Assembly (NCBI RefSeq): GCF_017813335.1
Contig: NZ_JAGIYY010000009.1
Span: 122,864-186,863 of the forward strand
DNA from: Tianweitania sediminis
Lineage (GTDB): Bacteria > Pseudomonadota > Alphaproteobacteria > Rhizobiales > Rhizobiaceae
Direction: 5' to 3'
DNA length: 64,000 bases
Within the stretch, counting starts at the first letter, position 1. Each line of letters begins with the position of its first letter. Under the pieces are notes generated by a model that did no database searches, was not told the DNA's origin, and worked only from the letters and a program-made list of their open reading frames with translations. The position numbers and the translations under genes were made by a program. Of this stretch, positions 1-64,000 are shown piece by piece.

Positions 1-110
1 AACAAAAGAGTGCCAGTTTGGGCGGCCGGAACGTAATTGGCTGCCGGCGCGGCCGCCTCCGGCAATGTCACGCCAAGTTCAAGCAGCCGCTTTTCGATTG
101 TGTCGCTCAT
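1..110 (-). CDS. RidA/YjgF family protein, 5' end only (cut by window edge)
   Basis: Reading leftwards from an ATG at 110, the minus strand encodes a protein beginning MSDTIEKRLLELGVTLPEAA and continuing into a PAANYVPAAQTGTLL segment before the window ends. This N-terminus is typical of the RidA/YjgF/YER057c/UK114 family, small trimeric enzymes that hydrolyse reactive enamine/imine intermediates or have related roles. Only about 36 residues are visible, so the active-site arginine cannot be checked. A GGAGACGACC stretch precedes the ATG. It is transcribed divergently from eipB, with about 120 bp between them for both promoters. Confidence 0.75.
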   Translation of the reverse strand, partial: MSDTIEKRLLELGVTLPEAAAPAANYVPAAQTGTLL

Positions 111-231
111 GGTCGTCTCCTTATATGCTGCCGGTAGAAGCCGAAGCAAAGGCGCCTCGCTTTTGCCACGTCCGGAGCGCGAACGCAGCCGGAATGTCGA
201 TGAGTTTGCGTCCGATTCACGGAGAAGAACA

Positions 232-1068
232 ATGCGGTTCGCCCGCGTCATGACCTCGCTGCTGCTTGTTCTCGCGCCCGCCACGGCGTGGGCCCAAGGA
301 CCCGCCGCCCTGTCCCCGCACCGGGCAGTCTACGATCTCAGGCTGGACAAGGCGAGCGAGAGCTCTGACATCACCGGCATTTCCGGCCGGATGGTCTATG
401 ACTTCGACGGTTCACCCTGTGAAGGTTATACCGTCACCTTCCGCTTCGTCACGGATATCCAGACAAGCGACGCGTCGCGGGTGACGGACCAGCAGACCAC
501 CACCTTCGAAGAGGGTAGCGGACAATCGTTCCGCTTCGTTACCAAGTCGTTTGTGGACAGCGTGTTGGAACGCGAACTGCGCGGCGAAGCAAAGCAGGCT
601 GCGGACGCGCTGGAGATTACGCTCGACAAGCCGCAGGAGATGGATGTCAGGTTGCCTGCGGCGCAGTTTCCGACGCAGCACATGCTGGAACTCCTCGGCA
701 AGGCTCAACAGGGCGAAACCTTCTACGAGACGAGCATCTTCGATGGCTCGGAAGACGGCGACAAGGCGATGACCACCGCGGTGGTGATCGGCAAGCCAAC
801 CGCAATGTCCGAAAGCGACCCTGAAAAAGCGGCTCTCAAGACGTTGGCCGGCGACCGGTACTGGCCCGTCGACATCGCGTATTTCGACCTGCAGGGCGAC
901 GGCGGGGAAGAAACGCCCGACTACCGCGTCAGCTTCAAGCTTCATTCCAACGGCCTGACGCATGACCTGGTGATGGACTACGGAGACTTCGCGATGACCG
1001 GCAAGCTGGTTGATCTCCAGCTTCGAGAACAAGCTCCGACGACCTGCGAACCGGCTACGCCGCGATAA
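232..1068 (+). CDS. eipB: EipB-type periplasmic cell-envelope integrity protein (DUF1849)
   Basis: 278-aa exported protein. The ATG at 232 follows GGAG at a 7-bp spacing and opens a clear signal peptide (MRFARVMTSLLLVLAPATA, cleavage near AWAQ). The mature part carries the DUF1849 pattern: SPHRAVYDLRL near the N-terminus, GRMVYDFDGSPCEGYT, then repeated strand-like segments. In Brucella, EipB is a periplasmic beta-spiral protein needed for envelope integrity and contains a conserved disulfide. Two cysteines are visible here, one in SPCEG and one near the C-terminus (TTCEP), consistent with that bond. An open frame extends upstream to 37 but lacks a signal-like start. The 3' end overlaps the convergent marC-type gene by 14 bp. 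Confidence 0.85.
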   Translation: MRFARVMTSLLLVLAPATAWAQGPAALSPHRAVYDLRLDKASESSDITGISGRMVYDFDGSPCEGYTVTFRFVTDIQTSDASRVTDQQTTTFEEGSGQSFRFVTKSFVDSVLERELRGEAKQAADALEITLDKPQEMDVRLPAAQFPTQHMLELLGKAQQGETFYETSIFDGSEDGDKAMTTAVVIGKPTAMSESDPEKAALKTLAGDRYWPVDIAYFDLQGDGGEETPDYRVSFKLHSNGLTHDLVMDYGDFAMTGKLVDLQLREQAPTTCEPATPR

Positions 1069-1684
1069 GCGCGCGGATGCCGTCGGCGACGAACTGGACG
1101 GCGAGGGCGGCGAGCAGGACGCCTAGCAGGCGCGTCAGAATCGAGCGGCCCGTTTCCCCAAGAAAGCGATCAACGCGTTCGGCCAGGATCAGCACCAGGG
1201 CCGTCACTGCAAGGCAAAGAGCAAGGATCACAACTGTGGTGAACTGCCCGATCGGGCTCGGGTAAGCCGAAGACAGCAACACGGTTGCCGAAATCGCGCC
1301 CGGTCCGGCGATCAGCGGGATCGCAAGAGGAAAGGCGGCGATGTTGCGGATCATGTCGCGCGTGATCGCCCGCGCCGCGCTTTTTTCGTGCCGCTCCTGC
1401 CGGCGCTCGAAGATCATCTCGAAAGCGATGAAGAACAACAACAGGCCGCCCGCCGTGCGAAACGCCGGAAGCGTGATGCCGAATGCGCCGAGGATCACCG
1501 TCCCAGCCAGCGCAAACACTGCAAGGATGGCAAAGCCGATCACCGACGCGCGGACTCCGACATGGATCCGCTGCGAACGGTTCATCCCGCTTGTCAGCGC
1601 GAGGAACAAGGGTGCGAGACCCGGCGGGTCGATGGTCACCAGGATCGTGACAAAGGCGTTGAAAGCGCTTTCGAAGTCCAGCAT
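1055..1684 (-). CDS. MarC family integral membrane protein
   Basis: 209-aa hydrophobic protein beginning MLDFESAFNAFVTILVTIDP. About six membrane segments can be read, with the family's typical early IDPPGLAPLFLALT motif and a mid-protein FPLAIPLIAGPGAI motif. The MarC/UPF0056 family sits in the inner membrane; despite the name its role in multiple antibiotic resistance has not held up and its substrate is unknown. I chose the ATG at 1684 because an AAGGGAG lies just upstream; a longer frame to 1753 adds a proline-rich, non-membrane extension. It converges on eipB and overlaps its end. Confidence 0.85.
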   Translation of the reverse strand: MLDFESAFNAFVTILVTIDPPGLAPLFLALTSGMNRSQRIHVGVRASVIGFAILAVFALAGTVILGAFGITLPAFRTAGGLLLFFIAFEMIFERRQERHEKSAARAITRDMIRNIAAFPLAIPLIAGPGAISATVLLSSAYPSPIGQFTTVVILALCLAVTALVLILAERVDRFLGETGRSILTRLLGVLLAALAVQFVADGIRALIAA

Positions 1685-1872
1685 CTGCTTCGGCTCCCTT
1701 GCGCCAGGTTGGGTGGTCGGCGGCTGTTTTAGAAGCTGTGTTCGTGGTTGCAAACGCCGGCTGTCATGCGCTGCCGGCGAAATAAACGCGGATGGATCTG
1801 CGTACGCGACCTAAGCGGCTGATGTTGCTTTAAAATCTGCCGGATTTTGCTGTGGGTAGAATGATGGTCCGG

Positions 1873-1901
1873 TTTGGAGTTGACGCCGCCTTTCCTATAT
1901 A
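1873..1901 (+). promoter_or_regulatory. Possible gyrA promoter (weak -35, good -10)
   Basis: A TATATA at 1896-1901 sits 17 bp after TTTGGA at 1873-1878, ahead of the gyrA start at 1939. The -10 is convincing but the -35 matches TTGACA at only three positions, so this is a guess based on spacing and location. Confidence 0.3.
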
Positions 1902-1938
1902 AAGGACTGATGATTCCCCCAAAATGCGGCGCTAGACA

Positions 1939-4683
1939 TTGACAGATCAAACCACTCCACGAGACGGCGGGCCGAACGGCATTGAGCCCATCTCCATCAT
2001 GGAGGAAATGCAGCGGTCTTATCTCGATTACGCAATGAGCGTGATCGTCAGCCGGGCGCTGCCGGATGTGCGTGATGGCCTGAAGCCGGTGCATCGGCGG
2101 ATCATGTATGCGTCGTTCGACAGCGGTTATCATTGGAACCGCAAATATGTGAAATCGGCCCGCCCCGTTGCTGATGTGATGGGTAAATACCACCCGCACG
2201 GCGACGCTTCGATCTACGATGCCTTGGTACGCATGGCCCAGGACTGGTCGATGCGCGTGCCGCTCATCGACGGGCAAGGCAATTTCGGCTCGATCGACGG
2301 CGATAGCCCGGCGGCGATGCGCTACACCGAAGCGCGCCTCACCAAGGTCGCGCATGAACTGCTGGAGGACATCGACAAGGACACGGTCGATTTCCAGGAA
2401 ACCTACGACTCGTCCGGTTCAGAGCCTAAGGTCCTGCCGGCGCGTTTTCCCAATCTTCTCGTCAACGGCTCAGGCGGTATTGCCGTCGGCATGGCGACCA
2501 ACATTCCACCACACAACCTGTCCGAGATCATCAACGGCACTATTGCCCTGATCGACAATCCCGCCATGGATTTGGCTGATCTCATGGACATCATTCCCGG
2601 GCCGGATTTCCCCACCGGCGCGCTTATTCTCGGCCGCTCGGGCATCCATTCCGCTTATTCCACCGGCCGCGGCTCGATCCTGATGCGCGGCAAGGTGCAC
2701 ACCGAAACCATTCGGGGTGAGCGCGAAGCCATCATCGTGACGGAAATGCCCTATCAGGTGAACAAGGCATCGATGATCGAGAAGATGGCCGAACTCGTGC
2801 GCGACAAGCGCATCGAGGGCATCTCCGACATTCGCGACGAGAGCGATCGCCAGGGCTACCGGGTGGTGATCGAACTGAAGCGGGATGCCAACGCCGAGGT
2901 GATCCTCAACCAGCTTTACCGCTTCACACCGCTGCAAACCTCATTCGGCGCCAACATGGTGGCGCTCAACGGCGGCAAGCCAGAGGTTCTGAACCTCATC
3001 GACATCCTGAAGGCCTTCATCGCCTTCCGGGAAGATGTCATCAGCCGCCGCACGAAGTACCTCCTGCGCAAGGCTCGGGAACGGGCGCATGTCCTGGTTG
3101 GCCTGGCGATTGCCGTTGCCAACATCGACGAAGTGATCGCGCTGATCCGCCGCGCACCGGATCCACAAACGGCGCGCGAGCAGTTGATGGAGCGGCGCTG
3201 GCCCGCCTCTGACGTCGAAGCGCTGATCCGCCTCATCGATGATCCGCGGCATCGGATCAACGAGGACGGCACCTATAATCTGTCCGAAGAGCAGGCGCGT
3301 GCCATTCTTGAACTGCGCCTGCAGCGACTGACGGCCCTTGGCCGCGACGAGATCGCCGACGAACTGAACAAGATCGGCCTCGAGATCAGCGATTATCTCG
3401 ACATCCTGTCCTCGCGCGTCCGCATCATGACGATCGTCAAGGACGAGCTTGCAGCGGTGCGCGACGAATTCGGCACGCCGCGCCGCACCGAGTTGGCGGA
3501 TGGCGGCTCGGACATGGACGACGAGGACCTGATCGCCCGCGAAGACATGGTCGTCACGGTCAGCCACACCGGCTACATCAAGCGTGTGCCGCTGTCGCTT
3601 TACCGATCGCAACGCCGCGGTGGCAAAGGCCGGTCCGGCATGTCCACGCGTGACGAGGATTTCGTCACGCGGCTCTTTGTGGCCAACACGCACACGCCGG
3701 TTCTGTTCTTCTCTTCGCGTGGCATCGTCTACAAGGAAAAGGTTTGGCGCCTGCCGATCGGCAATCCGCAATCGCGCGGCAAGGCGCTGATCAACATGCT
3801 TCCGCTGGAACAGGGCGAGCGCATCACGACAATCATGCCGCTGCCGGAGGACGAGGACAGCTGGGGCAACCTGGACGTCATGTTCGCCACCACGCGCGGC
3901 ACCGTTCGCCGCAACAAGCTGTCGGACTTCGTGCAGGTCAATCGCAACGGCAAGATCGCGATGAAGCTCGAAGAGGAAGGCGACGAGATCCTTGGTGTGG
4001 CGACCTGTACCGATACGGATGACGTCCTGCTGACCGCTGCATCCGGGCAGTGCATCCGTTTCCCCGTCAGCGATGTGCGCGTCTTCTCCAGCCGCAACTC
4101 GGTCGGTGTGCGCGGCATCAACATGGCGGAAACCGATCGCGCTATCTCCATGACCATCTTGGGTGGCGTGGAATCAGAAGCGTGGGAGCGCGTCGCCTAC
4201 CTCCGTCGCGCGGCAGCCGAGCGTCGTGCCGTGACGGGCGACGACGAAGAGATCGTCACGCCTACCGAAGATGTGGCGGTGGAAGGCGAACTGTCGGACG
4301 AGCGCTACGAAGAACTGAAAGCGCGTGAGGAATACGTGCTGACCGTCACCGAGCGCGGCTACGGCAAGCGGTCGTCATCCTACGATTTCCGTGTAACCGG
4401 GCGAGGCGGCAAGGGCATCCGCGCCACCGACGTTTCAAAGACGGCGGAGATCGGCCGACTGGTTGCCGCATTCCCCGTGGCCGGCAGCGATCAGATCATG
4501 CTGGTGTCCAACGGCGGCCAAGTCATCCGCGTCCCGGTCAACGGCATTCGCTTCGCAAGCCGCGCAACCAAGGGCGTGACCATCTTTGATACGGCAAAGG
4601 GAGAACGCGTCGTTTCCGTGGAGCGGATTTCCGAGCCGCAGGACGAGGATGGCGAAGCCGGCACGGTGGCAGAGATTGAGTAA
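1939..4683 (+). CDS. gyrA: DNA gyrase subunit A
   Basis: 914-aa breakage-reunion subunit of DNA gyrase, a type II topoisomerase that introduces negative supercoils with GyrB. The start is TTG at 1939, giving [20 protein letters not shown]. The catalytic tyrosine is Y129 in [10 protein letters not shown]. The quinolone-binding loop reads [10 protein letters not shown], so the residue equivalent to E. coli Ser83 is Ala90, while Asp94 matches Asp87. The GyrA box QRRGGKG lies near residue 558 and opens the C-terminal DNA-wrapping beta-pinwheel. An acidic insert (around residues 755-800, with [17 protein letters not shown]) interrupts the pinwheel, as is usual in alphaproteobacteria. A strong terminator hairpin follows the stop. 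Confidence 0.97.
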
Positions 4684-4707
4684 GTCGACGGTGCGCGCTC
4701 GTTGGAA

Positions 4708-4741
4708 TCAAAACGGGACGCGTTGACGCGTCCCGTTTTGA
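4708..4741. terminator. Strong hairpin terminator shared by gyrA and the facing small gene
   Basis: A perfect 14-bp inverted repeat (CAAAACGGGACGCG, loop TTGA, then its complement; one further T-A pair extends it) ends in TTTTG on the plus strand and in TTTTG on the minus strand. It lies 25 bp after the gyrA stop and 18 bp beyond the end of the small minus-strand gene, so it can terminate from both sides. Confidence 0.85.
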
Positions 4742-4758
4742 ATTTCTCAACTTGCCGT

Positions 4759-4917
4759 TTAGCGATAGCTGTTCGGCCGATCGAAGCCAGGTCCGAAGCG
4801 GTTCATGCGATCGCGCTTCACGGTCTGCTTCACATACTGAGCTTCCTGGTGAAGGCCGAATACTGTCGCGATCAACATCGCAATGGTCATGGCGGCGGCA
4901 AGCATCAAGATCATCAT
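4759..4917 (-). CDS. Small single-pass membrane protein (52 aa), function unknown
   Basis: This gene starts at ATG 4917 behind a clean GGAG (8-bp spacing) and encodes 52 residues. Residues 2-22 form a single hydrophobic segment (MILMLAAAMTIAMLIATVFG). The rest is a hydrophilic tail that begins HQEAQYVKQTVKRDRMNR and ends DRPNSYR. The arrangement suggests an inner-membrane microprotein with a basic cytoplasmic tail. It faces gyrA across a bidirectional terminator and is followed on the other side by coaD. Ribosome site, hydrophobicity and the terminator all support a real gene. I do not recognise a family. Confidence 0.7.
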   Translation of the reverse strand: MMILMLAAAMTIAMLIATVFGLHQEAQYVKQTVKRDRMNRFGPGFDRPNSYR

Positions 4918-5069
4918 GGCAACATCTCCTGCCGCAAAGAACTCATGAACAACTTTTCGGTTCCACGGGTGAAACCTAGGTGCGTGCTTGTCACCAATTC
5001 GTGAATCGGCAAGCGCTTCTCCAGGTCATTCGGTTTGCCTTTGCAGCAACTGGCGATTAGAAGGCCGGC

Positions 5070-5570
5070 ATGACGCACCGTGTCGCCATTTATGCAGGTT
5101 CATTCGATCCCCTCACAAATGGGCATCTCGACGCCCTGACGGGCTCGTTGTCCTTTGCGGACAAGATCCTCGTGGCGATCGGCAAACAGGCCTCGAAGAC
5201 GCCACTGTTCTCTTTCGAAGAGCGCGTCGAGCTCATCAAGTCTGCGGCGCGGGATGCCGTTGGTCCGGATGCAGATCGACTGGAGGTGATATCCTTCGAA
5301 GGCCTGGTGGTGCGGGTTGCGATCGAGCGCGGGGCCACCATCATGATCCGCGGGCTGCGCGACGGAACAGATCTTAACTACGAAATGCAGATGGCGGGAA
5401 TGAACCGAACGATGGCTCCCGGCCTGCAGACGGTATTTCTTCCAGCCAGTCCCGCAGTGCGGATGATCACTGCCACTCTTGTTCGCCAGATTGCGACCAT
5501 GGGCGGAGACATCACGCCCTTTGTGCCGGCCGTTGTCGCAACAGCGCTGACGGAAAAGTTCAGGACCTAA
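5070..5570 (+). CDS. coaD: Phosphopantetheine adenylyltransferase
   Basis: 166-aa enzyme of coenzyme A synthesis: it transfers AMP from ATP to 4'-phosphopantetheine to give dephospho-CoA. The nucleotidyltransferase signature [14 protein letters not shown] near the N-terminus contains the T/HxGH element (NGH), and [20 protein letters not shown] is the characteristic mid-protein motif. The length matches the bacterial family (about 160 aa). It is probably the first gene of a unidirectional run with the two cyclophilins, 13 bp upstream of the first. Confidence 0.96.
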
Positions 5571-5583
5571 GCAGGAGTTCTCA

Positions 5584-6174
5584 ATGCCCCGTTTCAAACT
5601 TGTTACTGCCGCGCTCGCGATGGCCGTGGCCTTGCTCACAGGTAGCGTGGCCGCCCAGGCTGCCGAGCCGGAAAACACGCTCGTTCTGACGTTGAAGGAC
5701 GGGGATGTGACGATCGCCTTGCGACCCGACCTTGCGCCGCAGCACGTGGAGCGGATCAAGACCCTCGTGCGCGATGGCGCTTATGACAATGTTGCGTTCC
5801 ACCGAGTGATCGACGGCTTCATGGCGCAGACCGGCGACGTGCAGTATGGCGATCTGGAGGAAGGCTTCAACGCGGGTGCTGTTGGAACGGGCGGATCCGA
5901 TCTTCCTGATCTGCCGGCTGAATTCTCCGATGAACGTTTTGTTCGGGGGACGGTTGGCATGGCACGCGCCCAGAACCCGGATTCGGCGAATTCGCAATTC
6001 TTCATCATGTTTGCGCCAGCGCCACCCTTGGATGGCGAGTACACGGTGGTCGGTCAGGTGGAAAGCGGACTGGAGCTGATCGACGACATCAAGCGCGGCG
6101 ATGCGTCCGATAATGGCGCAGTGAGCGACCCGGATCGCATTTTGCGGGCTCGCATTGCGGCAGACGGCAACTAA
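5584..6174 (+). CDS. Periplasmic cyclophilin-type peptidylprolyl isomerase
   Basis: 196-aa cyclophilin with an N-terminal signal peptide (KLVTAALAMAVALLTGSVAA, cleavage near AQA). It would catalyse cis-trans isomerisation of prolyl bonds during folding in the periplasm. Core motifs are FHRVIDGFMAQTGD (catalytic Arg) and the substrate-binding segments GTVGMARAQNPDSANSQFFI. It ends with a short acidic loop and RILRARIAADGN. A paralogue without a signal peptide follows 50 bp downstream, giving one exported and one cytoplasmic copy in tandem, an arrangement common in this order. Confidence 0.93.
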   Translation: MPRFKLVTAALAMAVALLTGSVAAQAAEPENTLVLTLKDGDVTIALRPDLAPQHVERIKTLVRDGAYDNVAFHRVIDGFMAQTGDVQYGDLEEGFNAGAVGTGGSDLPDLPAEFSDERFVRGTVGMARAQNPDSANSQFFIMFAPAPPLDGEYTVVGQVESGLELIDDIKRGDASDNGAVSDPDRILRARIAADGN

Positions 6175-6224
6175 GTACGAGGAAACGAGCTGTTGCAGGT
6201 GCAGCAGTTCTGCAAGGAGTTGAT

Positions 6225-6740
6225 ATGGCTGAGATCAAGGATCCAGAAAACACCCTGGTGATGGAAACCACCAAGGGCAAGGTCGTGATCGAGATGTTTC
6301 CCGATCTGGCACCTGGCCACGTCGGTCGCATTAAGGAACTGGCGCGCGAAGGCGCCTATGACGGCGTTGTCTTTCATCGGGTGATCGACGGCTTCATGGC
6401 ACAGACCGGCGATGTGAAGTTCGGCAACTCGACGTCCGGCAGCTTCAATCCGTCGCGCGCCGGCATGGGCGGTTCGGACAAACCGGACCTGAAGGCTGAG
6501 TTCAACAACATGAACCATGCCCGCGGGACCTGTTCCATGGCGCGGGCGCAAAGCCCGAACTCGGCGAACTCGCAGTTCTTTATCTGCTTCGAGAACGCCG
6601 CTTTCTTGAACCGGCAGTACACGGTGTGGGGCCAGGTGATCGAAGGCATGGAGAATGTCGACCAGATCAAGCGCGGGGAACCCGTGCAGGATCCCGACAA
6701 GATCACCTCGCTGAAGGTCGCCGCCGATATTGCGGCCTGA
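6225..6740 (+). CDS. ppiB: Cytoplasmic cyclophilin-type peptidylprolyl isomerase
   Basis: 171-aa cyclophilin without a signal peptide (MAEIKDPENTLVMETTKGKV), so cytoplasmic. It carries FHRVIDGFMAQTGDVKFG with the catalytic Arg, CSMARAQSPNSANSQFFICF and the QYTVWGQVIEGME segment. An AAGGAG lies 6 bp before the ATG. It is closely related to the exported copy upstream, which suggests tandem duplication followed by loss or gain of the signal peptide. The next gene, a YdcZ-type membrane protein, follows after 15 bp. Confidence 0.93.
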   Translation: MAEIKDPENTLVMETTKGKVVIEMFPDLAPGHVGRIKELAREGAYDGVVFHRVIDGFMAQTGDVKFGNSTSGSFNPSRAGMGGSDKPDLKAEFNNMNHARGTCSMARAQSPNSANSQFFICFENAAFLNRQYTVWGQVIEGMENVDQIKRGEPVQDPDKITSLKVAADIAA

Positions 6741-6755
6741 GGAAAGACACGTCCG

Positions 6756-7205
6756 ATGACCACGCTGCTTTGGTCGTTGATGGGCATCCTTGCCGGCGCG
6801 TTCGTTGCCCTGCAGGCGCCCATCAACGCGCAGCTTGGCCGTGACCTTGGATCGCCGGTTGCTGCAGCCGGCGTTTCCTTTTTTGCGGGTGCGGTGGTTC
6901 TGGGCTTGGCGACAATCTTTTTCGCTCGCCTGCAAGGCATCTCCCTGAACTTCCGCGCACCTCCGCCCTGGCTCTTCATCGCCGGAGGGGTTCTCGGCGC
7001 AGCGTTCGTGACAAACAACGTCATCCTTGTGCAGAAGGTCGGCGCCGCTACGCTGATCGCTTTGCTGATGACTGGCCAGCTATTGGCAGGGCTTTTAATG
7101 GACCGGATCGGCTTCATGGGCCTGGCCGTGCGCGAAATTACGGCAGGTCGAATTGCCGGCGTGTTTCTGCTGATGGCCGGCGCCCTGATGATTCGCCTTT
7201 ACTGA
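6756..7205 (+). CDS. YdcZ-type DMT superfamily membrane protein (DUF606)
   Basis: 149-aa membrane protein with about five hydrophobic segments. The first contains [20 protein letters not shown], the typical DUF606/YdcZ opening. These are half-size members of the drug/metabolite transporter superfamily, which usually act as dimers; no substrate can be inferred. The stop codon overlaps the queA start by one base (TGATG), so the two are probably translationally coupled. The link to queuosine synthesis may be only positional. Confidence 0.85.
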
Positions 7206-8281
7206 TGAAGGTCGATCTTTTCGATTTCGAACTTCCCGACGAGCGCATCGCGCTTCGCCCTGCCGAACCGCGCGACACCGCGCGTCTGCTCGTGGTTGAC
7301 CCGGTTCAGGGCCTGGCGAACCGGCATGTTTACGAGTTGCCGAACCTCCTGCAGCCCGGCGACGCGTTGGTGTTCAACGACACGAAGGTTATTCCGGCGC
7401 AGCTGCATGGCACGAGGCACCGCGGCGACAACACGGCGGCCGTCGATGCCACGCTTCATATGCGTGTCGCACCCGATCGCTGGAAGGCTTTCGTCAGGCC
7501 CGCCAAGCGCTTGGCCGTGGGGGATCGCATAGCCTTTGGTCGTGAGGGCGACCTCTGCCTGCTCGGAACCTTGAACGCGACGGTGAGCGCCAAGGGCGAG
7601 GCTGGTGAGGTCGACCTCGACTTCGATCTCAGCGGCCCCTTCCTCGACGATGCGCTTCGCGAGGCCGGCCATATTCCGCTGCCTCCTTATATCGCCTCCA
7701 AGCGTCCCGAGGATGCACGCGATCGCGTGGATTACCAGACGATCTATGCCCGGGAAGAGGGTGCGGTGGCCGCCCCTACGGCCGGCCTCCATTTCACGCC
7801 AGAGCTCATGGATGCGCTGGATACCGGCGGCATATCCAGGCACTTCGTAACCTTGCATGTCGGTGCGGGCACCTTCCTGCCGGTGAAGGCCGACGACACA
7901 GAGCGCCACAAGATGCACGCCGAGATCGGGGTTGTCTCGGAGGAAACCGCTGCTGCGCTCAATGAGGTGAAGGCGCGGGGAGGGCGCGTGGTGTGCGTTG
8001 GCACGACCTCGCTGCGGCTTCTGGAAAGTGCTGCGGGTGACGATGGCAGGATGCGCGCCTGGCAGGGTGCCACCGACATCTTCATCACACCGGGCTACCG
8101 CTTTCGCGTCGTTGACGTCTTGATGACCAACTTCCATCTGCCGCGCTCGACCCTTTTCATGCTGGTATCTGCCTTCAGCGGGCTCGAAACGATGCGCGAC
8201 GCCTACAAACACGCAATCGATGGGGGCTACCGCTTCTATTCCTATGGCGATGCCAGCCTCCTGTTCAGGAGTGCGGCATGA
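7205..8281 (+). CDS. queA: tRNA preQ1 S-adenosylmethionine ribosyltransferase-isomerase
   Basis: 358-aa enzyme that transfers and rearranges the ribosyl part of SAM onto preQ1 at position 34 of tRNAs, forming epoxyqueuosine. Recognisable segments are [20 protein letters not shown] at the start, the [13 protein letters not shown] motif, the highly conserved APTAGLHFT and [11 protein letters not shown] motifs, and [17 protein letters not shown] near the end. Length is normal for the family. It overlaps tgt by 4 bp (ATGA), so the two queuosine enzymes are coupled. Confidence 0.97.
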
Positions 8282-9408
8282 GCGAGCCGTTTCGATTTCA
8301 GCTGCAGGCGAAGGACGGCGCCGCGCGCCTCGGCGCGATCACCATGCCGCGCGGCACGATCCGCACGCCAGCCTTCATGCCTGTTGGCACGGCAGCGACG
8401 GTAAAGACGCTGACGATGGACCAGGTTCGCGGCACGGGCGCGGACATCATCCTGGGTAACACCTATCACCTGATGCTGCGCCCGGGTGCCGAACGCGTGG
8501 CGCGCCTCGGCGGTCTTCATGAGTTCGCACGCTGGCCGCACCCGATCCTGACGGATTCCGGCGGATTCCAGGTCATGTCGCTCGCAACTCTGCGCAAACT
8601 GGACGAGAAGGGGGTCACGTTTCGCAGCCACATCGATGGCGCGAAATACGAGATGTCACCCGAGCGTTCGATCGAGATCCAAGGCTTGCTGGACTCCGAC
8701 ATCCAGATGCAACTCGACGAGTGCGTTGCGCTGCCTGCTGCTTATGCGGAAGTGGAGCGTGCCATGGAACTGTCGCTGCGCTGGGCTGAGCGCTGCCGCA
8801 TCGCGTTTGGTGATCAGCCCGGGCGTGCCATGTTCGGCATCGTTCAAGGTGGAGCCGAGCCGGCGCTGCGCGAACGTTCGGCGCTGGTCCTCAAGGCCAT
8901 GGACCTCAAGGGATATGCCGTGGGTGGCCTGGCGGTGGGTGAACCGCAGCAGGTCATGCTGGACATGCTCGAGGTGACATGTCCGCTGCTGCCGGCTGAA
9001 AAGCCGCGCTACCTGATGGGCGTCGGGACGCCCGACGACATCCTGAAGTCTGTGGCGCGCGGCATCGACATGTTCGACTGCGTGATGCCGACGCGGGCGG
9101 GTCGCCACGGCCTGGCGTTCACGCGTCGCGGTCGGGTCAATCTGCGCAATGCCAGGCATGCCGACGATCATCGTCCGCTGGATGAAGAAAGCGACTGCCC
9201 CGCCGCGCGGGATTATTCCCGCGCCTATCTGCACCATCTGATCCGCGCGCAGGAAAGCCTCGGCGCCATGCTCCTGTCGTGGAACAACATCGCTTACTAC
9301 CAGAACCTCATGCAGGGTATTCGCGATGCAATCGGCAGCGGCACGTTCGTGAGCCATGCGGAAAAGATCTCCGCGTCCTGGGCCCAGGGCGACATCGCGC
9401 CACTGTGA
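8278..9408 (+). CDS. tgt: tRNA-guanine (queuine) transglycosylase, atypical zinc site
   Basis: 376-aa enzyme that exchanges guanine for preQ1 at the wobble position of GUN-anticodon tRNAs. Catalytic residues are present: D93 in [11 protein letters not shown] and D267 in [14 protein letters not shown]. The usual bacterial zinc site has three Cys in a CxCxxC motif and a His further on. Here the equivalent stretch reads [17 protein letters not shown], leaving Cys307 but Ser305 and Ala310. The His position is Asn337 (SWNNIAYYQ, where E. coli has IHNLRYYQ). The fold around it is otherwise well preserved. It overlaps queA by 4 bp and converges on a minus-strand gene. Confidence 0.96.
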
Positions 9409-9409
9409 C

Positions 9410-9835
9410 TCAGGTGCTGAGGCTGTTGGCGGCCCGCAGATTCACGCTGCTGATCAGCCAGGATCCGTCCGGCTGCTGCTGCAACGTGTAGAGCGCCTCG
9501 TAATCCTTGCCATCCGGCCCGAGGATCATGACCGTCTGCTTGATCTCGCTGCCGCCATCCTCCGCCGCCCCGAAGGCGAAGTTGCGGGGACGATGCACCA
9601 TGGGGTAGGCGTTGCGCACCATGGCCATGAAGGCTTCGGGCGTTGGATAGATCCGCCGCAACGTCGGAGAAGCAAAGCCATAGGCAACGCCGTCCTGATC
9701 GGAACGGAACGCCTGCATCTGCTGTTCGATCACGGCTTGTGCCGCGGCCACCTCGGCTTCTCCCGCACCAGCGCTTCCGACCGGCATCATGAACAAGGAA
9801 AAGAAAGCAAAGGGAATGGCGGATCTGCGCATCAT
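9410..9835 (-). CDS. DUF4864 domain-containing exported protein
   Basis: About 141 aa with a signal peptide (RRSAIPFAFFSLFMMPVGSA, cleavage near GAGEA). The mature part has the DUF4864 pattern: VIEQQMQAFRSDQDGVAYGF, PEAFMAMVRNAYPMVHRP and a C-terminal SWLISSVNL, a small NTF2-like fold usually found in the periplasm of alphaproteobacteria. Two adjacent ATGs (9835, 9832) follow an AGGAG, and the second has the better spacing (6 bp). An upstream extension would run into the next divergent gene. Function unknown. Confidence 0.8.
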   Translation of the reverse strand: MMRRSAIPFAFFSLFMMPVGSAGAGEAEVAAAQAVIEQQMQAFRSDQDGVAYGFASPTLRRIYPTPEAFMAMVRNAYPMVHRPRNFAFGAAEDGGSEIKQTVMILGPDGKDYEALYTLQQQPDGSWLISSVNLRAANSLST

Positions 9836-9946
9836 CTGCTCCTGTCGCGAGGGAGCGCCGTTAGCGGCTCCTTGGTGAGTGGCTTCTAAAGCTACGGTGG
9901 GAACCGGATAAGGTTTCGCGAGTATGACAACTCTTCGGGAGCGGAC

Positions 9947-10183
9947 ATGAAAGCCTTCTTCATGCAGATCAAATGCGAACTCGGCCAATCCTATAAGGTG
10001 GCGAGTGCCATCGTGGATGCCGAGATCGCATCGGAAGTTTATTCCACCGCCGGCGACTTTGATCTCCTGGTCAAGTTCTACATTCCGGAGGAGGGCGATG
10101 TGGGCCACTTCGTGAACGAAAAGATCCAGGTCATCCCTGGTATCCGCGACACGCGAACCATTGTGACTTTCCGCGCGTTTTAA
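9947..10183 (+). CDS. Stand-alone Lrp/AsnC ligand-binding (RAM) domain protein
   Basis: 78-aa protein consisting only of a RAM (regulation of amino-acid metabolism) domain, the effector-binding half of Lrp/AsnC regulators, with no helix-turn-helix. It reads MKAFFMQIKCELGQSYKVAS, then GDFDLLVKFYIPE and VIPGIRDTRTIVTF, the usual beta-alpha-beta-beta-alpha-beta pattern. A GGGAG lies before the ATG. Such proteins form oligomeric rings and may bind amino acids or modulate full-length Lrp proteins. It sits 74 bp before the ATP-grasp/Anbu operon on the same strand, so co-transcription is possible. Confidence 0.88.
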   Translation: MKAFFMQIKCELGQSYKVASAIVDAEIASEVYSTAGDFDLLVKFYIPEEGDVGHFVNEKIQVIPGIRDTRTIVTFRAF

Positions 10184-10257
10184 TCAAACTGTCGCCGGCA
10201 AAGCTCTTGCAATTGCCGCGTGAACCCCCTGAAATGCAGGAGGTTGGGAGTACTCGG

Positions 10258-11670
10258 TTGGTAGCCTTTGATGAGATGCATCCGGAATCCACCGGATTGC
10301 GGGATCCGTATAAGAAGTACCAGGCATGGCTGGCTGAGCAGGACCCCGCTCGCCTGACCGAGAAGATGCAGGACGCGGAACGCGTTTTTCGCAAAACGGG
10401 CATTACCTTCGCGGTCTACGGCGAGGAAGAAGCAGCCGAGCGGCTCATCCCCTTCGACATCGTCCCCCGGATCCTCGCGGGTAGCGAATGGCGGCGGCTC
10501 ATGCAAGGCATCGAGCAGCGGGTGCAGGCGCTGAATGCCTTCTTGGACGACATCTACCACCGCCAGGAGATCCTGAAGGCTGGCCGTATCCCCAAGGAGC
10601 TGATCGCCAACAACGAAGCTTTCGTGCCGGAAATGATCGGCGTACGTCCGCCGGCTGGCGTGTACACCCACATCATCGGCACGGACATCGTGCGAACCGC
10701 CGAAAACGAGTTCTTCGTTCTCGAAGACAACGCACGCACGCCAAGTGGCGTGTCCTACATGCTCGAAAACCGCGAAACGATGATGCAGCTTTTTCCCGAG
10801 CTGTTTCAGCGGATCCGCGTGCGGCCGGTTGAGAATTATCCGCAGATCCTCCGGCAGTCCCTGTCTGCCGTGAAGCCGGAAAGCTGCGACGGGCCGCCGC
10901 GGTTGGCTGTCCTGACACCGGGAAGCTACAACTCCGCTTATTTCGAGCATGCCTTTCTGGCGGACCAGATGGGCGTCGAACTGGTGGAAGGGCAGGACCT
11001 GCGGGTGGTTGATGGCCACGTCGCCATGCGCACCACCGAAGGCTACAAGCGCATCGACGTGCTTTATCGCCGTGTCGATGACGCCTTCCTTGACCCGCTG
11101 ACCTTCCGGCCGGATTCCGCCCTCGGCGTGCCCGGCATCATGGATGTGTACCGCGCTGGCAAGATCACGATTGCCAATGCACCCGGAACCGGGATCGCCG
11201 ACGACAAGGCGATCTATTCCTACATGCCGGAGATCATCGAGTTTTATACCGGCCGCAAGGCGTTGTTGCCCAATATCGAGACCTGGCGCTGCTCTGAACC
11301 GGCGAGCCTGAAATATGTCTTGGAGAACCTTTCCGCGCTTGTGGTGAAGGAGGTGCATGGCTCTGGCGGCTACGGAATGCTGGTTGGGCCGGCGGCAAGC
11401 AAAGCGGAACGCGAAGCCTTCGCCGAGAAGCTGCGCGCCAAGCCCTCGAACTACATTGCGCAGCCGACGCTTTCCTTGTCGACGTGTCCAATCCTAACGG
11501 AGGCTGGTCTGGCGCCGCGACACGTGGATCTGCGGCCGTTTGTGCTGGTGTCTGACCGCATCCAGATCGTTCCCGGCGGGCTCACTCGCGTCGCGCTGAA
11601 GGAAGGCTCGCTTGTTGTGAACTCCTCGCAAGGCGGCGGCACAAAAGACACCTGGGTGCTGGACGACTGA
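10258..11670 (+). CDS. Circularly permuted type 2 ATP-grasp protein of the Anbu operon
   Basis: About 470-aa member of the circularly permuted ATP-grasp family (DUF404/DUF407 type). I prefer TTG 10258 (reads VAFDEMHPEST, matching the usual family start), with GGGAG 7 bp upstream; ATG 10234 or TTG 10207 would add up to 17 residues. Conserved segments include GITFAVYGEEEAAERLIPFD, EWRRLMQGIEQRVQALNAFL, FVLEDNARTPSGVSYMLENR and HGSGGYGMLVG. ATP-grasp enzymes ligate a carboxylate to an amine using ATP; comparative genomics has linked this family to peptide-ligase chemistry. It is followed after 1 bp by the alpha-E gene. Confidence 0.9.
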   Translation: MVAFDEMHPESTGLRDPYKKYQAWLAEQDPARLTEKMQDAERVFRKTGITFAVYGEEEAAERLIPFDIVPRILAGSEWRRLMQGIEQRVQALNAFLDDIYHRQEILKAGRIPKELIANNEAFVPEMIGVRPPAGVYTHIIGTDIVRTAENEFFVLEDNARTPSGVSYMLENRETMMQLFPELFQRIRVRPVENYPQILRQSLSAVKPESCDGPPRLAVLTPGSYNSAYFEHAFLADQMGVELVEGQDLRVVDGHVAMRTTEGYKRIDVLYRRVDDAFLDPLTFRPDSALGVPGIMDVYRAGKITIANAPGTGIADDKAIYSYMPEIIEFYTGRKALLPNIETWRCSEPASLKYVLENLSALVVKEVHGSGGYGMLVGPAASKAEREAFAEKLRAKPSNYIAQPTLSLSTCPILTEAGLAPRHVDLRPFVLVSDRIQIVPGGLTRVALKEGSLVVNSSQGGGTKDTWVLDD

Positions 11671-11671
11671 G

Positions 11672-12613
11672 ATGCTTCTAGGACGCACCGCCAACGGGCT
11701 CTACTGGATGAGCCGCTATATCGAACGTGCCGAGAACATGGCACGGCTGCTTGACGCCGGCTTGCGGCTCGCGCTGACGCAAACCACGAGCTCGGCGGAA
11801 GAATGGACGTCGCTGGTGATCAGCGCCGGTGCCGAGAACGCGTTTCGAGCCCGCCACACTGAGTTCACCTCCACCACGGTCTCCGACTTCCTGCTGCGCG
11901 ATAGAACAAATCCGTCCAGCGTGATCTCCTCGATTGAAACCGCGCGCATGAACGGCCGCATGGTGCGCACAGCCCTGACCCGGGAAGCGTGGGAAAGCCT
12001 CAACGAGGCCTGGATGTCGTTGAAGCGCCTACTGGCGGCACCGATCGACGAGCGGGACCTGCCCCATGTTCTTGACGCCATCAAGCGGGAAGCGGCGCTT
12101 ATACGCGGCGCCTTTATCGGAACGATGTTGCGCAACGAAATCTTCTATTTCGCGCAACTCGGCACGCTGGTTGAGCGGGCAGACAACACGGCCCGCATTC
12201 TGGACGTGAAATATTACGTCCTGCTGCCTTCTGTTCACTGGGTTGGATCGTCGCTCGACAACTACCAGTGGGAGTCGATCCTCCGATCCGTTTCCGCGCA
12301 CCGCTCCTACCGCTGGGTTTATGAAGCGGACTACAAGCCGACCAATATAGCCGACTACCTGATCCTCGATCCACGCATGCCGCGCTCGCTCGCGTTCTGT
12401 TACCGGGGCATCACCGAAAGTCTTCGCATGCTGTCGGACGATTATGGTGCACGACATCCGAGCCATGACATCGCCGAGCGCACCATGGAGCGGCTCTGCG
12501 TTGGCTCCATCAAGGAAATCTTCGACTATGGCTTGCACGAATACCTCGACGGCTTCATCGCCGACAACGCGCGGTTTGGTGCTGCTGTCGCAGAAAACTA
12601 CCGGTTTTATTGA
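11672..12613 (+). CDS. Alpha-E domain-containing protein
   Basis: 313-aa mostly alpha-helical protein. It opens MLLGRTANGLYWMSRYIERA, the hallmark of the alpha-E domain, followed by helices rich in conserved acidic and basic residues (NGRMVRTALTREAWESLNEA, RTMERLCVGSIKEIFDYGL). The domain is known only from genome context: it almost always accompanies the permuted ATP-grasp and transglutaminase genes and is thought to help that enzyme. It begins 1 bp after the ATP-grasp stop and ends 3 bp before the transglutaminase start, so the three are surely one operon. Confidence 0.9.
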   Translation: MLLGRTANGLYWMSRYIERAENMARLLDAGLRLALTQTTSSAEEWTSLVISAGAENAFRARHTEFTSTTVSDFLLRDRTNPSSVISSIETARMNGRMVRTALTREAWESLNEAWMSLKRLLAAPIDERDLPHVLDAIKREAALIRGAFIGTMLRNEIFYFAQLGTLVERADNTARILDVKYYVLLPSVHWVGSSLDNYQWESILRSVSAHRSYRWVYEADYKPTNIADYLILDPRMPRSLAFCYRGITESLRMLSDDYGARHPSHDIAERTMERLCVGSIKEIFDYGLHEYLDGFIADNARFGAAVAENYRFY

Positions 12614-12616
12614 CCC

Positions 12617-13408
12617 ATGCGGCTGAAAATCACCCACCGCACCGAGTACCACTACGATCAACCGAACATCTATGCCCTGCAGCGCCTGCGGCTGGTGCCG
12701 CAAAGCAATGACAAGCAGCGTGTCAGCAACTGGTCGGTTCAGATCGATGGCGGCGTCGAGGAAGCGAATTATACAGATGGTTTCGGCAATGCCACGCGGC
12801 TGGTGAGCGTGTTGCCGGGTCAGACCGACATCAGCGCCACCGCCACGGGGACCATCGAAACGACTGATGGATCGGGCATCACGGGACCCCATCGCGGTTA
12901 TGCTCCGCTGTGGCTCTTCCTCCAGCCCACGCCCCTCACAGAACCGGGTCCGGCGATCCGCGCCTTGGCGGCTGACATCAAGGAGGGGGCACCGCTCGAT
13001 CGCCTGCACGAGCTGATGCAGAGCATCGTTTCGCGGGTGACGTACGAGAAGGGCACCACCGCCGTTGGTACCCTCGCAGAAGAAGCTGCAGCCAAAGGCA
13101 GCGGCGTCTGCCAGGATCAGGCGCATATTTTTGCATCGGCGTCTCGGCTGCTTGGTTTGCCCGCCCGCTATGTGAGCGGCTATCTCCTTCTGAAGGAGCA
13201 CGGGGAGGCGGCGAGCCACGCTTGGGCGGAATCGCATGTGCCAGGACTGGGCTGGGTGGCGTTTGATTGCGCCAACGGCATTTCGCCAGACGAGCATTAT
13301 GCACGCCTGGCGATCGGGCGCGACTACCGCGATGCAGCGCCTGTTTCCGGTTTCCGCTTGGGGGGGGCGGCAGAGCGGCTTGAAGTTCACCTCACAGTCG
13401 AGCAGTAA
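12617..13408 (+). CDS. Transglutaminase-like cysteine protease family protein
   Basis: 263-aa protein with an N-terminal beta domain (MRLKITHRTEYHYDQP...LQRLRLVPQS) and a C-terminal transglutaminase-like papain fold. The catalytic triad is visible as C165 (GSGVCQDQAH), H201 (EAASHAWAE) and D217 (GWVAFDCANG). Bacterial members usually hydrolyse or form amide bonds in peptides rather than cross-link proteins. No signal peptide, so it is cytoplasmic with its operon partners. The Anbu gene follows after 28 bp. Confidence 0.9.
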   Translation: MRLKITHRTEYHYDQPNIYALQRLRLVPQSNDKQRVSNWSVQIDGGVEEANYTDGFGNATRLVSVLPGQTDISATATGTIETTDGSGITGPHRGYAPLWLFLQPTPLTEPGPAIRALAADIKEGAPLDRLHELMQSIVSRVTYEKGTTAVGTLAEEAAAKGSGVCQDQAHIFASASRLLGLPARYVSGYLLLKEHGEAASHAWAESHVPGLGWVAFDCANGISPDEHYARLAIGRDYRDAAPVSGFRLGGAAERLEVHLTVEQ

Positions 13409-13436
13409 TCCGTCCACCAAAACGGCGGAAGCACTC

Positions 13437-14171
13437 ATGACTTATTGTGTCGGCCTCAAGATCGACCGCGGCCTGGTTTTCATGTCCGACACCCGCACGA
13501 ACGCGGGGATCGACAACATCTCGACCTTCCGCAAGATGCATATCTGGGAAGAGCCTGGAGAGCGGGTGATCGTGCTGATGTCGGCCGGCAATCTGGCCAC
13601 GACCCAGGCCGTGATCAGTCTCCTGGACGAACGCTCAAAATCGCCTTCCGAGCGGGTCAGTACGCTTTTGCAGACCCCTTCGATGTTTCAAACCGCGCGG
13701 CTCGTGGGTGAAACCATCAAGGAAGTCATCAAGAACTCGTCGCCGGACGGACAGTCAGCCGACTCCTACTTCAACGCATCCTTCATCTTGGGTGGCCAGA
13801 TCAAAGGCTCGGAAGCCCGTCTCTTCCTGATCTATCCCGAAGGAAATTTCATAGAAGCAGGGGAGGACACGCCGTTCTTCCAGATTGGCGAGACCAAATA
13901 CGGGAAGCCGATCATAGTGCGCGCCTACGACCCCGGGATGAGCTTTGCTGAAACGGCGAAGCTGCTGATGGTGTCGTTTGATTCGACGTTGAAGTCGAAC
14001 CTGTCCGTCGGTCTGCCGCTCGACATGATGTTCTACGAGCTCGATACGATGCGTGTCGGTTTCCGCAAGAGGATCGGCTACGACGATCAATATTACCGGA
14101 TGATCTCAGACGGCTGGTCGAACGCGCTGAAGACCGCCTTCAACAGTTTGCCGGAATTCGACGAACTATAA
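13437..14171 (+). CDS. Anbu-type proteasome-like protease
   Basis: 244-aa member of the Anbu (ancestral beta-subunit) branch of Ntn-hydrolase peptidases, related to HslV and proteasome beta subunits. After Met removal Thr2 would be the N-terminal nucleophile (MTYCVGLKIDRGLVFMSDTR), with Asp18 and Lys33 (TFRKMH) in the expected positions. No AAA+ unfoldase is encoded nearby, in keeping with Anbu proteins that form open rings or helices without HslU. It closes the ATP-grasp/alpha-E/transglutaminase operon and is followed by a strong terminator. An open frame extending upstream would overlap the transglutaminase gene and lacks the N-terminal Thr. Confidence 0.9.
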   Translation: MTYCVGLKIDRGLVFMSDTRTNAGIDNISTFRKMHIWEEPGERVIVLMSAGNLATTQAVISLLDERSKSPSERVSTLLQTPSMFQTARLVGETIKEVIKNSSPDGQSADSYFNASFILGGQIKGSEARLFLIYPEGNFIEAGEDTPFFQIGETKYGKPIIVRAYDPGMSFAETAKLLMVSFDSTLKSNLSVGLPLDMMFYELDTMRVGFRKRIGYDDQYYRMISDGWSNALKTAFNSLPEFDEL

Positions 14172-14212
14172 CGTCGGCCAGTATCCGGCGCCCGGAGTCT
14201 AACCAGACTAAG

Positions 14213-14241
14213 AAAAAGGGCCCCCAGTGGGGGCCCTTTTT
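14213..14241. terminator. Bidirectional rho-independent terminator
   Basis: A perfect 13-bp stem (AAAAAGGGCCCCC / GGGGGCCCTTTTT, loop AGT) lies 41 bp after the Anbu stop and just beyond the end of the facing BA14K gene. The T-run on each strand lets it serve both genes. Confidence 0.93.
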
Positions 14242-14243
14242 GA

Positions 14244-14699
14244 TCAGCTATACGGCGAATAGCACTGGCGCCGCGGGCCGTTGTAGGGCTGGAACGTGTT
14301 GTCCGAAGCCCGATATGACCGATACCGGTCATAGCACCACTGGACGTGGCTGCTGCCGCCGGACCGGATCACGCGCCGTGAACTCGGCTGGTTGGCAACG
14401 ATGCCGCCGATAATGGCTCCTGTTACCAAGCCTGCCGCGCCTGCCGCCAACGCGTCGCCGCGATCCCGGCCGCGCCAGTAGCGCCGGTCACCACGCCAGT
14501 GGCGGTCACCGCGGTAATGCCGGTCGCCGCTATAGTGCCGGTCGCCGCGATAATGATGACGCGAGCCGCGCCAATCATTGCGGTAGCTTTGGCGGTTCTC
14601 GAAAGACTCGCGGTTTTGTGCCGCCGCGACACCGATGTCGGCGACAAGCATCGAGCCTGCCATCGACAAGGCCAAGGCTGCTGAAAGAAGTTTGCGCAA
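14244..14699 (-). CDS. BA14K family exported protein with RGD-rich repeats
   Basis: 151-aa protein with a signal peptide ([20 protein letters not shown], cleavage near AAAQ). Residues 47-82 are low-complexity repeats of the type [18 protein letters not shown], followed by a glycine-alanine hydrophobic segment ([19 protein letters not shown]) and a C-terminal BA14K signature ([20 protein letters not shown]). The Brucella abortus 14-kDa homologue has lectin-like activity and is immunoreactive. The C-terminal half is the conserved part; the repeats vary between species. It shares a terminator with the facing Anbu gene. Confidence 0.88.
14454..14561 (-). repeat. In-frame tandem repeats in the BA14K gene
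   Basis: Imperfect 15-18 bp units encode successive HYRGD, HYSGD, HYRGD, HWRGD and RYWRGRD blocks. At DNA level they read as recurring CGGTCGCCGC/CGGTCACC-type elements on the plus strand. Such units could change number by slippage. Confidence 0.6.
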
Positions 14700-14854
14700 A
14701 ATTACCTCCTGAACGGATCAGATGACGTCCCTTTGCAAATAAACGCCCGCCCCGTTTCCGCGTTCCGGTCTTCACGGAAATGGGATGTCGCCGATTTTCA
14801 CGGATCATCAACCATGTTGCGGCAATGCTGACCCCCTTAATGAGGGCAAAGCCT

Positions 14855-15547
14855 GTGGGCACTACGATTTCTCGGCGCACCCTGCTGACCGGCCTCGGCC
14901 TTGCCGCGGTGGCCGGCTGCAGCCGCAGCTTCGACATGGAAGAATTCGCCGTCGATCTTTCGCCGACCGGCACGGTGCGGCCGAAGATCAGCGTTGATCG
15001 GGCCGTCACCGATCCGCAAGTGATGTATGCTTCCGTGCAGGACGGCCCGTTTGTGCTGCCGGAGATCCCCTACCAGAAGGTGCCGCGCGAATACCGTCGC
15101 CAGATCGTTCAGGATCCGACCGGTGAAGCACCGGGCACAATTGTGGTCAGCCTGCAGGATCGCTTCCTGTATCTTGTGCAGCCCGGCGGCGAGGCTTTGC
15201 GCTACGGCGTTGGCATCGGCAAGGACGGCTTCCTTTGGTCCGGTCGAGCCGTGATTCAGTACAAGAAGATGTGGCCGACCTGGACACCGCCGAAGGAAAT
15301 GATCGCCCGCAAGCCGGAAGTCGCGAAATATGCAGGTGGTCAGCCGGGCGGGCTCGACAATCCGCTCGGCGCGCGCGCGCTTTATATCTTCAAGGATGGG
15401 GTCGACACGCAGTACCGCGTGCACGGATCGCCGGAATGGCGGACCATCGGCCAGGCGATGTCATCCGGTTGTGTGCGGATGATCAACCAGGACGTGATCG
15501 ACCTTTACAACCGCGTGCAAGGCAAGGCGCCAATCGTAGTCGGCTAG
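14855..15547 (+). CDS. L,D-transpeptidase (YkuD) with twin-arginine and lipobox signals
   Basis: About 230 aa. I chose GTG 14855 because a GAGGG lies 8 bp upstream; it gives MGTTISRRTLLTGLGLAAVA followed by GCSRS. Alternative ATGs at 14780, 14825 and 14840 lack a ribosome site. The leader has both an SRR twin-arginine core and a lipobox ending in Cys, so it may be a Tat-exported lipoprotein. The YkuD catalytic region has the His in YRVHGSPEW and the Cys in AMSSGCVRMIN. These enzymes form 3-3 cross-links in peptidoglycan or attach outer-membrane proteins to it; several such paralogues are normal in this order. Confidence 0.88.
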   Translation: MGTTISRRTLLTGLGLAAVAGCSRSFDMEEFAVDLSPTGTVRPKISVDRAVTDPQVMYASVQDGPFVLPEIPYQKVPREYRRQIVQDPTGEAPGTIVVSLQDRFLYLVQPGGEALRYGVGIGKDGFLWSGRAVIQYKKMWPTWTPPKEMIARKPEVAKYAGGQPGGLDNPLGARALYIFKDGVDTQYRVHGSPEWRTIGQAMSSGCVRMINQDVIDLYNRVQGKAPIVVG

Positions 15548-15558
15548 GGGACTCAGAC

Positions 15559-17583
15559 TCAGCCTTCGCCCGTGAATTCCATCTTGCGCATGGCGGTGAC
15601 CTTCTCGCCGAACTTGTCGAGGTCGAACGGCTTCGCAACCATGTCCATGCCAGCACCGAGAAAGCCGGAGCGGGTGGTGGCACCTTCGGCATAACCGGTC
15701 GCGAACAGGACCTTCAGGTTGGGGCGAACCTGTCTCGCACGTTCCGCCAGTTCGCGCCCGTTCATGCCGGGAAGCCCGACATCCGTGATCAGCAGGTCGA
15801 TGATCTGTTCGCTTCCAATGATTTCCAGCGCCGACTTGGCATCGTTGGCTTCAAGCGTTTCATAGCCAAGGTCGTTCAGGTAATCGACAACCAGCATCTG
15901 GACGAGGACTTCGTCTTCCACGACCAGAATGGTCCCGGTGCCCTCTGCGGATATCATGCTGTCTTCCTTGTCGTGTTCGGGTTGAATGCTCGTTGAAGCA
16001 TCACGCGGCATATAGAGTTCGATCAGGGTGCCGCTCTGAGGCGTCGATTCGATCCGAATGTGGCCCCCCACCTGTTTGGCAAAGCCGAAAATCATGGAAA
16101 GACCAAGGCCGGTGCCTTGCCCGATCGGCTTGGTGGTGAAAAATGGGTCAAAGGCCTTTTCGATGACATCGGAGGACATGCCCATGCCGGTGTCGCGAAC
16201 CCGCGTCACCACATAATCTCCCGGGGCAATGCCGAAAGCCCGGGCGCGACGCGCATCAACCGAAACATTTGCCGTAATGAGACTCAACGTCCCCCCGTCC
16301 GGCATGGCGTCGCGGGCGTTGATCGCAAGGTTCAGCAGCGCGCTTTCAAATTGGTTCTGGTCGGTGAGGGCCGGCCACAGTCTTGGTTCCAGCTTCACTT
16401 CGACTTCAATGGCATCGCCGATAGTGCGCTGGAGAAGCTCCAGCAGCGAGGTCACCAGCTCGTTCAGATCGGCCCTTTGCAGATCGAGCGACTGGCGCCT
16501 GGAAAAAGCCAGCAGCCGGTGCGTCAGGGCTGCCGCGCGATCCGCCGACGACATGATGATGTCGACATAGCGATCAAGACCATCCGTTCGCCCGCTGCTC
16601 AGGCGCTTGCGCAACAGGTCCGCACCCCCTCGAATACCGGCGAGCATGTTGTTGAAGTCATGCGCGATGCCGCCGGTGAGCTGCCCGATCGCCTCCATCT
16701 TCTGCGCCTGGCGCAGCGCCTCGTCTTTTTGCTCAAGCTCGCGGGTGCGCGCTTCCACTTCGGCCTCGAGCATGTTGGTGGACATGCGGATTTCCGAAAT
16801 GTCGATCGCGCAACCGACATGCCCCAGGAACTGCCCGCTGCCGCTGAAGCGTGGAGCGGCCTCGCAGCGCAACCAGCGCGCATGGCCGTCATTGCCCATC
16901 ACGCGCACCTCCGCACTCAAGCCGGAATGCCGCTGCAAAGCGTTCTGGTTGGTCGCGATGAACGACGCGCGATCGTCCGGATGCACAACCATGTCCCAGC
17001 CGCCCTGCAGCAGTTCCGGGGTGGTGGTCGCGAACTCGCTTTCGAAGCGTCGATTGGCGAATGTGAAGTTGCCAAACTGGTCGGTCGCCCAAATCAATGC
17101 CGGAGCACTGTCTGCCATGACCTGGAAGCGGATTTCGCTTTCCTGCAGCGCCACCATGGCAGCGGCTCGTTCAGCGCGTGCCGTTGCTTCGTTGAGTGCC
17201 CGACGTGCCACGCCCGGAATGCGGCCGAGGTCACGCTTCGTGACGTAGTCTGTTGCGCCAGCACGGACGGCTTCCGTCGCGAACTTCTCGCCAATCACTC
17301 CTGACACAAAGATGAACGGCACGCCTGGTGCGAGAGTGTTGGCGACATTTAGCGCTTCCAGGCCGTTGAAGTCAGGGAGAGAATAGTCGGACAGAACAAG
17401 GTCATAGGGCCCCGAGGTCAGAAACCTCTCGAACTCGGGTCGGATGACCGCGCGATCCACACGGGTGTCGGCTCCAAGCTTGAGGAGCTGGCGCGTGATC
17501 AGGTCGGCATCGATGATGCTGTCTTCAAGAAGAAGGATTCGGAGCGCAGCCGTTTCCGGCAAAGCAAAATCGTGTTCTTCCAT
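15559..17583 (-). CDS. Hybrid histidine kinase: REC-PAS-HisKA-HATPase-REC
   Basis: 674-aa soluble protein with no membrane segments. Domains in order: an N-terminal receiver (phospho-acceptor D66 in DLVLSDYSLP), a PAS domain with PAC segment (about residues 145-270, YTFANRR-like FTFANRRFESEF), a coiled coil, HisKA with the phospho-His in TGGIAHDFNNMLAG, a HATPase with DTGMGM and GQGTGLGLSM boxes, and a C-terminal receiver (Asp in LLITDVGLPGMNG). A receiver at both ends suggests it takes phosphate from an upstream kinase and passes it on. It is the last gene of the phytochrome operon, 1 bp after the response regulator. Confidence 0.92.
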   Translation of the reverse strand: MEEHDFALPETAALRILLLEDSIIDADLITRQLLKLGADTRVDRAVIRPEFERFLTSGPYDLVLSDYSLPDFNGLEALNVANTLAPGVPFIFVSGVIGEKFATEAVRAGATDYVTKRDLGRIPGVARRALNEATARAERAAAMVALQESEIRFQVMADSAPALIWATDQFGNFTFANRRFESEFATTTPELLQGGWDMVVHPDDRASFIATNQNALQRHSGLSAEVRVMGNDGHARWLRCEAAPRFSGSGQFLGHVGCAIDISEIRMSTNMLEAEVEARTRELEQKDEALRQAQKMEAIGQLTGGIAHDFNNMLAGIRGGADLLRKRLSSGRTDGLDRYVDIIMSSADRAAALTHRLLAFSRRQSLDLQRADLNELVTSLLELLQRTIGDAIEVEVKLEPRLWPALTDQNQFESALLNLAINARDAMPDGGTLSLITANVSVDARRARAFGIAPGDYVVTRVRDTGMGMSSDVIEKAFDPFFTTKPIGQGTGLGLSMIFGFAKQVGGHIRIESTPQSGTLIELYMPRDASTSIQPEHDKEDSMISAEGTGTILVVEDEVLVQMLVVDYLNDLGYETLEANDAKSALEIIGSEQIIDLLITDVGLPGMNGRELAERARQVRPNLKVLFATGYAEGATTRSGFLGAGMDMVAKPFDLDKFGEKVTAMRKMEFTGEG

Positions 17584-17584
17584 T

Positions 17585-18031
17585 TCAAGGGCGCTTTGCA
17601 GGAACCGGCTCGTTCAAAACGGCCCAAACCATTCCCAAATCACGGATGGCCTGGAAGAAGGCGTTGAACTCGACAGGCTTGACCACGAAGGAATTCACGC
17701 CGCTCTGGTAGCTTTGCAGGACATCCGTTTCCTCCCGCGAGGAGGTCAGCATCACAATCGGGATGCTGCGATGCTCGGGATGGGCCTTTACCTTCTCGAG
17801 AACTTCGAGGCCGTTGACCTTCGGCAGCTTCAAATCAAGCAGCACAACCGCCGGCGGTTCCGGATCCCGATCAGCATAGGCGCCTTCGCTGAAGATGTAG
17901 TCCAACGCCTGAACGCCATCGCGTGCCACCACGATCTCGTTCGCGATGTTGCTGCGTTTCAGGGCGGCCATCGTCAATTCGATGTCGGCAGCGTTGTCTT
18001 CAACCAGGAGGATCGGGCGCATGCCGATCAT
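17585..18031 (-). CDS. Single-domain response regulator (Rcp1-like)
   Basis: 148-aa receiver-only protein. Key residues are the acidic pair in LLVEDNAADIEL, phospho-acceptor D66 in VVLLDLKLPKVNG, Thr in IVMLTSSREE and Lys in SFVVKPVEF. Its sequence style (IELTMAALKRSNIANEIVVA, then DYIFSEG) is that of Rcp1-type regulators that partner phytochromes. Its start overlaps the bacteriophytochrome stop by 4 bp (ATGA), so it is the obvious phosphotransfer partner. It has no output domain and probably passes phosphate to the downstream hybrid kinase or acts by protein contact. Confidence 0.93.
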   Translation of the reverse strand: MIGMRPILLVEDNAADIELTMAALKRSNIANEIVVARDGVQALDYIFSEGAYADRDPEPPAVVLLDLKLPKVNGLEVLEKVKAHPEHRSIPIVMLTSSREETDVLQSYQSGVNSFVVKPVEFNAFFQAIRDLGMVWAVLNEPVPAKRP

Positions 18032-20247
18032 TGAACACGAACCTTCCTAGGCTTGGGAAGACTGAAACTGAAGGTCGCTCCTCGGTCAAGCTGTCCTTCC
18101 GCGGTGATGCTGCCACCATGGCGGTCGATGATCCGCTTCGACAAGGCAAGGCCGATCCCGGTGCCCTCGTAATCCTCGACATGGTGCAAGCGCTGGAACA
18201 CCTGAAACAACTTGCCGGAATAAGCCATGTCGAAGCCGACACCATTGTCGCGCACCGAATAGATCATTTCTTCGCCCGCATCTTCGCCGCTGATCTCGAT
18301 CACGGCCGGGTCCCGGTCGCGAGTATATTTTACAGCATTGTCCGCGAGATTGTAGAAGGCCTGGCGTACCAGGGCAGCGTCTCCATACCCGTCCGGAAGC
18401 GTTCCGATCTTCCACACGAAGTTGCGGCCTTGGTCGCCATCCTCGAAGCTCAAGCGGATCTCTTCGGCGATCTTCTGCATGTCGATGCGCGACAGGTTTA
18501 GGCTGGCACGGCCGAGTTGCGAAAAGCGCAGCAGGTCGTCCACGAGCTGACCGGCCGACAGCGCCGCGTTGGAGATACCCTCAAGATAATGGCGCGAGAT
18601 CGACTTCAACTGCTCGCCTTCTTCCTCGCCAAGCAATTGAGCATAACCAAGGATGTGCCGGAAGGGGGCGCGAAGGTCGTGTGAGATCGAATAAGAGAAC
18701 GACTCCAGCTCCTTGTTGGATCGTTCCAACTCACTGGTCAGCTCGGCCCGTTCTTCGGCACGCTTGAGCACGAAGTTGACCACCGCGTTCCGGAAGTCAC
18801 CGGCGGAATGGATTTCCGACAGGCGCCATGGCTCGGAGCGCTGCTTGACCTGTTCCTTCCACGTCTCGAACGACTTGCGCGGATGGATCCGCATGCTCTT
18901 GTCGTCGACTGCCTTGTGGGGGTTGCCGCCCCACCGGACGGTGCGAACCACCTCAGGGCGGAACCAGATGATGAAGCTTGGATGGATCCGTGAAATCGGG
19001 ACGGCAAGGATGCCGCTTGCGACTGCCGAGATTGTTGCCCCGCCATGCCATTCCGCAGCAAGATGGTCCGTGGCGAAGGGGCCATCGAGCTCCTTTGCGT
19101 GCAGCCAGTCTGCAAGCTGCTTGATCACGCTTGTGTCAGGAACTGCGCCCGTCGTTAGCACCATGCCTTCGGTGACAACTGCGGCCCCATCGGCGTTGGT
19201 CATGCCAAGCCACTGGCGGGGACGCTCCACCAAGCCCTGCTGGAAGGACGGAGCGCGGCTGAGATGCGCCACCAGCTCGGTTTCTAGCCGTTTGAAGCCG
19301 AGTCGCTGGACGCTCTCGCGACCGCGCTCCTGGCTTGCAATCTGTTGTGAAACGATGCGGCCAAGAAACTCGGCCGCATTGCGTCCGGCAGGCGGGACAT
19401 AGAGGGGCGCCTCGTTATGGCAGGAAATCAGCCCCCAGAGCCTGCCTTCCACGATCAACGAAATCGACATGGAGGCGCCGGTGCCCATGTTGCGCATGTA
19501 TTCGAGGTGAATAGGCGACACGCTGCGCAAGGCGGCGAGGCTGAGGTCGGACGGTTGTCCGTCCTTGGGCGACACTGCCGGAATCAGCGGAACCGGCTCG
19601 TAGGTTGCGGACGGGATAAGGCGAATGCGGTTCAAGCGGTAAAGCTCCCGCGCCTGCGCCGGGATGTCCGTGGCCGGAAAGCGGAGATCAAGGTAGGAGG
19701 GCAGGGTGCCGTCGCCGTCTTCGGCAATGACCGTGCCGGTCCAGTCTGCGTCGAAGCGATAAATCATCACGCGATTAAAACCGGTGAGTTCGCGGACTTC
19801 GCGCGCGGCTGCTTCCGTCAAGGACAGGATGCTGTCGTACTCTTCAGCCGCATCCACGAACCGGCGCAAACGCGTGTAAAAGAGCTCGCCACCGCCAAGC
19901 GATGAGTCCGGCTCGAATTCCAGCATCAGGCCCTGCAGCGTGGAGTGCGCGGTGACTTGGAACCACGCGTCCGACAGGAGAACACGCTTCTGCAAGGTTT
20001 CGCTCGGTTGAAGGCGCGCATCCCGAAGCGCGCCCAGGAGAGGCGTCAGCCGCTCGTCTTCCGAAATCGGCATGCCCTTTTCGGTGAGCGATCCACCCAG
20101 AATAGATGCGGCGTTCGCGCTCTGCTGAAGAACACGGAAATCCACCTCGTCCAGGAACAGAAGCGCGCCATGCGGCTGTATGCCGCCAGGAATACGGATG
20201 GGCTCCTGCGCGCAAAGATCGAGTGATGGTTGCGGAGCACTAGACAC
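18028..20247 (-). CDS. Bacteriophytochrome histidine kinase
   Basis: 739-aa red/far-red photosensor kinase. The N-terminal extension carries C12 (SLDLCAQEPIRIPGGIQPHG), the position used by bacteriophytochromes to bind biliverdin. A PAS domain follows, then a GAF domain with the chromophore-contacting FPATDIPAQARELY (PASDIP-type motif), a PHY domain, HisKA (phospho-His in SYSISHDLRAPFRHIL) and HATPase (VRDNGVGFDM, GTGIGLALSKRI). Soluble and cytoplasmic. It is first in a three-gene operon with an Rcp1-like regulator and a hybrid kinase. No biliverdin-making heme oxygenase gene lies in the window, so the chromophore must come from elsewhere. Confidence 0.94.
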   Translation of the reverse strand: MSSAPQPSLDLCAQEPIRIPGGIQPHGALLFLDEVDFRVLQQSANAASILGGSLTEKGMPISEDERLTPLLGALRDARLQPSETLQKRVLLSDAWFQVTAHSTLQGLMLEFEPDSSLGGGELFYTRLRRFVDAAEEYDSILSLTEAAAREVRELTGFNRVMIYRFDADWTGTVIAEDGDGTLPSYLDLRFPATDIPAQARELYRLNRIRLIPSATYEPVPLIPAVSPKDGQPSDLSLAALRSVSPIHLEYMRNMGTGASMSISLIVEGRLWGLISCHNEAPLYVPPAGRNAAEFLGRIVSQQIASQERGRESVQRLGFKRLETELVAHLSRAPSFQQGLVERPRQWLGMTNADGAAVVTEGMVLTTGAVPDTSVIKQLADWLHAKELDGPFATDHLAAEWHGGATISAVASGILAVPISRIHPSFIIWFRPEVVRTVRWGGNPHKAVDDKSMRIHPRKSFETWKEQVKQRSEPWRLSEIHSAGDFRNAVVNFVLKRAEERAELTSELERSNKELESFSYSISHDLRAPFRHILGYAQLLGEEEGEQLKSISRHYLEGISNAALSAGQLVDDLLRFSQLGRASLNLSRIDMQKIAEEIRLSFEDGDQGRNFVWKIGTLPDGYGDAALVRQAFYNLADNAVKYTRDRDPAVIEISGEDAGEEMIYSVRDNGVGFDMAYSGKLFQVFQRLHHVEDYEGTGIGLALSKRIIDRHGGSITAEGQLDRGATFSFSLPKPRKVRVQ

Positions 20248-20516
20248 GGTGAGATCCCGCGGTGGGCCGGAGGAAAGGAACGTTTGGCGCTGAGACTTGG
20301 AGCAAAAACACTAAGAAAGACACCTATTCGGTCTCAGAAGTAGGACTCGAGAACGATCTCGACATGGGGGGTGCGACGTTCCGGCGGAGGAAAGCTTTTT
20401 CCGGCGAAGAAGGCCGCCGCTGGCAAGAAACAGGAACCTTCCGCGCCTTGGTGGTTGACCCTGTTGAAGGTGCTGAATATGGTCCGCCAACTTCGGCAGC
20501 CGCTTCGCGGTTCCGC

Positions 20517-20592
<76 letters not shown>

Positions 20593-20724
20593 CCCGCTCC
20601 CCCAGCCTGAACTCTTCTGCTCTCCTTCCGCGCAGGCTCCCTCGACATTCGGATCGGAATGGATATTGAGGGCTTTGGCATCGGGGCGATGCCGAGCAAG
20701 ATTGTTGAGCGGGGAATCTGCAAG

Positions 20725-21606
20725 ATGAAGTTCGTGGTCACCGTCGAATGTCCGTCGCGGCGCGGCATCGTTGCTGCCATCTCAGGCTATCTCGCCGACA
20801 AGGGCTGCAACATTGTGGACAGCTCGCAGTTCGATGACCTGGGAACCGGCCGCTTCTTTATCCGCATCACGGCCTTGAGCCAGGAAGGGGTCACCCTGGC
20901 GGAACTTAATGAGGACTTCGCGCCCACCGCTGCCAAGTTCGAGATGAAGGCAAGCTTCCAGGATGCCGCCGAGCGCATGAAGGTTCTGATCATGGTGTCG
21001 CGGTTCGGCCATTGCTTGAATGACCTCCTTTATCGCTGGCGTATCGGTGCCCTGCCGATCGACATCGTCGGCGTGGTTTCCAACCACCTCGACTACCAGA
21101 AGCTGGTCGTGAACCAGGACATTCCCTTCCACCACGTTCCGGTCACCAAGGCCAACAAGGCGCAGGCTGAAGCTCGGATCTCGGAGATCGTCGAAGCCAC
21201 GGGCACGGAACTGATCGTGCTGGCCCGCTACATGCAGGTGCTTTCGCAGGACATGTGTGCCCGCATGTCCGGGCGTATCATCAACATCCACCATTCCTTC
21301 CTGCCGAGCTTCAAGGGCGCGAACCCCTACAAGCAGGCGCATGAGCGTGGCGTGAAGCTGATCGGAGCGACCGCCCACTATGTCACGGAAGATCTGGATG
21401 AAGGCCCCATCATCGAGCAGGACACCGTGCGCGTGACGCATGCCCAAAGCCCGGATGATTACGTGTCCATGGGTCGTGACGTGGAAGCGCAGGTGCTGGC
21501 GCGGGCCATCCACGCCCACATCCACCGGCGGGTCTTCCTCAACGGCAACTGCACCATCGTGTTTCCGCCGAGCCCCGGCAGCTACGCATCCGAGCGCATG
21601 GGCTGA
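20725..21606 (+). CDS. purU: Formyltetrahydrofolate deformylase
   Basis: 293-aa enzyme that hydrolyses 10-formyl-THF to formate and THF, balancing the one-carbon pool and feeding formate to purine synthesis. The N-terminal ACT domain begins MKFVVTVECPSRRGIVAAIS; the C-terminal formyltransferase-like domain contains IINIHHSFLPSFKGANPY with the catalytic Asn/His and the later Asp in ATAHYVTEDLDEGPI. I start at ATG 20725, where family homology begins; 22 residues of open frame upstream do not look like protein. Length fits PurU. Confidence 0.95.
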   Translation: MKFVVTVECPSRRGIVAAISGYLADKGCNIVDSSQFDDLGTGRFFIRITALSQEGVTLAELNEDFAPTAAKFEMKASFQDAAERMKVLIMVSRFGHCLNDLLYRWRIGALPIDIVGVVSNHLDYQKLVVNQDIPFHHVPVTKANKAQAEARISEIVEATGTELIVLARYMQVLSQDMCARMSGRIINIHHSFLPSFKGANPYKQAHERGVKLIGATAHYVTEDLDEGPIIEQDTVRVTHAQSPDDYVSMGRDVEAQVLARAIHAHIHRRVFLNGNCTIVFPPSPGSYASERMG

Positions 21607-21647
21607 GCGAAACCGCTGCGCCGCCGGACCAGGTGTGGCGCAGCCAG

Positions 21648-22256
21648 TCAGGCCCAGAGCGTCCGCAACTCCTTGCTGCTGACCACCTCGATCTGCTTGC
21701 CGAGCCGATCGCAATAGATCTTCATCATGGCGTCGTGCGTTTCATCGGCCGAACTGCAGAGTGCGTCTTTAACGATGATGGTGCGGTAACCCCGGTCGAC
21801 GGCACCCATGACCGTCCCCAGCACGCAAACTTCGGTTTCGCCGCCCGTGATGACCAGCGTTTCCACGTCGCGGTGACGCAGAACGCCTGACAGGTTGCTT
21901 TCGACCCATGGCGAATAAACATGCTTGTCGACCACCGTCGCGTGCTCCGCGAAGGGCTGCAAAGCGGGAATAAGGTCGATCATGGAAGGAGCGAGCCGCT
22001 CCAAGGTCATATCAGCCCAAGCTTCGTAGTATTCCTTCCACTTCAGCCCCATGCCGTTGCCCGGCTTTCTGGCGGGAACGAAGCGGGTGAAGATCGTCGC
22101 ATCTGTGTGTTGCTTGACGATGTCGACCACGTTTCCGGTGATCCGGTCCATCCACGGAACAGCCCAGGGCGAGTCACCCGAAAAGATGTTCTGCATGTCG
22201 ACGCAAATGTGCGCGGCCTGGCCCTGGATCGGAGCGGGTTGTTTCTTCTCGGGCAT
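21648..22256 (-). CDS. Isochorismatase-family cysteine hydrolase
   Basis: 202-aa protein of the isochorismatase/nicotinamidase superfamily. The catalytic triad is visible: Asp in HICVDMQNIFSGD (near residue 20), Lys in VVDKHVYSPW and Cys in TGGETEVCVLGT. These enzymes cleave amide or related bonds (nicotinamide, N-carbamoyl compounds, isochorismate); the substrate here cannot be told. AAGGA lies 5 bp before the ATG. No signal peptide. It converges on purU, and no pathway partner is adjacent. Confidence 0.85.
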   Translation of the reverse strand: MPEKKQPAPIQGQAAHICVDMQNIFSGDSPWAVPWMDRITGNVVDIVKQHTDATIFTRFVPARKPGNGMGLKWKEYYEAWADMTLERLAPSMIDLIPALQPFAEHATVVDKHVYSPWVESNLSGVLRHRDVETLVITGGETEVCVLGTVMGAVDRGYRTIIVKDALCSSADETHDAMMKIYCDRLGKQIEVVSSKELRTLWA

Positions 22257-22454
22257 GCTGGTCCTTCACGCGACTTGAGGTTGCGCGCCTCCAAGTCTTG
22301 AGCCGACCACATGTTCCCCGGTCGCGTCATGATCCCGCGCGAGGGCGCAATGGAGCTGATGGCTCCGTGCGCGCGACTTTTTTTGGCAGAAAAGGAAACA
22401 GTCGGCGAACAAATTGGCTCGAAGGCAGTTAGGAGCAAAATGGAGGTAAAAGGG

Positions 22455-22706
22455 ATGGCTCCTTTCGAACAGCTGGCACCGCTGCCGCTTGAGCAGGCCG
22501 ACGATGATTTGCCCGTCGCGCCGTTTTCCTGGAGGCAGTATGGGACACGCAAAGCTTCGCTGAAGGATCGGGAAACGCGTATCCGCGAGCGGGCTTACCT
22601 GCTTTGGGAGGGCGCCGGCCGCCCTGTCGGAGAGCAGGACATGCACTGGCTCATGGCCGTGGAAGAGATCGACGCCGAGATCAAGGCGGCCAAGGCGCGT
22701 CACTAG
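22455..22706 (+). CDS. Small DUF2934 domain protein
   Basis: 83-aa protein. ATG 22455 follows GGAGG at 8-bp spacing, so I take it over longer upstream starts. The C-terminal half, RETRIRERAYLLWEGAGRP followed by GEQDMHWLMAVEEIDAE, is the DUF2934 signature: a short helix-turn-helix-like motif of unknown function common in Rhizobiales. The N-terminal half is proline-rich and probably disordered. A terminator follows 18 bp after the stop. Confidence 0.8.
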   Translation: MAPFEQLAPLPLEQADDDLPVAPFSWRQYGTRKASLKDRETRIRERAYLLWEGAGRPVGEQDMHWLMAVEEIDAEIKAAKARH

Positions 22707-22724
22707 CGTCAATCAAGTTAAAAG

Positions 22725-22757
22725 AAGCCCGGAGTTGCTGAGGCAGCCCGGGCTTTT
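22725..22757. terminator. Terminator between the DUF2934 gene and the glycan operon
   Basis: An 8-bp stem, AAGCCCGG paired with CCGGGCTT, with a 15-nt loop, runs into TTTTTG on the plus strand. It lies between the convergent ends of the DUF2934 gene and the UDP-glucuronate decarboxylase gene. Confidence 0.8.
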
Positions 22758-22765
22758 TGTTTGTG

Positions 22766-23785
22766 TCAGACCACGGCGCTCAGTGAGGATGCCTTCTGCG
22801 AAGCACCCGAGCGGTTTTGTGCCGCGACGATCTTGCGGAAATGCGTGATCGTGGTGTCGAGTCCTTCCCGTAAGGGGACCCTCGGTTCCCACCCCAGCAG
22901 CGCCTTGGCGCGGCTGATATCCGGTTTGCGACGGGTCGGATCATCCTTCGGCAGCGGCTGGAACACCACCGCGCTTTTCGTGCCGGTCTTGGCGACAACA
23001 AGCTCCGCAAGCTCATTGATCGTGAATTCACCGGGATTGCCGACATTCACGGGCACGCCCGGATTCCCGGCAACATCCACCAACGCGATCAGACCAGCGA
23101 TCAGGTCGGACACGTAGCAGAAAGAGCGGGTTTGTTCGCCCGTCCCATAGATGGTCATGGGTTCGCCGCGCAAAGCCTGCACCACCAGGTTGGACACGAT
23201 GCGTCCGTCTTCCGGATCCATGCGCGGGCCATACGTGTTGAAGATTCGCGCCACGCGGACATCGGCACGGTTGGCGCGCAGCATGTCAAAGCAAAGCGCT
23301 TCTGCGGCGCGCTTGCCCTCGTCGTAGCAGGCGCGAGGCCCCGTGCAATTGACGTTGCCGTTGTAATCCTCGCTCTGTGGGTGGCGGTCGGGGTCGCCGT
23401 AGACTTCGCTGGTGGAAGCTTGCAGAAAGCGCGCCTCGTGCGCTTCCGCCAGTTGCAACAGGTTCAGCGTGCCAGCAACGCTCGTCATCATCGTGTGGAA
23501 CGGATCAGCCTGATACCGTGGGGGCGACGCGGCACAAGCAAGATTGAAGACGACGTCGAGCTTTCCGGAGATCTTCAGCGGTTGACAGATATCATGCTGG
23601 AGGAAGCGGAAGCGCGAATGGTTCTGAAGATGCGCGACATTGTCTGCCGAACCGGTCAGCAGATTGTCGAGGCAGATCACGGACGCCCCGCGAGCGAGCA
23701 GAGCATCGCAAAGATGCGAACCAAGGAATCCCGCGCCGCCCGCCACCAAAGCAGTTTCGCCTGCGGCTGTGACCTGATCCATCAT
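22766..23785 (-). CDS. UDP-glucuronate decarboxylase-like SDR (UDP-xylose synthase)
   Basis: 339-aa extended SDR. The sequence follows UXS enzymes closely: GGAGFLGSHLCDALLARG (NAD-binding), CLDNLLTGSADNV, NLACAASPPRYQADP, ASTSEVYGDPDRHPQ, the catalytic YDEGKRAAE, RIFNTYGPRMDPEDGRIVSN and GEQTRSFCYVSDLI. UXS converts UDP-glucuronate to UDP-xylose, and UDP-glucuronate would come from the ugd gene in the divergent operon. The start overlaps the stop of the upstream CgeB-like gene by 4 bp (ATGA). It is the last gene of a seven-gene minus-strand operon. The product could be another UDP-pentose, but the motif match is strong. Confidence 0.88.
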   Translation of the reverse strand: MMDQVTAAGETALVAGGAGFLGSHLCDALLARGASVICLDNLLTGSADNVAHLQNHSRFRFLQHDICQPLKISGKLDVVFNLACAASPPRYQADPFHTMMTSVAGTLNLLQLAEAHEARFLQASTSEVYGDPDRHPQSEDYNGNVNCTGPRACYDEGKRAAEALCFDMLRANRADVRVARIFNTYGPRMDPEDGRIVSNLVVQALRGEPMTIYGTGEQTRSFCYVSDLIAGLIALVDVAGNPGVPVNVGNPGEFTINELAELVVAKTGTKSAVVFQPLPKDDPTRRKPDISRAKALLGWEPRVPLREGLDTTITHFRKIVAAQNRSGASQKASSLSAVV

Positions 23786-24909
23786 GCTGTTTCCCGAAAG
23801 GATGCCTTGCTTGCGTGGCTTCGGCTGGAAGACCGCTCCGGAGCCACATCCCGTAGATAACCGACAAGTTCCGCCGCGCGCGCGTGGCCGGTGTGACCTT
23901 GCAGGACGCGCTTCTTGGCGCTTGCCGCCATCTGGAGCCGCTGTTCCTCGGACGACCCAGTGAGGAGCGCCACCACCTCGTCGCTCGAGCGGGCAATCGC
24001 GACCGCTTCTCCGAAGGGGAGGAGATCGTCCAACCCTTCCCAAAAGTCGCTGATGATGGCGGTGCCGCAGGCTGCCGCTTCAAACAAGCGCACGCTCGGC
24101 GACCAACCCGCCGCGATCATGTCAGCCCGAGTGACGTTCAAGGTAAAGCGCTGGCGGCTGTAGAAGGATGGGTGTTCGGCGGGCGGCAGATGGTCGATGC
24201 GTTCGACGTTCGCCGGCCAGTCGATGCTATCCGGATATTGCGGGCCGGCGACCACGAAACGGAGATGAGGCAGGCGTCGTGCAGGCTCGATCAGAAGCTG
24301 TTTGAGCGTCGGCTGCCGGTCGTCGCTGTAAGTGCCGAGATAACCAAGGTCCCACACCGTCGCTTCGCCGGTGTTCTCGTAGCGCTTGTCATCCACGGAG
24401 CAATACAGCGCTTCCGCACGTGGTGCGCCGAACTCGTTTTCCAACTGGCGCAGCGTCGGGCCGCCGGTGAAGGAAAAGTAGACGTCGAACAACGGCACCT
24501 GACGTGCTGCCAGGTATTCCTCGTCGCCCTTCTTCAGGCGCGCAACGGTTATCGGGGTGTCGATGTCATAGAAGGCCAGACGTTTTGGGCGAAGCGCATG
24601 CACGGCATCGATCACCTGCGGGCCTTCCGGCACATAGGAGCCGATGATCACTGCGTCCGCCTCCTGAATGCGGGCGGCAAAGCGGCCAACGAGTTCATCC
24701 AAGGACTGGTAGTAGTGAAGCTCACAGAAATCCGGGGAGGGCAGGTCCCGATGCGCGGCATACCAAGGCACGTCTCGCTCCAGAAAAGTGACGCGATGGC
24801 CAAGCGCATGAAGACCGCGGAGCATGCCGCGATAGGTGGTGGCGTGTCCGTTCCCCCAGGACGATGACAGCGACAAGCCGATGATGACGATGTCGAGCGC
24901 TTCGCTCAC
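23782..24909 (-). CDS. CgeB-like glycosyltransferase 1 of 3
   Basis: 375-aa cytoplasmic glycosyltransferase with a GT-B fold of the CgeB (spore maturation) type. The N-terminal Rossmann half contains GLSLSSSWGNGHATTYRGML and ERDVPWY. The C-terminal half has NVTRADMIAAGWSPSVRLFE and AACGTAIISDFWEGL, the donor-binding signature. GTG start overlapping the previous gene by 4 bp. It is one of three adjacent paralogues sharing the N-terminal WNxGxAxxxRGxxR pattern and the RxFEAxACGxxxI motif but diverging elsewhere, so each may add a different sugar. Ends in a Ser/Arg-rich tail. Confidence 0.85.
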   Translation of the reverse strand: MSEALDIVIIGLSLSSSWGNGHATTYRGMLRGLHALGHRVTFLERDVPWYAAHRDLPSPDFCELHYYQSLDELVGRFAARIQEADAVIIGSYVPEGPQVIDAVHALRPKRLAFYDIDTPITVARLKKGDEEYLAARQVPLFDVYFSFTGGPTLRQLENEFGAPRAEALYCSVDDKRYENTGEATVWDLGYLGTYSDDRQPTLKQLLIEPARRLPHLRFVVAGPQYPDSIDWPANVERIDHLPPAEHPSFYSRQRFTLNVTRADMIAAGWSPSVRLFEAAACGTAIISDFWEGLDDLLPFGEAVAIARSSDEVVALLTGSSEEQRLQMAASAKKRVLQGHTGHARAAELVGYLRDVAPERSSSRSHASKASFRETA

Positions 24910-25997
24910 TCGGCCGCCTCCACACGGTTAGAGCGGAAGTCGCGGAAAATTGTGTCCGCTTCGGCTGCCCGGTCGGCATAGGTGTGGTCGCGCAGAACCC
25001 GCGCAAGACCAGCCTTGCCGATTTCGCTCGCACGTTCGGGCGCGAGCCCGGACAGGATCTCGGCGACGTCCTTTCCGTCACGCGCGACCAGCACTTCCTC
25101 GTCGGGCTTCAAGAAGAAGTCGACGCCGAGCCAGGCGTCGGTGATCAGGCAGGCCCCGGCGCCGCAAGCCTCAAACACGCGCGTCGCCGGCGAAAAGCCC
25201 ATATCAGCCATCGAATCGCGGCTGATGTTCAGTACGGCCTTGGGCGTTACGTTGAAGGCATTGTGGTCCCGCGTGCCGACATGGCCGATATAGTTGATAT
25301 TGCCGGACATCGGCTTGTCCCCCCAGCCGGAGCCTCCCAGGATGAAGCGCTGGTCGGGCAGGCTGTCGGCAGGATTGAGGAAAAAGCTTTCCACCCGCGC
25401 TTCGCGGTCCGGCAGGCGATTGCCGAGAAATGCAAGATCAGCCGCGAAGCGGGGATCCGGCTCCACCGGATGATGCGTCTCCGGGTCGAGTGCGTTGTAG
25501 ATCGGCACGCAACGCTTGGCACCGATGGCGCGATACGCATTCACCACCGGATCGCCGCCGCCATAAGTCAGCACGGCATCGATTTCCTTCAGCGCCTTGT
25601 GCTGGGGATGATCCGGATTGGCGCGGAGATCGGCAAGCGTGGCAGGAGCGTCCACATCCCAGAAGATCTTCATGGCGTCCGGGCGGGCGGCGCGGAGCAC
25701 TTCTGCCAGTAGAAGGTCATCTTCGAAACCCACGCCGCTGGCTTTGACGACGATGTCGGCATCCGCCGCCTTGGCCGCTTCCCGGCGCAGCGCATCCACC
25801 GTGCCGTCATAGACGACGACTTTGCACCATTCTGGCGGCTCGATGTCGCGGTTCTTGCCGCGCTCGTAAACGTCCGGCTCGTAGAAAGTGATGTCGTAGC
25901 CGCGTCCGGCCAGCGCCCGCAGAAGGCCGCGATAATAAGTTGCCGCGCCGTTCCAATAAGACGAAAGCAGGCTTGATCCATAAAAGGCGATCTTCAC
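24906..25997 (-). CDS. CgeB-like glycosyltransferase 2 of 3
   Basis: 363-aa paralogue of its neighbours. The start reads MKIAFYGSSLLSSYWNGAAT followed by YYRGLLRALAGRGYDITFYE; the C-terminal half has ISRDSMADMGFSPATRVFE and ACGAGACLITDAWLGVDFFL. GTG start overlapping the stop of the upstream paralogue by 4 bp, and its own stop overlaps the next gene by 4 bp. GT-B retaining glycosyltransferase is the likely activity; acceptor and donor unknown. No membrane segment, so it works on a soluble or membrane-presented acceptor in the cytoplasm. Confidence 0.85.
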   Translation of the reverse strand: MKIAFYGSSLLSSYWNGAATYYRGLLRALAGRGYDITFYEPDVYERGKNRDIEPPEWCKVVVYDGTVDALRREAAKAADADIVVKASGVGFEDDLLLAEVLRAARPDAMKIFWDVDAPATLADLRANPDHPQHKALKEIDAVLTYGGGDPVVNAYRAIGAKRCVPIYNALDPETHHPVEPDPRFAADLAFLGNRLPDREARVESFFLNPADSLPDQRFILGGSGWGDKPMSGNINYIGHVGTRDHNAFNVTPKAVLNISRDSMADMGFSPATRVFEACGAGACLITDAWLGVDFFLKPDEEVLVARDGKDVAEILSGLAPERASEIGKAGLARVLRDHTYADRAAEADTIFRDFRSNRVEAAE

Positions 25998-27118
25998 GCT
26001 GCGGCCTCCTTGGTGCCGGTCGGGGTGGTGTCTACGCCAAGTTCTGCCAAAATCGCCAGCAACTCGTCCACTCTATGACGACAGGTGTGGCGGGTGCGGA
26101 TGGTTTCCAGCCCCGAAGCGGCAATCTCTGCGCGCTGGGCCTCGTCGTGCAGGAGCGTGCGGATCAGCGCTGTCATCTCGTCGCCATCCTTCGCGAACAG
26201 GAAATCCTGCCCCGCACGAAACAGGCCTTCGGCATCGTTCCAGGGGGCCGAGATCAAGGGAATGCCACAGGCTAGCGCTTCAAACATGCGGATCGTCGGG
26301 ATACCCGGAAGCGATTCCACATAGGGCCGGCGAGGGATGTGCATGGTGAGCTTGTGCTGCGCGAAAGCCGCCGGGACATCAGCATTCGCGATCCAGCCGC
26401 CGTAGCCGAGGCCGGCTTGCTTCAACGCGTCGAGTGCGCGCGCGGGATAGCGCACACCCCGCACGGTGCCGCTCAGATCCAAAGTCGATGATGGTTCTGT
26501 GAGGAAGGAAGCGATTTCTACGGTGCGCTCGTCGTCGCCCCAGTTGCCGATCCAGATCAGGTCGCCTGTTTTCTCGATTTCCGGATGAGGCTTGAAGAGC
26601 CGATCGTCTGCGGCCTCATGCCAGGTGAAGACACGACGACCCCATCCCGCCTTCAGGTAGCGCTCGCGCAGGGTTTCGCCGAAGGCGAGCACCGCGTCAT
26701 AGCCGCTGAGATCAAGTCCGCCGATGTCCTGTTCTGCGGACACTGCGCGATGATGCGTATCGTGAAAAAGGAGGCTGAACCGACCGCCTTCGCGTCTGAT
26801 CTTGCCAATACGTGCCACAAGCGCCGGATCGGTCCATTCATGCACGAGGACGACATCCGCTGCCGCCAGCGCCGCTTCGTGATCGAACCCGTCGTCATAT
26901 TGCTCGGAGCGGAGGGTCGGGAAATCGTCGCTAAAGCGATCGACCGCCGCCTGGCCTAGGTCTTGCCGGAGGTTCTGCCGGCTCCACGATTCAATCGGCT
27001 CAAGGGCGTGCGCTTCGAAGCCGCGGGCGACGAGATCGCGCATGACGCCGCGCAGAAAATGCGCATTGCCATGGTTCCAGTCGGATACGAGGGAGTGTGT
27101 GTAAAGAAGAACGCGCAT
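25994..27118 (-). CDS. CgeB-like glycosyltransferase 3 of 3
   Basis: 374-aa paralogue, the first of the triplet in transcription order. It starts at ATG 27118 (MRVLLYTHSLVSDWNHGNAH, then FLRGVMRDLVARGF). The C-terminal half contains MHIPRRPYVESLPGIPTIRM followed by FEALACGIPLISAPWNDAEG. It is the most divergent of the three at the N-terminus (EPIESWSRQNLRQ). It lies 3 bp after the GT4 gene stop and overlaps the second paralogue by 4 bp, so the operon is tightly coupled. Confidence 0.85.
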   Translation of the reverse strand: MRVLLYTHSLVSDWNHGNAHFLRGVMRDLVARGFEAHALEPIESWSRQNLRQDLGQAAVDRFSDDFPTLRSEQYDDGFDHEAALAAADVVLVHEWTDPALVARIGKIRREGGRFSLLFHDTHHRAVSAEQDIGGLDLSGYDAVLAFGETLRERYLKAGWGRRVFTWHEAADDRLFKPHPEIEKTGDLIWIGNWGDDERTVEIASFLTEPSSTLDLSGTVRGVRYPARALDALKQAGLGYGGWIANADVPAAFAQHKLTMHIPRRPYVESLPGIPTIRMFEALACGIPLISAPWNDAEGLFRAGQDFLFAKDGDEMTALIRTLLHDEAQRAEIAASGLETIRTRHTCRHRVDELLAILAELGVDTTPTGTKEAAA

Positions 27119-27121
27119 GGA

Positions 27122-28276
27122 TTAGTTCGAAAGCACGAGAGGTCGCTCGGCGGGGACCTGGACTTGGGTGTAGATCGCCATCATCGCCTCGGCTTGAGCG
27201 GAAGCGGAGTAGCGCTTGGCACGCAACAGGGCCTTGCGTCCAAACTCCTGGCGCTGTGAAGGACTGGCAATAAGACCGTCCAAGGCGGCGACGAAGGCGT
27301 CCGGGTCGCGGGGAGCGGCAAACAGCGCAGCACCATCCCACAGTTCGCGATAGGTCGGGATATCGGACAAGACGAGTGGCGCACCGGCCGCGGCGGCTTC
27401 AAGGGGAGCCAGGCCAAACGGCTCGTAGATGGACGGCGACACAAAGATGCCGGCTCGTGCCATGACCTCCTGCACTTCCGAACTTGAAAGCGTGCCAAGA
27501 TGATCGGCGTTGCGCATGCGAATGCGCTCACCGTTCGGACCCTTCACCGAGCCTGCGAGCCGCACGGGCCAGGACAGCTTATTGCCCACCGCATCGAGAA
27601 CCGCGCCGTTCTTCCCTTCGTCCCACCAGCGCCCGGCTGCGAACACGAAAGGCTGCCGTTCTGCAGTACCGGCCGTGACTTTCGAGGCATTGTGCACCAC
27701 GGACAGGGATCGAATCGGGCCATAGCTGCGCTCCAGCGCTTCGGCATGGCTGCTGCTCGGCGCGAGCACCGCGTCAGCTGCATCGAAGCCTGCGCGATTC
27801 AAGCGCTTCTGCCATAGCAACTTACCCGGCTGCTGGCTCCTTACGGCATCGAGCCAGGTGATCACGCAGGAATGCGATACCACGACCACGGGGCAGGGCA
27901 CAGAAAGCCCAGCCGCCTGCGACGGAGCGTTGAGGTGAAGCAGGTCAATGCCTTCGGCCTTCACAAGCGCTTCGATGCGCCTTGGCAGATCGTCCAATTC
28001 GGCCGGGCGCTTGGCCAGCCATTCGAGCTTTGCGTCCTGCCAGATCAGCTTGCCAATCTTTTCAGCTTCATGCCGCTGCTCGGACGAGGGGCGAGGACCA
28101 AAGCCGACGAACACGAAGGTGATGCCATGCGGCTGCAAGGATGCCGCGAGATCGAGGCCGTAGCGCCAAACGCCGCCAACGGCGTCCATAGTCATCAGGA
28201 CCCGCAGCCGTCGGGAACTGGCACCATTTCGTGCCGGACCGCTCCTGCTGCTTACCGTTCGTTCCGCTCCGCTCAC
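27122..28276 (-). CDS. GT4-type glycosyltransferase
   Basis: 384-aa glycosyltransferase of family 4. I start at the GTG overlapping the upstream epimerase stop (GTGA); a longer frame to 28444 lies wholly inside that epimerase gene. The N-terminal acceptor half begins RVLMTMDAVGGVWRYGLDLA. The donor half has the RHxRNADHLGTL region and GIFVSPSIYEPFGLAPLEAA with the EX7E motif. Best guess is a retaining enzyme using a nucleotide sugar such as UDP-Xyl, UDP-GlcA or a product of the two epimerases encoded just upstream. Possibly the enzyme that starts the glycan on its acceptor, but this is inference. Confidence 0.85.
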   Translation of the reverse strand: MSGAERTVSSRSGPARNGASSRRLRVLMTMDAVGGVWRYGLDLAASLQPHGITFVFVGFGPRPSSEQRHEAEKIGKLIWQDAKLEWLAKRPAELDDLPRRIEALVKAEGIDLLHLNAPSQAAGLSVPCPVVVVSHSCVITWLDAVRSQQPGKLLWQKRLNRAGFDAADAVLAPSSSHAEALERSYGPIRSLSVVHNASKVTAGTAERQPFVFAAGRWWDEGKNGAVLDAVGNKLSWPVRLAGSVKGPNGERIRMRNADHLGTLSSSEVQEVMARAGIFVSPSIYEPFGLAPLEAAAAGAPLVLSDIPTYRELWDGAALFAAPRDPDAFVAALDGLIASPSQRQEFGRKALLRAKRYSASAQAEAMMAIYTQVQVPAERPLVLSN

Positions 28277-29355
28277 GCCGACACGGCCCGCTGCTGGGGA
28301 GCGCTCGCCCGGATGCGGTTCTCGGCCAGCCAATGGGCAAGATCCGCCAAACCGTCGCGCCAGCCGACCTTCGCCTGCCAGCCGATCGCGCTCTCGATCT
28401 TGCGCGTGTCTGCCACGAAATAGAACTGATCGCCCTTGCGCCAATCACCGTAGCCGATGTCGACATTTCGGCGGGTCAATCGCGTGATCTCACTGAGCAC
28501 CATCCGCAGGCTGACGCTGTTGGTTGGGCCGCCGCCAAGGTTGAAGGCCTGTCCCGACACGCAGTCGATTGCATCCAGAACACCACGATAAGCGGCGACG
28601 CAGTCGCGCACATGCAGGACGTCGCGAACCTGCTTGCCATCGCCATAGATCGAGATCGGCTCACCACTAAGCGCCTGGAGGAGGAAATGGGCAACCCAGC
28701 CCTGATCCTCCGTGCCGAACTGGCGCGGACCGTAGATGCAGCTCATGCGCAACACAGCCGTCGGGAGGTCAAAGGATTTTGCGTAGTCCAGAACATACTG
28801 GTCGGCAACGCCCTTGGAGCAACCGTAAGGCGTGCAAAAGTCGAGCGGGCGATCTTCCCCTACGCCGAATTCGGCGAGGTGCGGGTCAGCCGGGGTGTAG
28901 CGCTCCTCCGTTTCCTGCATGGCGAGATCATCGAGGCCGCCATACACCTTGTTGGTGCTGGCAAAGATCACAGGCACGCGGCGACCGGTTGCCCGCACCG
29001 CTTCCAGGACGTTAAGCGTTCCGCGGGCATTGACCTCGAAATCGTCAACCGGATCGGCCAGGCTCGTCGTCACGGCGGTCTGCGCCGCAAGGTGGAACAC
29101 GGCCTGCGCATCGGCGACCAGGTCGCGCACGGCGCCTGCATCGCGAATGTCGGCGCGGGCTGGGTGGACGCGCGAGCCATGCGTGGCGACCAGCCAATCG
29201 AGATTATCCTGAACGCCGGCGCGACTGAGATTGTCGAGCACCACCACGTCGCGGCCTTCAGAGAGGAAACTGTCCGCCAGATTGGATCCGATGAAGCCGC
29301 TGCCGCCGATGATCACGACCGGCTGGGCTCGCCCGATGATTGCAGGTCCCGCCAC
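28273..29355 (-). CDS. NAD-dependent epimerase resembling CDP-paratose 2-epimerase
   Basis: About 360-aa extended SDR. The NAD motif is GGSGFIGSNLADSFL, the catalytic motif YGCSKGVADQYVLDYA, and the segments ASTNKVYGG and YGPRQFGTEDQGWVAHF are typical of CDP-paratose (tyvelose) 2-epimerases. No CDP-hexose synthesis genes are in the window, so the true substrate may be another nucleotide sugar. I prefer GTG 29355, which has GGGGAG 9 bp upstream; GTG 29376 is the alternative. It follows the first epimerase gene closely and its stop overlaps the GT4 start. Confidence 0.85.
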   Translation of the reverse strand: MAGPAIIGRAQPVVIIGGSGFIGSNLADSFLSEGRDVVVLDNLSRAGVQDNLDWLVATHGSRVHPARADIRDAGAVRDLVADAQAVFHLAAQTAVTTSLADPVDDFEVNARGTLNVLEAVRATGRRVPVIFASTNKVYGGLDDLAMQETEERYTPADPHLAEFGVGEDRPLDFCTPYGCSKGVADQYVLDYAKSFDLPTAVLRMSCIYGPRQFGTEDQGWVAHFLLQALSGEPISIYGDGKQVRDVLHVRDCVAAYRGVLDAIDCVSGQAFNLGGGPTNSVSLRMVLSEITRLTRRNVDIGYGDWRKGDQFYFVADTRKIESAIGWQAKVGWRDGLADLAHWLAENRIRASAPQQRAVSA

Positions 29356-29394
29356 GCTCTTATGCTCCCCTTGCACAGGAAGCTGTCGTCCTGT

Positions 29395-30501
29395 TCAAGA
29401 TACCAGCCCTCGTTCTTCCAATTCCTTGCGCATCTGCGCACCCCGATCTTCCGCACCCGTTTCGCTGACCCACTCGGCCAACTCGCCAAGTGTGTCCTGC
29501 AGGCGATGCTTTGGCTCGAACCCAAGCAGTTCGCGGGCGGCCGAGATGTCGGCGAAGCAGTTGCGGATATCACCGGAACGCGCCTTGTTCAGGATGTCAG
29601 GCTTGATGTGGGAGACGCCCATGGCGTCCGCGAGCAGCGTTGCGACTTCTGCGATGGTGTAGGCATTGCCGCTGCCGATGTTGATCACGTGGCCGTTGGC
29701 TTTGGGAGCGTCCAGCGCCATGCGGAAAGCTCGCGCGACATCGCGAACATGCACGAAGTCGCGGCGTTGTTCGCCGTCTTCGAAGATCATCGGTGGCTGA
29801 CCATTGGCAAGGCGCGAGGCGAAATTCGCCAAGACCCCAGTATAGGGATTCGACAGCGCCTGGCCCGGTCCGAACACGTTGAACAGGCGCAACGCGACAG
29901 CCTCGACATTGTAGGCTTCGCCGAAGATCAGCACTTCGCGCTCCTGCGCGAACTTGGTGAGCGCATAAATAGATGCGAGATCGACTGGCTTGTCTTCGGA
30001 GGTCGGGATCGGCTTCAGCTGTTCGCCCGAGCTTGTCGTTGGCTGCCAAAGGCCTGTCTTTACGCGCTCGCCCTGCCTGCGAATGTTGCCGTGCCGCACT
30101 CCGTCGGCTGTTTCGTAGAGCCCTTCACCATAAACGCTCATGGAAGAAGCCACCACGATGCGCTTGATTGGCTTGCCGATCATCTTTTCGAGGAGAACAG
30201 CCGTGCCAAGATCGTTTGCGCCGACATAGCGCGCGATCTCGTACATGGACTGACCGACGCCAACTTCCGCTGCGAGATGGATGACGCTGTCCATGCCGTC
30301 CAACGCCCGCGAAACTGCATCGGCATCTGTCATCTGCGCGTGGATGAACTCGACCCGCTCATCCAGAACAGGTGCAGCACCGCCGTGTACCTGCTCGATC
30401 AGCCCGTCCAGAACCCTGACCTGATGCCCCGCGGCGAGCAATTCCTCGACAACATAACGCCCGATGAAGCCACAGCCCCCGGTCACCAGCACTTTCCGCA
30501 C
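29395..30501 (-). CDS. NAD-dependent epimerase resembling dTDP-L-rhamnose 4-epimerase
   Basis: 368-aa extended SDR, first gene of the seven-gene glycan operon. GTG start at 30501 behind AAGGAG with 9-bp spacing. NAD motif VTGGCGFIGRYVVEELLAAG, ASSMSVYGEG, catalytic Tyr-Lys in SIYALTKFAQE and LRLFNVFGPGQALSNPYTGV, a pattern seen in WbiB-type dTDP-rhamnose 4-epimerases. An internal insert (about residues 130-165, GNIRRQGERVKTGLWQPTTS) is also typical of that group. The physiological substrate is unproven. Confidence 0.85.
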   Translation of the reverse strand: MRKVLVTGGCGFIGRYVVEELLAAGHQVRVLDGLIEQVHGGAAPVLDERVEFIHAQMTDADAVSRALDGMDSVIHLAAEVGVGQSMYEIARYVGANDLGTAVLLEKMIGKPIKRIVVASSMSVYGEGLYETADGVRHGNIRRQGERVKTGLWQPTTSSGEQLKPIPTSEDKPVDLASIYALTKFAQEREVLIFGEAYNVEAVALRLFNVFGPGQALSNPYTGVLANFASRLANGQPPMIFEDGEQRRDFVHVRDVARAFRMALDAPKANGHVINIGSGNAYTIAEVATLLADAMGVSHIKPDILNKARSGDIRNCFADISAARELLGFEPKHRLQDTLGELAEWVSETGAEDRGAQMRKELEERGLVS

Positions 30502-30908
30502 CTAGAATCGCTCCTTGATCACCTGCGTTGCCACCATAACTAGCAAGGATCTTCTTCTCGGAAACCCTGGCTTCCATTAACAAATGTGAATTCTAGCTGG
30601 CATTTAGCCGACGTTGTCCGGAGAACCGTTGCAAAGGAGGCTTCTTCCTCTTGAACAAACATGGTGCTGGAATAGTTACGGCCGCGTGTTGGTGCGCGCC
30701 GGAGCTGATCCGAGGGGAGGGGCTCGCCGAGGCGAGAAAGTGGTGGACAAGACCTGCAGTTGACGTTCCGCTCCAGCTTTTGCTGCTCCCCGGGCTTGCT
30801 GGACACGCCTGCGGACGAAAAGGTCAAGCGAAACGTAACGTTGGAAATGTCCGCAGCACCCACCCGGAGCTGTTTGGGGTGGGAGAATGAGGGTTAACTG
30901 AGGGACGT
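30502..30908. other. 407-bp intergenic region between divergent glycan operons
   Basis: Holds the promoters of both the epimerase/glycosyltransferase operon (minus) and the ugd operon (plus). I see no convincing protein-coding frame. Visible elements are a short hairpin (CTCGCC-GA-GGCGAG, 30723-30736) and an 11-bp palindrome AACGTAACGTT at 30832-30842, about 67 bp before the ugd start, which could be an operator. No clear sigma-70 or EcfG-type promoter could be assigned by eye. Confidence 0.5.
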
Positions 30909-32297
30909 ATGAAGATTGCAATTCTTGGCGCCGGCTATGTCGGTCTTACGACCGGTACTTGCCTTGCCGAACTCGGTCACGACGTCACTTGCGTCGATCT
31001 GGATGAAGCCCGCATTGCCAAGCTAAACGGCGGTGAGGTTCCCATCTTCGAACCCGGTCTGGAAGAGATGCTGCGCAATCATGTGGGCGCTGCGCATCTG
31101 CGGTTCACGACTTCCATCGCATCTGGTGTCGATGGCGCCGACGCCGTTTTCATCGCGGTCGGCACACCGTCGCTGCCTGACGGCGACATCGATCTGTCCT
31201 TCGTGGAAGAAGCGGCCCGCAGCATTGCTCGTCTGGTGAAGCCGAACTGCGTGATCGTCGTGAAATCCACGGTCGTCGTGGGCACCTGCAAGGCGCTGCG
31301 CGAGATCATCGCCGAAGAACGGGGTGCGCTCGATTTTTCTATCGCATCAAACCCCGAATTCCTGCGCGAAGGCTCTGCCGTGAGCGACTTCCTCAGCCCG
31401 GATCGCGTTGTGTTCGGTTCGGACGATCCGCGGGCCCGGGCGCTCCTGGAAAAGATCTATCAGCCGCTCGCCGACAAAGGCACGCCGATCCTGTGCACCA
31501 CCAACGCGAATGCCGAACTCATTAAGTATTCGGCTAATGCGTTCCTTGCCCTCAAGATCGGCTTCATCAACGATGTCGCCAATCTATGCGAGCAGGTGGG
31601 GGGCGATGTGAACGCCGTTGCGGCAGGCATCGGACTCGATAAGCGCATCGGCTCAAGCTTCCTTGCTGCCGGTCCGGGCTACGGCGGGTCCTGTTTTCCA
31701 AAGGATACACGTGCTTTCGCTGCGATTGGCCGCAAGCACGGCACGCCGCAAAGTCTGATCGAGAACCTGATTGCGAGCAATGATGCACGCCCGCAGGCGC
31801 TGGCAGATCGTGTCTTACGCGAGTTGGGAGGCGACCCGCACGCGGTCACGATTGCCGTGCTTGGCCTCGCCTTCAAAGCGAACACTGACGACGTGAGAGA
31901 ATCGCCCAGCCTCGCAGTGATCAACCGGCTGCTCAAGGCTGGCTGCACGGTGCGGGCTCACGACCCAAAAGCGATGCAAGCGGCGGCACCTCATATTTCC
32001 GGCGCTGAGCTGTGCGACGATGCGTTTGCCGCTGTTGCCGGTGCCGATGCCGTGATCGTTTTGACGGAGTGGGACGAGTACCGGCAGATGAACGTGGCGG
32101 ATGTCGTGCGGGCGATGCGTGGCCGCTTGCTCGTGGATTATCGCAATCTGTGGAACGTGGCGAACATCGCCGATCTCGATGTGCATTATGTCAGCATCGG
32201 CCGCGCCCCGGCTCCGCGCTCCAAGGCGTCCGGAAAAGTCGCAAAGGCCAATCCGCGCGGCGATCGGTCCGCGGTTGCGGTGTCTCCGGCAGGCTGA
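30909..32297 (+). CDS. ugd: UDP-glucose 6-dehydrogenase
   Basis: 462-aa enzyme oxidising UDP-glucose to UDP-glucuronate with two NAD+. N-terminal Rossmann motif MKIAILGAGYVGLTTGTCLA, the central-domain helix SANAFLALKIGFINDVANLC, the catalytic Cys in GPGYGGSCFPKDTRAF, and the C-terminal domain AFKANTDDVRESPSL. A lysine/arginine-rich tail (residues 430-455) is extra. GAGGG lies 5 bp before the ATG. In this setting it supplies UDP-GlcA for the UXS-type decarboxylase and glycosyltransferases of the divergent operon. The next gene starts 6 bp on. Confidence 0.95.
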   Translation: MKIAILGAGYVGLTTGTCLAELGHDVTCVDLDEARIAKLNGGEVPIFEPGLEEMLRNHVGAAHLRFTTSIASGVDGADAVFIAVGTPSLPDGDIDLSFVEEAARSIARLVKPNCVIVVKSTVVVGTCKALREIIAEERGALDFSIASNPEFLREGSAVSDFLSPDRVVFGSDDPRARALLEKIYQPLADKGTPILCTTNANAELIKYSANAFLALKIGFINDVANLCEQVGGDVNAVAAGIGLDKRIGSSFLAAGPGYGGSCFPKDTRAFAAIGRKHGTPQSLIENLIASNDARPQALADRVLRELGGDPHAVTIAVLGLAFKANTDDVRESPSLAVINRLLKAGCTVRAHDPKAMQAAAPHISGAELCDDAFAAVAGADAVIVLTEWDEYRQMNVADVVRAMRGRLLVDYRNLWNVANIADLDVHYVSIGRAPAPRSKASGKVAKANPRGDRSAVAVSPAG

Positions 32298-32303
32298 GCC
32301 AGC

Positions 32304-33302
32304 ATGCAAGAAGCAGGAACCGGTGCGGCTGAGAAAAGCCACACGATGCGCGCGGCGTTGGTGACCGGCGCCGGCCAGATGAGAGTGGATGAAGTTGCTC
32401 GCCCGCAGCCTGGGCCGGGTGAGATTCTCCTGCGTCTTCAGGGCTGTGGCGTTTGCGCTTCCAATCTCGGCCCCTGGTCGGGACCGGACTGGATGCAGTT
32501 TCCAACCGAGCCCGGCGGACTGGGTCATGAAGGCTGGGGTACCATTGCAGCTGTTGGCGCGGACGTAGCCGGTTTTTCGGTGGGAGACCGGGTCGCGGCT
32601 TTGTCGCAGCATGCTTATGCCGAGTTCGACACCGTTGCTGCTGACATGGCGATCCGCTTGCCAGCAGCTTTTGGCGATCGGCCATTCCCGGGCGAGCCGC
32701 TTGGGTGCGCCATGAACATCTTTCACCGCGCCGAAATCGAAGCCGGGCAAACCGTGGCCATTGTCGGCATCGGCTTTCTTGGTGCTCTTCTCACGCAGCT
32801 TGCCGCTGGTGCCGGCGCCCAGGTGATCGCAATCACCCGCCGGCCGTTTGCGCTAGATTTCGCGCGACGGATGGGTGCTGCGGAAACGATCGTCATGGAC
32901 GATAATTGGCGCATCCTGGAGGATGTTCGCGCCCTCACGAATGGGCGCTTGTGCGAGCGGGTGATCGAAGCGGTGGGCAAGCAATGGCCGCTCGATCTTG
33001 CGGGCGAACTCACCGCCGAACGAGGCCGCCTGGTGATCGCCGGCTACCATCAGGACGGACCGCGCCAGGTCAACATGCAGATGTGGAACTGGCGGGGACT
33101 GGATGTGGTGAATGCGCATGAGCGCGATCCCGCGATCTACATGCGCGGCATGCGCGAAGCGGTGGATGCCGTTCTCAGCGGACGGCTCGATCCAGACCCG
33201 CTTTATACCCATACCTATCCGCTTGATGAGCTCGGAACGGCCCTGGATGCGACGCGCGACCGGCCCGACGGCTTCATGAAAGCTCTGGTGGCGCTGCGGT
33301 GA
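32304..33302 (+). CDS. Zinc-type MDR alcohol/polyol dehydrogenase-like protein
   Basis: 332-aa medium-chain dehydrogenase. Catalytic-zinc ligands appear as the Cys in GCGVCASNLGPWSG and GHE in PGGLGHEGWGTIAAVG; the four-cysteine structural zinc lobe is absent. The Rossmann motif is VAIVGIGFLGALLTQLAAGA. A plausible role is oxidation or reduction of a polyol, cyclitol or sugar intermediate, given the neighbouring Gfo/Idh/MocA oxidoreductase and the facing inositol-phosphate synthase operon. ATG 32304 is used; an internal ATG at 32346 is possible but has no ribosome site. Overlaps the next gene by 4 bp. Confidence 0.85.
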   Translation: MQEAGTGAAEKSHTMRAALVTGAGQMRVDEVARPQPGPGEILLRLQGCGVCASNLGPWSGPDWMQFPTEPGGLGHEGWGTIAAVGADVAGFSVGDRVAALSQHAYAEFDTVAADMAIRLPAAFGDRPFPGEPLGCAMNIFHRAEIEAGQTVAIVGIGFLGALLTQLAAGAGAQVIAITRRPFALDFARRMGAAETIVMDDNWRILEDVRALTNGRLCERVIEAVGKQWPLDLAGELTAERGRLVIAGYHQDGPRQVNMQMWNWRGLDVVNAHERDPAIYMRGMREAVDAVLSGRLDPDPLYTHTYPLDELGTALDATRDRPDGFMKALVALR

Positions 33303-34300
33303 GCGCGGGTGAAACCAAGCCGCGCGTCGGTTTTCTCGGTGTGGGCTGGATCGGCCGGCACCGGATGCAGGGGATCCTCGAAACGGGTGCTGTGGAGATC
33401 ATCGCCGTCGCAGATCCGTCCGCCGAAATGGCAGCGCAAGCGGCCGCTCTTGTTCCCCAGGCAGTGGTGGGTGCAACGATCGAGGACGTGCTTGGTCAAG
33501 ACCTCGACGGACTGGTGATCGCAACACCAAGCGCTCAGCATGCCTCGCAAGCTATCCAGGCGCTGGAACGCGGGGTGGCGGTTTTCTGCCAAAAGCCGCT
33601 TGGCCGGTCCGCAACGGAGGTGCAGCAGGTGGTGGAGGCTGCACGCGCGGCTGATCGACTGCTTGGGGTGGACTTCTCCTACCGCCATACCGCAGGCATT
33701 CAGGCGATCCGCTCGCTCGTGCAGGTGGGAGAACTCGGCGCCATTCGCGCAATCGATCTGACTTTCCACAACGCTTATGGTCCGGACAAGCCCTGGTTTT
33801 ACGATCGCGCGCTCTCCGGCGGCGGATGTTTGATCGATCTCGGCGTTCACCTGATCGATCTTGCTTTGTGGGTCTTGGATTTCCCGGAGGTCAGCGACGT
33901 TCAGGGTCACCTCCTCTCCAATGGCAAGCTTCTCGACCCGCAGCCGCAAGAGGTCGAGGATTATGCCTTGGCGAGCTTCCGGCTGGGCTCTGGCACCCTC
34001 GTTCGCCTTGCCTGCTCCTGGCGCTTGCCCGCCGGCCGAGACGCGGTGATCGGGGCAGAGTTCTACGGCGAGAAGGGTGGGGCGGCGCTGAAAAACGTCG
34101 ACGGCTCGTTCTACGACTTCACCGCCGAGCTTTATCGCGGAACTGCGCGTGAGGTGCTGGTGACGCCGCCGGATCAATGGGGCATCAGGGCCGCGCAGGA
34201 TTGGGCTCGCCGCCTTGCATGGGATGGACGCTATCACCCTGAAGCGGAGCGCTTTGCGGCTGTGTCCGAGGTTTTGGATCGGATCTACGGGGTCGTCTGA
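33299..34300 (+). CDS. Gfo/Idh/MocA family oxidoreductase
   Basis: 333-aa NAD(P)-dependent sugar or cyclitol oxidoreductase. GTG start overlapping the MDR gene stop (GTGA). The Rossmann motif is GFLGVGWIGRHRMQGILETG; the family's EKP motif appears as CQKPLG; the C-terminal domain has GGGCLIDLGVHLIDLALW with the catalytic Asp and His. Members include inositol 2-dehydrogenases and glucose-fructose oxidoreductase. With Ino1 in the facing operon, an inositol or inosose substrate is an attractive but untested idea. The stop codon lies inside a hairpin. Confidence 0.87.
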   Translation: MSAGETKPRVGFLGVGWIGRHRMQGILETGAVEIIAVADPSAEMAAQAAALVPQAVVGATIEDVLGQDLDGLVIATPSAQHASQAIQALERGVAVFCQKPLGRSATEVQQVVEAARAADRLLGVDFSYRHTAGIQAIRSLVQVGELGAIRAIDLTFHNAYGPDKPWFYDRALSGGGCLIDLGVHLIDLALWVLDFPEVSDVQGHLLSNGKLLDPQPQEVEDYALASFRLGSGTLVRLACSWRLPAGRDAVIGAEFYGEKGGAALKNVDGSFYDFTAELYRGTAREVLVTPPDQWGIRAAQDWARRLAWDGRYHPEAERFAAVSEVLDRIYGVV

Positions 34301-34327
34301 CCGGAAGCCAGAGGTTTCCGGTCAGAC
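34295..34327. terminator. Hairpin between convergent operons, overlapping a stop codon
   Basis: A perfect 12-bp stem (GTCTGACCGGAA / TTCCGGTCAGAC) with an 8-nt loop begins within the last codons of the Gfo/Idh/MocA gene and ends 14 bp before the end of the facing glycosidase gene. There is no strong T-tract, so it may end transcription weakly or protect the 3' ends of both mRNAs. Confidence 0.6.
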
Positions 34328-34341
34328 GCAGATGCAAGGGT

Positions 34342-35277
34342 TCACACCGTCTCGCCGACCTTCGTCCCAACACTGGAAGTCATTTTGCCTCCACCCGCGT
34401 AGCGGTTGGTCATGAGGGCGCAGAACTCGGCAAACTCTTCGGGTACCTGGGGTGCGCTCGTGTGGTGGGGCTGGATGCCACGATGCTCGGGCGTGAAGCA
34501 GTAGGTCACGGTCACATCGAAATCAGCGAGCGCGTCCATCTGCCGGTCGAACCAGTCCATTGCGTTCTCACGGAAGCTGTCTGCCCAAGACAAGCCGGTG
34601 CGCACATGCTTCACGCCGAGCCGCTTCATCCAGGCCACCGCGTCGTCGAGCCGATGATCGTGATAATGGAACCATTGCACCAAGCCCATCTCGGGCGCGA
34701 TCTCGGCGAACGCCTCCAGCGAGGGCTTCGGCGTTCCATCCTGCCGCAAAAGGCCCATGTGGAAATGGCGGTAGTAGGATGAGCCTTCTGCTTCGCGATG
34801 TCGGGTGGTTGCTTCCCATTCCCGAGGAAGATCATAAAGGGAATACCAGTGGATCCGCGGTGCCTGTCCGCGAAGAAGCTCGGCCGTCCGCTTCAGCCCC
34901 CAGAGCTGCACTTCCTCCGCGCCAAAAGTCGAAACACCAACTTCGCTGACCCACACAGGCAGATGCGTGATGCCTCGAATTTCTGCAACCTTCTGGGGCC
35001 ATTCGTCGATCTGCCACAGATTCCAGTCGAGGGGAAAGCCATGGACGGCCACCGCATCGACGTGATCCAGCACGCCGAAGTGCTTCATGCGTTCGATAAA
35101 AAAGGTGTCGATCGGCGAAATCCCGCCGAGCACGCGCGTCAGTCCAGGTGCTTCGGCGGCGATGGCCTGGCCGGCGAGCTTTGCCATATGGGCGAATTGC
35201 GACCAGTCAGGGTCGATTTCCGGATCCCAATGCGACTTGTTGTTGGGCTCGTTCCAGATCATCGCTGCTTCGATCAA
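34342..35277 (-). CDS. Clan-A (GH39-like) glycosidase with circularly permuted barrel order
   Basis: 311 aa without signal peptide. TTG start behind AAGGAG (7-bp spacing), overlapping the methyltransferase stop by 4 bp. The acid/base motif IWNEPN occurs at residues 7-12 (E10) and the nucleophile motif WVSEVGVST at 109-117 (E112). The end-of-barrel segment LLRQDGTPKPSLEAF follows at 176-190. Only then comes a segment that normally begins such enzymes: LDDAVAWMKRLGVKHVRTGL with SWAD (about 210-233), then DVTVTYCFTPEH and EFAEFCALMTNRY. The order beta4-beta8 then beta1-beta3 suggests a permuted TIM barrel. Likely acts on a xyloside or related glycoside in the cytoplasm, matching the UXS and ugd genes nearby. 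Confidence 0.8.
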   Translation of the reverse strand: MIEAAMIWNEPNNKSHWDPEIDPDWSQFAHMAKLAGQAIAAEAPGLTRVLGGISPIDTFFIERMKHFGVLDHVDAVAVHGFPLDWNLWQIDEWPQKVAEIRGITHLPVWVSEVGVSTFGAEEVQLWGLKRTAELLRGQAPRIHWYSLYDLPREWEATTRHREAEGSSYYRHFHMGLLRQDGTPKPSLEAFAEIAPEMGLVQWFHYHDHRLDDAVAWMKRLGVKHVRTGLSWADSFRENAMDWFDRQMDALADFDVTVTYCFTPEHRGIQPHHTSAPQVPEEFAEFCALMTNRYAGGGKMTSSVGTKVGETV

Positions 35278-36032
35278 GACTGTTCTCCTTTCGCCGGATA
35301 GACTGCTTCAGCGCCATAGGCCCGGTCCGCGACCCGGCAGATGAAGACTTCGATTTCCGGATGCTCTTCCACACGGAAGCCAGCGCTCCTCAACATGGCT
35401 TCCGTTCCTGCCCGGTTGGGTGCCCACCAGTTGGTGGGGTCATTGGCATAGCGATGCTCGATGAAGTGCATCTTCGGATAGCCGGGCTCATCGAAGATCG
35501 CCTCTTCCTCGAACGGGTAATCGCTGGCGACCCGCGATACATCCATGCTGCCGCGTTGCATTGTTTGGAACACAAGCATGTCGCGCGCCACGTGTTCGCG
35601 GATCAGGTCGAGAGCAAGGAGCGGATGGCGCAGGTGGTAGAATACGCCCATGAAAAGGACGAGATCGAACTTCTCGTTGATTGCTCCGACGTCGAACACC
35701 GACAGCTTGCGAAACTCGATGTCAGCACCCGCGATCTCAGCTACGAAGCGGGACTGGGCGAGGTAATGATCGTCCGAATCGATGCCCAGAACGCGCGTCG
35801 CACCGCGTCGTTTCATTTCGAGGGAATAGAAGCCGGCATTGCAGCCAATATCGAGAACGGATTTGCCAGTCAGGTCGTGCGGAATCGCATGTCGGAAGCG
35901 GCGCCATTTCTCATGCGGGTAATTGCCGAGAAAATGGTGCGGCGCAGTCCAGTGCCCCTGGAGCTCAATGTTGTGGAACCACGGCCCCAACTGGTCGATG
36001 CGCTGTTCGATCTCGCTGCTCGTTAATGACAA
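35274..36032 (-). CDS. SAM-dependent methyltransferase (TIGR04290-like)
   Basis: About 252-aa class I methyltransferase. TTG 36032 is preferred because AAGGAG lies 6-7 bp upstream; the longer frame to 36137 runs back into the phosphatase gene. SAM-binding motif I is SVLDIGCNAGFYSLEMKRRG, with acidic residue in LGIDSDDHYL and motif IV-like FDLVLFMGVFYHLRHPL. Its N-terminal QLGPWFHNIELQGHWTAP and later PTNWWAPNR resemble, from memory, the TIGR04290 proteobacterial family found near glycan genes; the fold also resembles CmoB-type enzymes. It may methylate a sugar or cyclitol. Coupled to the glycosidase gene by a 4-bp overlap. Confidence 0.85.
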   Translation of the reverse strand: MSLTSSEIEQRIDQLGPWFHNIELQGHWTAPHHFLGNYPHEKWRRFRHAIPHDLTGKSVLDIGCNAGFYSLEMKRRGATRVLGIDSDDHYLAQSRFVAEIAGADIEFRKLSVFDVGAINEKFDLVLFMGVFYHLRHPLLALDLIREHVARDMLVFQTMQRGSMDVSRVASDYPFEEEAIFDEPGYPKMHFIEHRYANDPTNWWAPNRAGTEAMLRSAGFRVEEHPEIEVFICRVADRAYGAEAVYPAKGEQS

Positions 36033-36070
36033 TTGCGTCTCCTTTCTTGCACGGCATTTCTGCCGCACCC

Positions 36071-36691
36071 TCAAGCGCTGGGATGGGTGTCGATCCGCTC
36101 GTTGAGCCACAAGAGCTTTGCCCCCCAGTCGCCCCATGCAAGACCGGTGGTGGATGCCGGATCAACATCGAAGCGATGGAGTTGGCCGATTGGAAGATTG
36201 AGCACGTGACAGACCGCGGCCTTGATGAGATCGGCGTGCGTGACCATGACGATCGTATCGCCCGCCTTGCCCTCGTGTCGCGCTGCCTCAACGCTCGCCA
36301 CGATTCGGGCCTGCACGGCAGCCATCGTTTCACCGCCGGGTGTTCGCGCCGTGGCCCGCTGCTCATTCCATGTGCGCCATGCTGGATCCTGGTCGAGCTC
36401 GTCCCAGGTTCGATTGGTCCAGGTGTCGCCGAAGTCGATCTCGTCCAACCGGCCATCCGTTTGCACGGCGGGGAGTCCGCAAGCCGATGCAAGCGCGTGC
36501 GCTGTTTCCTGCGTCCGCGGTTGTGGACTGGCGATGATCTGGGCCGGCCGAACCGAACGGATCCGCTGCGACAATCGCTGTGCCTGGTCCCGGCCGATCT
36601 GGCCAAGGCTGACGCCGGGGGTGCGGCCGGTGAGCCGATCGCCCAGGCCGTCATGCGCAGCATGTCGAACAAGAAGGATCGTGCAGGTCAA
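36071..36691 (-). CDS. Histidine phosphatase family protein
   Basis: 206-aa phosphoglycerate-mutase-like phosphatase. The phospho-His motif is [10 protein letters not shown] near the N-terminus; [14 protein letters not shown] carries the second Arg, [17 protein letters not shown] the usual acidic segment, and [14 protein letters not shown] the second catalytic His. TTG start overlapping the Ino1 stop by 4 bp (TTGA). The tight coupling to inositol-phosphate synthase makes it a candidate inositol-phosphate phosphatase, releasing free myo-inositol or acting later on a glycosyl-inositol phosphate. That substrate is inferred only from position. Confidence 0.88.
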
Positions 36692-37806
36692 AGCGCCGGC
36701 TCAGCCACTTTCCGTTCGCCTTCGTCTTCTCCGTTGCCGGCAATGAAGCTGAGCGTGCGCTCGCGCGCTTCTGCATCGGTGAACTGCTGGGGAGGAGACT
36801 TCATGAAATAGCTTGACGGGCCGACCAGGGCGCCGCCGATCTTGCGGTCGAGCGCCAGCTTGGCGCAGCGCACCGCGTCGATCACCACGCCGGCCGAATT
36901 GGGGGAGTCCCAGACTTCCAGCTTCAGTTCGGCGCTCAAGGGCACGTTGCCGAAGGTCGTGCCTTCGAGGCGGATATAGGCCCATTTGCGATCGGTAAGC
37001 CAGGGAACATGGTCGCTCGGACCGACATGGATGTTGCCGGCTTCAAGCGGCACGTCGATCTGGCTCGTTACCGCCTGCGTCTTGGAAATCTTCTTCGATT
37101 CCAGGCGCTCGCGTTCCAGCATGTTCAGGAAATCGGTGTTGCCGCCGAAATTCAGCTGGTAGGTGCGGTCGACCCGCACACCCCGTTCGCGAAAAAGGTT
37201 GGCCAGCATGCGGTGCACGATCGTTGCACCAACCTGGCTCTTGATGTCGTCGCCAATGATGGGAACGCCCTTGGCGGCAAAGCGCTGCTGCCATTCCGGC
37301 CGCGAAGCGATGAACACAGGGATGCAGTTGACGAAGGCAACACCTGCCTCGAGTGCCTGTTCGGCGTACCATTCGGTTGCCTGCTGTGAGCCGACGGGCA
37401 GATAGGAAACCAGCACGTCCGCACCGCTGCGGCGAAGCACGTCGGCCACGTCCACGGCGGGTGCACTCGACTCCTCGACCAAGTCGGTCAGGTATCGACC
37501 CAGCCCATCAAGCGTCGGCCCGCGCTGGACCTGCACGCCGGTTGTGTCAACATCCGCGAACTTGAAGGTGTTGTTGGGTTCGGAGAAGATTGCTTCGCTG
37601 ACGTCACGGCCGACCTTGTCCCCCGCCACGTCGAAGGCACAACAGATCTCCACATCGCTGACATGGTAGCCGGCCAAGTCTACGTTCATGAGACCGGGGA
37701 TAGGCTCATTGCCGCTGGCGTCACGATAGAAGCTGAGACCTTGGACCAGCGAGGATGCGCAGTTTCCAACGCCTACAATGCCAACGCGAACTTTCCTTGA
37801 ACCCAT
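36688..37806 (-). CDS. ino1: myo-Inositol-1-phosphate synthase, actinobacterial type
   Basis: 372 aa. It converts glucose 6-phosphate to 1L-myo-inositol 1-phosphate with bound NAD. The NAD motif is [76 protein letters not shown] and [17 protein letters not shown] are the conserved blocks of the Mycobacterium Ino1 group. ATG 37806 is preferred (start of homology); ATG 37836 would add ten residues. It leads an operon with the phosphatase, methyltransferase and glycosidase, and is divergent from paoA across about 190 bp. Confidence 0.93.
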
Positions 37807-37936
37807 TCCGTTCCCAATCGTAGGATCTAAGTACATCCGCCCATTCTAGGGCGTTACAAGAAAGGTTCCACGGCTGCGAACCGGATTCCCCATCCTGATG
37901 CCCCATGTGCCTCGCCTTGGGTGCCAAGCGCAACCG

Positions 37937-37961
37937 GGAACCTAATCGGTGCAGAGCGCTT
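37937..37961 (+). promoter_or_regulatory. Candidate EcfG (general stress) promoter for the pao genes
   Basis: GGAAC at 37937-37941, then 18 bp, then TT at 37960-37961, 33 bp before the paoA start. This fits the loose GGAAC-N18/19-TT pattern of the alphaproteobacterial general stress sigma factor. The following -10 bases (GCTTTT) are not the ideal CGTT, and the motif is short enough to occur by chance. Confidence 0.4.
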
Positions 37962-37993
37962 TTCGCTGTTGATCCTCCAGCCAGCGAGCAACC

Positions 37994-38527
37994 ATGCCTC
38001 CGCAAGCCACGCTTCAGCCAGCGGCTCCCGCTTTTGACGTCAAAGTTGATTTCAGTCTCACCATCAACGGTCGCAAACACAGCTTTTCAGTTGAGCCCTG
38101 GGTCACCTTGCTCGATCTCCTGCGTGAGCGCTTAGATCTGACTGGATCCAAGAAGGGCTGCGACCACGGACAATGCGGTGCATGCACCGTTCTCGTGGAT
38201 GGCAAGCGCATCAACTCCTGCCTGAAACTGGCCGTGACGCTGGATGGGTCGGAGATCACAACGATTGAGGGGCTTGCGGACGGCGATCGGCTCCACCCGC
38301 TGCAACAGGCCTTCGTGGAGCATGATGCCTTTCAGTGTGGCTATTGCACGCCGGGGCAGATCTGTTCGGCTCAGGGCCTAATCAACGAGGGGCGCGCCAG
38401 GACGGCCGCCGAGATCCGCGAACTCATGAGCGGCAATCTTTGCCGATGCGGCGCCTACACCAACATCGTCGATGCTGTCGAAGAAGTTGTTCGCCAAGGT
38501 GCGCTTCATAAGGAGGCCGCGGAGTGA
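37994..38527 (+). CDS. Aldehyde oxidoreductase 2Fe-2S subunit (PaoA-like)
   Basis: 177-aa small subunit of a xanthine-oxidase-family molybdoenzyme. An N-terminal plant-type ferredoxin domain has cysteines in GCDHGQCGACTVLVDG and NSC, and a C-terminal helical domain has FQCGYCTPGQICSA and GNLCRCGAY, giving two 2Fe-2S clusters. Unlike E. coli PaoA there is no Tat signal, only a proline-rich leader (MPPQATLQPAAPA), so the complex should be cytoplasmic. It overlaps the FAD subunit gene by 4 bp. A candidate stress promoter lies upstream. Confidence 0.92.
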   Translation: MPPQATLQPAAPAFDVKVDFSLTINGRKHSFSVEPWVTLLDLLRERLDLTGSKKGCDHGQCGACTVLVDGKRINSCLKLAVTLDGSEITTIEGLADGDRLHPLQQAFVEHDAFQCGYCTPGQICSAQGLINEGRARTAAEIRELMSGNLCRCGAYTNIVDAVEEVVRQGALHKEAAE

Positions 38528-39537
38528 TCCCTTTCTCTTACATCCGCGCCGGCTCTGCCGATGAAGCCACAGCTGCCGGTAAGGAACCGGCCACATGGTT
38601 CCTGGCTGGCGGCACCAACCTCATCGATTTGATGAAGGAAACCGTGGAGCGGCCGGCTCGGTTGGTGGATATCAACCAGCTTCCGCTGGATCAAATCGAG
38701 ACGCTGCCCGGCGGCGGCCTGCGCCTTGGGGCGCTCGCCCGCAACGCGGACACCGCCTACCATCCCACCGTTGAAGCGGATTACCCGCTGCTCGCATCCG
38801 CCATCCTGGCGGGGGCGAGCCCGCAGCTGCGAAACGCCGCCACCAACGGCGGCAACATCAACCAGCGGACCCGCTGCTATTACTTCTATGACGTCGCCAC
38901 GCCCTGCAACAAGCGCGAGCCGGGGTCCGGCTGCGGCGCGATCAATGGCGTCAATCGCATTCATGCGATTCTGGGGGCGAGCGACCAATGTATCGCAACC
39001 CACCCCTCCGACATGTGCATTGCCCTTGCCGCGCTCGACGCCACCGTGCAGGTCACCGGACCGGCCGGCCAGCGCAGCATTCCATTTGCGGACTACCACC
39101 GCCTGCCAGGTGACAATCCTTCCAAGGACAACACACTGCAGCCCGGCGAGCTTGTGACGGCAATTGATTTGCCAGACGGTAAGTTCACCAAAAACTACAC
39201 CTATCTGAAGCTTCGGGATCGTCTTTCCTACGCGTTCGCGCTGGTTTCCGTTGCGGTCGCCATGAAGCTCGAAGGCGGGGCAATTTCGGATCTGCGCGTT
39301 GCTTTGGGTGGTGTCGCCCACAAACCATGGCGGCGACCGGAAGCGGAAAGGCAGCTCCTCGGTCGCGCACCCGACGACGCAGCGTTCAGCGAGTTCGCCG
39401 ATGCTCTGCTCGACGGTGCGGTGGGGCAGGGCGAAAACGACTTCAAGATCCCACTGGCCCGCAAAGCGATCCAGCGGGCTCTTCGCCAAGCCGCGGCTGG
39501 TACGCCGCAGTCGCAAGTCGACAAGCGCATAGCCTGA
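38524..39537 (+). CDS. Aldehyde oxidoreductase FAD subunit (PaoB-like)
   Basis: 337-aa FAD-binding subunit that passes electrons from the iron-sulfur subunit. FAD motifs are FLAGGTNLIDLMKETVE and GASPQLRNAATNGGNINQRT. Cysteines C118, C128, C137 and C156 (CYYFYDVATPC, GSGCGA, DQC) form the extra 4Fe-4S site known from PaoB-type and HBCR-type subunits. GTG start overlapping the paoA-like stop. The molybdenum subunit follows after 10 bp. Confidence 0.92.
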   Translation: MIPFSYIRAGSADEATAAGKEPATWFLAGGTNLIDLMKETVERPARLVDINQLPLDQIETLPGGGLRLGALARNADTAYHPTVEADYPLLASAILAGASPQLRNAATNGGNINQRTRCYYFYDVATPCNKREPGSGCGAINGVNRIHAILGASDQCIATHPSDMCIALAALDATVQVTGPAGQRSIPFADYHRLPGDNPSKDNTLQPGELVTAIDLPDGKFTKNYTYLKLRDRLSYAFALVSVAVAMKLEGGAISDLRVALGGVAHKPWRRPEAERQLLGRAPDDAAFSEFADALLDGAVGQGENDFKIPLARKAIQRALRQAAAGTPQSQVDKRIA

Positions 39538-39547
39538 GGCAGAACCG

Positions 39548-41794
39548 ATGAGTACTTCCACAACCGCTTCTTCCATCGGCCAGCCCTTGAGCCGCATTGA
39601 TGGTCCCGCAAAAGTCACCGGCCGGGCTAAATACGCTGCAGAGCATGCGGCGGACGGTCTTGCCTACGGTTGGGTCGTTTCCAGCGCGATTGCCAAGGGC
39701 AAGGTCAAGGCGATCCATGAAGAGGCTGCCCGTGCCGTGCCCGGCGTGATCGAGATCCTGACGCACAAGAACAGGCCGCATGTGGCCTGGTTCGACAGGA
39801 GTTATCGCGATCAGGTGGCGCCTCCCGGAGAACCTTTTCGGGCGCTGTACGACGATGAAATCAAGTTCAGTTTTCAACCTTTGGCGCTGGTTCTTGCAAA
39901 AACGCTTGAAGCGGCACGTGCGGCCGCAGCCTTGCTGCGCATCGACTACATCCAGGAAGAGCCGAACACCGACTTCGAAAACTCGCTTGAGAAGGCTTAC
40001 GTCCCGCCGAAGAAGCGCAGCGGAATACCGGCGCCCGCCAGCCGGGGCGATGCCCAGAAGGCTCTCGACGAGGCCCACCTGAAGGTCACCGCGGATTATG
40101 CCTCCGCCGCCCACCACCATAACCCGATGGAAATGCACGCCACGACGGTAATTTATGGCAGTGACGGCGCGCTGACGGTTTACGACAAGACGCAGGGCTC
40201 ACAGAACGTCAAGTCTTACCTCGTCGGCGTTTTTGGCCTCGCCAACGACAAGGTGACCGTGCGCAACCCCTATGTGGGCGGCGCCTTCGGTTCCGGGCTT
40301 CGTCCGCATTACCAGGTCTACCTCGCGACCATGGCAGCGCTTTACCTGAAGCGCTCGGCTCGCGTGACGCTGACGCGCCAGCAGATGGTGAGCCACGTGC
40401 GACGCCCGGAAACCTTCCAGTCCATGGCGCTTGGAGCTAGCGAAGCGGGTGGCTTGCAGTCGATCATCAACAGCGCCGTGACCGCGACATCCACCTTCGA
40501 AGACTACCAGGAAAACGTGGTGAACTGGGGCGTTGGAGCGTATCGCTGCGCTGATGCGGCTGCCGACTACAAGCTTGTGGCTCTCGACACGCCGACACCG
40601 GGCGATATGCGGGCGCCGGGTGCTGCAACCGGCATGACGCTTTTTGAATGCGCCATGGACGAACTCAGCTATGCCGTTGGCGTGGATCCGCTTCAGCTGC
40701 GCTTGTTGAACTATGCGGAGGTGGACCCGATCAGCGGCAACCCTTTCACCTCCAAAGCGCTTCGTGAAGCCTATGACATCGGCGCGGAGCGCTTCGGCTG
40801 GGGAAAGCGGCCCTCAGAGCCTCGCGCCATGCGCGACGGCAATGAACTGACGGGTTGGGGCATGGCGACCGGCATGTGGGACGCCACCTTCCAAAAAACG
40901 TCGGCTCGGGCGCGCATTTCTGCCAATGGTGGCCTCGAGGTCGCCACCGCAGCGTCCGATATCGGAACGGGCACTTATACGATCATCGCCCAAGTCGCAT
41001 CCGAAACGCTGGGGCTGCCGACAGCCAATATCGACGTGAAGATCGGCGACAGCGATTTGCCGGCCTCACCCATTGAAGGCGGCTCCTGGATGGCGGCCTC
41101 AAGCAGCGCTGCGGTTCAGCTTGCCTGCCAGTCCCTCGGCACCAGGCTGTTTGAAGCCGCACAGGATCTCGACGGGAGCCCGTTCAAAGACATTAAGTTC
41201 GAAGCCGTCAGCTTCAACGATGGCCGCATCATCGCCAAGGATGATCCTTCGAGGTTCCTGTCGATCACGGATATCATGAAGCGCGCGGACCTCCCATCGC
41301 TGGAAGTCGTTGAAACCGCTGGGCCCGGCCTGTCGGGCATGGTCAGCCAGGTAAAAAAGGCGCGCGCCACTCACAGCGCAATTTTTGCGGAAGTGAAGGT
41401 CGATGACGAACTCGGCGTCGTGCGGGTCACGCGGATCGTGGTGGCCGTTGCGGCCGGTCGCATCCTCAACCCGAAGACGGCGCGCAGCCAGATCATGGGC
41501 GGCGTGGTGATGGGCATGGGCATGGCGCTGCATGAAGAAAGCATGATGGACACGCGCTTCGGGCGGCCGATGAACCACAACTTCGCGGAGTATCATATCC
41601 CGGTCAATGCCGACATTCACGGCATTGACGTGATCTTCGTGGAGGAAGAGGACAAGGAAGTTTCGCCGCTCGGCGTCAAAGGACTCGGGGAAATCGGTAT
41701 AGTCGGAACGGCGGCGGCCATCGCGAGCGCGGTCTTTCATGCCACCGGCACACGCGTCCGCAAATTCCCAATCACGCTGGACAAGTTGATCTGA
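39548..41794 (+). CDS. Aldehyde oxidoreductase molybdopterin subunit (PaoC-like)
   Basis: 748-aa catalytic subunit holding the molybdenum cofactor. It begins with the two-part domain RIDGPAKVTGRAKYAAEH; the cofactor-binding segments include YVGGAFGSGLRPHYQVYLA, MRAPGAATGMTLFE and GGSWMAASSSA; the catalytic Glu is in VKGLGEIGIVGTAA near the C-terminus. Family members oxidise aldehydes or hydroxylate N-heterocycles with water as oxygen source. The first-subunit style favours broad aldehyde detoxification as in E. coli PaoABC. No PaoD/XdhC-type cofactor chaperone is adjacent. Its stop overlaps the catalase-like gene (TGATG). Confidence 0.93.
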   Translation: MSTSTTASSIGQPLSRIDGPAKVTGRAKYAAEHAADGLAYGWVVSSAIAKGKVKAIHEEAARAVPGVIEILTHKNRPHVAWFDRSYRDQVAPPGEPFRALYDDEIKFSFQPLALVLAKTLEAARAAAALLRIDYIQEEPNTDFENSLEKAYVPPKKRSGIPAPASRGDAQKALDEAHLKVTADYASAAHHHNPMEMHATTVIYGSDGALTVYDKTQGSQNVKSYLVGVFGLANDKVTVRNPYVGGAFGSGLRPHYQVYLATMAALYLKRSARVTLTRQQMVSHVRRPETFQSMALGASEAGGLQSIINSAVTATSTFEDYQENVVNWGVGAYRCADAAADYKLVALDTPTPGDMRAPGAATGMTLFECAMDELSYAVGVDPLQLRLLNYAEVDPISGNPFTSKALREAYDIGAERFGWGKRPSEPRAMRDGNELTGWGMATGMWDATFQKTSARARISANGGLEVATAASDIGTGTYTIIAQVASETLGLPTANIDVKIGDSDLPASPIEGGSWMAASSSAAVQLACQSLGTRLFEAAQDLDGSPFKDIKFEAVSFNDGRIIAKDDPSRFLSITDIMKRADLPSLEVVETAGPGLSGMVSQVKKARATHSAIFAEVKVDDELGVVRVTRIVVAVAAGRILNPKTARSQIMGGVVMGMGMALHEESMMDTRFGRPMNHNFAEYHIPVNADIHGIDVIFVEEEDKEVSPLGVKGLGEIGIVGTAAAIASAVFHATGTRVRKFPITLDKLI

Positions 41795-42897
41795 TGGACG
41801 CTCACCGCAAAGGCTTCGAACCCTTCGACCCGCAGTTGACGGTTGCAGATCCGTCCGAAGAAGAAACGGCACGCGAACTCGACCAGCAGATGGCGAAGAT
41901 CCGCGAAACCACCTTTGAAGACAGCGGCCACGCGATCCGCAGCGTGCATGCCAAGAGCCACGGCCTGATCGAAGCAGAGCTCGAGGTGCTCGGCGGTCTG
42001 CCGCGCGTCCTGGCGCAAGGCCTGTTTGCCAAGCCGGCGCGTTATCCGGCCATCATGCGCTTTTCCACCAATCCCGGTGACATCCTGCCCGACAGTGTGT
42101 CGACCCCACGCGGGCTCGCCATCAAGATCCTTGATGTGGAGGGCGAGCGGCTGTCGGGCGCGACCGAACGCCGGACGCAAGACTTCATCATGGTCAACGG
42201 CCCGACCTTTTCGGCGCCGAACGGCGAAGCATTCCTTCAGAACCTGAAGCTCCTGGCAGCGACAACCGATCGAGGAGAGGGTCTGAAAAAGGCTGTGTCG
42301 GCGGCACTTCGCGGACTTGAGTCCACCGTTGAGGCTTTCGGCGGAGAAAGCGCGGCATTGAAGTCCCTCGGCGGGCAGCCGCAAACGCACATTCTGGGCG
42401 AAACCTTCTTCACCCAACTGGCGCAACGCTACGGCAATAACATCGCCAAGCTTTCGCTTGCGCCCATCTCGGCCAATCTTAAGGCGCTCACGGACAAGCC
42501 GCTCCCCGCGGCTGGAGATCCCAACGCCATACGAGACGCGGTTGTCACGTTCTTTGCGCAAGAAGGGGGAGAATGGGAGCTGCGCGTGCAGCTTTGCACC
42601 GCCCTTGACGAGATGCCGATCGAGCCAGCGAACAAGGAATGGGATCCGGTGAAAAGCCCTTATCTTCCCGTTGCGCGCGTGCGGGCGAAGCCGCAGACCG
42701 CCTGGTCTGCGGAGCGCTCGCGCGCCGTGGATGACGGCATGGGCTTCAACCCGTGGAACGGCATCGTGGAGCATTGGCCGCTCGGTCCGCTGATGCGCAT
42801 GCGCCGGCGAGCTTACCAGCACTCACAGGAGTTTCGATCGGAACGCAACGGCTGCCCCGTTCATGAACCGAACGCTGCCTCCTTGCCGGGCTCGTGA
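41794..42897 (+). CDS. Catalase-like heme protein
   Basis: 367-aa member of the small catalase-related family. The distal His is probably in IRSVHAKSHG, RFSTNPGDILPDSVSTPRG is the conserved heme-pocket block, and the proximal Tyr is in MRRRAYQHSQEF near the C-terminus. These short relatives lack the beta-barrel wrap and flavodoxin domains of full catalases and often show peroxidase or weak catalase activity. The start overlaps the paoC-like stop by one base, so it is made together with the oxidoreductase and could remove hydrogen peroxide formed when that enzyme reacts with oxygen. Confidence 0.88.
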   Translation: MDAHRKGFEPFDPQLTVADPSEEETARELDQQMAKIRETTFEDSGHAIRSVHAKSHGLIEAELEVLGGLPRVLAQGLFAKPARYPAIMRFSTNPGDILPDSVSTPRGLAIKILDVEGERLSGATERRTQDFIMVNGPTFSAPNGEAFLQNLKLLAATTDRGEGLKKAVSAALRGLESTVEAFGGESAALKSLGGQPQTHILGETFFTQLAQRYGNNIAKLSLAPISANLKALTDKPLPAAGDPNAIRDAVVTFFAQEGGEWELRVQLCTALDEMPIEPANKEWDPVKSPYLPVARVRAKPQTAWSAERSRAVDDGMGFNPWNGIVEHWPLGPLMRMRRRAYQHSQEFRSERNGCPVHEPNAASLPGS

Positions 42898-43006
42898 GCT
42901 GTGACGATCATTGGAAGATGCGGTTGTCGACTATTCACGCAGCCGAGCGGAACACGGCGACGATGCGGGGATTGTCCCTGCTCCTTTTACCTCGGAGATC
43001 ATCCCA

Positions 43007-43456
43007 GTGGCTGACCTGACTTTGCAAGACATTTCAAAGAAGATGGCGGAGATTGACTTCGCAATGCTGAGCACGCGTAGCGAAGGAGGGCTCTTCGCGG
43101 CGCGCCCGATGAGCAACAACGGGAATGTCGAGTATGATGGCGACTCCTTCTTCTTCGCCTATAACGACACGCGCACTGTGGGCGATATTTCCAAGGACAA
43201 GAACGTCGGGCTGACTTTTACCGGACCAAAGAGCCTGCTGGGGAAGCCGGGCATCTTCATCGCCATTGAAGGACTCGCGGAGTTGATCCGGGACAAGGCG
43301 CAATTCAAGGCGCACTGGAACAAGGATCTGGAAATCTGGTTCCCGCAGGGTGTCGACACGCCGGGCCTGACCTTGATCAAAGTGCACGCGACGCGGCTGC
43401 ACTATTGGGATGGTCAGGACGAAGGCGAGATCACCAGCTTCGGCCATTCTGCCTGA
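43007..43456 (+). CDS. Pyridoxamine 5'-phosphate oxidase-like (general stress protein 26 type)
   Basis: About 149 aa. GTG 43007 is chosen for its GGAG (9-bp spacing) and because homology starts there; a TTG at 42911 would add 32 residues. The split-barrel fold shows DFAMLSTRSEGGLFAARPMS and DSFFFAYNDTRTVGDISKD, then VGLTFTGPKS and HWNKDLEIWFPQG. This group binds FMN or F420-like flavins and is often induced by general stress. It is probably the last gene of the pao/catalase run, 110 bp after the catalase-like stop. Confidence 0.87.
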   Translation: MADLTLQDISKKMAEIDFAMLSTRSEGGLFAARPMSNNGNVEYDGDSFFFAYNDTRTVGDISKDKNVGLTFTGPKSLLGKPGIFIAIEGLAELIRDKAQFKAHWNKDLEIWFPQGVDTPGLTLIKVHATRLHYWDGQDEGEITSFGHSA

Positions 43457-43473
43457 GCGTAGCAGGCCGGCCG

Positions 43474-44031
43474 CTAGTCGATCTTCCGGAGATCGCTGAC
43501 CCTGACCGTTCCTTTTTGGCTGGTGAAAGTGAGGGTGGCGCTGCTTCCTTGGGCTTGCGCCACGCCGCTGATCGCATGGTCAGCCGTGTCATACACAGTG
43601 ATGTGGCCGCCATCGTCGATTGCAAGCCGCTTCTCGGCCGGGAAAACCGCATAGCGCATCGCATTCTGGCTGCCGGTTGAGGCCGGCTGCCCCAGATCGC
43701 CGGGCCACCAGTCAGCACGCCTGCTTTCGCCCGACCGGTAGCTCACCTCTTCCGCGGATTGCGCCGTCTCTTCGGGATTGTGGCGCACAAAAGCAGCGAG
43801 GTCCGTCGCCAGCGCCGCAACCTTGGCTTTCAGGTGATCATTGAACATGTCGGAGATCATGATCATGCCGCTCGACCATTGCCCGAACCCGCCAAGCGCA
43901 GGATGATTGAACTGGGCCATAGACCCGCCGCTGCGACGCAGTGCTTCCAGGAGGGTGCGCACCGCATCTTCCGGCACGTCGTGCTTGGCGGCCAATCGCG
44001 GAACGAGTTCGGTCTCGGTTTGCTGGGTCAT
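43474..44031 (-). CDS. Conserved SHOCT-like domain protein, function unknown
   Basis: About 185 aa without signal or membrane segments. ATG 44031 (MTQQTETELVPRLAAKHDVP) follows GAGA; an upstream ATG at 44046 is possible. The N-terminal region DAVRTLLEALRRSGGSMAQF with NHPALGGFGQWSSGMIMISD resembles a group annotated as SHOCT-domain proteins. The C-terminal third is beta-rich (RLAIDDGGHITVYDTADHAI, then LTFTSQKGTVRVSDL). It is convergent with the stress protein gene. No function can be assigned. Confidence 0.75.
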   Translation of the reverse strand: MTQQTETELVPRLAAKHDVPEDAVRTLLEALRRSGGSMAQFNHPALGGFGQWSSGMIMISDMFNDHLKAKVAALATDLAAFVRHNPEETAQSAEEVSYRSGESRRADWWPGDLGQPASTGSQNAMRYAVFPAEKRLAIDDGGHITVYDTADHAISGVAQAQGSSATLTFTSQKGTVRVSDLRKID

Positions 44032-44171
44032 GACGGGATCTCGCATCCTGCTGCACAATTCCCAGATAGTCTCTGGAACGACTCTGCCTAGCTGTTGCCG
44101 CACTTTGCCGGGCATGCAGCATGACGCACGCGAAGCGAACGTGCTGCCGAATCAACAAGATTGTTTGGAAA

Positions 44172-44246
44172 TGGCTCCCCGGGCCGGATTCGAACCAGCG
44201 ACCAACCGGTTAACAGCCGGTTGCTCTACCACTGAGCTACCGGGGA
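44172..44246 (-). tRNA. tRNA-Asn (anticodon GUU)
   Basis: 75-nt cloverleaf on the minus strand with encoded CCA. Acceptor TCCCCGG pairs with CCGGGGA, D-arm AGCTCAGTGGTAGAGC, anticodon loop CTGTTAA giving GUU, T-arm TGGTTCGAATCC. No integrase or duplicated 3' end nearby. Confidence 0.97.
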
Positions 44247-44445
44247 ACAGTGCTCGTTTTCGAGTGCGCTGCCTATAGCAAAGAGGTTTTGAGATTGCAA
44301 AGAGGCATTTCACCTTTTTCCAGATCTCTGACCTTCCGCAACGAAACGCATTCCTGAACCAGCGAACTCAGAAGTTGGCAGCGGGGCTGGAACGGGGCAA
44401 ACGACAGGCCATATGCGGACCGCACTCAGATTTGGCTGGTAGCAG

Positions 44446-44712
44446 ATGTCCTCGCCCCTCAATGAACCGCATGCGCCGCAGATCCGCTTGTTCAACCGGA
44501 CGATCCGGATGCCGCGTGCGCGGTGGCTGCGGGTTCTGATCGGGGTGGTTCTTGTTTTCGGCGGCTTTCTTGGCTTCCTGCCGATCCTCGGCTTCTGGAT
44601 GCTGCCGCTCGGGGTTCTTGTGCTTTCCTATGAGTTTGCATGGGTTCGCCGCCGACGTCGCCGGACGGCTATCTGGTGGGGGCGGCGCAGGTCAGACAAG
44701 CAGCGCTCATGA
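44446..44712 (+). CDS. Small membrane protein (88 aa), function unknown
   Basis: 88 aa with two closely spaced hydrophobic segments (WLRVLIGVVLVFGGFLGFLP and LGFWMLPLGVLVLSYEFA) forming a hairpin, then a strongly basic tail (RRRRRRTAIWWGRRRSDK). The N-terminus is hydrophilic. The pattern of glycine/proline-rich paired helices resembles PGPGW-type small transmembrane proteins. The ribosome site is weak. A terminator hairpin follows immediately. Confidence 0.7.
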   Translation: MSSPLNEPHAPQIRLFNRTIRMPRARWLRVLIGVVLVFGGFLGFLPILGFWMLPLGVLVLSYEFAWVRRRRRRTAIWWGRRRSDKQRS

Positions 44713-44715
44713 AAA

Positions 44716-44740
44716 AGGCCGCCCTTGGGCGGCCTGTTTG
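44716..44740. terminator. Terminator between convergent genes
   Basis: A 9-bp stem AGGCCGCCC / GGGCGGCCT (44716-44724 and 44727-44735) separated by TT, flanked by an A-run and by TGTTT, lies between the ends of the small membrane protein gene and the alpha/beta hydrolase gene. Confidence 0.75.
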
Positions 44741-44754
44741 GGGTGCAGGGCGGG

Positions 44755-45429
44755 TCAGCGCAAGCGCTTGGGACGAGGATCGGCCAGTTCGCCAGCCAGC
44801 CGACGGTCGAGGTAGTCCGCACATTCCTCGATCAACTCGGGCTCCTGATTGGCAAAGAAGTGGTTCGCGCCTGACATGGTCTTCTGGGTGATCGTGATGC
44901 CCTTTTGGGTGTGCAGCTTGTCCACCAGCGTTTGAACGTCCTTGGGCGGGGCGACCTTGTCCGAATCGCCGTGGATGATCAGCCCCGAAGACGGGCAGGG
45001 CGCCAGAAACGAGAAGTCATAAACGTTTGGCTGCGGGGCGATGGAAATAAAGCCTTCGACTTCCGGGCGACGCATCAGGAGCTGCATGCCGATCCACGCG
45101 CCGAACGAATAACCGGCCACCCAGCAGCTCTTGGAATCGGGGTGGAGGGACTGGATCCAATCGAGGGCTGCCGCCGCATCCGACAGTTCGCCTGCACCGT
45201 GATCGAACTCACCCTGGCTGCGCCCGATCCCGCGGAAGTTGAAGCGCAGCGTGGTGAAGCTTCGCTTCTGGAACATGTAGAAGAGCTCGTAGACGATGCG
45301 GTTGTTCATCGTCCCGCCGAACTGGGGATGCGGATGGAGAACGATCGCGATTGGCGCGTTCTTTTCCTTCGAGGGCTGGTAGCGACCTTCGAGGCGGCCT
45401 GCTGGACCGGTGAAAATGACTTCGGGCAT
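44755..45429 (-). CDS. Alpha/beta hydrolase
   Basis: 224-aa alpha/beta-hydrolase of the short CocE/dienelactone-like group. The oxyanion-hole region is IVLHPHPQFGGTMNNRIVYE, the nucleophile elbow GYSFGAWIG (Ser), the acid is in IIHGDSDKVAPP, and the catalytic His in SGANHFFANQE. GGAG lies 5 bp before the ATG. No signal peptide. The HPHPxxGG opening is typical of a widespread proteobacterial group of unknown substrate. Confidence 0.88.
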   Translation of the reverse strand: MPEVIFTGPAGRLEGRYQPSKEKNAPIAIVLHPHPQFGGTMNNRIVYELFYMFQKRSFTTLRFNFRGIGRSQGEFDHGAGELSDAAAALDWIQSLHPDSKSCWVAGYSFGAWIGMQLLMRRPEVEGFISIAPQPNVYDFSFLAPCPSSGLIIHGDSDKVAPPKDVQTLVDKLHTQKGITITQKTMSGANHFFANQEPELIEECADYLDRRLAGELADPRPKRLR

Positions 45430-45670
45430 TGAAACTCCAAGGGGCGAGAGTCGGTCCTCCGCCTGTGATGAATGGCTGCCATGCCCGACGAGACTTGACG
45501 CTCCTCGGCAGGCTCCGTAGAACCTTCTTTAGAACCATTCAAAACTGGCCGAGGGCGAAGGCCTGCCGGCAAAGCGGCTAAATAGGACGCGGCACTTTGC
45601 GTTTTCAAGGAAATAACGCATCCCGGCTTTATTCGTTCGCGTGGAGCACCGCGGATGGGAGTGTACGCCT

Positions 45671-46828
45671 TTGACTGCCCCGCGCGTTTACCTCGACCAC
45701 AATGCGAGTATGCCGCTGCGCCCTGAAGCGCATGCCGCAATGCTGCAGGCCTTGGCGCTCACGGCAAATCCGTCCTCGGTTCATGCGGAAGGTCGCCAGG
45801 CGCGAAAGCTCGTTGAGGCTGCACGGCGAGACGTTGCGCTGCTCGTGGGGGCAGATTCTGCCCGGGTGGTGTTCACCTCAGGCGCCACGGAAGCGGCAGC
45901 AACCCTGCTCACCCCGTTCTGGACCATGGGGCGGGCGCCGCTGCGCTTTTCCAGGCTTTATGTGGGTGCAACCGAGCATCCCTGTGTTCTGCAGGGCGGG
46001 CGCTTCGCCGCGGAAGACATTTCCGTGCTGCCCGTTCGTCCCGACGGGCGCCTTGACCTCGACGCGCTGGCTTCCGCCATGGCCGGGCACGACAAGGAGG
46101 CCGGACTGCCGCTCGTGTCGGTGCAGGCTGCAAACAACGAGACCGGCGTTCTCCAGCCGCTCGACGAACTCGCTGCGGCAACGCATGCAGCGGGTGGGAT
46201 CCTTGTTGTTGACGCCGTGCAGGCGGCGGGCCGCGTTGCACTCGACCTGACTGAAGCGGCGGCAGATTATCTGTTCTTGTCGGGACACAAGATCGGCGGC
46301 CCGAAAGGTATCGGGGCCATCGTGTCGACCTCCGACGTCATGATGCCGGCCCCCTTGATCCGGGGTGGCGGACAAGAGCGTGGCCATCGCGGGGGCACAG
46401 AAAACCTGCCGGGGATGGTTGGGTTCGGCGCGGCTGCGCGTGCGGCACGTGGCGAGCTTGACAGGGCGGGAGCGCTCCGGGAGCGTCGTGATCGGCTCGA
46501 AGCTCGCATTGCGGACATTGTGCCGGATGCCGCCATTCACAGCCAAACTGCTGATCGCCTGCCCAACACGATCTTCTTTACAGTTCCCGGTTTCAAGGCT
46601 GAAACCGCGCAGATTGCCTTTGATCTGTCAGGCGTTGCCTTATCGGCGGGATCTGCGTGTTCATCCGGCAAGGTTGGTCGCAGCCATGTGCTGGATGCGA
46701 TGGGATGGACGGGTGAGGGCGCACTGCGCGTTTCGTTCGGTCACCAAACAAGCGACGAAGAGTTGCAGCGTTTTTGCGAGGTCCTTCGGGACATCGTGGC
46801 GCGGCGGGACAGTCGTCGCGCCGCTTGA
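45671..46828 (+). CDS. Cysteine desulfurase (NifS/IscS-like)
   Basis: About 385-aa PLP enzyme that takes sulfur from cysteine for iron-sulfur clusters. TTG 45671 follows GGGAG at 9-bp spacing and gives MTAPRVYLDHNASMPLRPEA, the standard NifS/IscS opening. PLP-Lys is in FLSGHKIGGPKGIGAI, and the persulfide Cys in AGSACSSGKVGRSHVLDAM. It leads into the suf genes (132 bp before sufB), and a second desulfurase, SufS, is encoded further on, so this locus has two sulfur donors. Confidence 0.92.
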   Translation: MTAPRVYLDHNASMPLRPEAHAAMLQALALTANPSSVHAEGRQARKLVEAARRDVALLVGADSARVVFTSGATEAAATLLTPFWTMGRAPLRFSRLYVGATEHPCVLQGGRFAAEDISVLPVRPDGRLDLDALASAMAGHDKEAGLPLVSVQAANNETGVLQPLDELAAATHAAGGILVVDAVQAAGRVALDLTEAAADYLFLSGHKIGGPKGIGAIVSTSDVMMPAPLIRGGGQERGHRGGTENLPGMVGFGAAARAARGELDRAGALRERRDRLEARIADIVPDAAIHSQTADRLPNTIFFTVPGFKAETAQIAFDLSGVALSAGSACSSGKVGRSHVLDAMGWTGEGALRVSFGHQTSDEELQRFCEVLRDIVARRDSRRAA

Positions 46829-46960
46829 AGAATGCCGGACTTTCATCCTTGCAGGGGTGAATTCCGGTCGAAGAACCACTACATGATGGCGGTATTCGCA
46901 AGCACTGCGAAAACGTCGTCGACTGCCGGACCTTGAACCCGGCAAGGATGGAGATTGCTC

Positions 46961-48483
<1,523 letters not shown>

Positions 48484-48487
<4 letters not shown>

Positions 48488-48906
48488 GCGAATCTCCGCG
48501 GGCTGGACAGTGCGATTGCGGCCATGTGCGGGTGCGCCTGAACGGGCCGATCGTTGCCATGACGGAATGCTGGTGCAGCGACTGTCAGAAGGAGACCGGC
48601 GGCGGTAGCTCGCATAGCGTCATCGTTTCGAGTGATGACGTCGAGATCGTGGGCGAACAGCTCGGAACCCGGACGCGCCGTTCGCAGCGTGGAGCCGAAG
48701 TAACCCGATCTTTTTGCCTCGGCTGTGGAAATACCATCAAAGCGGCCGTTGGCGATACACCTTTCATCGGCCTGCGGGCCGGCCTTTTCGATGACCGGGC
48801 CTTCTTCCGGCCGCAGATGGTTCTGTTTGCGAGTGAGGCGCCTGCCTGGGTTAGCTTCCCGGCCGGAGCGAAGCTTTTCGACAGCCAGCCCAGCGCTGCG
48901 GCCTGA
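48484..48906 (+). CDS. GFA-family (Mss4-like) zinc protein inside the suf operon
   Basis: 140-aa protein of the glutathione-dependent formaldehyde-activating (GFA/CENP-V) fold. Zinc-type cysteines are in [29 protein letters not shown] and [12 protein letters not shown] start overlapping the sufB stop by 4 bp, with sufC 25 bp downstream, so it is co-expressed with the cluster-assembly genes. Members bind zinc and are poorly characterised; true formaldehyde activation is doubtful for most. Its presence between sufB and sufC is unusual. Confidence 0.87.
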
Positions 48907-48931
48907 GAACGCGATTACGAGAGAAACGAAC

Positions 48932-49687
48932 ATGTTAGAAATCAGAAACCTCCACGCGCGCATCGCCGACGAAGGGACCGAAATCATCCGCGGCCTGAAC
49001 CTGACCGTGAAGGCTGGCGAAGTGGCCGCGATCATGGGCCCGAACGGCTCCGGCAAGTCGACCCTGTCTTATATTCTCGCCGGTCGCGAGGATTATGAAG
49101 TCACCGAGGGTGATATCCTGTTCAATGGAGAATCCATCCTTGAAATGGATCCGGCCGAGCGGGCTGCGTCCGGCATCTTCCTGGCCTTCCAGTATCCAAT
49201 GGAGATACCGGGTGTCGCCACCATGGAATTCCTGAAGGTCGCGATGAACGCGCAGCGCAAAGCGCGCGGCGAGGAGCCGCTCAAGATCCCGGATCTCCTG
49301 AAGCGCGTTAAAGAAGCTTCCGGCAAGCTCAACATCGACATGGCCATGCTGAAGCGCCCGCTGAACGTGGGATTTTCCGGTGGTGAAAAGAAGCGGGCCG
49401 AGATCCTGCAGATGCAGTTGCTCGAGCCGAAGCTTTGCGTTTTGGACGAAACCGACTCAGGCCTCGACATCGATGCGCTGAAGATCGTGTCCGATGGCGT
49501 GAACGCTCTGCGTTCGCCGGATCGCGCCGTGGTTGTCATCACCCACTATCAGCGCCTTCTCGAACACATCGTGCCGGATTCGGTGCACGTGCTTTACAAG
49601 GGCCGGATCATCAAGTCGGGCGACAAGTCGCTGGCCATGAACTTGGAAGAAAATGGCTATGCCGGTGTGATCGGCGAAGCAGCCTAA
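48932..49687 (+). CDS. sufC: Fe-S cluster assembly ATPase SufC
   Basis: 251-aa ABC-type ATPase that drives conformational change of SufBD. ATG 48932 (MLEIRNLHARIADEGTEIIR). Walker A is GPNGSGKST, the Q-loop region FLAFQYPMEIPGV, the signature GFSGGEKKRAEILQM, Walker B CVLDETDSGLDID and the H-loop VVITHYQRLL. The DETDSGLD form is diagnostic of SufC. Start upstream at 48725 would run inside the GFA-like gene. Confidence 0.97.
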   Translation: MLEIRNLHARIADEGTEIIRGLNLTVKAGEVAAIMGPNGSGKSTLSYILAGREDYEVTEGDILFNGESILEMDPAERAASGIFLAFQYPMEIPGVATMEFLKVAMNAQRKARGEEPLKIPDLLKRVKEASGKLNIDMAMLKRPLNVGFSGGEKKRAEILQMQLLEPKLCVLDETDSGLDIDALKIVSDGVNALRSPDRAVVVITHYQRLLEHIVPDSVHVLYKGRIIKSGDKSLAMNLEENGYAGVIGEAA

Positions 49688-49698
49688 GGGTCGTGATC

Positions 49699-50961
49699 AT
49701 GAACATGCACGTCAATCTGCAGCATACGCCGGCCGAGCGCGCGCTTCTTGAAGCGTTCGACGCGCGGATCGGGAACTTGCCAGGCGATGGGCTGATCGCG
49801 GCCAAGCGTCGGGAGGGTATCGAGGTCGTCAAGGCCGGCTTGCCGACGCGCCACGTAGAAGCCTGGCACTACACGGACCTGCGCCGCCTGTTGAGCGCAG
49901 TACCTGCGGAACATGGCTCCGGGGCCCAGCCGCTGGCGCCGCTGCTGTCTGGCTCCAATGTTCTGACGGTGGAGAACGGCGAGGCTGCTGGCTCCACCGA
50001 CATCCCCCACGTGGCGGTGTCGCGCCTTTCCGCGAAGCTTGATGAAGGCCAGGGATACGAACAGATTACCCAGGCAGATGCGGCGGATGTGATCGGCGCT
50101 TTGAACACCGCCTTTGCATCCGACGGGTTCGTGATTGCCGTGGCCGACGGTGCCCAGCTTGCCGCGCCCGTCGAGTTGCAGAACATCCACGGCGGAGGAC
50201 AGGTGCATGCCCGCTTCGCTGTTTCGGTTGGTGCTGGTAGCCGCGCTCAGTTCATTGAGCGGCAGGCCGGCAACAGCAAGGCGCTTTCCAGTTCACTCAG
50301 CACACTTCATGTCGGCGACGACTCCGAAGTGATGTGGCTTATCGTTCAGGAGCAGACGGCGGACTCAACCCATCTTGCGCAGTTCCGCGCCAAGCTTGGT
50401 CGCAACGCGAAGCTGACGCTGTTCGTGATGAACGCCGGCGGCAAGCTTGTTCGCCAGGAAGTGCGGGTTGATGCGGCCGGCAGCGGCAGCGACTTCCAGT
50501 TGCGCGGTGTGAACCTTCTGGCGGGCGACAACCACACCGATGTGACAATGGTTCTGGACCACTCGGCGCCCAACACGGGCTCGCGCGAAGTGATCCGCAA
50601 CGTGGTGACGGATCGCGCGCACGGGGTCTTCCAGGGCCGCATCAACGTCCACCAGATCGCGCAGAAGACCGACGCCAAGATGGCGTGCAACACGCTGCTC
50701 CTGTCGGACGATGCGGACTTTTCAGCCAAGCCGGAGCTTGAGATCTTTGCCGACGACGTCGCTTGCGGCCACGGCGCGACGGTGACGGACATCAATCAGC
50801 AGCACCTGTTCTACCTGATGGCTCGCGGCATCGACGAAAAGACTGCGCGTGGTCTTCTGGTCAAGGCGTTCCTTGCTGAAGTCATCGAGGAGCTTGAGGA
50901 CGAGGCGGTGATCGAGGCGTTGGAAGCCAAGCTCGACGCCTGGTTCGTTCAGCACGGATAA
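49699..50961 (+). CDS. sufD: Fe-S cluster assembly protein SufD
   Basis: 420-aa partner of SufB in the scaffold. ATG 49699 follows AAGGG at 8 bp; 11 bp after the sufC stop. Typical blocks are KAGLPTRHVEAWHYTDLRRL, FQGRINVHQIAQKTDAKMAC and FSAKPELEIFADDVACGHGA with the conserved His, then FYLMARGIDEKTARGLLVKA. It lacks the N-terminal length of SufB, as expected. Confidence 0.96.
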   Translation: MNMHVNLQHTPAERALLEAFDARIGNLPGDGLIAAKRREGIEVVKAGLPTRHVEAWHYTDLRRLLSAVPAEHGSGAQPLAPLLSGSNVLTVENGEAAGSTDIPHVAVSRLSAKLDEGQGYEQITQADAADVIGALNTAFASDGFVIAVADGAQLAAPVELQNIHGGGQVHARFAVSVGAGSRAQFIERQAGNSKALSSSLSTLHVGDDSEVMWLIVQEQTADSTHLAQFRAKLGRNAKLTLFVMNAGGKLVRQEVRVDAAGSGSDFQLRGVNLLAGDNHTDVTMVLDHSAPNTGSREVIRNVVTDRAHGVFQGRINVHQIAQKTDAKMACNTLLLSDDADFSAKPELEIFADDVACGHGATVTDINQQHLFYLMARGIDEKTARGLLVKAFLAEVIEELEDEAVIEALEAKLDAWFVQHG

Positions 50962-50997
50962 CACAGGCAGGGGCGCACCCTACCGGAAAGGCTGACC

Positions 50998-52239
50998 ATG
51001 GATCAGCAGGTTCTTCCTCAGTTCTACGACATCGACGCGATCCGGAGCGATTTTCCGATCCTGTCGCGGGACGTTTACGGCAAGCCGCTCGTTTATCTCG
51101 ACAATGCGGCTTCCGTACAAAAGCCGCGGGCAGTGCTGGATGCCGTCCAGCATGCCTATTCGCAGGAATATGCCAATGTTCATCGTGGGCTGCACTTCTT
51201 GTCGAACGCAGCCACCGATGCCTATGAAAAGGCAAGGGAAACCACACGACGCTTCTTGAACGCGCCATCGGTCGACCAGATCGTTTTCACGTCCAATACA
51301 ACAGCCGCGATCAATCTGGTCGCGTATGGCTATGGCATGCCGAATATCGGCGACGGCGACGAGATCGTCCTGTCGATCATGGAGCACCATTCCAACATCG
51401 TTCCCTGGCATTTCATTCGCGAACGGCAGGGTGCCAAGCTCGTTTGGACGCCGGTGGAGGAGGATGGTTCCTTCGACATCGAGAAGTTCACGGCTTGCCT
51501 GACCGAGCGCACCAGGCTGGTTGCCATCACGCAGATGTCGAACGCACTTGGCACGGTGACACCGATCAAGGAGATCTGCCGCATCGCCCATGAGCGCGGC
51601 ATCCCCGTCCTGGTGGACGGAAGCCAAAGCGCCGTTCACATGCCCGTCGATGTGCAGGATCTCGACTGCGACTTCTTCGTGTTCACCGGGCACAAGGTTT
51701 ACGGACCATCGGGCATTGGCGTTCTTTACGGCAAGCCGGAGTTCCTGAAGGCCATGCGGCCGTTTCACGGCGGCGGCGAGATGATCCTCGACGTCAGCGA
51801 GGATTCGATCACCTATAATGACCCGCCCCATCGCTTCGAGGCGGGCACGCCGCCTATCGTTCAGGCAATCGGGCTTGGCGCGGCGCTCGACTACATGGAG
51901 CACGTCGGGCGGGAGCGCATCGCAGCACATGAAGCGAAGCTTAGTGCCTATGCCCACGAGCGGTTGAGGGCGATCAACTCGCTGCGGATCTTCGGCGAAG
52001 CGCCAGGAAAGGGCGCGATCATCTCGTTTGAATTGCAGGGCATCCACGCACATGATGTGGCGATGGTGATCGACCGCTCGGGCGTTGCAGTCCGGGCCGG
52101 CACGCATTGCGCTCAGCCCTTGTTGAAGCGCTTCGGCGTGACCTCAACGTGCCGGGCGTCCTTCGCCATGTACAACACGATGGCCGAGGTGGACGCCTTG
52201 GCGGAAGCGCTTGAGAAAGCGCGCAAGTTCTTTGGGTGA
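50998..52239 (+). CDS. sufS: Cysteine desulfurase SufS
   Basis: 413-aa group II cysteine desulfurase. Start MDQQVLPQFYDIDAIRSDFP; conserved YLDNAASVQKPRAVLDA, SIMEHHSNIVPWHFI and the PLP-Lys in FFVFTGHKVYGPSGIGVLYG. The persulfide Cys sits in VRAGTHCAQPLLKRFG. Group II enzymes normally need SufE or SufU as sulfur acceptor; neither is encoded in the window. GGAAAGG precedes the ATG. The SufT gene follows directly. Confidence 0.96.
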   Translation: MDQQVLPQFYDIDAIRSDFPILSRDVYGKPLVYLDNAASVQKPRAVLDAVQHAYSQEYANVHRGLHFLSNAATDAYEKARETTRRFLNAPSVDQIVFTSNTTAAINLVAYGYGMPNIGDGDEIVLSIMEHHSNIVPWHFIRERQGAKLVWTPVEEDGSFDIEKFTACLTERTRLVAITQMSNALGTVTPIKEICRIAHERGIPVLVDGSQSAVHMPVDVQDLDCDFFVFTGHKVYGPSGIGVLYGKPEFLKAMRPFHGGGEMILDVSEDSITYNDPPHRFEAGTPPIVQAIGLGAALDYMEHVGRERIAAHEAKLSAYAHERLRAINSLRIFGEAPGKGAIISFELQGIHAHDVAMVIDRSGVAVRAGTHCAQPLLKRFGVTSTCRASFAMYNTMAEVDALAEALEKARKFFG

Positions 52240-52240
52240 G

Positions 52241-52630
52241 ATGATGACCGACAGTCCTGACGTGACAGCCCCGGAGCCGACCGCCAACAGCCCGGTGGTG
52301 GCCTCTGCCATCCCTGCCGAGGAACTGGCGCGGCTGACGGATGACATCGTTTCGGCTTTGAAGACCGTCTACGACCCGGAAATCCCAGCCGACATCTATG
52401 AACTCGGCCTGATCTACAAGATCGACATCGAGGATGACCGGATGGTGAAGATCGACATGACCCTGACGGCTCCGGGATGCCCGGTCGCGGGTGAAATGCC
52501 GGGCTGGGTCGAGAATGCGGTCGGTACCGTGGAAGGTGTGTCGGGGGTGGAGGTCAAGATGACCTTTGATCCGCCTTGGTCGCCGGACCGGATGTCCGAA
52601 GAAGCGCAGGTTGCGGTCGGCTGGTACTAA
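52241..52630 (+). CDS. sufT: SufT-type Fe-S assembly protein (MIP18/DUF59)
   Basis: About 129-aa protein of the MIP18/PaaD fold. Two adjacent ATGs (52241, 52244) follow GGTGAG right after the sufS stop. A disordered acidic leader precedes the domain: LTDDIVSALKTVYDPEIPAD, IYELGLIYKIDIEDDRMVKI, TLTAPGCPVAGEMPGWV. SufT helps maturation of some Fe-S proteins, notably under high cluster demand. A terminator follows. Confidence 0.92.
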   Translation: MMTDSPDVTAPEPTANSPVVASAIPAEELARLTDDIVSALKTVYDPEIPADIYELGLIYKIDIEDDRMVKIDMTLTAPGCPVAGEMPGWVENAVGTVEGVSGVEVKMTFDPPWSPDRMSEEAQVAVGWY

Positions 52631-52634
52631 CAAA

Positions 52635-52660
52635 AAAAGCGGCTCCTGGAAGCCGCTTTT
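52635..52660. terminator. Terminator after sufT
   Basis: A perfect 10-bp stem AAAAGCGGCT / AGCCGCTTTT with loop CCTGGA lies just after the sufT stop and is followed by CCTTTTT. It also faces the end of the DUF1236 gene from the other side. Confidence 0.9.
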
Positions 52661-52681
52661 CCTTTTTCGTCGACTGTGGTC

Positions 52682-52999
52682 TCAATCGACGATCTGAACT
52701 ACGCGGCGTGTACCCGGCTCAACAAGCACCGTTTGGCCACTGCTGGTGAGGACATATTCGTAGCGGTCGGTCAGTTCCGGCACTTCAAGCGGGCGCAGCT
52801 CAACCACCTCTGGCACGGTGGTGCCTACGACGAAGTCATAGTCCGGAACAGGCTGGATTGGCGTCACGTTCTGGCGGACGATGTATTCGCGCACCACAGG
52901 GGCTTGTTCCTGAGTGATGATGACGGTCTGGGCGGACGCACCGGCAACGCCGGCGAAAAGGTTGACTGCTGTCAAACTGGATAGGATCAGGCTTTTCAA
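52682..52999 (-). CDS. DUF1236 exported protein
   Basis: 105 aa. TTG 52999 follows AAGGAG at 7-bp spacing and opens a signal peptide (KSLILSSLTAVNLFAGVAGA, cleavage near SAQ). The mature part is the DUF1236 domain: PVVREYIVRQNVTPI, VVGTTVPEVVELRPLEVPE and GTRRVVQIVD. This small periplasmic domain is common in Rhizobiales with no known function. It lies on the opposite strand between sufT and sufA, splitting the suf genes. Confidence 0.82.
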   Translation of the reverse strand: MKSLILSSLTAVNLFAGVAGASAQTVIITQEQAPVVREYIVRQNVTPIQPVPDYDFVVGTTVPEVVELRPLEVPELTDRYEYVLTSSGQTVLVEPGTRRVVQIVD

Positions 53000-53178
53000 C
53001 GGAGTTCTCCTTGGTTGCGGCAAGGAAAGTTTTTGCTTTGAAAGCCGTTCCGTCACGGATTGGCGCAGATTGAAATAAAGATCATGAGCGTGCGCAGCGT
53101 TGCGTGGTGAGCGGAGCGCCCCCATGTTAAGGTTGGCGTGACACCAGCGCGTTTGAACGAAGAAGGTGGTAGAAGCAC

Positions 53179-53565
53179 ATGGGCCGTTTTGCAGTCATGA
53201 CCCTGACCGATCGTGCAGCCGAGCGCGTGCGCGAGATCGTGGAAGATCGCGACGATGCGCAAGGGATTCGCGTTGGCGTCAAGAAGGGCGGCTGCGCCGG
53301 CATGGAGTACACGATCGACGTCGTGACCGAGCCCAACGGCAAGGACGACCACGTGGAGCTTGATGGCGCGCATGTTTATGTAGCGCCGGAAGCCGCACTC
53401 TTCCTCCTTGGCACGCAGATGGATTTTGAGACCACCAAGCTGCGCTCAGGCTTCGTTTTCAACAACCCCAATCAGTCCTCCGCATGCGGCTGCGGCGAAT
53501 CGGTCGAACTGAAGCCGGCCGACCTCAAGGCGTTGGCGGAGGCAAGGGCGCAAAGCGCCGCCTGA
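53179..53565 (+). CDS. sufA: SufA/IscA-type Fe-S carrier protein
   Basis: 128-aa A-type carrier that accepts iron-sulfur clusters and delivers them to target proteins. Three conserved cysteines appear in VGVKKGGCAGMEY and SSACGCGES. ATG 53179 gives MGRFAVMTLTDRAAERVREI; an ATG at 53197 is an alternative. It is separated from the main suf operon by a terminator and the DUF1236 gene, so it must have its own promoter in the 179-bp gap upstream. It converges on the second GFA-like gene with only 5 bp between. Confidence 0.94.
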   Translation: MGRFAVMTLTDRAAERVREIVEDRDDAQGIRVGVKKGGCAGMEYTIDVVTEPNGKDDHVELDGAHVYVAPEAALFLLGTQMDFETTKLRSGFVFNNPNQSSACGCGESVELKPADLKALAEARAQSAA

Positions 53566-53570
53566 GAGGG

Positions 53571-54068
53571 TCAGTCGACCCACAATCCCTTTTCCCGATG
53601 CCATTCCTCCAGGGATTGCTCGGGATAAAGGTCAAAGGTGAGATCACCCGGGCTGACCTGCGGCTCGACCCACGAAGCCTTGTACTTCAAAAGCAGGTGC
53701 ACACTGCTGGGTGCCTTTGGCAGTTCGCTGTCGATCGCCGAAGCGAAGGGGTGCACCAGATCCGGCCAGGACGGATCGAACAGCCAGAGCGCCGATCCGC
53801 ACAGGCTGCAGAAATTCCGCTCGCCCGACGAAAGCTCGCAACTTGTGCGCTCGTCGTCCTGGATCGTTGCACGATAAACGCGGAGCTTGTCTTCACCACT
53901 GATTTGCAGCGTTCCCGCGTCAGCCCCAAGGTTGATGGCGTAGCCACCGCCGCCCTGTTGTTTTCGGCAGATTGAACAATAGCAGCGCTGGTAAGGAACC
54001 GGCGTATGGCTTTGGACCGAAAAGTGCACTGCACCGCAGCGGCAGGAGCCGTTCAGGAGCATCGGCAT
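53571..54068 (-). CDS. GFA-family (Mss4-like) zinc protein
   Basis: 165-aa member of the GFA/CENP-V-type fold. Zinc cysteines are in NGSCRCGAVHFSV, RCYCSICRKQQGGGG and NFCSLCGSALWLFD. It is longer than the copy inside the suf operon and only distantly similar to it. The C-terminus (YPEQSLEEWHREKGLWVD) is typical of the standard GFA proteins. Function is unproven for most members. Divergent from the TfoX-like gene, 68 bp away. Confidence 0.88.
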   Translation of the reverse strand: MPMLLNGSCRCGAVHFSVQSHTPVPYQRCYCSICRKQQGGGGYAINLGADAGTLQISGEDKLRVYRATIQDDERTSCELSSGERNFCSLCGSALWLFDPSWPDLVHPFASAIDSELPKAPSSVHLLLKYKASWVEPQVSPGDLTFDLYPEQSLEEWHREKGLWVD

Positions 54069-54136
54069 GGCTTCTGTTTCCCGTTGTATCGACAGGCAAA
54101 ACAGGCGAGCCTTCTGCCTGTTCCAGGGAAGCCGAC

Positions 54137-54472
54137 ATGATCGACAACGAAGCGATACGTGAACTCTTTGCGGGGCTGGGCGAGGTGGAGATCCGCCGGC
54201 TGTTCGGCGGCAAGGGAATCTACCACCGAGGCTTGATCGTCGGCCTCGACCTTTTCGACGAGATCATGCTCAAGGGCGACCAAGAAGCGGCGGCCGTGTT
54301 CGAAGCGGCGGGCGCAAAACGTTGGGTGTATCCCGCCAAGCGAAGCGGCAAGCCTGTGGCGATGCCCTACTGGTCCGTTCCAGCGGAAGTTCTGGATGAC
54401 GAAGAAAGTCTCGCGGGATGGACCCGGATGGCCTTCGCAGCCGCCGTCCGGATCGAAAAAGCGAAGCTCTGA
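54137..54472 (+). CDS. TfoX/Sxy N-terminal domain protein
   Basis: 111 aa. ATG 54137 follows AGGGA. The sequence IRELFAGLGEVEIRRLFGGK followed by GIYHRGLIVGL is the TfoX N-terminal domain; the competence-specific C-terminal domain of true Sxy is absent. Later segments, KRWVYPAKRSGKPVAMPYWS and DEESLAGWTRMAFAAAV, also match stand-alone family members. Such short proteins are common outside naturally competent bacteria and of unknown role. Its stop abuts the end of the facing helicase gene. Confidence 0.87.
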   Translation: MIDNEAIRELFAGLGEVEIRRLFGGKGIYHRGLIVGLDLFDEIMLKGDQEAAAVFEAAGAKRWVYPAKRSGKPVAMPYWSVPAEVLDDEESLAGWTRMAFAAAVRIEKAKL

Positions 54473-55999
54473 TCAGACCGGAACGGCGATCTTCATGAAT
54501 GCCGGAACGTCGTCGCCGAAGCCCACAACCGTGTTGACGTCGTCCTGATCGCGATAACGGCGGCCACGGTCATCGCGATCGCGGCGCGGCTGCTCTGGGC
54601 GGTTCGGCATCTGGCGTTCGCGTTCGGCATTGCCTTGCCGGATCGCTTCACGACGCTCGCGACGTTCAGCTGGCGCCGCTTCAACAACATCCTCGCGCTC
54701 GTCCGCCGGCGTTGTCTTGGCGACGGGCGTCTCACGCGTGCGCTCGCCACCACGCTCGCGGCCGCGGCCCTTGCGTTCAGGGCGTCCCCGTCCGCGACGC
54801 GGCGCCTCATCGCTCTCCACTTCGGGTGACAAGGTGGAAAGATCGCCATCAAGCCATTCTATCGACTGGCCAGTCAGCTTTTCCACCGCATCCAGGTACT
54901 TGTTGTCGGACTTGGTGACGATCGTGAAGGCCTTGCCCGAGCGGCCGGCGCGGCCCGTGCGACCGATACGGTGGACATAGTCTTCCGCATGTATCGGCAC
55001 GTCGAAATTGAAGACGTGGCTCACGGCCGGAATATCGAGACCCCGCGCCGCGACATCGGAGGCTACCAGCAAACGCAGCTTGTTGTTGCGGAAGCCGTCG
55101 AGCATCGCCATGCGCGCGCGCTGGTCCATGTCGCCATGAAGCGCGCCGGCATCGAAATCGTGCTTGACCAGCGAGCGGAACAGCTCCGAAACATCCACTT
55201 TGCGATTGCAAAAGATGATCGCGTTGGTGAGGCTATCGCCCTCGTCCTCGATCAGCTTGCGCAGAACGGCGCGCTTGTCCCAGCTCTTCGAGCCGGACTT
55301 CACGAGGCGCTGAGTCACCGTCGTGGCGGTGGAGGAAGGTTTGGCCACTTCCACGCGTACCGGCGCTTGCAAGAACTTTTCGGTCAGTTTGGTAATCTCG
55401 GGCGGCATCGTCGCCGAGAAAAAAAGCGTTTGCCGCGTGAACGGGATCATTTCGCAGATCCGCTCGATGTCCGGAATGAACCCCATGTCGAGCATGCGGT
55501 CGGCTTCGTCGATCACGAGGATGTCGACGCCGGTCAGGAGCAGCTTGCCGCGCTCACGATGATCGAGCAGGCGGCCGGGCGTGGCGATCAAGACATCGGC
55601 GCCGCGCTCGAGCTTGCGTTCCTGCTCATCGAACGACACGCCGCCAATCAGGAGCGCGATGTTGAGCTTGTGGTTCTTGCCGTAGCGAACGAAGTTTTCC
55701 TCGACCTGCGCCGCGAGTTCGCGCGTCGGTTCCAGGATCAGCGTGCGCGGCATGCGAGCCCGTGCGCGGCCCTTTTCAAGGCGGGTGATCATGGGAAGAA
55801 CAAAGGCAGCGGTCTTGCCCGTGCCCGTTTGCGCGATCCCCAAAACATCCTTGCCCTGCAGGGCATGCGGTATCGCACCAGCTTGGATGGGGGTCGGTTT
55901 GGTATAGCCGGCGTCAGTGACGGCCGAAAGGACCTTGTCTGAAAGGCCGAGGTCGGCGAATGTCAGATCGGGTTGAACGATGGTATCGTCTGAAGACAC
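54473..55999 (-). CDS. DEAD-box RNA helicase (RhlE-like)
   Basis: About 508 aa from GTG 55999 (VSSDDTIVQPDLTFADLGLS); the frame stays open to an ATG at 56110 and neither start has a good ribosome site. Motifs: Q-motif YTKPTPIQAGAIPHALQG, Walker A AQTGTGKTAAF, PTRELAAQ, DEAD box VIDEADRMLDMGF, SAT, and the C-terminal HRIGRTGRAGRSGKA. The tail (about the last 110 residues) is rich in Arg, Gly and acidic residues (RRGRGRPERKGRGRERGGER), a disordered RNA-binding extension. Probably acts in ribosome assembly or RNA turnover, often cold-induced. Confidence 0.9.
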   Translation of the reverse strand: MSSDDTIVQPDLTFADLGLSDKVLSAVTDAGYTKPTPIQAGAIPHALQGKDVLGIAQTGTGKTAAFVLPMITRLEKGRARARMPRTLILEPTRELAAQVEENFVRYGKNHKLNIALLIGGVSFDEQERKLERGADVLIATPGRLLDHRERGKLLLTGVDILVIDEADRMLDMGFIPDIERICEMIPFTRQTLFFSATMPPEITKLTEKFLQAPVRVEVAKPSSTATTVTQRLVKSGSKSWDKRAVLRKLIEDEGDSLTNAIIFCNRKVDVSELFRSLVKHDFDAGALHGDMDQRARMAMLDGFRNNKLRLLVASDVAARGLDIPAVSHVFNFDVPIHAEDYVHRIGRTGRAGRSGKAFTIVTKSDNKYLDAVEKLTGQSIEWLDGDLSTLSPEVESDEAPRRGRGRPERKGRGRERGGERTRETPVAKTTPADEREDVVEAAPAERRERREAIRQGNAERERQMPNRPEQPRRDRDDRGRRYRDQDDVNTVVGFGDDVPAFMKIAVPV

Positions 56000-56155
56000 G
56001 TTTGCGTGGGTCTTTGCTGGTTCATGGCGCGGAGCAATGGTCGGCGCAGGATCATTCCAGGGAACGAATGGGCATGGAATGCTGCAGGCGCGTACAAGCT
56101 GGAGCGCCATTTGTCAACCTGAAGGTGGTTTCCAGCAGGCATTCCGCGCTTTTGC

Positions 56156-56932
56156 TTAATAACGAAACTGTTCCAGCAAGATTCGATCGTCCCAAGAATG
56201 CGTGGCATCAAACAACACGGTCACGCGTGCTCTTGGCGATTCTCTGACCCGCACCGACTTCACCGATTTGACTTCCGTGTTGTCGGCAACCGCATTCACC
56301 GGTCGCTTCTCGATTTCGCGGACGGAAAAGCGAACCTCTGCCGTGTGCGGCAGGAGCGCACCGTGCCATCGCCGCGGCCGGAAAGGGCTCACCGGCGTGA
56401 GTGCCAGGAGCCGAGCCTGCAGGGGCAGGATCGGCCCTTGTGCGGACAGGTTATAAGCCGTTGAGCCTGCTGGAGTTGCAACCATGACCCCGTCGCAGAT
56501 CAGTTCCTCCATGCGGGGATGACCATCGACCTCGATCGACAGCTTGGCTGCTTGGTACGACTGGCGGAACAAGGACACCTCGTTAATCGCCAGCGCGGTG
56601 ACCGTTTCGCCAGCAACCGTTTCCGCCGTCATCACGAGGGGCCGGATCTTTTCCGCTTGGGCGGCAGCGATGCGCTCCACCAGCCCGTCCTCGCTGTATT
56701 CGTTCATCAGGAAGCCGACGGTGCCGCGGTTCATGCCGTAGATGGGCTTGTTTGCGGACATGTGCTCGCGCAGTGTTTGCAGCATGAAGCCGTCGCCACC
56801 GAGGGCCACGATCACGTCCGCGTCCTGAGGCGCGTGCGCGCCATAGCGGCTGCGCAACCGGTCCGCCGCCGCCGCCGCTTCGTCTACATCAGAGGCAACA
56901 AAGGCGATCTTCATAGATGTATCCAGGCGCAT
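56156..56932 (-). CDS. nadK: NAD kinase
   Basis: 258-aa enzyme making NADP from NAD. The GGDG motif is in [19 protein letters not shown], the NE/D segment in [12 protein letters not shown], and the glycine-rich [20 protein letters not shown] block follows. Length and motif order match the alphaproteobacterial NadK family. ATG 56932 has GAGGAG 11 bp upstream; ATG 56914 (MKIAFVASD) is an equally possible start. Confidence 0.93.
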
Positions 56933-57072
56933 GCGACGCGGTGCTCCTCAAGGCGACCTGGCTTCAAAGGCCGCGCAGCGGGGTATCATGGAGGCTGGTG
57001 GAAGCAAAGTTTTGGAACGTTTCGGGTGTATGCCCTTTACTCACCGGACGGATGTGGTAAGCGCCGCTCGTT

Positions 57073-57148
57073 GCCCTTGTAGCTCAGCTGGTAGAGCAGC
57101 GGTTTTGTAAACCGAAGGTCGCGGGTTCGATTCCTGCCGGGGGCACCA
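57073..57148 (+). tRNA. tRNA-Thr (anticodon UGU)
   Basis: 76-nt cloverleaf with encoded CCA. Acceptor GCCCTTG pairs with CGGGGGC (two G-U pairs), D-arm AGCTCAGCTGGTAGAGC, anticodon loop TTTGTAA giving UGU, T-arm GGGTTCGATTCCT. Confidence 0.96.
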
Positions 57149-57181
57149 CTTCCTCACAACCGCGCGATCAGATTCGCCGGA

Positions 57182-57610
57182 TCACCTGACCGCCGGAAAA
57201 TGTGCGGGATCTTTGGCTTCTTTATCCGGGCCACCCGACTTGGGTGCTTGCCAGGGCCATCGGCCTTCGATCTCAACCGTGAGAGAGATCGACAGAAACG
57301 TCCTGATCAGCACGATCAAAGCCAGGACGAGAACGTTGTCCAGCGTCGCTTCCACAGCAACGGTGCCGATGATGTCTGCGGCAACCAGGAACTCAAGGCC
57401 AAGCAGGATCGCGCGTCCGAGGGTGCGACGGAAAAGCTGATACGGTCGCTGGTCCCTGTCAGCGATCGGGTGCGCTTCCCGTGTCGCCCTCCAGCTGCGA
57501 AGCAGAGCAAAGATCGCGCCGATCACGATAACAGCCACGCCCGCCGCTTCCAGGCTCAGCGTCAGAAAGTGCAAAGCGGTGTCGAACCACATGTCGGTGC
57601 CCGAGCCCAT
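57182..57610 (-). CDS. DUF1622 membrane protein
   Basis: 142-aa integral membrane protein with three clear hydrophobic segments: SLEAAGVAVIVIGAIFALL, ILLGLEFLVAADIIGTVAVE and VLVLALIVLIRTFLSISLTV. The RRTLGRAILLGLEFLVAADI block is the DUF1622 hallmark. The C-terminus is charged and proline-rich. AGGGA precedes the ATG. Function unknown; the family occurs widely in bacteria. Confidence 0.88.
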   Translation of the reverse strand: MGSGTDMWFDTALHFLTLSLEAAGVAVIVIGAIFALLRSWRATREAHPIADRDQRPYQLFRRTLGRAILLGLEFLVAADIIGTVAVEATLDNVLVLALIVLIRTFLSISLTVEIEGRWPWQAPKSGGPDKEAKDPAHFPAVR

Positions 57611-57742
57611 GAGGTGATCCCTTCCATGCTGCTGCTTGTATCATAGGTGGGCGGCCGCTGAAGGCGAGGGTCACGCTGCCAGGCGCAGGAACCTAGTCCG
57701 GCCAGAGAAGTTGCTGTCGCACCTTTTCCAGCGTTTCGGTCA

Positions 57743-60700
57743 ATGCCAAACAAACCCTCGTCGCATCTCGTTCCAAGTTCCCTTCCTACCTCGCAACACT
57801 CCGACCCCCCCAAGCGCGTTCCGCCTGCCGCCATCGCGGCCCGGCTGGTCGAAACCTTCGCAGAAGACGACACGCGAGGGCTGATCCACATCGCCGGCGG
57901 TGAACATGAAGCGGAGGAAACGGCGCGCGCCTTTCAGAGCTTTCAGCCTGGTGTCGAGGTTCTCGTGGTGCCGCCATGGGATTGCCTTCCATATGACCGC
58001 ACGCCGCCCCAGCGCAGTTGCATGGGACAGCGCATGGAAGCGCTTGCCGTGATCGCCAGGGCGCCGCAAAAACGGCGCCTGGTGGTGACGTCTCCCGCAG
58101 CCTTGTTGCAGGGATTGCCGCCCGCACCGGTTGTTCTGGAGGCGCGTTTCCGGCTCGCCATTGGCGAGCAGCTCGACCGGGAGGCACTCACAACGTTTTT
58201 CGAACGAACCGGTTACGTTCTGGATGATCGAGTCGATGAAGCCGGCGAGGCTGCGCTACTGGGTGACGTGATCGACATCTTTCCTGCTGCAGCAACTGGA
58301 CCCGTGCGCATCGTGCTCGACGCTGACGGCCGCATCGAAGACATTCGCACCTATGATCCGGCCACGCAGAGAACGCATGACAGCGTAGCGGCCGTGGATC
58401 TGGGCGCGGCGAGCGAAGTGGTGGCACCCGCCGTTGGTATCGAACTCAAATTGCCGGCCAGCTCGACCACGGAAGCCCGCATGTCCCTGCTTTACGGCGA
58501 CATGGACCGCTTGCTGGAGCGGCTCAGTGCTTTGCGCGTGAGCATGGTGCCGCAGGTCGAAGCCCGCGCCGAGTTCATTCTCGATCTCGTCGAAGACGCG
58601 CGGAGTGCGCGACGAGAGTTCGGCGGCGAAACCACCCATGCGGGGGAACACTTCTACCTCGATAAGGCTGACTGGAACGCAGCGCTGAAGCGCCGCAAAC
58701 CGCGTGTCCTGGACCTGGATGGCATCGACGCGTCGCCACGGTTCTTTCTCGAAGGCCAGCCGCGCAAGGCGCTCAGCCGCTTTGTGGAAGGCCAGGCTCA
58801 GGCCGGCATGCGTGTCTTGTTGAGCGGCGCCGAGAAAGAAGGTGCGCGCCTTGCAAAGGTTGTGAAGAGTGCCCTTTCGCGTGATCTTGCTCCGACCTCG
58901 GACTGGCAAGCGGTCGCCGAAGCAGAAGAGGGCAGCATCCTCGCCGCACCTTTTGATCTTGATCGCGGCTTCACAGACAGGAAGCGCAAGCTTGCGGTGA
59001 TTGCCGCAGCCGACATGTTCGGCGAGCGCTTGTTCGATGGCGAACAGCTTCCCGCCGACGCCTTGCTGAGCGAGCCGGAACTGCGGGTCGGCGACGTGGT
59101 GATCCATGAGGATCACGGCCTGGGCGTGTTGCGTGCGCTCGAAACCGTGGTCGTTGATGGTGCGGAACTCGACGCCGTACGGCTGGAATACCACAATGGC
59201 GCCTCCGTTCTTGCTCCGGTGGGCGAGTTCGGCCGCATCTGGCGGTATGGCGGCGAGGCCGAGGCCGTGAAGCTTGACCGCCTCGAAAACGACGCTTGGC
59301 TGAAGCGCCGCGCCGAGATCAGCGCAGAAATCGATGCGGCGGCGGCTGACCTGATCAAGGCTGCAAAGCTTCGGGCAAAGGAGACTGTCGAACCCATCGT
59401 GCCGCCGCGCAAGGAATATGCCCGCTCGGCTGCGCGATTTCCATACCCCGAAACGCCGGATCAGGCTGCCGCCATTGAGGCTGTGCTGGCGGACTTTGCA
59501 TCGGGCAAGGTGATGAACAGGCTCGTGTGCGGCGATGTGGGCTTCGGAAAGACTGAGATCGCCCTGCGCGCTGCAGCAGCTGTTGCTTTTTCAGGCAGGC
59601 AGGTCGCGATCGTGGCGCCCACCACCGTCTTGGCACGCCAGCACTTTGAGACGTTTCAGCGTCGCTTTGCCGGCACAGACCTCGGCGTGGGACACCTGTC
59701 GCGCATCACCGCCGGGAGCGAGATGGAGGCCACCAAAGCCGGCCTGAAGAGCGGCGAGGTCCGCATCGTCGTTGGCACCCAAGCGCTGGCGTCCAAGGAT
59801 GTCGCGTTCTCGGATCTGGCGCTCCTGGTGGTGGATGAGGAGCACCGTTTCGGCGCCAAGCTGAAGGAGACGCTCCGGGCGCTGGCGCCGCGACTTCATA
59901 CGCTGACCATGTCGGCGACTCCGATCCCGCGGACGTTGCAGTCGGCCATGGTCGGCGTCCAGGATGTCAGCGTGCTGGCCAGTCCGCCAGCGCGCCGGCG
60001 CCCCGTCCGCACCTTCCTGATGCCGTTTGATCCGGCCGCGATGAAAACAGCGCTCGTGAGGGAAAAAAGACGTGGCGGACAAAGCTTTGTGGTGACGCCT
60101 CGGATCGAAGATCTTGATGAGTTGCAGGACACCTTGAAATCCATGGTTCCCGACCTCGAAGTGCGGGTGGCGCATGGCAAGATGGACGCCAAAGCCATGG
60201 ACGAGGTGATGGTGGGTTTCGCATCGGGCGAGGGCGACATTCTCCTGGCCACCAACATCATCGAAAGCGGCCTGGATGTTCCGCGTGCCAACACGATGAT
60301 CGTGTGGCGAGCGGACCGCTTCGGCCTGGCACAACTGCACCAGCTTCGCGGACGAGTTGGACGGGGCAGGGCGCAGGGGGTGGCCTATCTCCTGACCGAA
60401 GCAGACCAGGACGTGCCGGAAGCCACGCGCTCGCGATTGTCGACACTCGTGGCTTTCGATCGCCTCGGTTCCGGCCTCGCCATCAGCGCGCGGGACCTTG
60501 ATCTGCGGGGCGCCGGCGACCTCATGGGCGAGGATCAGGCCGGACACATGAAGCTGATCGGCGTCAGCCTGTATCAGCGTCTCCTCGCGCAGGCGGTGGA
60601 TGCAGCGCGCGGGCAGGGAAACAAGAACAACTGGGAAGCAGAGTTGAACCTTGGCATGTCCGGCTCTTTTCCAGCGACCTACGTGCCGGAACCGGCAGTC

Positions 60701-61093
60701 CGCCTGAACCTTTATGCCCGGCTGTTGCGGTTCACGAGGGCAGAAGAAGTGGATGCCTTTGCCGATGAGATCGACGACCGGTTTGGCGAACTGCCGCAGC
60801 CCGTCATCACCTTGCTCGAACTCGCGCGCCTTAAGATCAAGGCACGAGAGCAGGACGTCCGCAAAGTTGACGCCGGCCCGCTCGCGATTGCCCTCGATTT
60901 CCGGAAGCCGCCGACGGATGCATTTTGGAAGCGGATGTTGAAAAAGAAGGATGTCGCGCGTCGCGACGACCGGCTCATCTGGACGCAGCCAACTGAACCG
61001 GGACTGCGACGCCTCAAGGCTGTTGCAGCGCTGCTCGACGCGATGGCGCAAGCGCTGCAGAAACCCTCCCGAAAGAAAGCATCTGGGGATTAG
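57743..61093 (+). CDS. Mfd-family transcription-repair coupling-type helicase (possibly a divergent paralogue)
   Basis: 1116 aa. The N-terminal UvrB-like region contains VLVVPPWDCLPYDRTPPQRS and GYVLDDRVDEAGEAALLGDV. A RID-like domain follows (VGDVVIHEDHGLGVLRALE, near residue 452). The RecG-like translocase has Walker A LVCGDVGFGKTEIALRA (near 598), DEEH in LLVVDEEHRFGAKLKE, SATPIPRTLQ and QLHQLRGRVGRGRAQG. A C-terminal TRCF domain ends the protein. Canonical Mfd strips stalled RNA polymerase and recruits UvrA. This copy is shorter and less conserved in the RID than usual alphaproteobacterial Mfd, so it may be a second family member. Its end overlaps rlmB by 4 bp. Confidence 0.85.
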   Translation: MPNKPSSHLVPSSLPTSQHSDPPKRVPPAAIAARLVETFAEDDTRGLIHIAGGEHEAEETARAFQSFQPGVEVLVVPPWDCLPYDRTPPQRSCMGQRMEALAVIARAPQKRRLVVTSPAALLQGLPPAPVVLEARFRLAIGEQLDREALTTFFERTGYVLDDRVDEAGEAALLGDVIDIFPAAATGPVRIVLDADGRIEDIRTYDPATQRTHDSVAAVDLGAASEVVAPAVGIELKLPASSTTEARMSLLYGDMDRLLERLSALRVSMVPQVEARAEFILDLVEDARSARREFGGETTHAGEHFYLDKADWNAALKRRKPRVLDLDGIDASPRFFLEGQPRKALSRFVEGQAQAGMRVLLSGAEKEGARLAKVVKSALSRDLAPTSDWQAVAEAEEGSILAAPFDLDRGFTDRKRKLAVIAAADMFGERLFDGEQLPADALLSEPELRVGDVVIHEDHGLGVLRALETVVVDGAELDAVRLEYHNGASVLAPVGEFGRIWRYGGEAEAVKLDRLENDAWLKRRAEISAEIDAAAADLIKAAKLRAKETVEPIVPPRKEYARSAARFPYPETPDQAAAIEAVLADFASGKVMNRLVCGDVGFGKTEIALRAAAAVAFSGRQVAIVAPTTVLARQHFETFQRRFAGTDLGVGHLSRITAGSEMEATKAGLKSGEVRIVVGTQALASKDVAFSDLALLVVDEEHRFGAKLKETLRALAPRLHTLTMSATPIPRTLQSAMVGVQDVSVLASPPARRRPVRTFLMPFDPAAMKTALVREKRRGGQSFVVTPRIEDLDELQDTLKSMVPDLEVRVAHGKMDAKAMDEVMVGFASGEGDILLATNIIESGLDVPRANTMIVWRADRFGLAQLHQLRGRVGRGRAQGVAYLLTEADQDVPEATRSRLSTLVAFDRLGSGLAISARDLDLRGAGDLMGEDQAGHMKLIGVSLYQRLLAQAVDAARGQGNKNNWEAELNLGMSGSFPATYVPEPAVRLNLYARLLRFTRAEEVDAFADEIDDRFGELPQPVITLLELARLKIKAREQDVRKVDAGPLAIALDFRKPPTDAFWKRMLKKKDVARRDDRLIWTQPTEPGLRRLKAVAALLDAMAQALQKPSRKKASGD

Positions 61094-61908
61094 CTTCTGG
61101 AAAGCAGATGCGCGCGTGCCGCGTACAAGGCGACGGCAGCCGCGTTGGATACGTTGAGGGAGCGGATCGCGCCAGGAAGGTCGAGGCGCGCCAGGGTATC
61201 AACGGTGCTCCGTGTCTTTTGCCGCAGGCCCTTGCCTTCGGCACCCAGCACCAAGGCGATGCGTCCGCCGCTGAAGCTTTGTTCCAGTTCCGCCGGGCCT
61301 TCCGAATCGAGGCCGATCGTCTGGAAGCCGGATTGCGACAGCGTTGTCAGAGCGTCAGCAAGGTTGCGCACTTCGACATGATCGATGTGTTCCAGCGCTC
61401 CCGACGCGGCCTTTGCCAGAACACCACTCTCCTGCGGGCTGTTGCGCGACGTGGTGATCAGCGCGGCTGCACCAAACGCAACCGCTGAGCGGAGGATGGC
61501 GCCAACATTGTGCGGGTCCGTCACCTGGTCGAGGACCAGAACGAGATTGGCTTCACCCAGCGCGTCGAGGCGCTTGGTGTCCAGTGCTCTTGTTTCGAGA
61601 AGCACGCCTTGGTGCACCGCATCGGCACCGACCAACGCATCAATGGCGCGCGGTTCAACGATCTCAGCGGTTGTCCCCGGGATATCCTCGGGCAGTTCGA
61701 GCCGCTGAAGCGCATTGCGCGTGGCCAGGAAGCGCAGCTTAGCGCGCCGCGGATTAAGAAGTGCGGCGCGCACCGTGTGAAGTCCGTAGAGCCGCACGAT
61801 GCTGTCATCAACGGCGGGTGCGTTGGCCTGGATGCGCTCCCGATGCTCGCGCCGCAAACGCGCGTAATGGGTATCTTTCGGGGTATGGGAAGGCGGCTTG
61901 CCGGTCAT
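61090..61908 (-). CDS. rlmB: TrmH-family 23S rRNA 2'-O-methyltransferase (RlmB type)
   Basis: About 272 aa. SPOUT methyltransferase that 2'-O-methylates a guanosine in 23S rRNA (G2251 in E. coli). A substrate-binding N-terminal domain (RLYGLHTVRAALLNPRRAKL) precedes the knotted SPOUT domain with motif 1 LDQVTDPHNVGAILRSAVAF, motif 2 ALVLGAEGKGLR and motif 3 LPGAIRSLNVSNAAAVALY. ATG 61908 (MTGKPPSHTPKDTHYARLRR) is preferred over a start at 61986. The basic leader is usual in this order. Confidence 0.92.
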   Translation of the reverse strand: MTGKPPSHTPKDTHYARLRREHRERIQANAPAVDDSIVRLYGLHTVRAALLNPRRAKLRFLATRNALQRLELPEDIPGTTAEIVEPRAIDALVGADAVHQGVLLETRALDTKRLDALGEANLVLVLDQVTDPHNVGAILRSAVAFGAAALITTSRNSPQESGVLAKAASGALEHIDHVEVRNLADALTTLSQSGFQTIGLDSEGPAELEQSFSGGRIALVLGAEGKGLRQKTRSTVDTLARLDLPGAIRSLNVSNAAAVALYAARAHLLSRS

Positions 61909-62094
61909 GTGGCTGCTATAGCGGAGCCGGACGGCATTGGAAACGGCTGCCGTGATTGCTTCGGCGGCTACCGGAAAAAACCGCAACGAGCGCGGTTGAC
62001 AGGTTCGAGCGCCCTCTGCATAAGGCGCTCGCGACTTGGGGCACGGACCGCTTCCAAGAGCGGTTTGACTCGTTGCAAGGTTCCGTCGCAGGAT

Positions 62095-62179
62095 GGAGGA
62101 GTGCCCGAGTGGTTAAAGGGGACGGACTGTAAATCCGTTAGCTCAGCTTACGTTGGTTCGAATCCAACCTCCTCCACCA
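62095..62179 (+). tRNA. tRNA-Tyr (anticodon GUA)
   Basis: 85-nt class II tRNA with long variable arm and encoded CCA. Acceptor GGAGGAG pairs with CTCCTCC; anticodon loop CTGTAAA gives GUA; T-arm TGGTTCGAATCCA. Confidence 0.97.
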
Positions 62180-62202
62180 CCTGATGCCGGAACTTTGGGA
62201 AT

Positions 62203-62276
62203 GCGGGTATAGCTCAATGGTAGAGCAGCAGCCTTCCAAGCTGAATACGCGGGTTCGATTCCCGCTACCCGCTCCA
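62203..62276 (+). tRNA. tRNA-Gly (anticodon UCC)
   Basis: 74-nt cloverleaf with encoded CCA, 23 bp after tRNA-Tyr. Acceptor GCGGGTA pairs with TACCCGC, anticodon loop CTTCCAA gives UCC, T-arm GGGTTCGATTCCC. In many alphaproteobacteria a Tyr-Gly tRNA pair leads straight into tuf; here a minus-strand gene intervenes. Confidence 0.97.
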
Positions 62277-62307
62277 GTCCGCCTCTGGTCTGAGAGGTTT
62301 CAGCTGC

Positions 62308-63483
62308 TCAGCCCCTTATCTGCTGCTTCAAACGCGCAACGGTGAGTGCGAGCACGAGCAGCCCGGAAATGAGCCCGGTCGGCAGCACATGCGAGGGGCC
62401 CCAACCAACCAGAATGCCTGCAACCGCAATGACCAGGTACTCTCTACGCGAGAAGCCTGTTCTTGCAAGGAATGCAAGTGGCACAACGAGGGCCACAAGG
62501 TCATAGATAAAGGCGTAGGGGGACGCGAGCACCGTGCTGACAGTGAGGGCTGCAGCCTTTATGTCGAAGGAGCAGCGGCTCCTCCAGATCGTGACCAAGC
62601 CTGTTGCCAAGACGGCGACAAGCACGACATGAGCAGTGATCGCCACCTCCTTGCCAGACCCTGCCGCACGCAGAAATGCGTAGAAGCTTTGCATCTCCGC
62701 GAAGCCGGCGCCTCCTTCTAGCAGAAGCGTGCTGTTGATGCTTCTGATGCCGGCCCAGAAGGCGCTCCAGATCTCGATGCCGAAAGCGCCCGTGGTCACC
62801 GCTGCCAGCAGTATGGCCGTCGCCATTGCGCTTCCGACAGCACGCCAGCAGCCGCCTGCAACAAGTGCGATGGGGATCAAGAGGCCGAATTGGGGCTTGT
62901 AGGTCAGCAGCCCGAAGAGGATGCCCGCAAGCAAAGGATGGCGAGGGAGAAACAAAGTGCCACCACCGAGAAGGGCGGCCGTCAGGAAACCGGTCTGCCC
63001 AACAACCACGTTCCAGAACACAGCCGGCCAGGCCACAGCCGCAAGCAGTGCAAGGCGGCTTTGCACGATGCTCTTGATCGTGATCGCGAACGCGGCACCG
63101 GTGAGAACCATCCAGCCGAGAAGGGCGGTTGCGTAAGGAACCAGGGCAAACATCGGCGTGAGGAGGAGAAGCGTCGGCGGGTATTGCCACGAGAAGAACC
63201 CGGAGAAGGTCGCGCCCGAAGCAGCGGTGGCCGCCGACTTGTGCACATGCCAGTCATAGGCGAGAGAGGCATTGCCCTGGAGCACCAACTTGCCGGCCGC
63301 CCAGAACGCGATGAAATCCGTAGCCCTTGCCTGTCCGTCCGCACCGATCAGCCAGTGGCCGTTGAAGAAAGTTGTCCCAAGAAGCGCGGCATAGGCGACC
63401 ACCACCCCAAACAGGAGGCGCGGCAGGAGCCATCCGGGCGAGCCGGACTGAAGGCAGGGGAGCGGAACAGGGTTCGTGGACAC
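62308..63483 (-). CDS. GT87-type polytopic membrane glycosyltransferase-like protein (DUF2029)
   Basis: 391-aa protein with roughly ten membrane segments. The first extracytoplasmic loop contains ATDFIAFWAAGKLVLQGNAS and the FFSWQYPPTLLLLTPMFALV motif typical of family 87 (DUF2029), whose mycobacterial members use polyprenyl-phosphate mannose. GTG start with a weak ribosome site. GT-C enzymes add a sugar on the periplasmic side of the membrane. It stands alone on the minus strand between tRNA-Gly and tuf, with no partner sugar genes next to it. Confidence 0.85.
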   Translation of the reverse strand: MSTNPVPLPCLQSGSPGWLLPRLLFGVVVAYAALLGTTFFNGHWLIGADGQARATDFIAFWAAGKLVLQGNASLAYDWHVHKSAATAASGATFSGFFSWQYPPTLLLLTPMFALVPYATALLGWMVLTGAAFAITIKSIVQSRLALLAAVAWPAVFWNVVVGQTGFLTAALLGGGTLFLPRHPLLAGILFGLLTYKPQFGLLIPIALVAGGCWRAVGSAMATAILLAAVTTGAFGIEIWSAFWAGIRSINSTLLLEGGAGFAEMQSFYAFLRAAGSGKEVAITAHVVLVAVLATGLVTIWRSRCSFDIKAAALTVSTVLASPYAFIYDLVALVVPLAFLARTGFSRREYLVIAVAGILVGWGPSHVLPTGLISGLLVLALTVARLKQQIRG

Positions 63484-63685
63484 GGTACCAAGATCTAATG
63501 CGAACGTTTGAAGAAACGGTTTGCCACCACCTCTGGTGCCTCCCGGGGGACGAGCCTATATGAGCAGCCGACCCGCCGGGCGCGGATCGAAACTGCGCGG
63601 AAACAACTTGTGTTTTCTGGCCGATGCCGCTAAGCGCCCGCCATCCTGACCCCAGGAATTTTCTGCCGCCGAGGAAAGAGAGACG

Positions 63686-64000
63686 ATGGCCAAAGGTAAA
63701 TTCGAGCGTAACAAGCCGCATGTGAACATTGGCACGATTGGTCACGTTGACCATGGCAAGACGTCGTTGACGGCAGCGATCACGAAGTACTTCGGCGAGT
63801 TCAAGGCGTATGATCAGATCGACGCTGCGCCGGAAGAAAAGGCCCGCGGCATCACGATCTCGACGGCGCACGTCGAATATGAAACGCCGAACCGTCATTA
63901 TGCCCACGTTGATTGCCCCGGCCACGCCGACTACGTGAAGAACATGATCACGGGTGCAGCGCAGATGGACGGCGCGATCCTGGTTGTGTCGGCTGCCGAC
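63686..64000 (+). CDS. tuf: Elongation factor Tu, 5' part (cut by window end)
   Basis: 105 codons visible: [20 protein letters not shown], then [11 protein letters not shown] (P-loop G1), the switch I region [17 protein letters not shown] and [20 protein letters not shown] (G3). EF-Tu delivers aminoacyl-tRNA to the ribosome. A GAGGAAAGAGAG stretch precedes the ATG. The roughly 200 bp upstream hold a TATATG -10-like element (63557-63562) but no clear matching -35. Confidence 0.97.

Follow-up and report, generated by a model that had tools for sequence, protein, structure and literature searches.

A predicted circularly permuted clan GH-A glycosidase encoded in a glycan-type gene cluster of Tianweitania sediminis

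Natural circular permutation is known for glycosidases, the GH16 lichenase of Fibrobacter being one natural permutant, and for TIM barrels; one in clan GH-A may be new. The GH70 glucansucrases are permuted relatives of GH13; GH70 starts at alpha3 and ends at beta3 (PMC11046441). They share with the protein described here, which we call cpGH, a natural permutation of a glycosidase (beta/alpha)8 barrel, and their cut lies one element away from that of cpGH. However, they are secreted, multidomain alpha-glucan enzymes of clan GH-H and represent an independent event. Transaldolase, compared with class I aldolase, is likewise a natural TIM barrel permutation (PMC2213659), but the shift is one of two units and the enzyme is not a glycosidase. 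The deacetylase domain of PgaB (CE4) is a carbohydrate-active barrel, also permuted, that belongs to an exopolysaccharide system (PMC13366581), although its (beta/alpha)7 esterase fold differs from that of cpGH. One paper counts 54 permuted domain instances (PMC4432964), which are not named in the passage that gives the count. We found no permuted clan GH-A enzyme in the parts of the permutation literature covered by our search, which left most subscription journals outside.

PslG, the best match of the cpGH family among PDB sequences, is an endo-beta-glucanase with a retaining mechanism whose gene lies in a polysaccharide cluster (PMC11912335). One study found that Psl output depends on the catalytic residues of PslG and cites a different one with the opposite result (PMC6813494). 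PslG (GH39, clan GH-A; PDB 4zn2, 5bx9, 9g17) has the normal strand order, unlike cpGH, is periplasmic or membrane-linked, is about 100 residues longer and has weak sequence similarity to cpGH. PslG is the precedent for the role that we propose for cpGH.

cpGH is encoded in a 64,000-nucleotide window, the whole stretch of DNA that was analyzed, from Tianweitania sediminis (contig NZ_JAGIYY010000009.1, positions 122,864 to 186,863). The gene, its start region and the two putative catalytic motifs are as follows.

34342..35277, minus strand: circularly permuted glycosidase gene (cpGH), 311 codons, TTG start
35285..35290, minus strand: AAGGAG, likely ribosome binding site by sequence
35274..36137, minus strand: methyltransferase of family TIGR04290 (384.2 bits, cut-off 300), its own start uncertain
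35239..35259, minus strand: IWNEPNN, with the predicted acid/base Glu10 after beta4
34927..34953, minus strand: WVSEVGVST, with the predicted nucleophile Glu112 at beta7

The initial annotation took this to be an intact gene with a ribosome binding site, coupled to its neighbor, and the locus bears this out. AAGGAG lies 7 bases upstream of the start codon, and the start of cpGH and the stop of the methyltransferase gene share 4 bases (TTGA). We examined 80 loci out of at least 571 relatives confirmed by a scan of one genome collection. The frame and both catalytic motifs are whole in all 80, which rules out a decayed fragment. The start codon lies exactly seven residues ahead of WNEPNNK in 79 of them (74 ATG, 5 GTG) and is a GTG one codon earlier in the last (L052). 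It overlaps the methyltransferase stop by 4 bases in 39, 8 bases in 22 and 1 base in 3 of the 71 loci that have the methyltransferase. The conserved start codon also rules out a mis-annotated start within a longer gene of normal order, and the open frame opens only ten codons upstream. By this conservation, the start of cpGH is fixed just before the predicted beta4. The methyltransferase was not found in nine of the 80 loci, eight of which are Sinorhizobium, Ensifer or Rhizobium by name. The gene that converges on cpGH encodes a Gfo/Idh protein, and a perfect inverted repeat between the two, cgtctgaccggaa ... ttccggtcagacg at 34294-34328, spans the Gfo/Idh stop codon. This repeat, which has no T run after it on either strand, may be a terminator shared by both genes.

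The order of the two parts of the barrel in cpGH is the reverse of that in its relatives.

34696..35277, minus strand: codons 1-194, beta4 to alpha8, the last five strands placed first (predicted secondary structure; match to residues 110-294 of P0233)
34396..34695, minus strand: codons 195-294, beta1 to alpha3, the first three strands placed last (predicted secondary structure; match to residues 2-108 of P0233)

P0233 is a relative of normal order. Taken separately, each part of cpGH matches it, in swapped order: residues 110-294 of P0233 match cpGH 7-194 (E 3e-29) and residues 2-108 match cpGH 196-303 (E 7e-17). These matches rule out the idea that the C-terminal part is an unrelated added domain. 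P0241, P0161 and P0176 give the same swapped two-block match, and so does the 308-residue barrel domain of another normal-order relative, which a survey of 299 genomes found in G265: its residues 112-288 match the front of cpGH and its residues 5-104 the back (BLASTP, 35% over cpGH residues 7-184 and 26% over 198-293). When the back of cpGH is placed before the front (195-294 before 1-194, the tail 295-311 omitted), the two-block match to P0233 becomes a single one of 303 columns (33%, E 8e-51); a gap of one residue marks the junction of residues 294 and 1.

When rotations of the whole of cpGH were scored with a profile built from 73 normal-order sequences, the peak was a cut at 192, with 206.6 bits compared with 133.4 unrotated. 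As controls, a shuffled cpGH scored -5.8, and the best gain was at most 0.5 bits in 26 normal-order proteins and at most 0.1 bits in 10 outgroup barrels. Of the 55 family members scanned in this way, 50 have their best cut at 192-204, with gains of 0.5 to 92.9 bits. The other five peak at 207-279; in these a cut at 192 gives both pieces in the right order as separate matches, probably as a result of longer ends between the pieces. The permuted order of both blocks is found in all 80 loci. At the level of sequence, then, the swapped order, which the initial annotation proposed with a cut between helix 3 and strand 4, is far from a chance result, and both the order and its conservation are established. 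The motif positions of the initial annotation were also correct (IWNEPN at 7-12, WVSEVGVST at 109-117, LGVKHVRTGLSWAD at 220-233, TVTYCFTPEH at 256-265 and EFAEFCALMTNRY at 281-293).

Standard searches recognize cpGH in halves. Residues 3-189 resemble PslG 132-324, residues 198-295 resemble N-terminal parts of beta-glucosidases (E 0.006 and 0.017), and Pfam and PDB sequence searches with cpGH gave half matches only. PslG is the best PDB match of a permuted profile, although a weak one that covers half the chain (E 1.3e-6, residues 3-190), and it is also the best match of a profile of ten normal-order, barrel-length sequences without epimerase tails (E 7e-5). In Pfam (E up to 1) the sole entry found was Glyco_hydro_cc (PF11790), below its gathering score (19.4 vs 21 bits) and over residues 3-117 only; neither GH39 nor the GH70 profile was matched. 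NCBIfam gave no match (E up to 1). In a separate homologue search, the best 120 of at least 8000 matches are all 301-322 residues long, and for each a single alignment spans 93-100% of the query. Most of those listed are named 'beta-xylosidase', which is a database label only. The source genome has neither a second copy of cpGH nor one of normal order (E up to 0.001), and a pattern scan of viral contigs gave no match. One permuted homologue, P0119, is labelled Vibrio parahaemolyticus and is 79% identical to the window protein; it lies on a contig of 1,058 bases and is possibly contamination. A homologue from Mesorhizobium has about 80% identity to cpGH. The permuted form was seen in Alphaproteobacteria. 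Outside this class, a 'Beta-xylosidase' of Legionella clemsonensis (P0318) shares 37% identity with the normal-order P0233 across 98% of its length.

cpGH lies in a glycan-type cluster (genes 22766-37836) with four glycosyltransferases, three NAD-dependent epimerase/dehydratases and further sugar and inositol genes.

36688..37836, minus strand: inositol-3-phosphate synthase-like gene (PF01658, 121.3 bits, cut-off 27; TIGR03450, 540.6 bits, under the cut-off of 638)
36071..36691, minus strand: gene of the histidine phosphatase superfamily (PF00300, 146.7 bits)
33299..34300, plus strand: Gfo/Idh/MocA oxidoreductase (profile match; cluster comparison)
32304..33302, plus strand: zinc-type dehydrogenase (profile match; cluster comparison)
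30909..32297, plus strand: nucleotide sugar (UDP-glucose-type) dehydrogenase (TIGR03026, 458 bits, cut-off 189.8)
29395..30501, minus strand: NAD-dependent epimerase/dehydratase, Epi2 (cluster comparison)
28273..29376, minus strand: NAD-dependent epimerase/dehydratase, Epi1, without a barrel
27122..28444, minus strand: GT4-type glycosyltransferase, start uncertain
23782..27118, minus strand: three glycosyltransferase-like genes (PF13524), which we take to be 'CgeB-like'
22766..24043, minus strand: NAD-dependent epimerase/dehydratase, start uncertain; its matches to other clusters start near codon 92

The synthase, the phosphatase, the zinc dehydrogenase and the Gfo/Idh protein score below the NCBIfam cut-off of their best match. 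Epi1 and the epimerase gene upstream of it are 18 bases apart, and the epimerase at 22766..24043 is perhaps a UDP-xylose synthase. In many cpGH loci (L018-L097), a frame that best matches the CgeB1 glycosyltransferase of the cluster lies between the phosphatase and the methyltransferase. The product of the cluster is probably an inositol-based glycoside; the inositol part, drawn from the neighboring genes, is the least certain step of this reading.

Fifteen stretches of other genomes show the cluster in two forms. In form A (L131, L132, L133, L134 and L137), Epi1 has no barrel and cpGH adjoins the methyltransferase. Form B clusters (L124-L128) have an Epi1 with a normal-order barrel fused to its front, and they show no cpGH within the stretch. 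These fused barrels are the sister group of cpGH by sequence and come from the same gene cluster. The five intact ones examined also have the catalytic motifs of cpGH, but they keep the usual beta1-beta8 order as the N-terminal domain of an epimerase, whereas cpGH is permuted and free-standing. The sources name the fused proteins CDP-paratose 2-epimerase or GDP-mannose 4,6-dehydratase, and normal-order proteins of barrel length without an epimerase also exist (P0176, P0233).

The distribution of the two barrels and the history of the epimerase suggest that cpGH does the job of the fused normal-order barrel, which seems to have been lost here. In searches of 385 and 398 genomes, cpGH was found in 18, 16 of them without a normal-order family member, and seven genomes have an intact fused barrel but no cpGH. 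Two of the 18 have both. In one (G619), the fused barrel (L129:9835-11781, plus strand) is shortened by about 40 residues and no longer has either catalytic motif; cpGH, elsewhere in the genome (L130), keeps both. In the other (G484), the fused copy ends at the contig end and its visible part retains the nucleophile, which counts against strict replacement. G553, counted among the 16, has an 801-residue open frame (L135:9208-11610, minus strand) on the contig of cpGH, some 47 kb away from it, with a distant normal-order GH-A match of about 26%. In a tree of 8 of 21 fused (>300 aa) and 22 of 32 cpGH-associated epimerases (<85% identity), the window Epi1 nests among the barrel-fused ones (bootstrap 96 and 91), and a tree constrained to place it with the remaining cpGH-associated epimerases is rejected (delta lnL 95.8, AU p 6e-9). 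Since Epi1 has no barrel and yet nests among fused epimerases, the window cluster appears to be built on a form B backbone from which the barrel was lost, with the permuted enzyme in its stead.

These same data bear on the possibility that cpGH is instead a recycling hydrolase that travels with the inositol-phosphate synthase module and does not act at the step of the fused barrel. The phosphatase neighbors cpGH in 78 of the 80 loci, as the inositol synthase does in 78, the other cluster genes are near it in fewer (8-kb flanks), and the apparent presence of both barrels in G484 would fit. Nevertheless, we think this unlikely given how rarely the two barrels share a genome and where the window epimerase groups.

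We suspect that cpGH acts on an intermediate of a glycoside that contains inositol, trimming or remodeling this intermediate. Such an intermediate would be built by the four glycosyltransferases, the methyltransferase and the sugar-nucleotide enzymes, and a two-glutamate enzyme could then trim or transfer a glycosyl unit of it. cpGH begins with MIEAAMIWNEPNN, already within beta4; this leaves no room for a signal peptide, and therefore cpGH should act in the cytoplasm. It could also be that the permuted protein keeps the fold and serves mainly, and without catalysis, for binding or as a scaffold for the cluster enzymes. Its place in a biosynthetic cluster without an assigned substrate is compatible with such a role, which would also explain the fusion of the normal-order barrel to an epimerase in other genomes. 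However, both catalytic motifs are present in every locus examined, and the sole degenerate barrel found is in a genome that also has cpGH. Catalysis therefore seems to be what is kept, and a scaffold is improbable.

A structure prediction of cpGH holds all eight strands in a single chain, which would form one closed (beta/alpha)8 barrel. pLDDT falls below 50 at residues 11-15, 155-169 and 267-269, which are loops after strands where the active site would lie, and in the tail 297-311. N9 and E10 at the end of beta4 and E112 at beta7, on strands taken from the prediction, follow the clan GH-A pattern of Asn-Glu and Glu, and all three are invariant in 55 aligned proteins. The clan also has an Arg on beta2, a His on beta6 and a Trp on beta8. 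R226, H79 and W144 lie on the matching strands of the model and are likewise invariant in the 55. We infer that Glu10 is the acid/base and Glu112 the nucleophile. The idea that the C-terminal 110 residues form a domain of their own, one that resembles the start of a GH-A barrel by chance, with the N-terminal half barrel pairing with another copy, draws on the two-block sequence matches and on half barrels of glycosyl hydrolases assembled in the laboratory (PMC8250049), but the continuous match after rotation, the eight strands of the single-chain model and the constant order in 80 of 80 loci make it extremely unlikely. We consider it probable that cpGH is a PslG-like (GH39-related) circular permutant, predicted to form one barrel, that likely cleaves or transfers a beta-glycosidic bond inside the cell with two glutamates.

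The trees support a permuted order that is derived and, most simply, of single origin. In a tree of 15 permuted sequences (rotated for alignment), 26 of normal order and 10 from outgroup barrels, bootstrap is 100 for the permuted clade, for the normal-order clade and for the two joined (FastTree 1.0, 0.96 and 0.99), the value for the permuted clade being read from an unrooted split. For this tree, thinning left 26 of 156 normal-order sequences, the 15 permuted ones were chosen by hand out of 27, and the degenerate G619 barrel was left out, as it was from a larger tree without outgroup (27 permuted, 77 normal-order), in which the permuted split is also 100. Because all ten outgroup barrels are of normal order, matching the normal-order profile in one piece, the permuted order is the derived one. 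P0233 appears as sister to the permuted clade only in the tree without outgroup; with the ten outgroups the two groups are plain sisters, so we do not claim it as the parent. As a guess, the permutation might have arisen by, for example, tandem duplication followed by loss of both outer parts.

We lean toward the view that this is the first natural circular permutant of clan GH-A, fixed once in Alphaproteobacteria and spread as a coupled gene module, and that it displaced a normal-order barrel of the same pathway from an epimerase fusion, so that a dead barrel and epimerases without a barrel remained. Even though the family is large, with the 571 or more relatives in a single genome collection, cpGH either escapes the profile libraries tried or is half matched by them. 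To our knowledge, it is rare for a natural permutant to have a normal-order version that is still at work in the same pathway of sister lineages. Here, a normal-order sister, the permuted enzyme, a degenerate fused barrel and an epimerase seemingly stripped of its barrel all exist, and their coexistence makes the rise of a permutation, its spread and the replacement of its parent directly testable.
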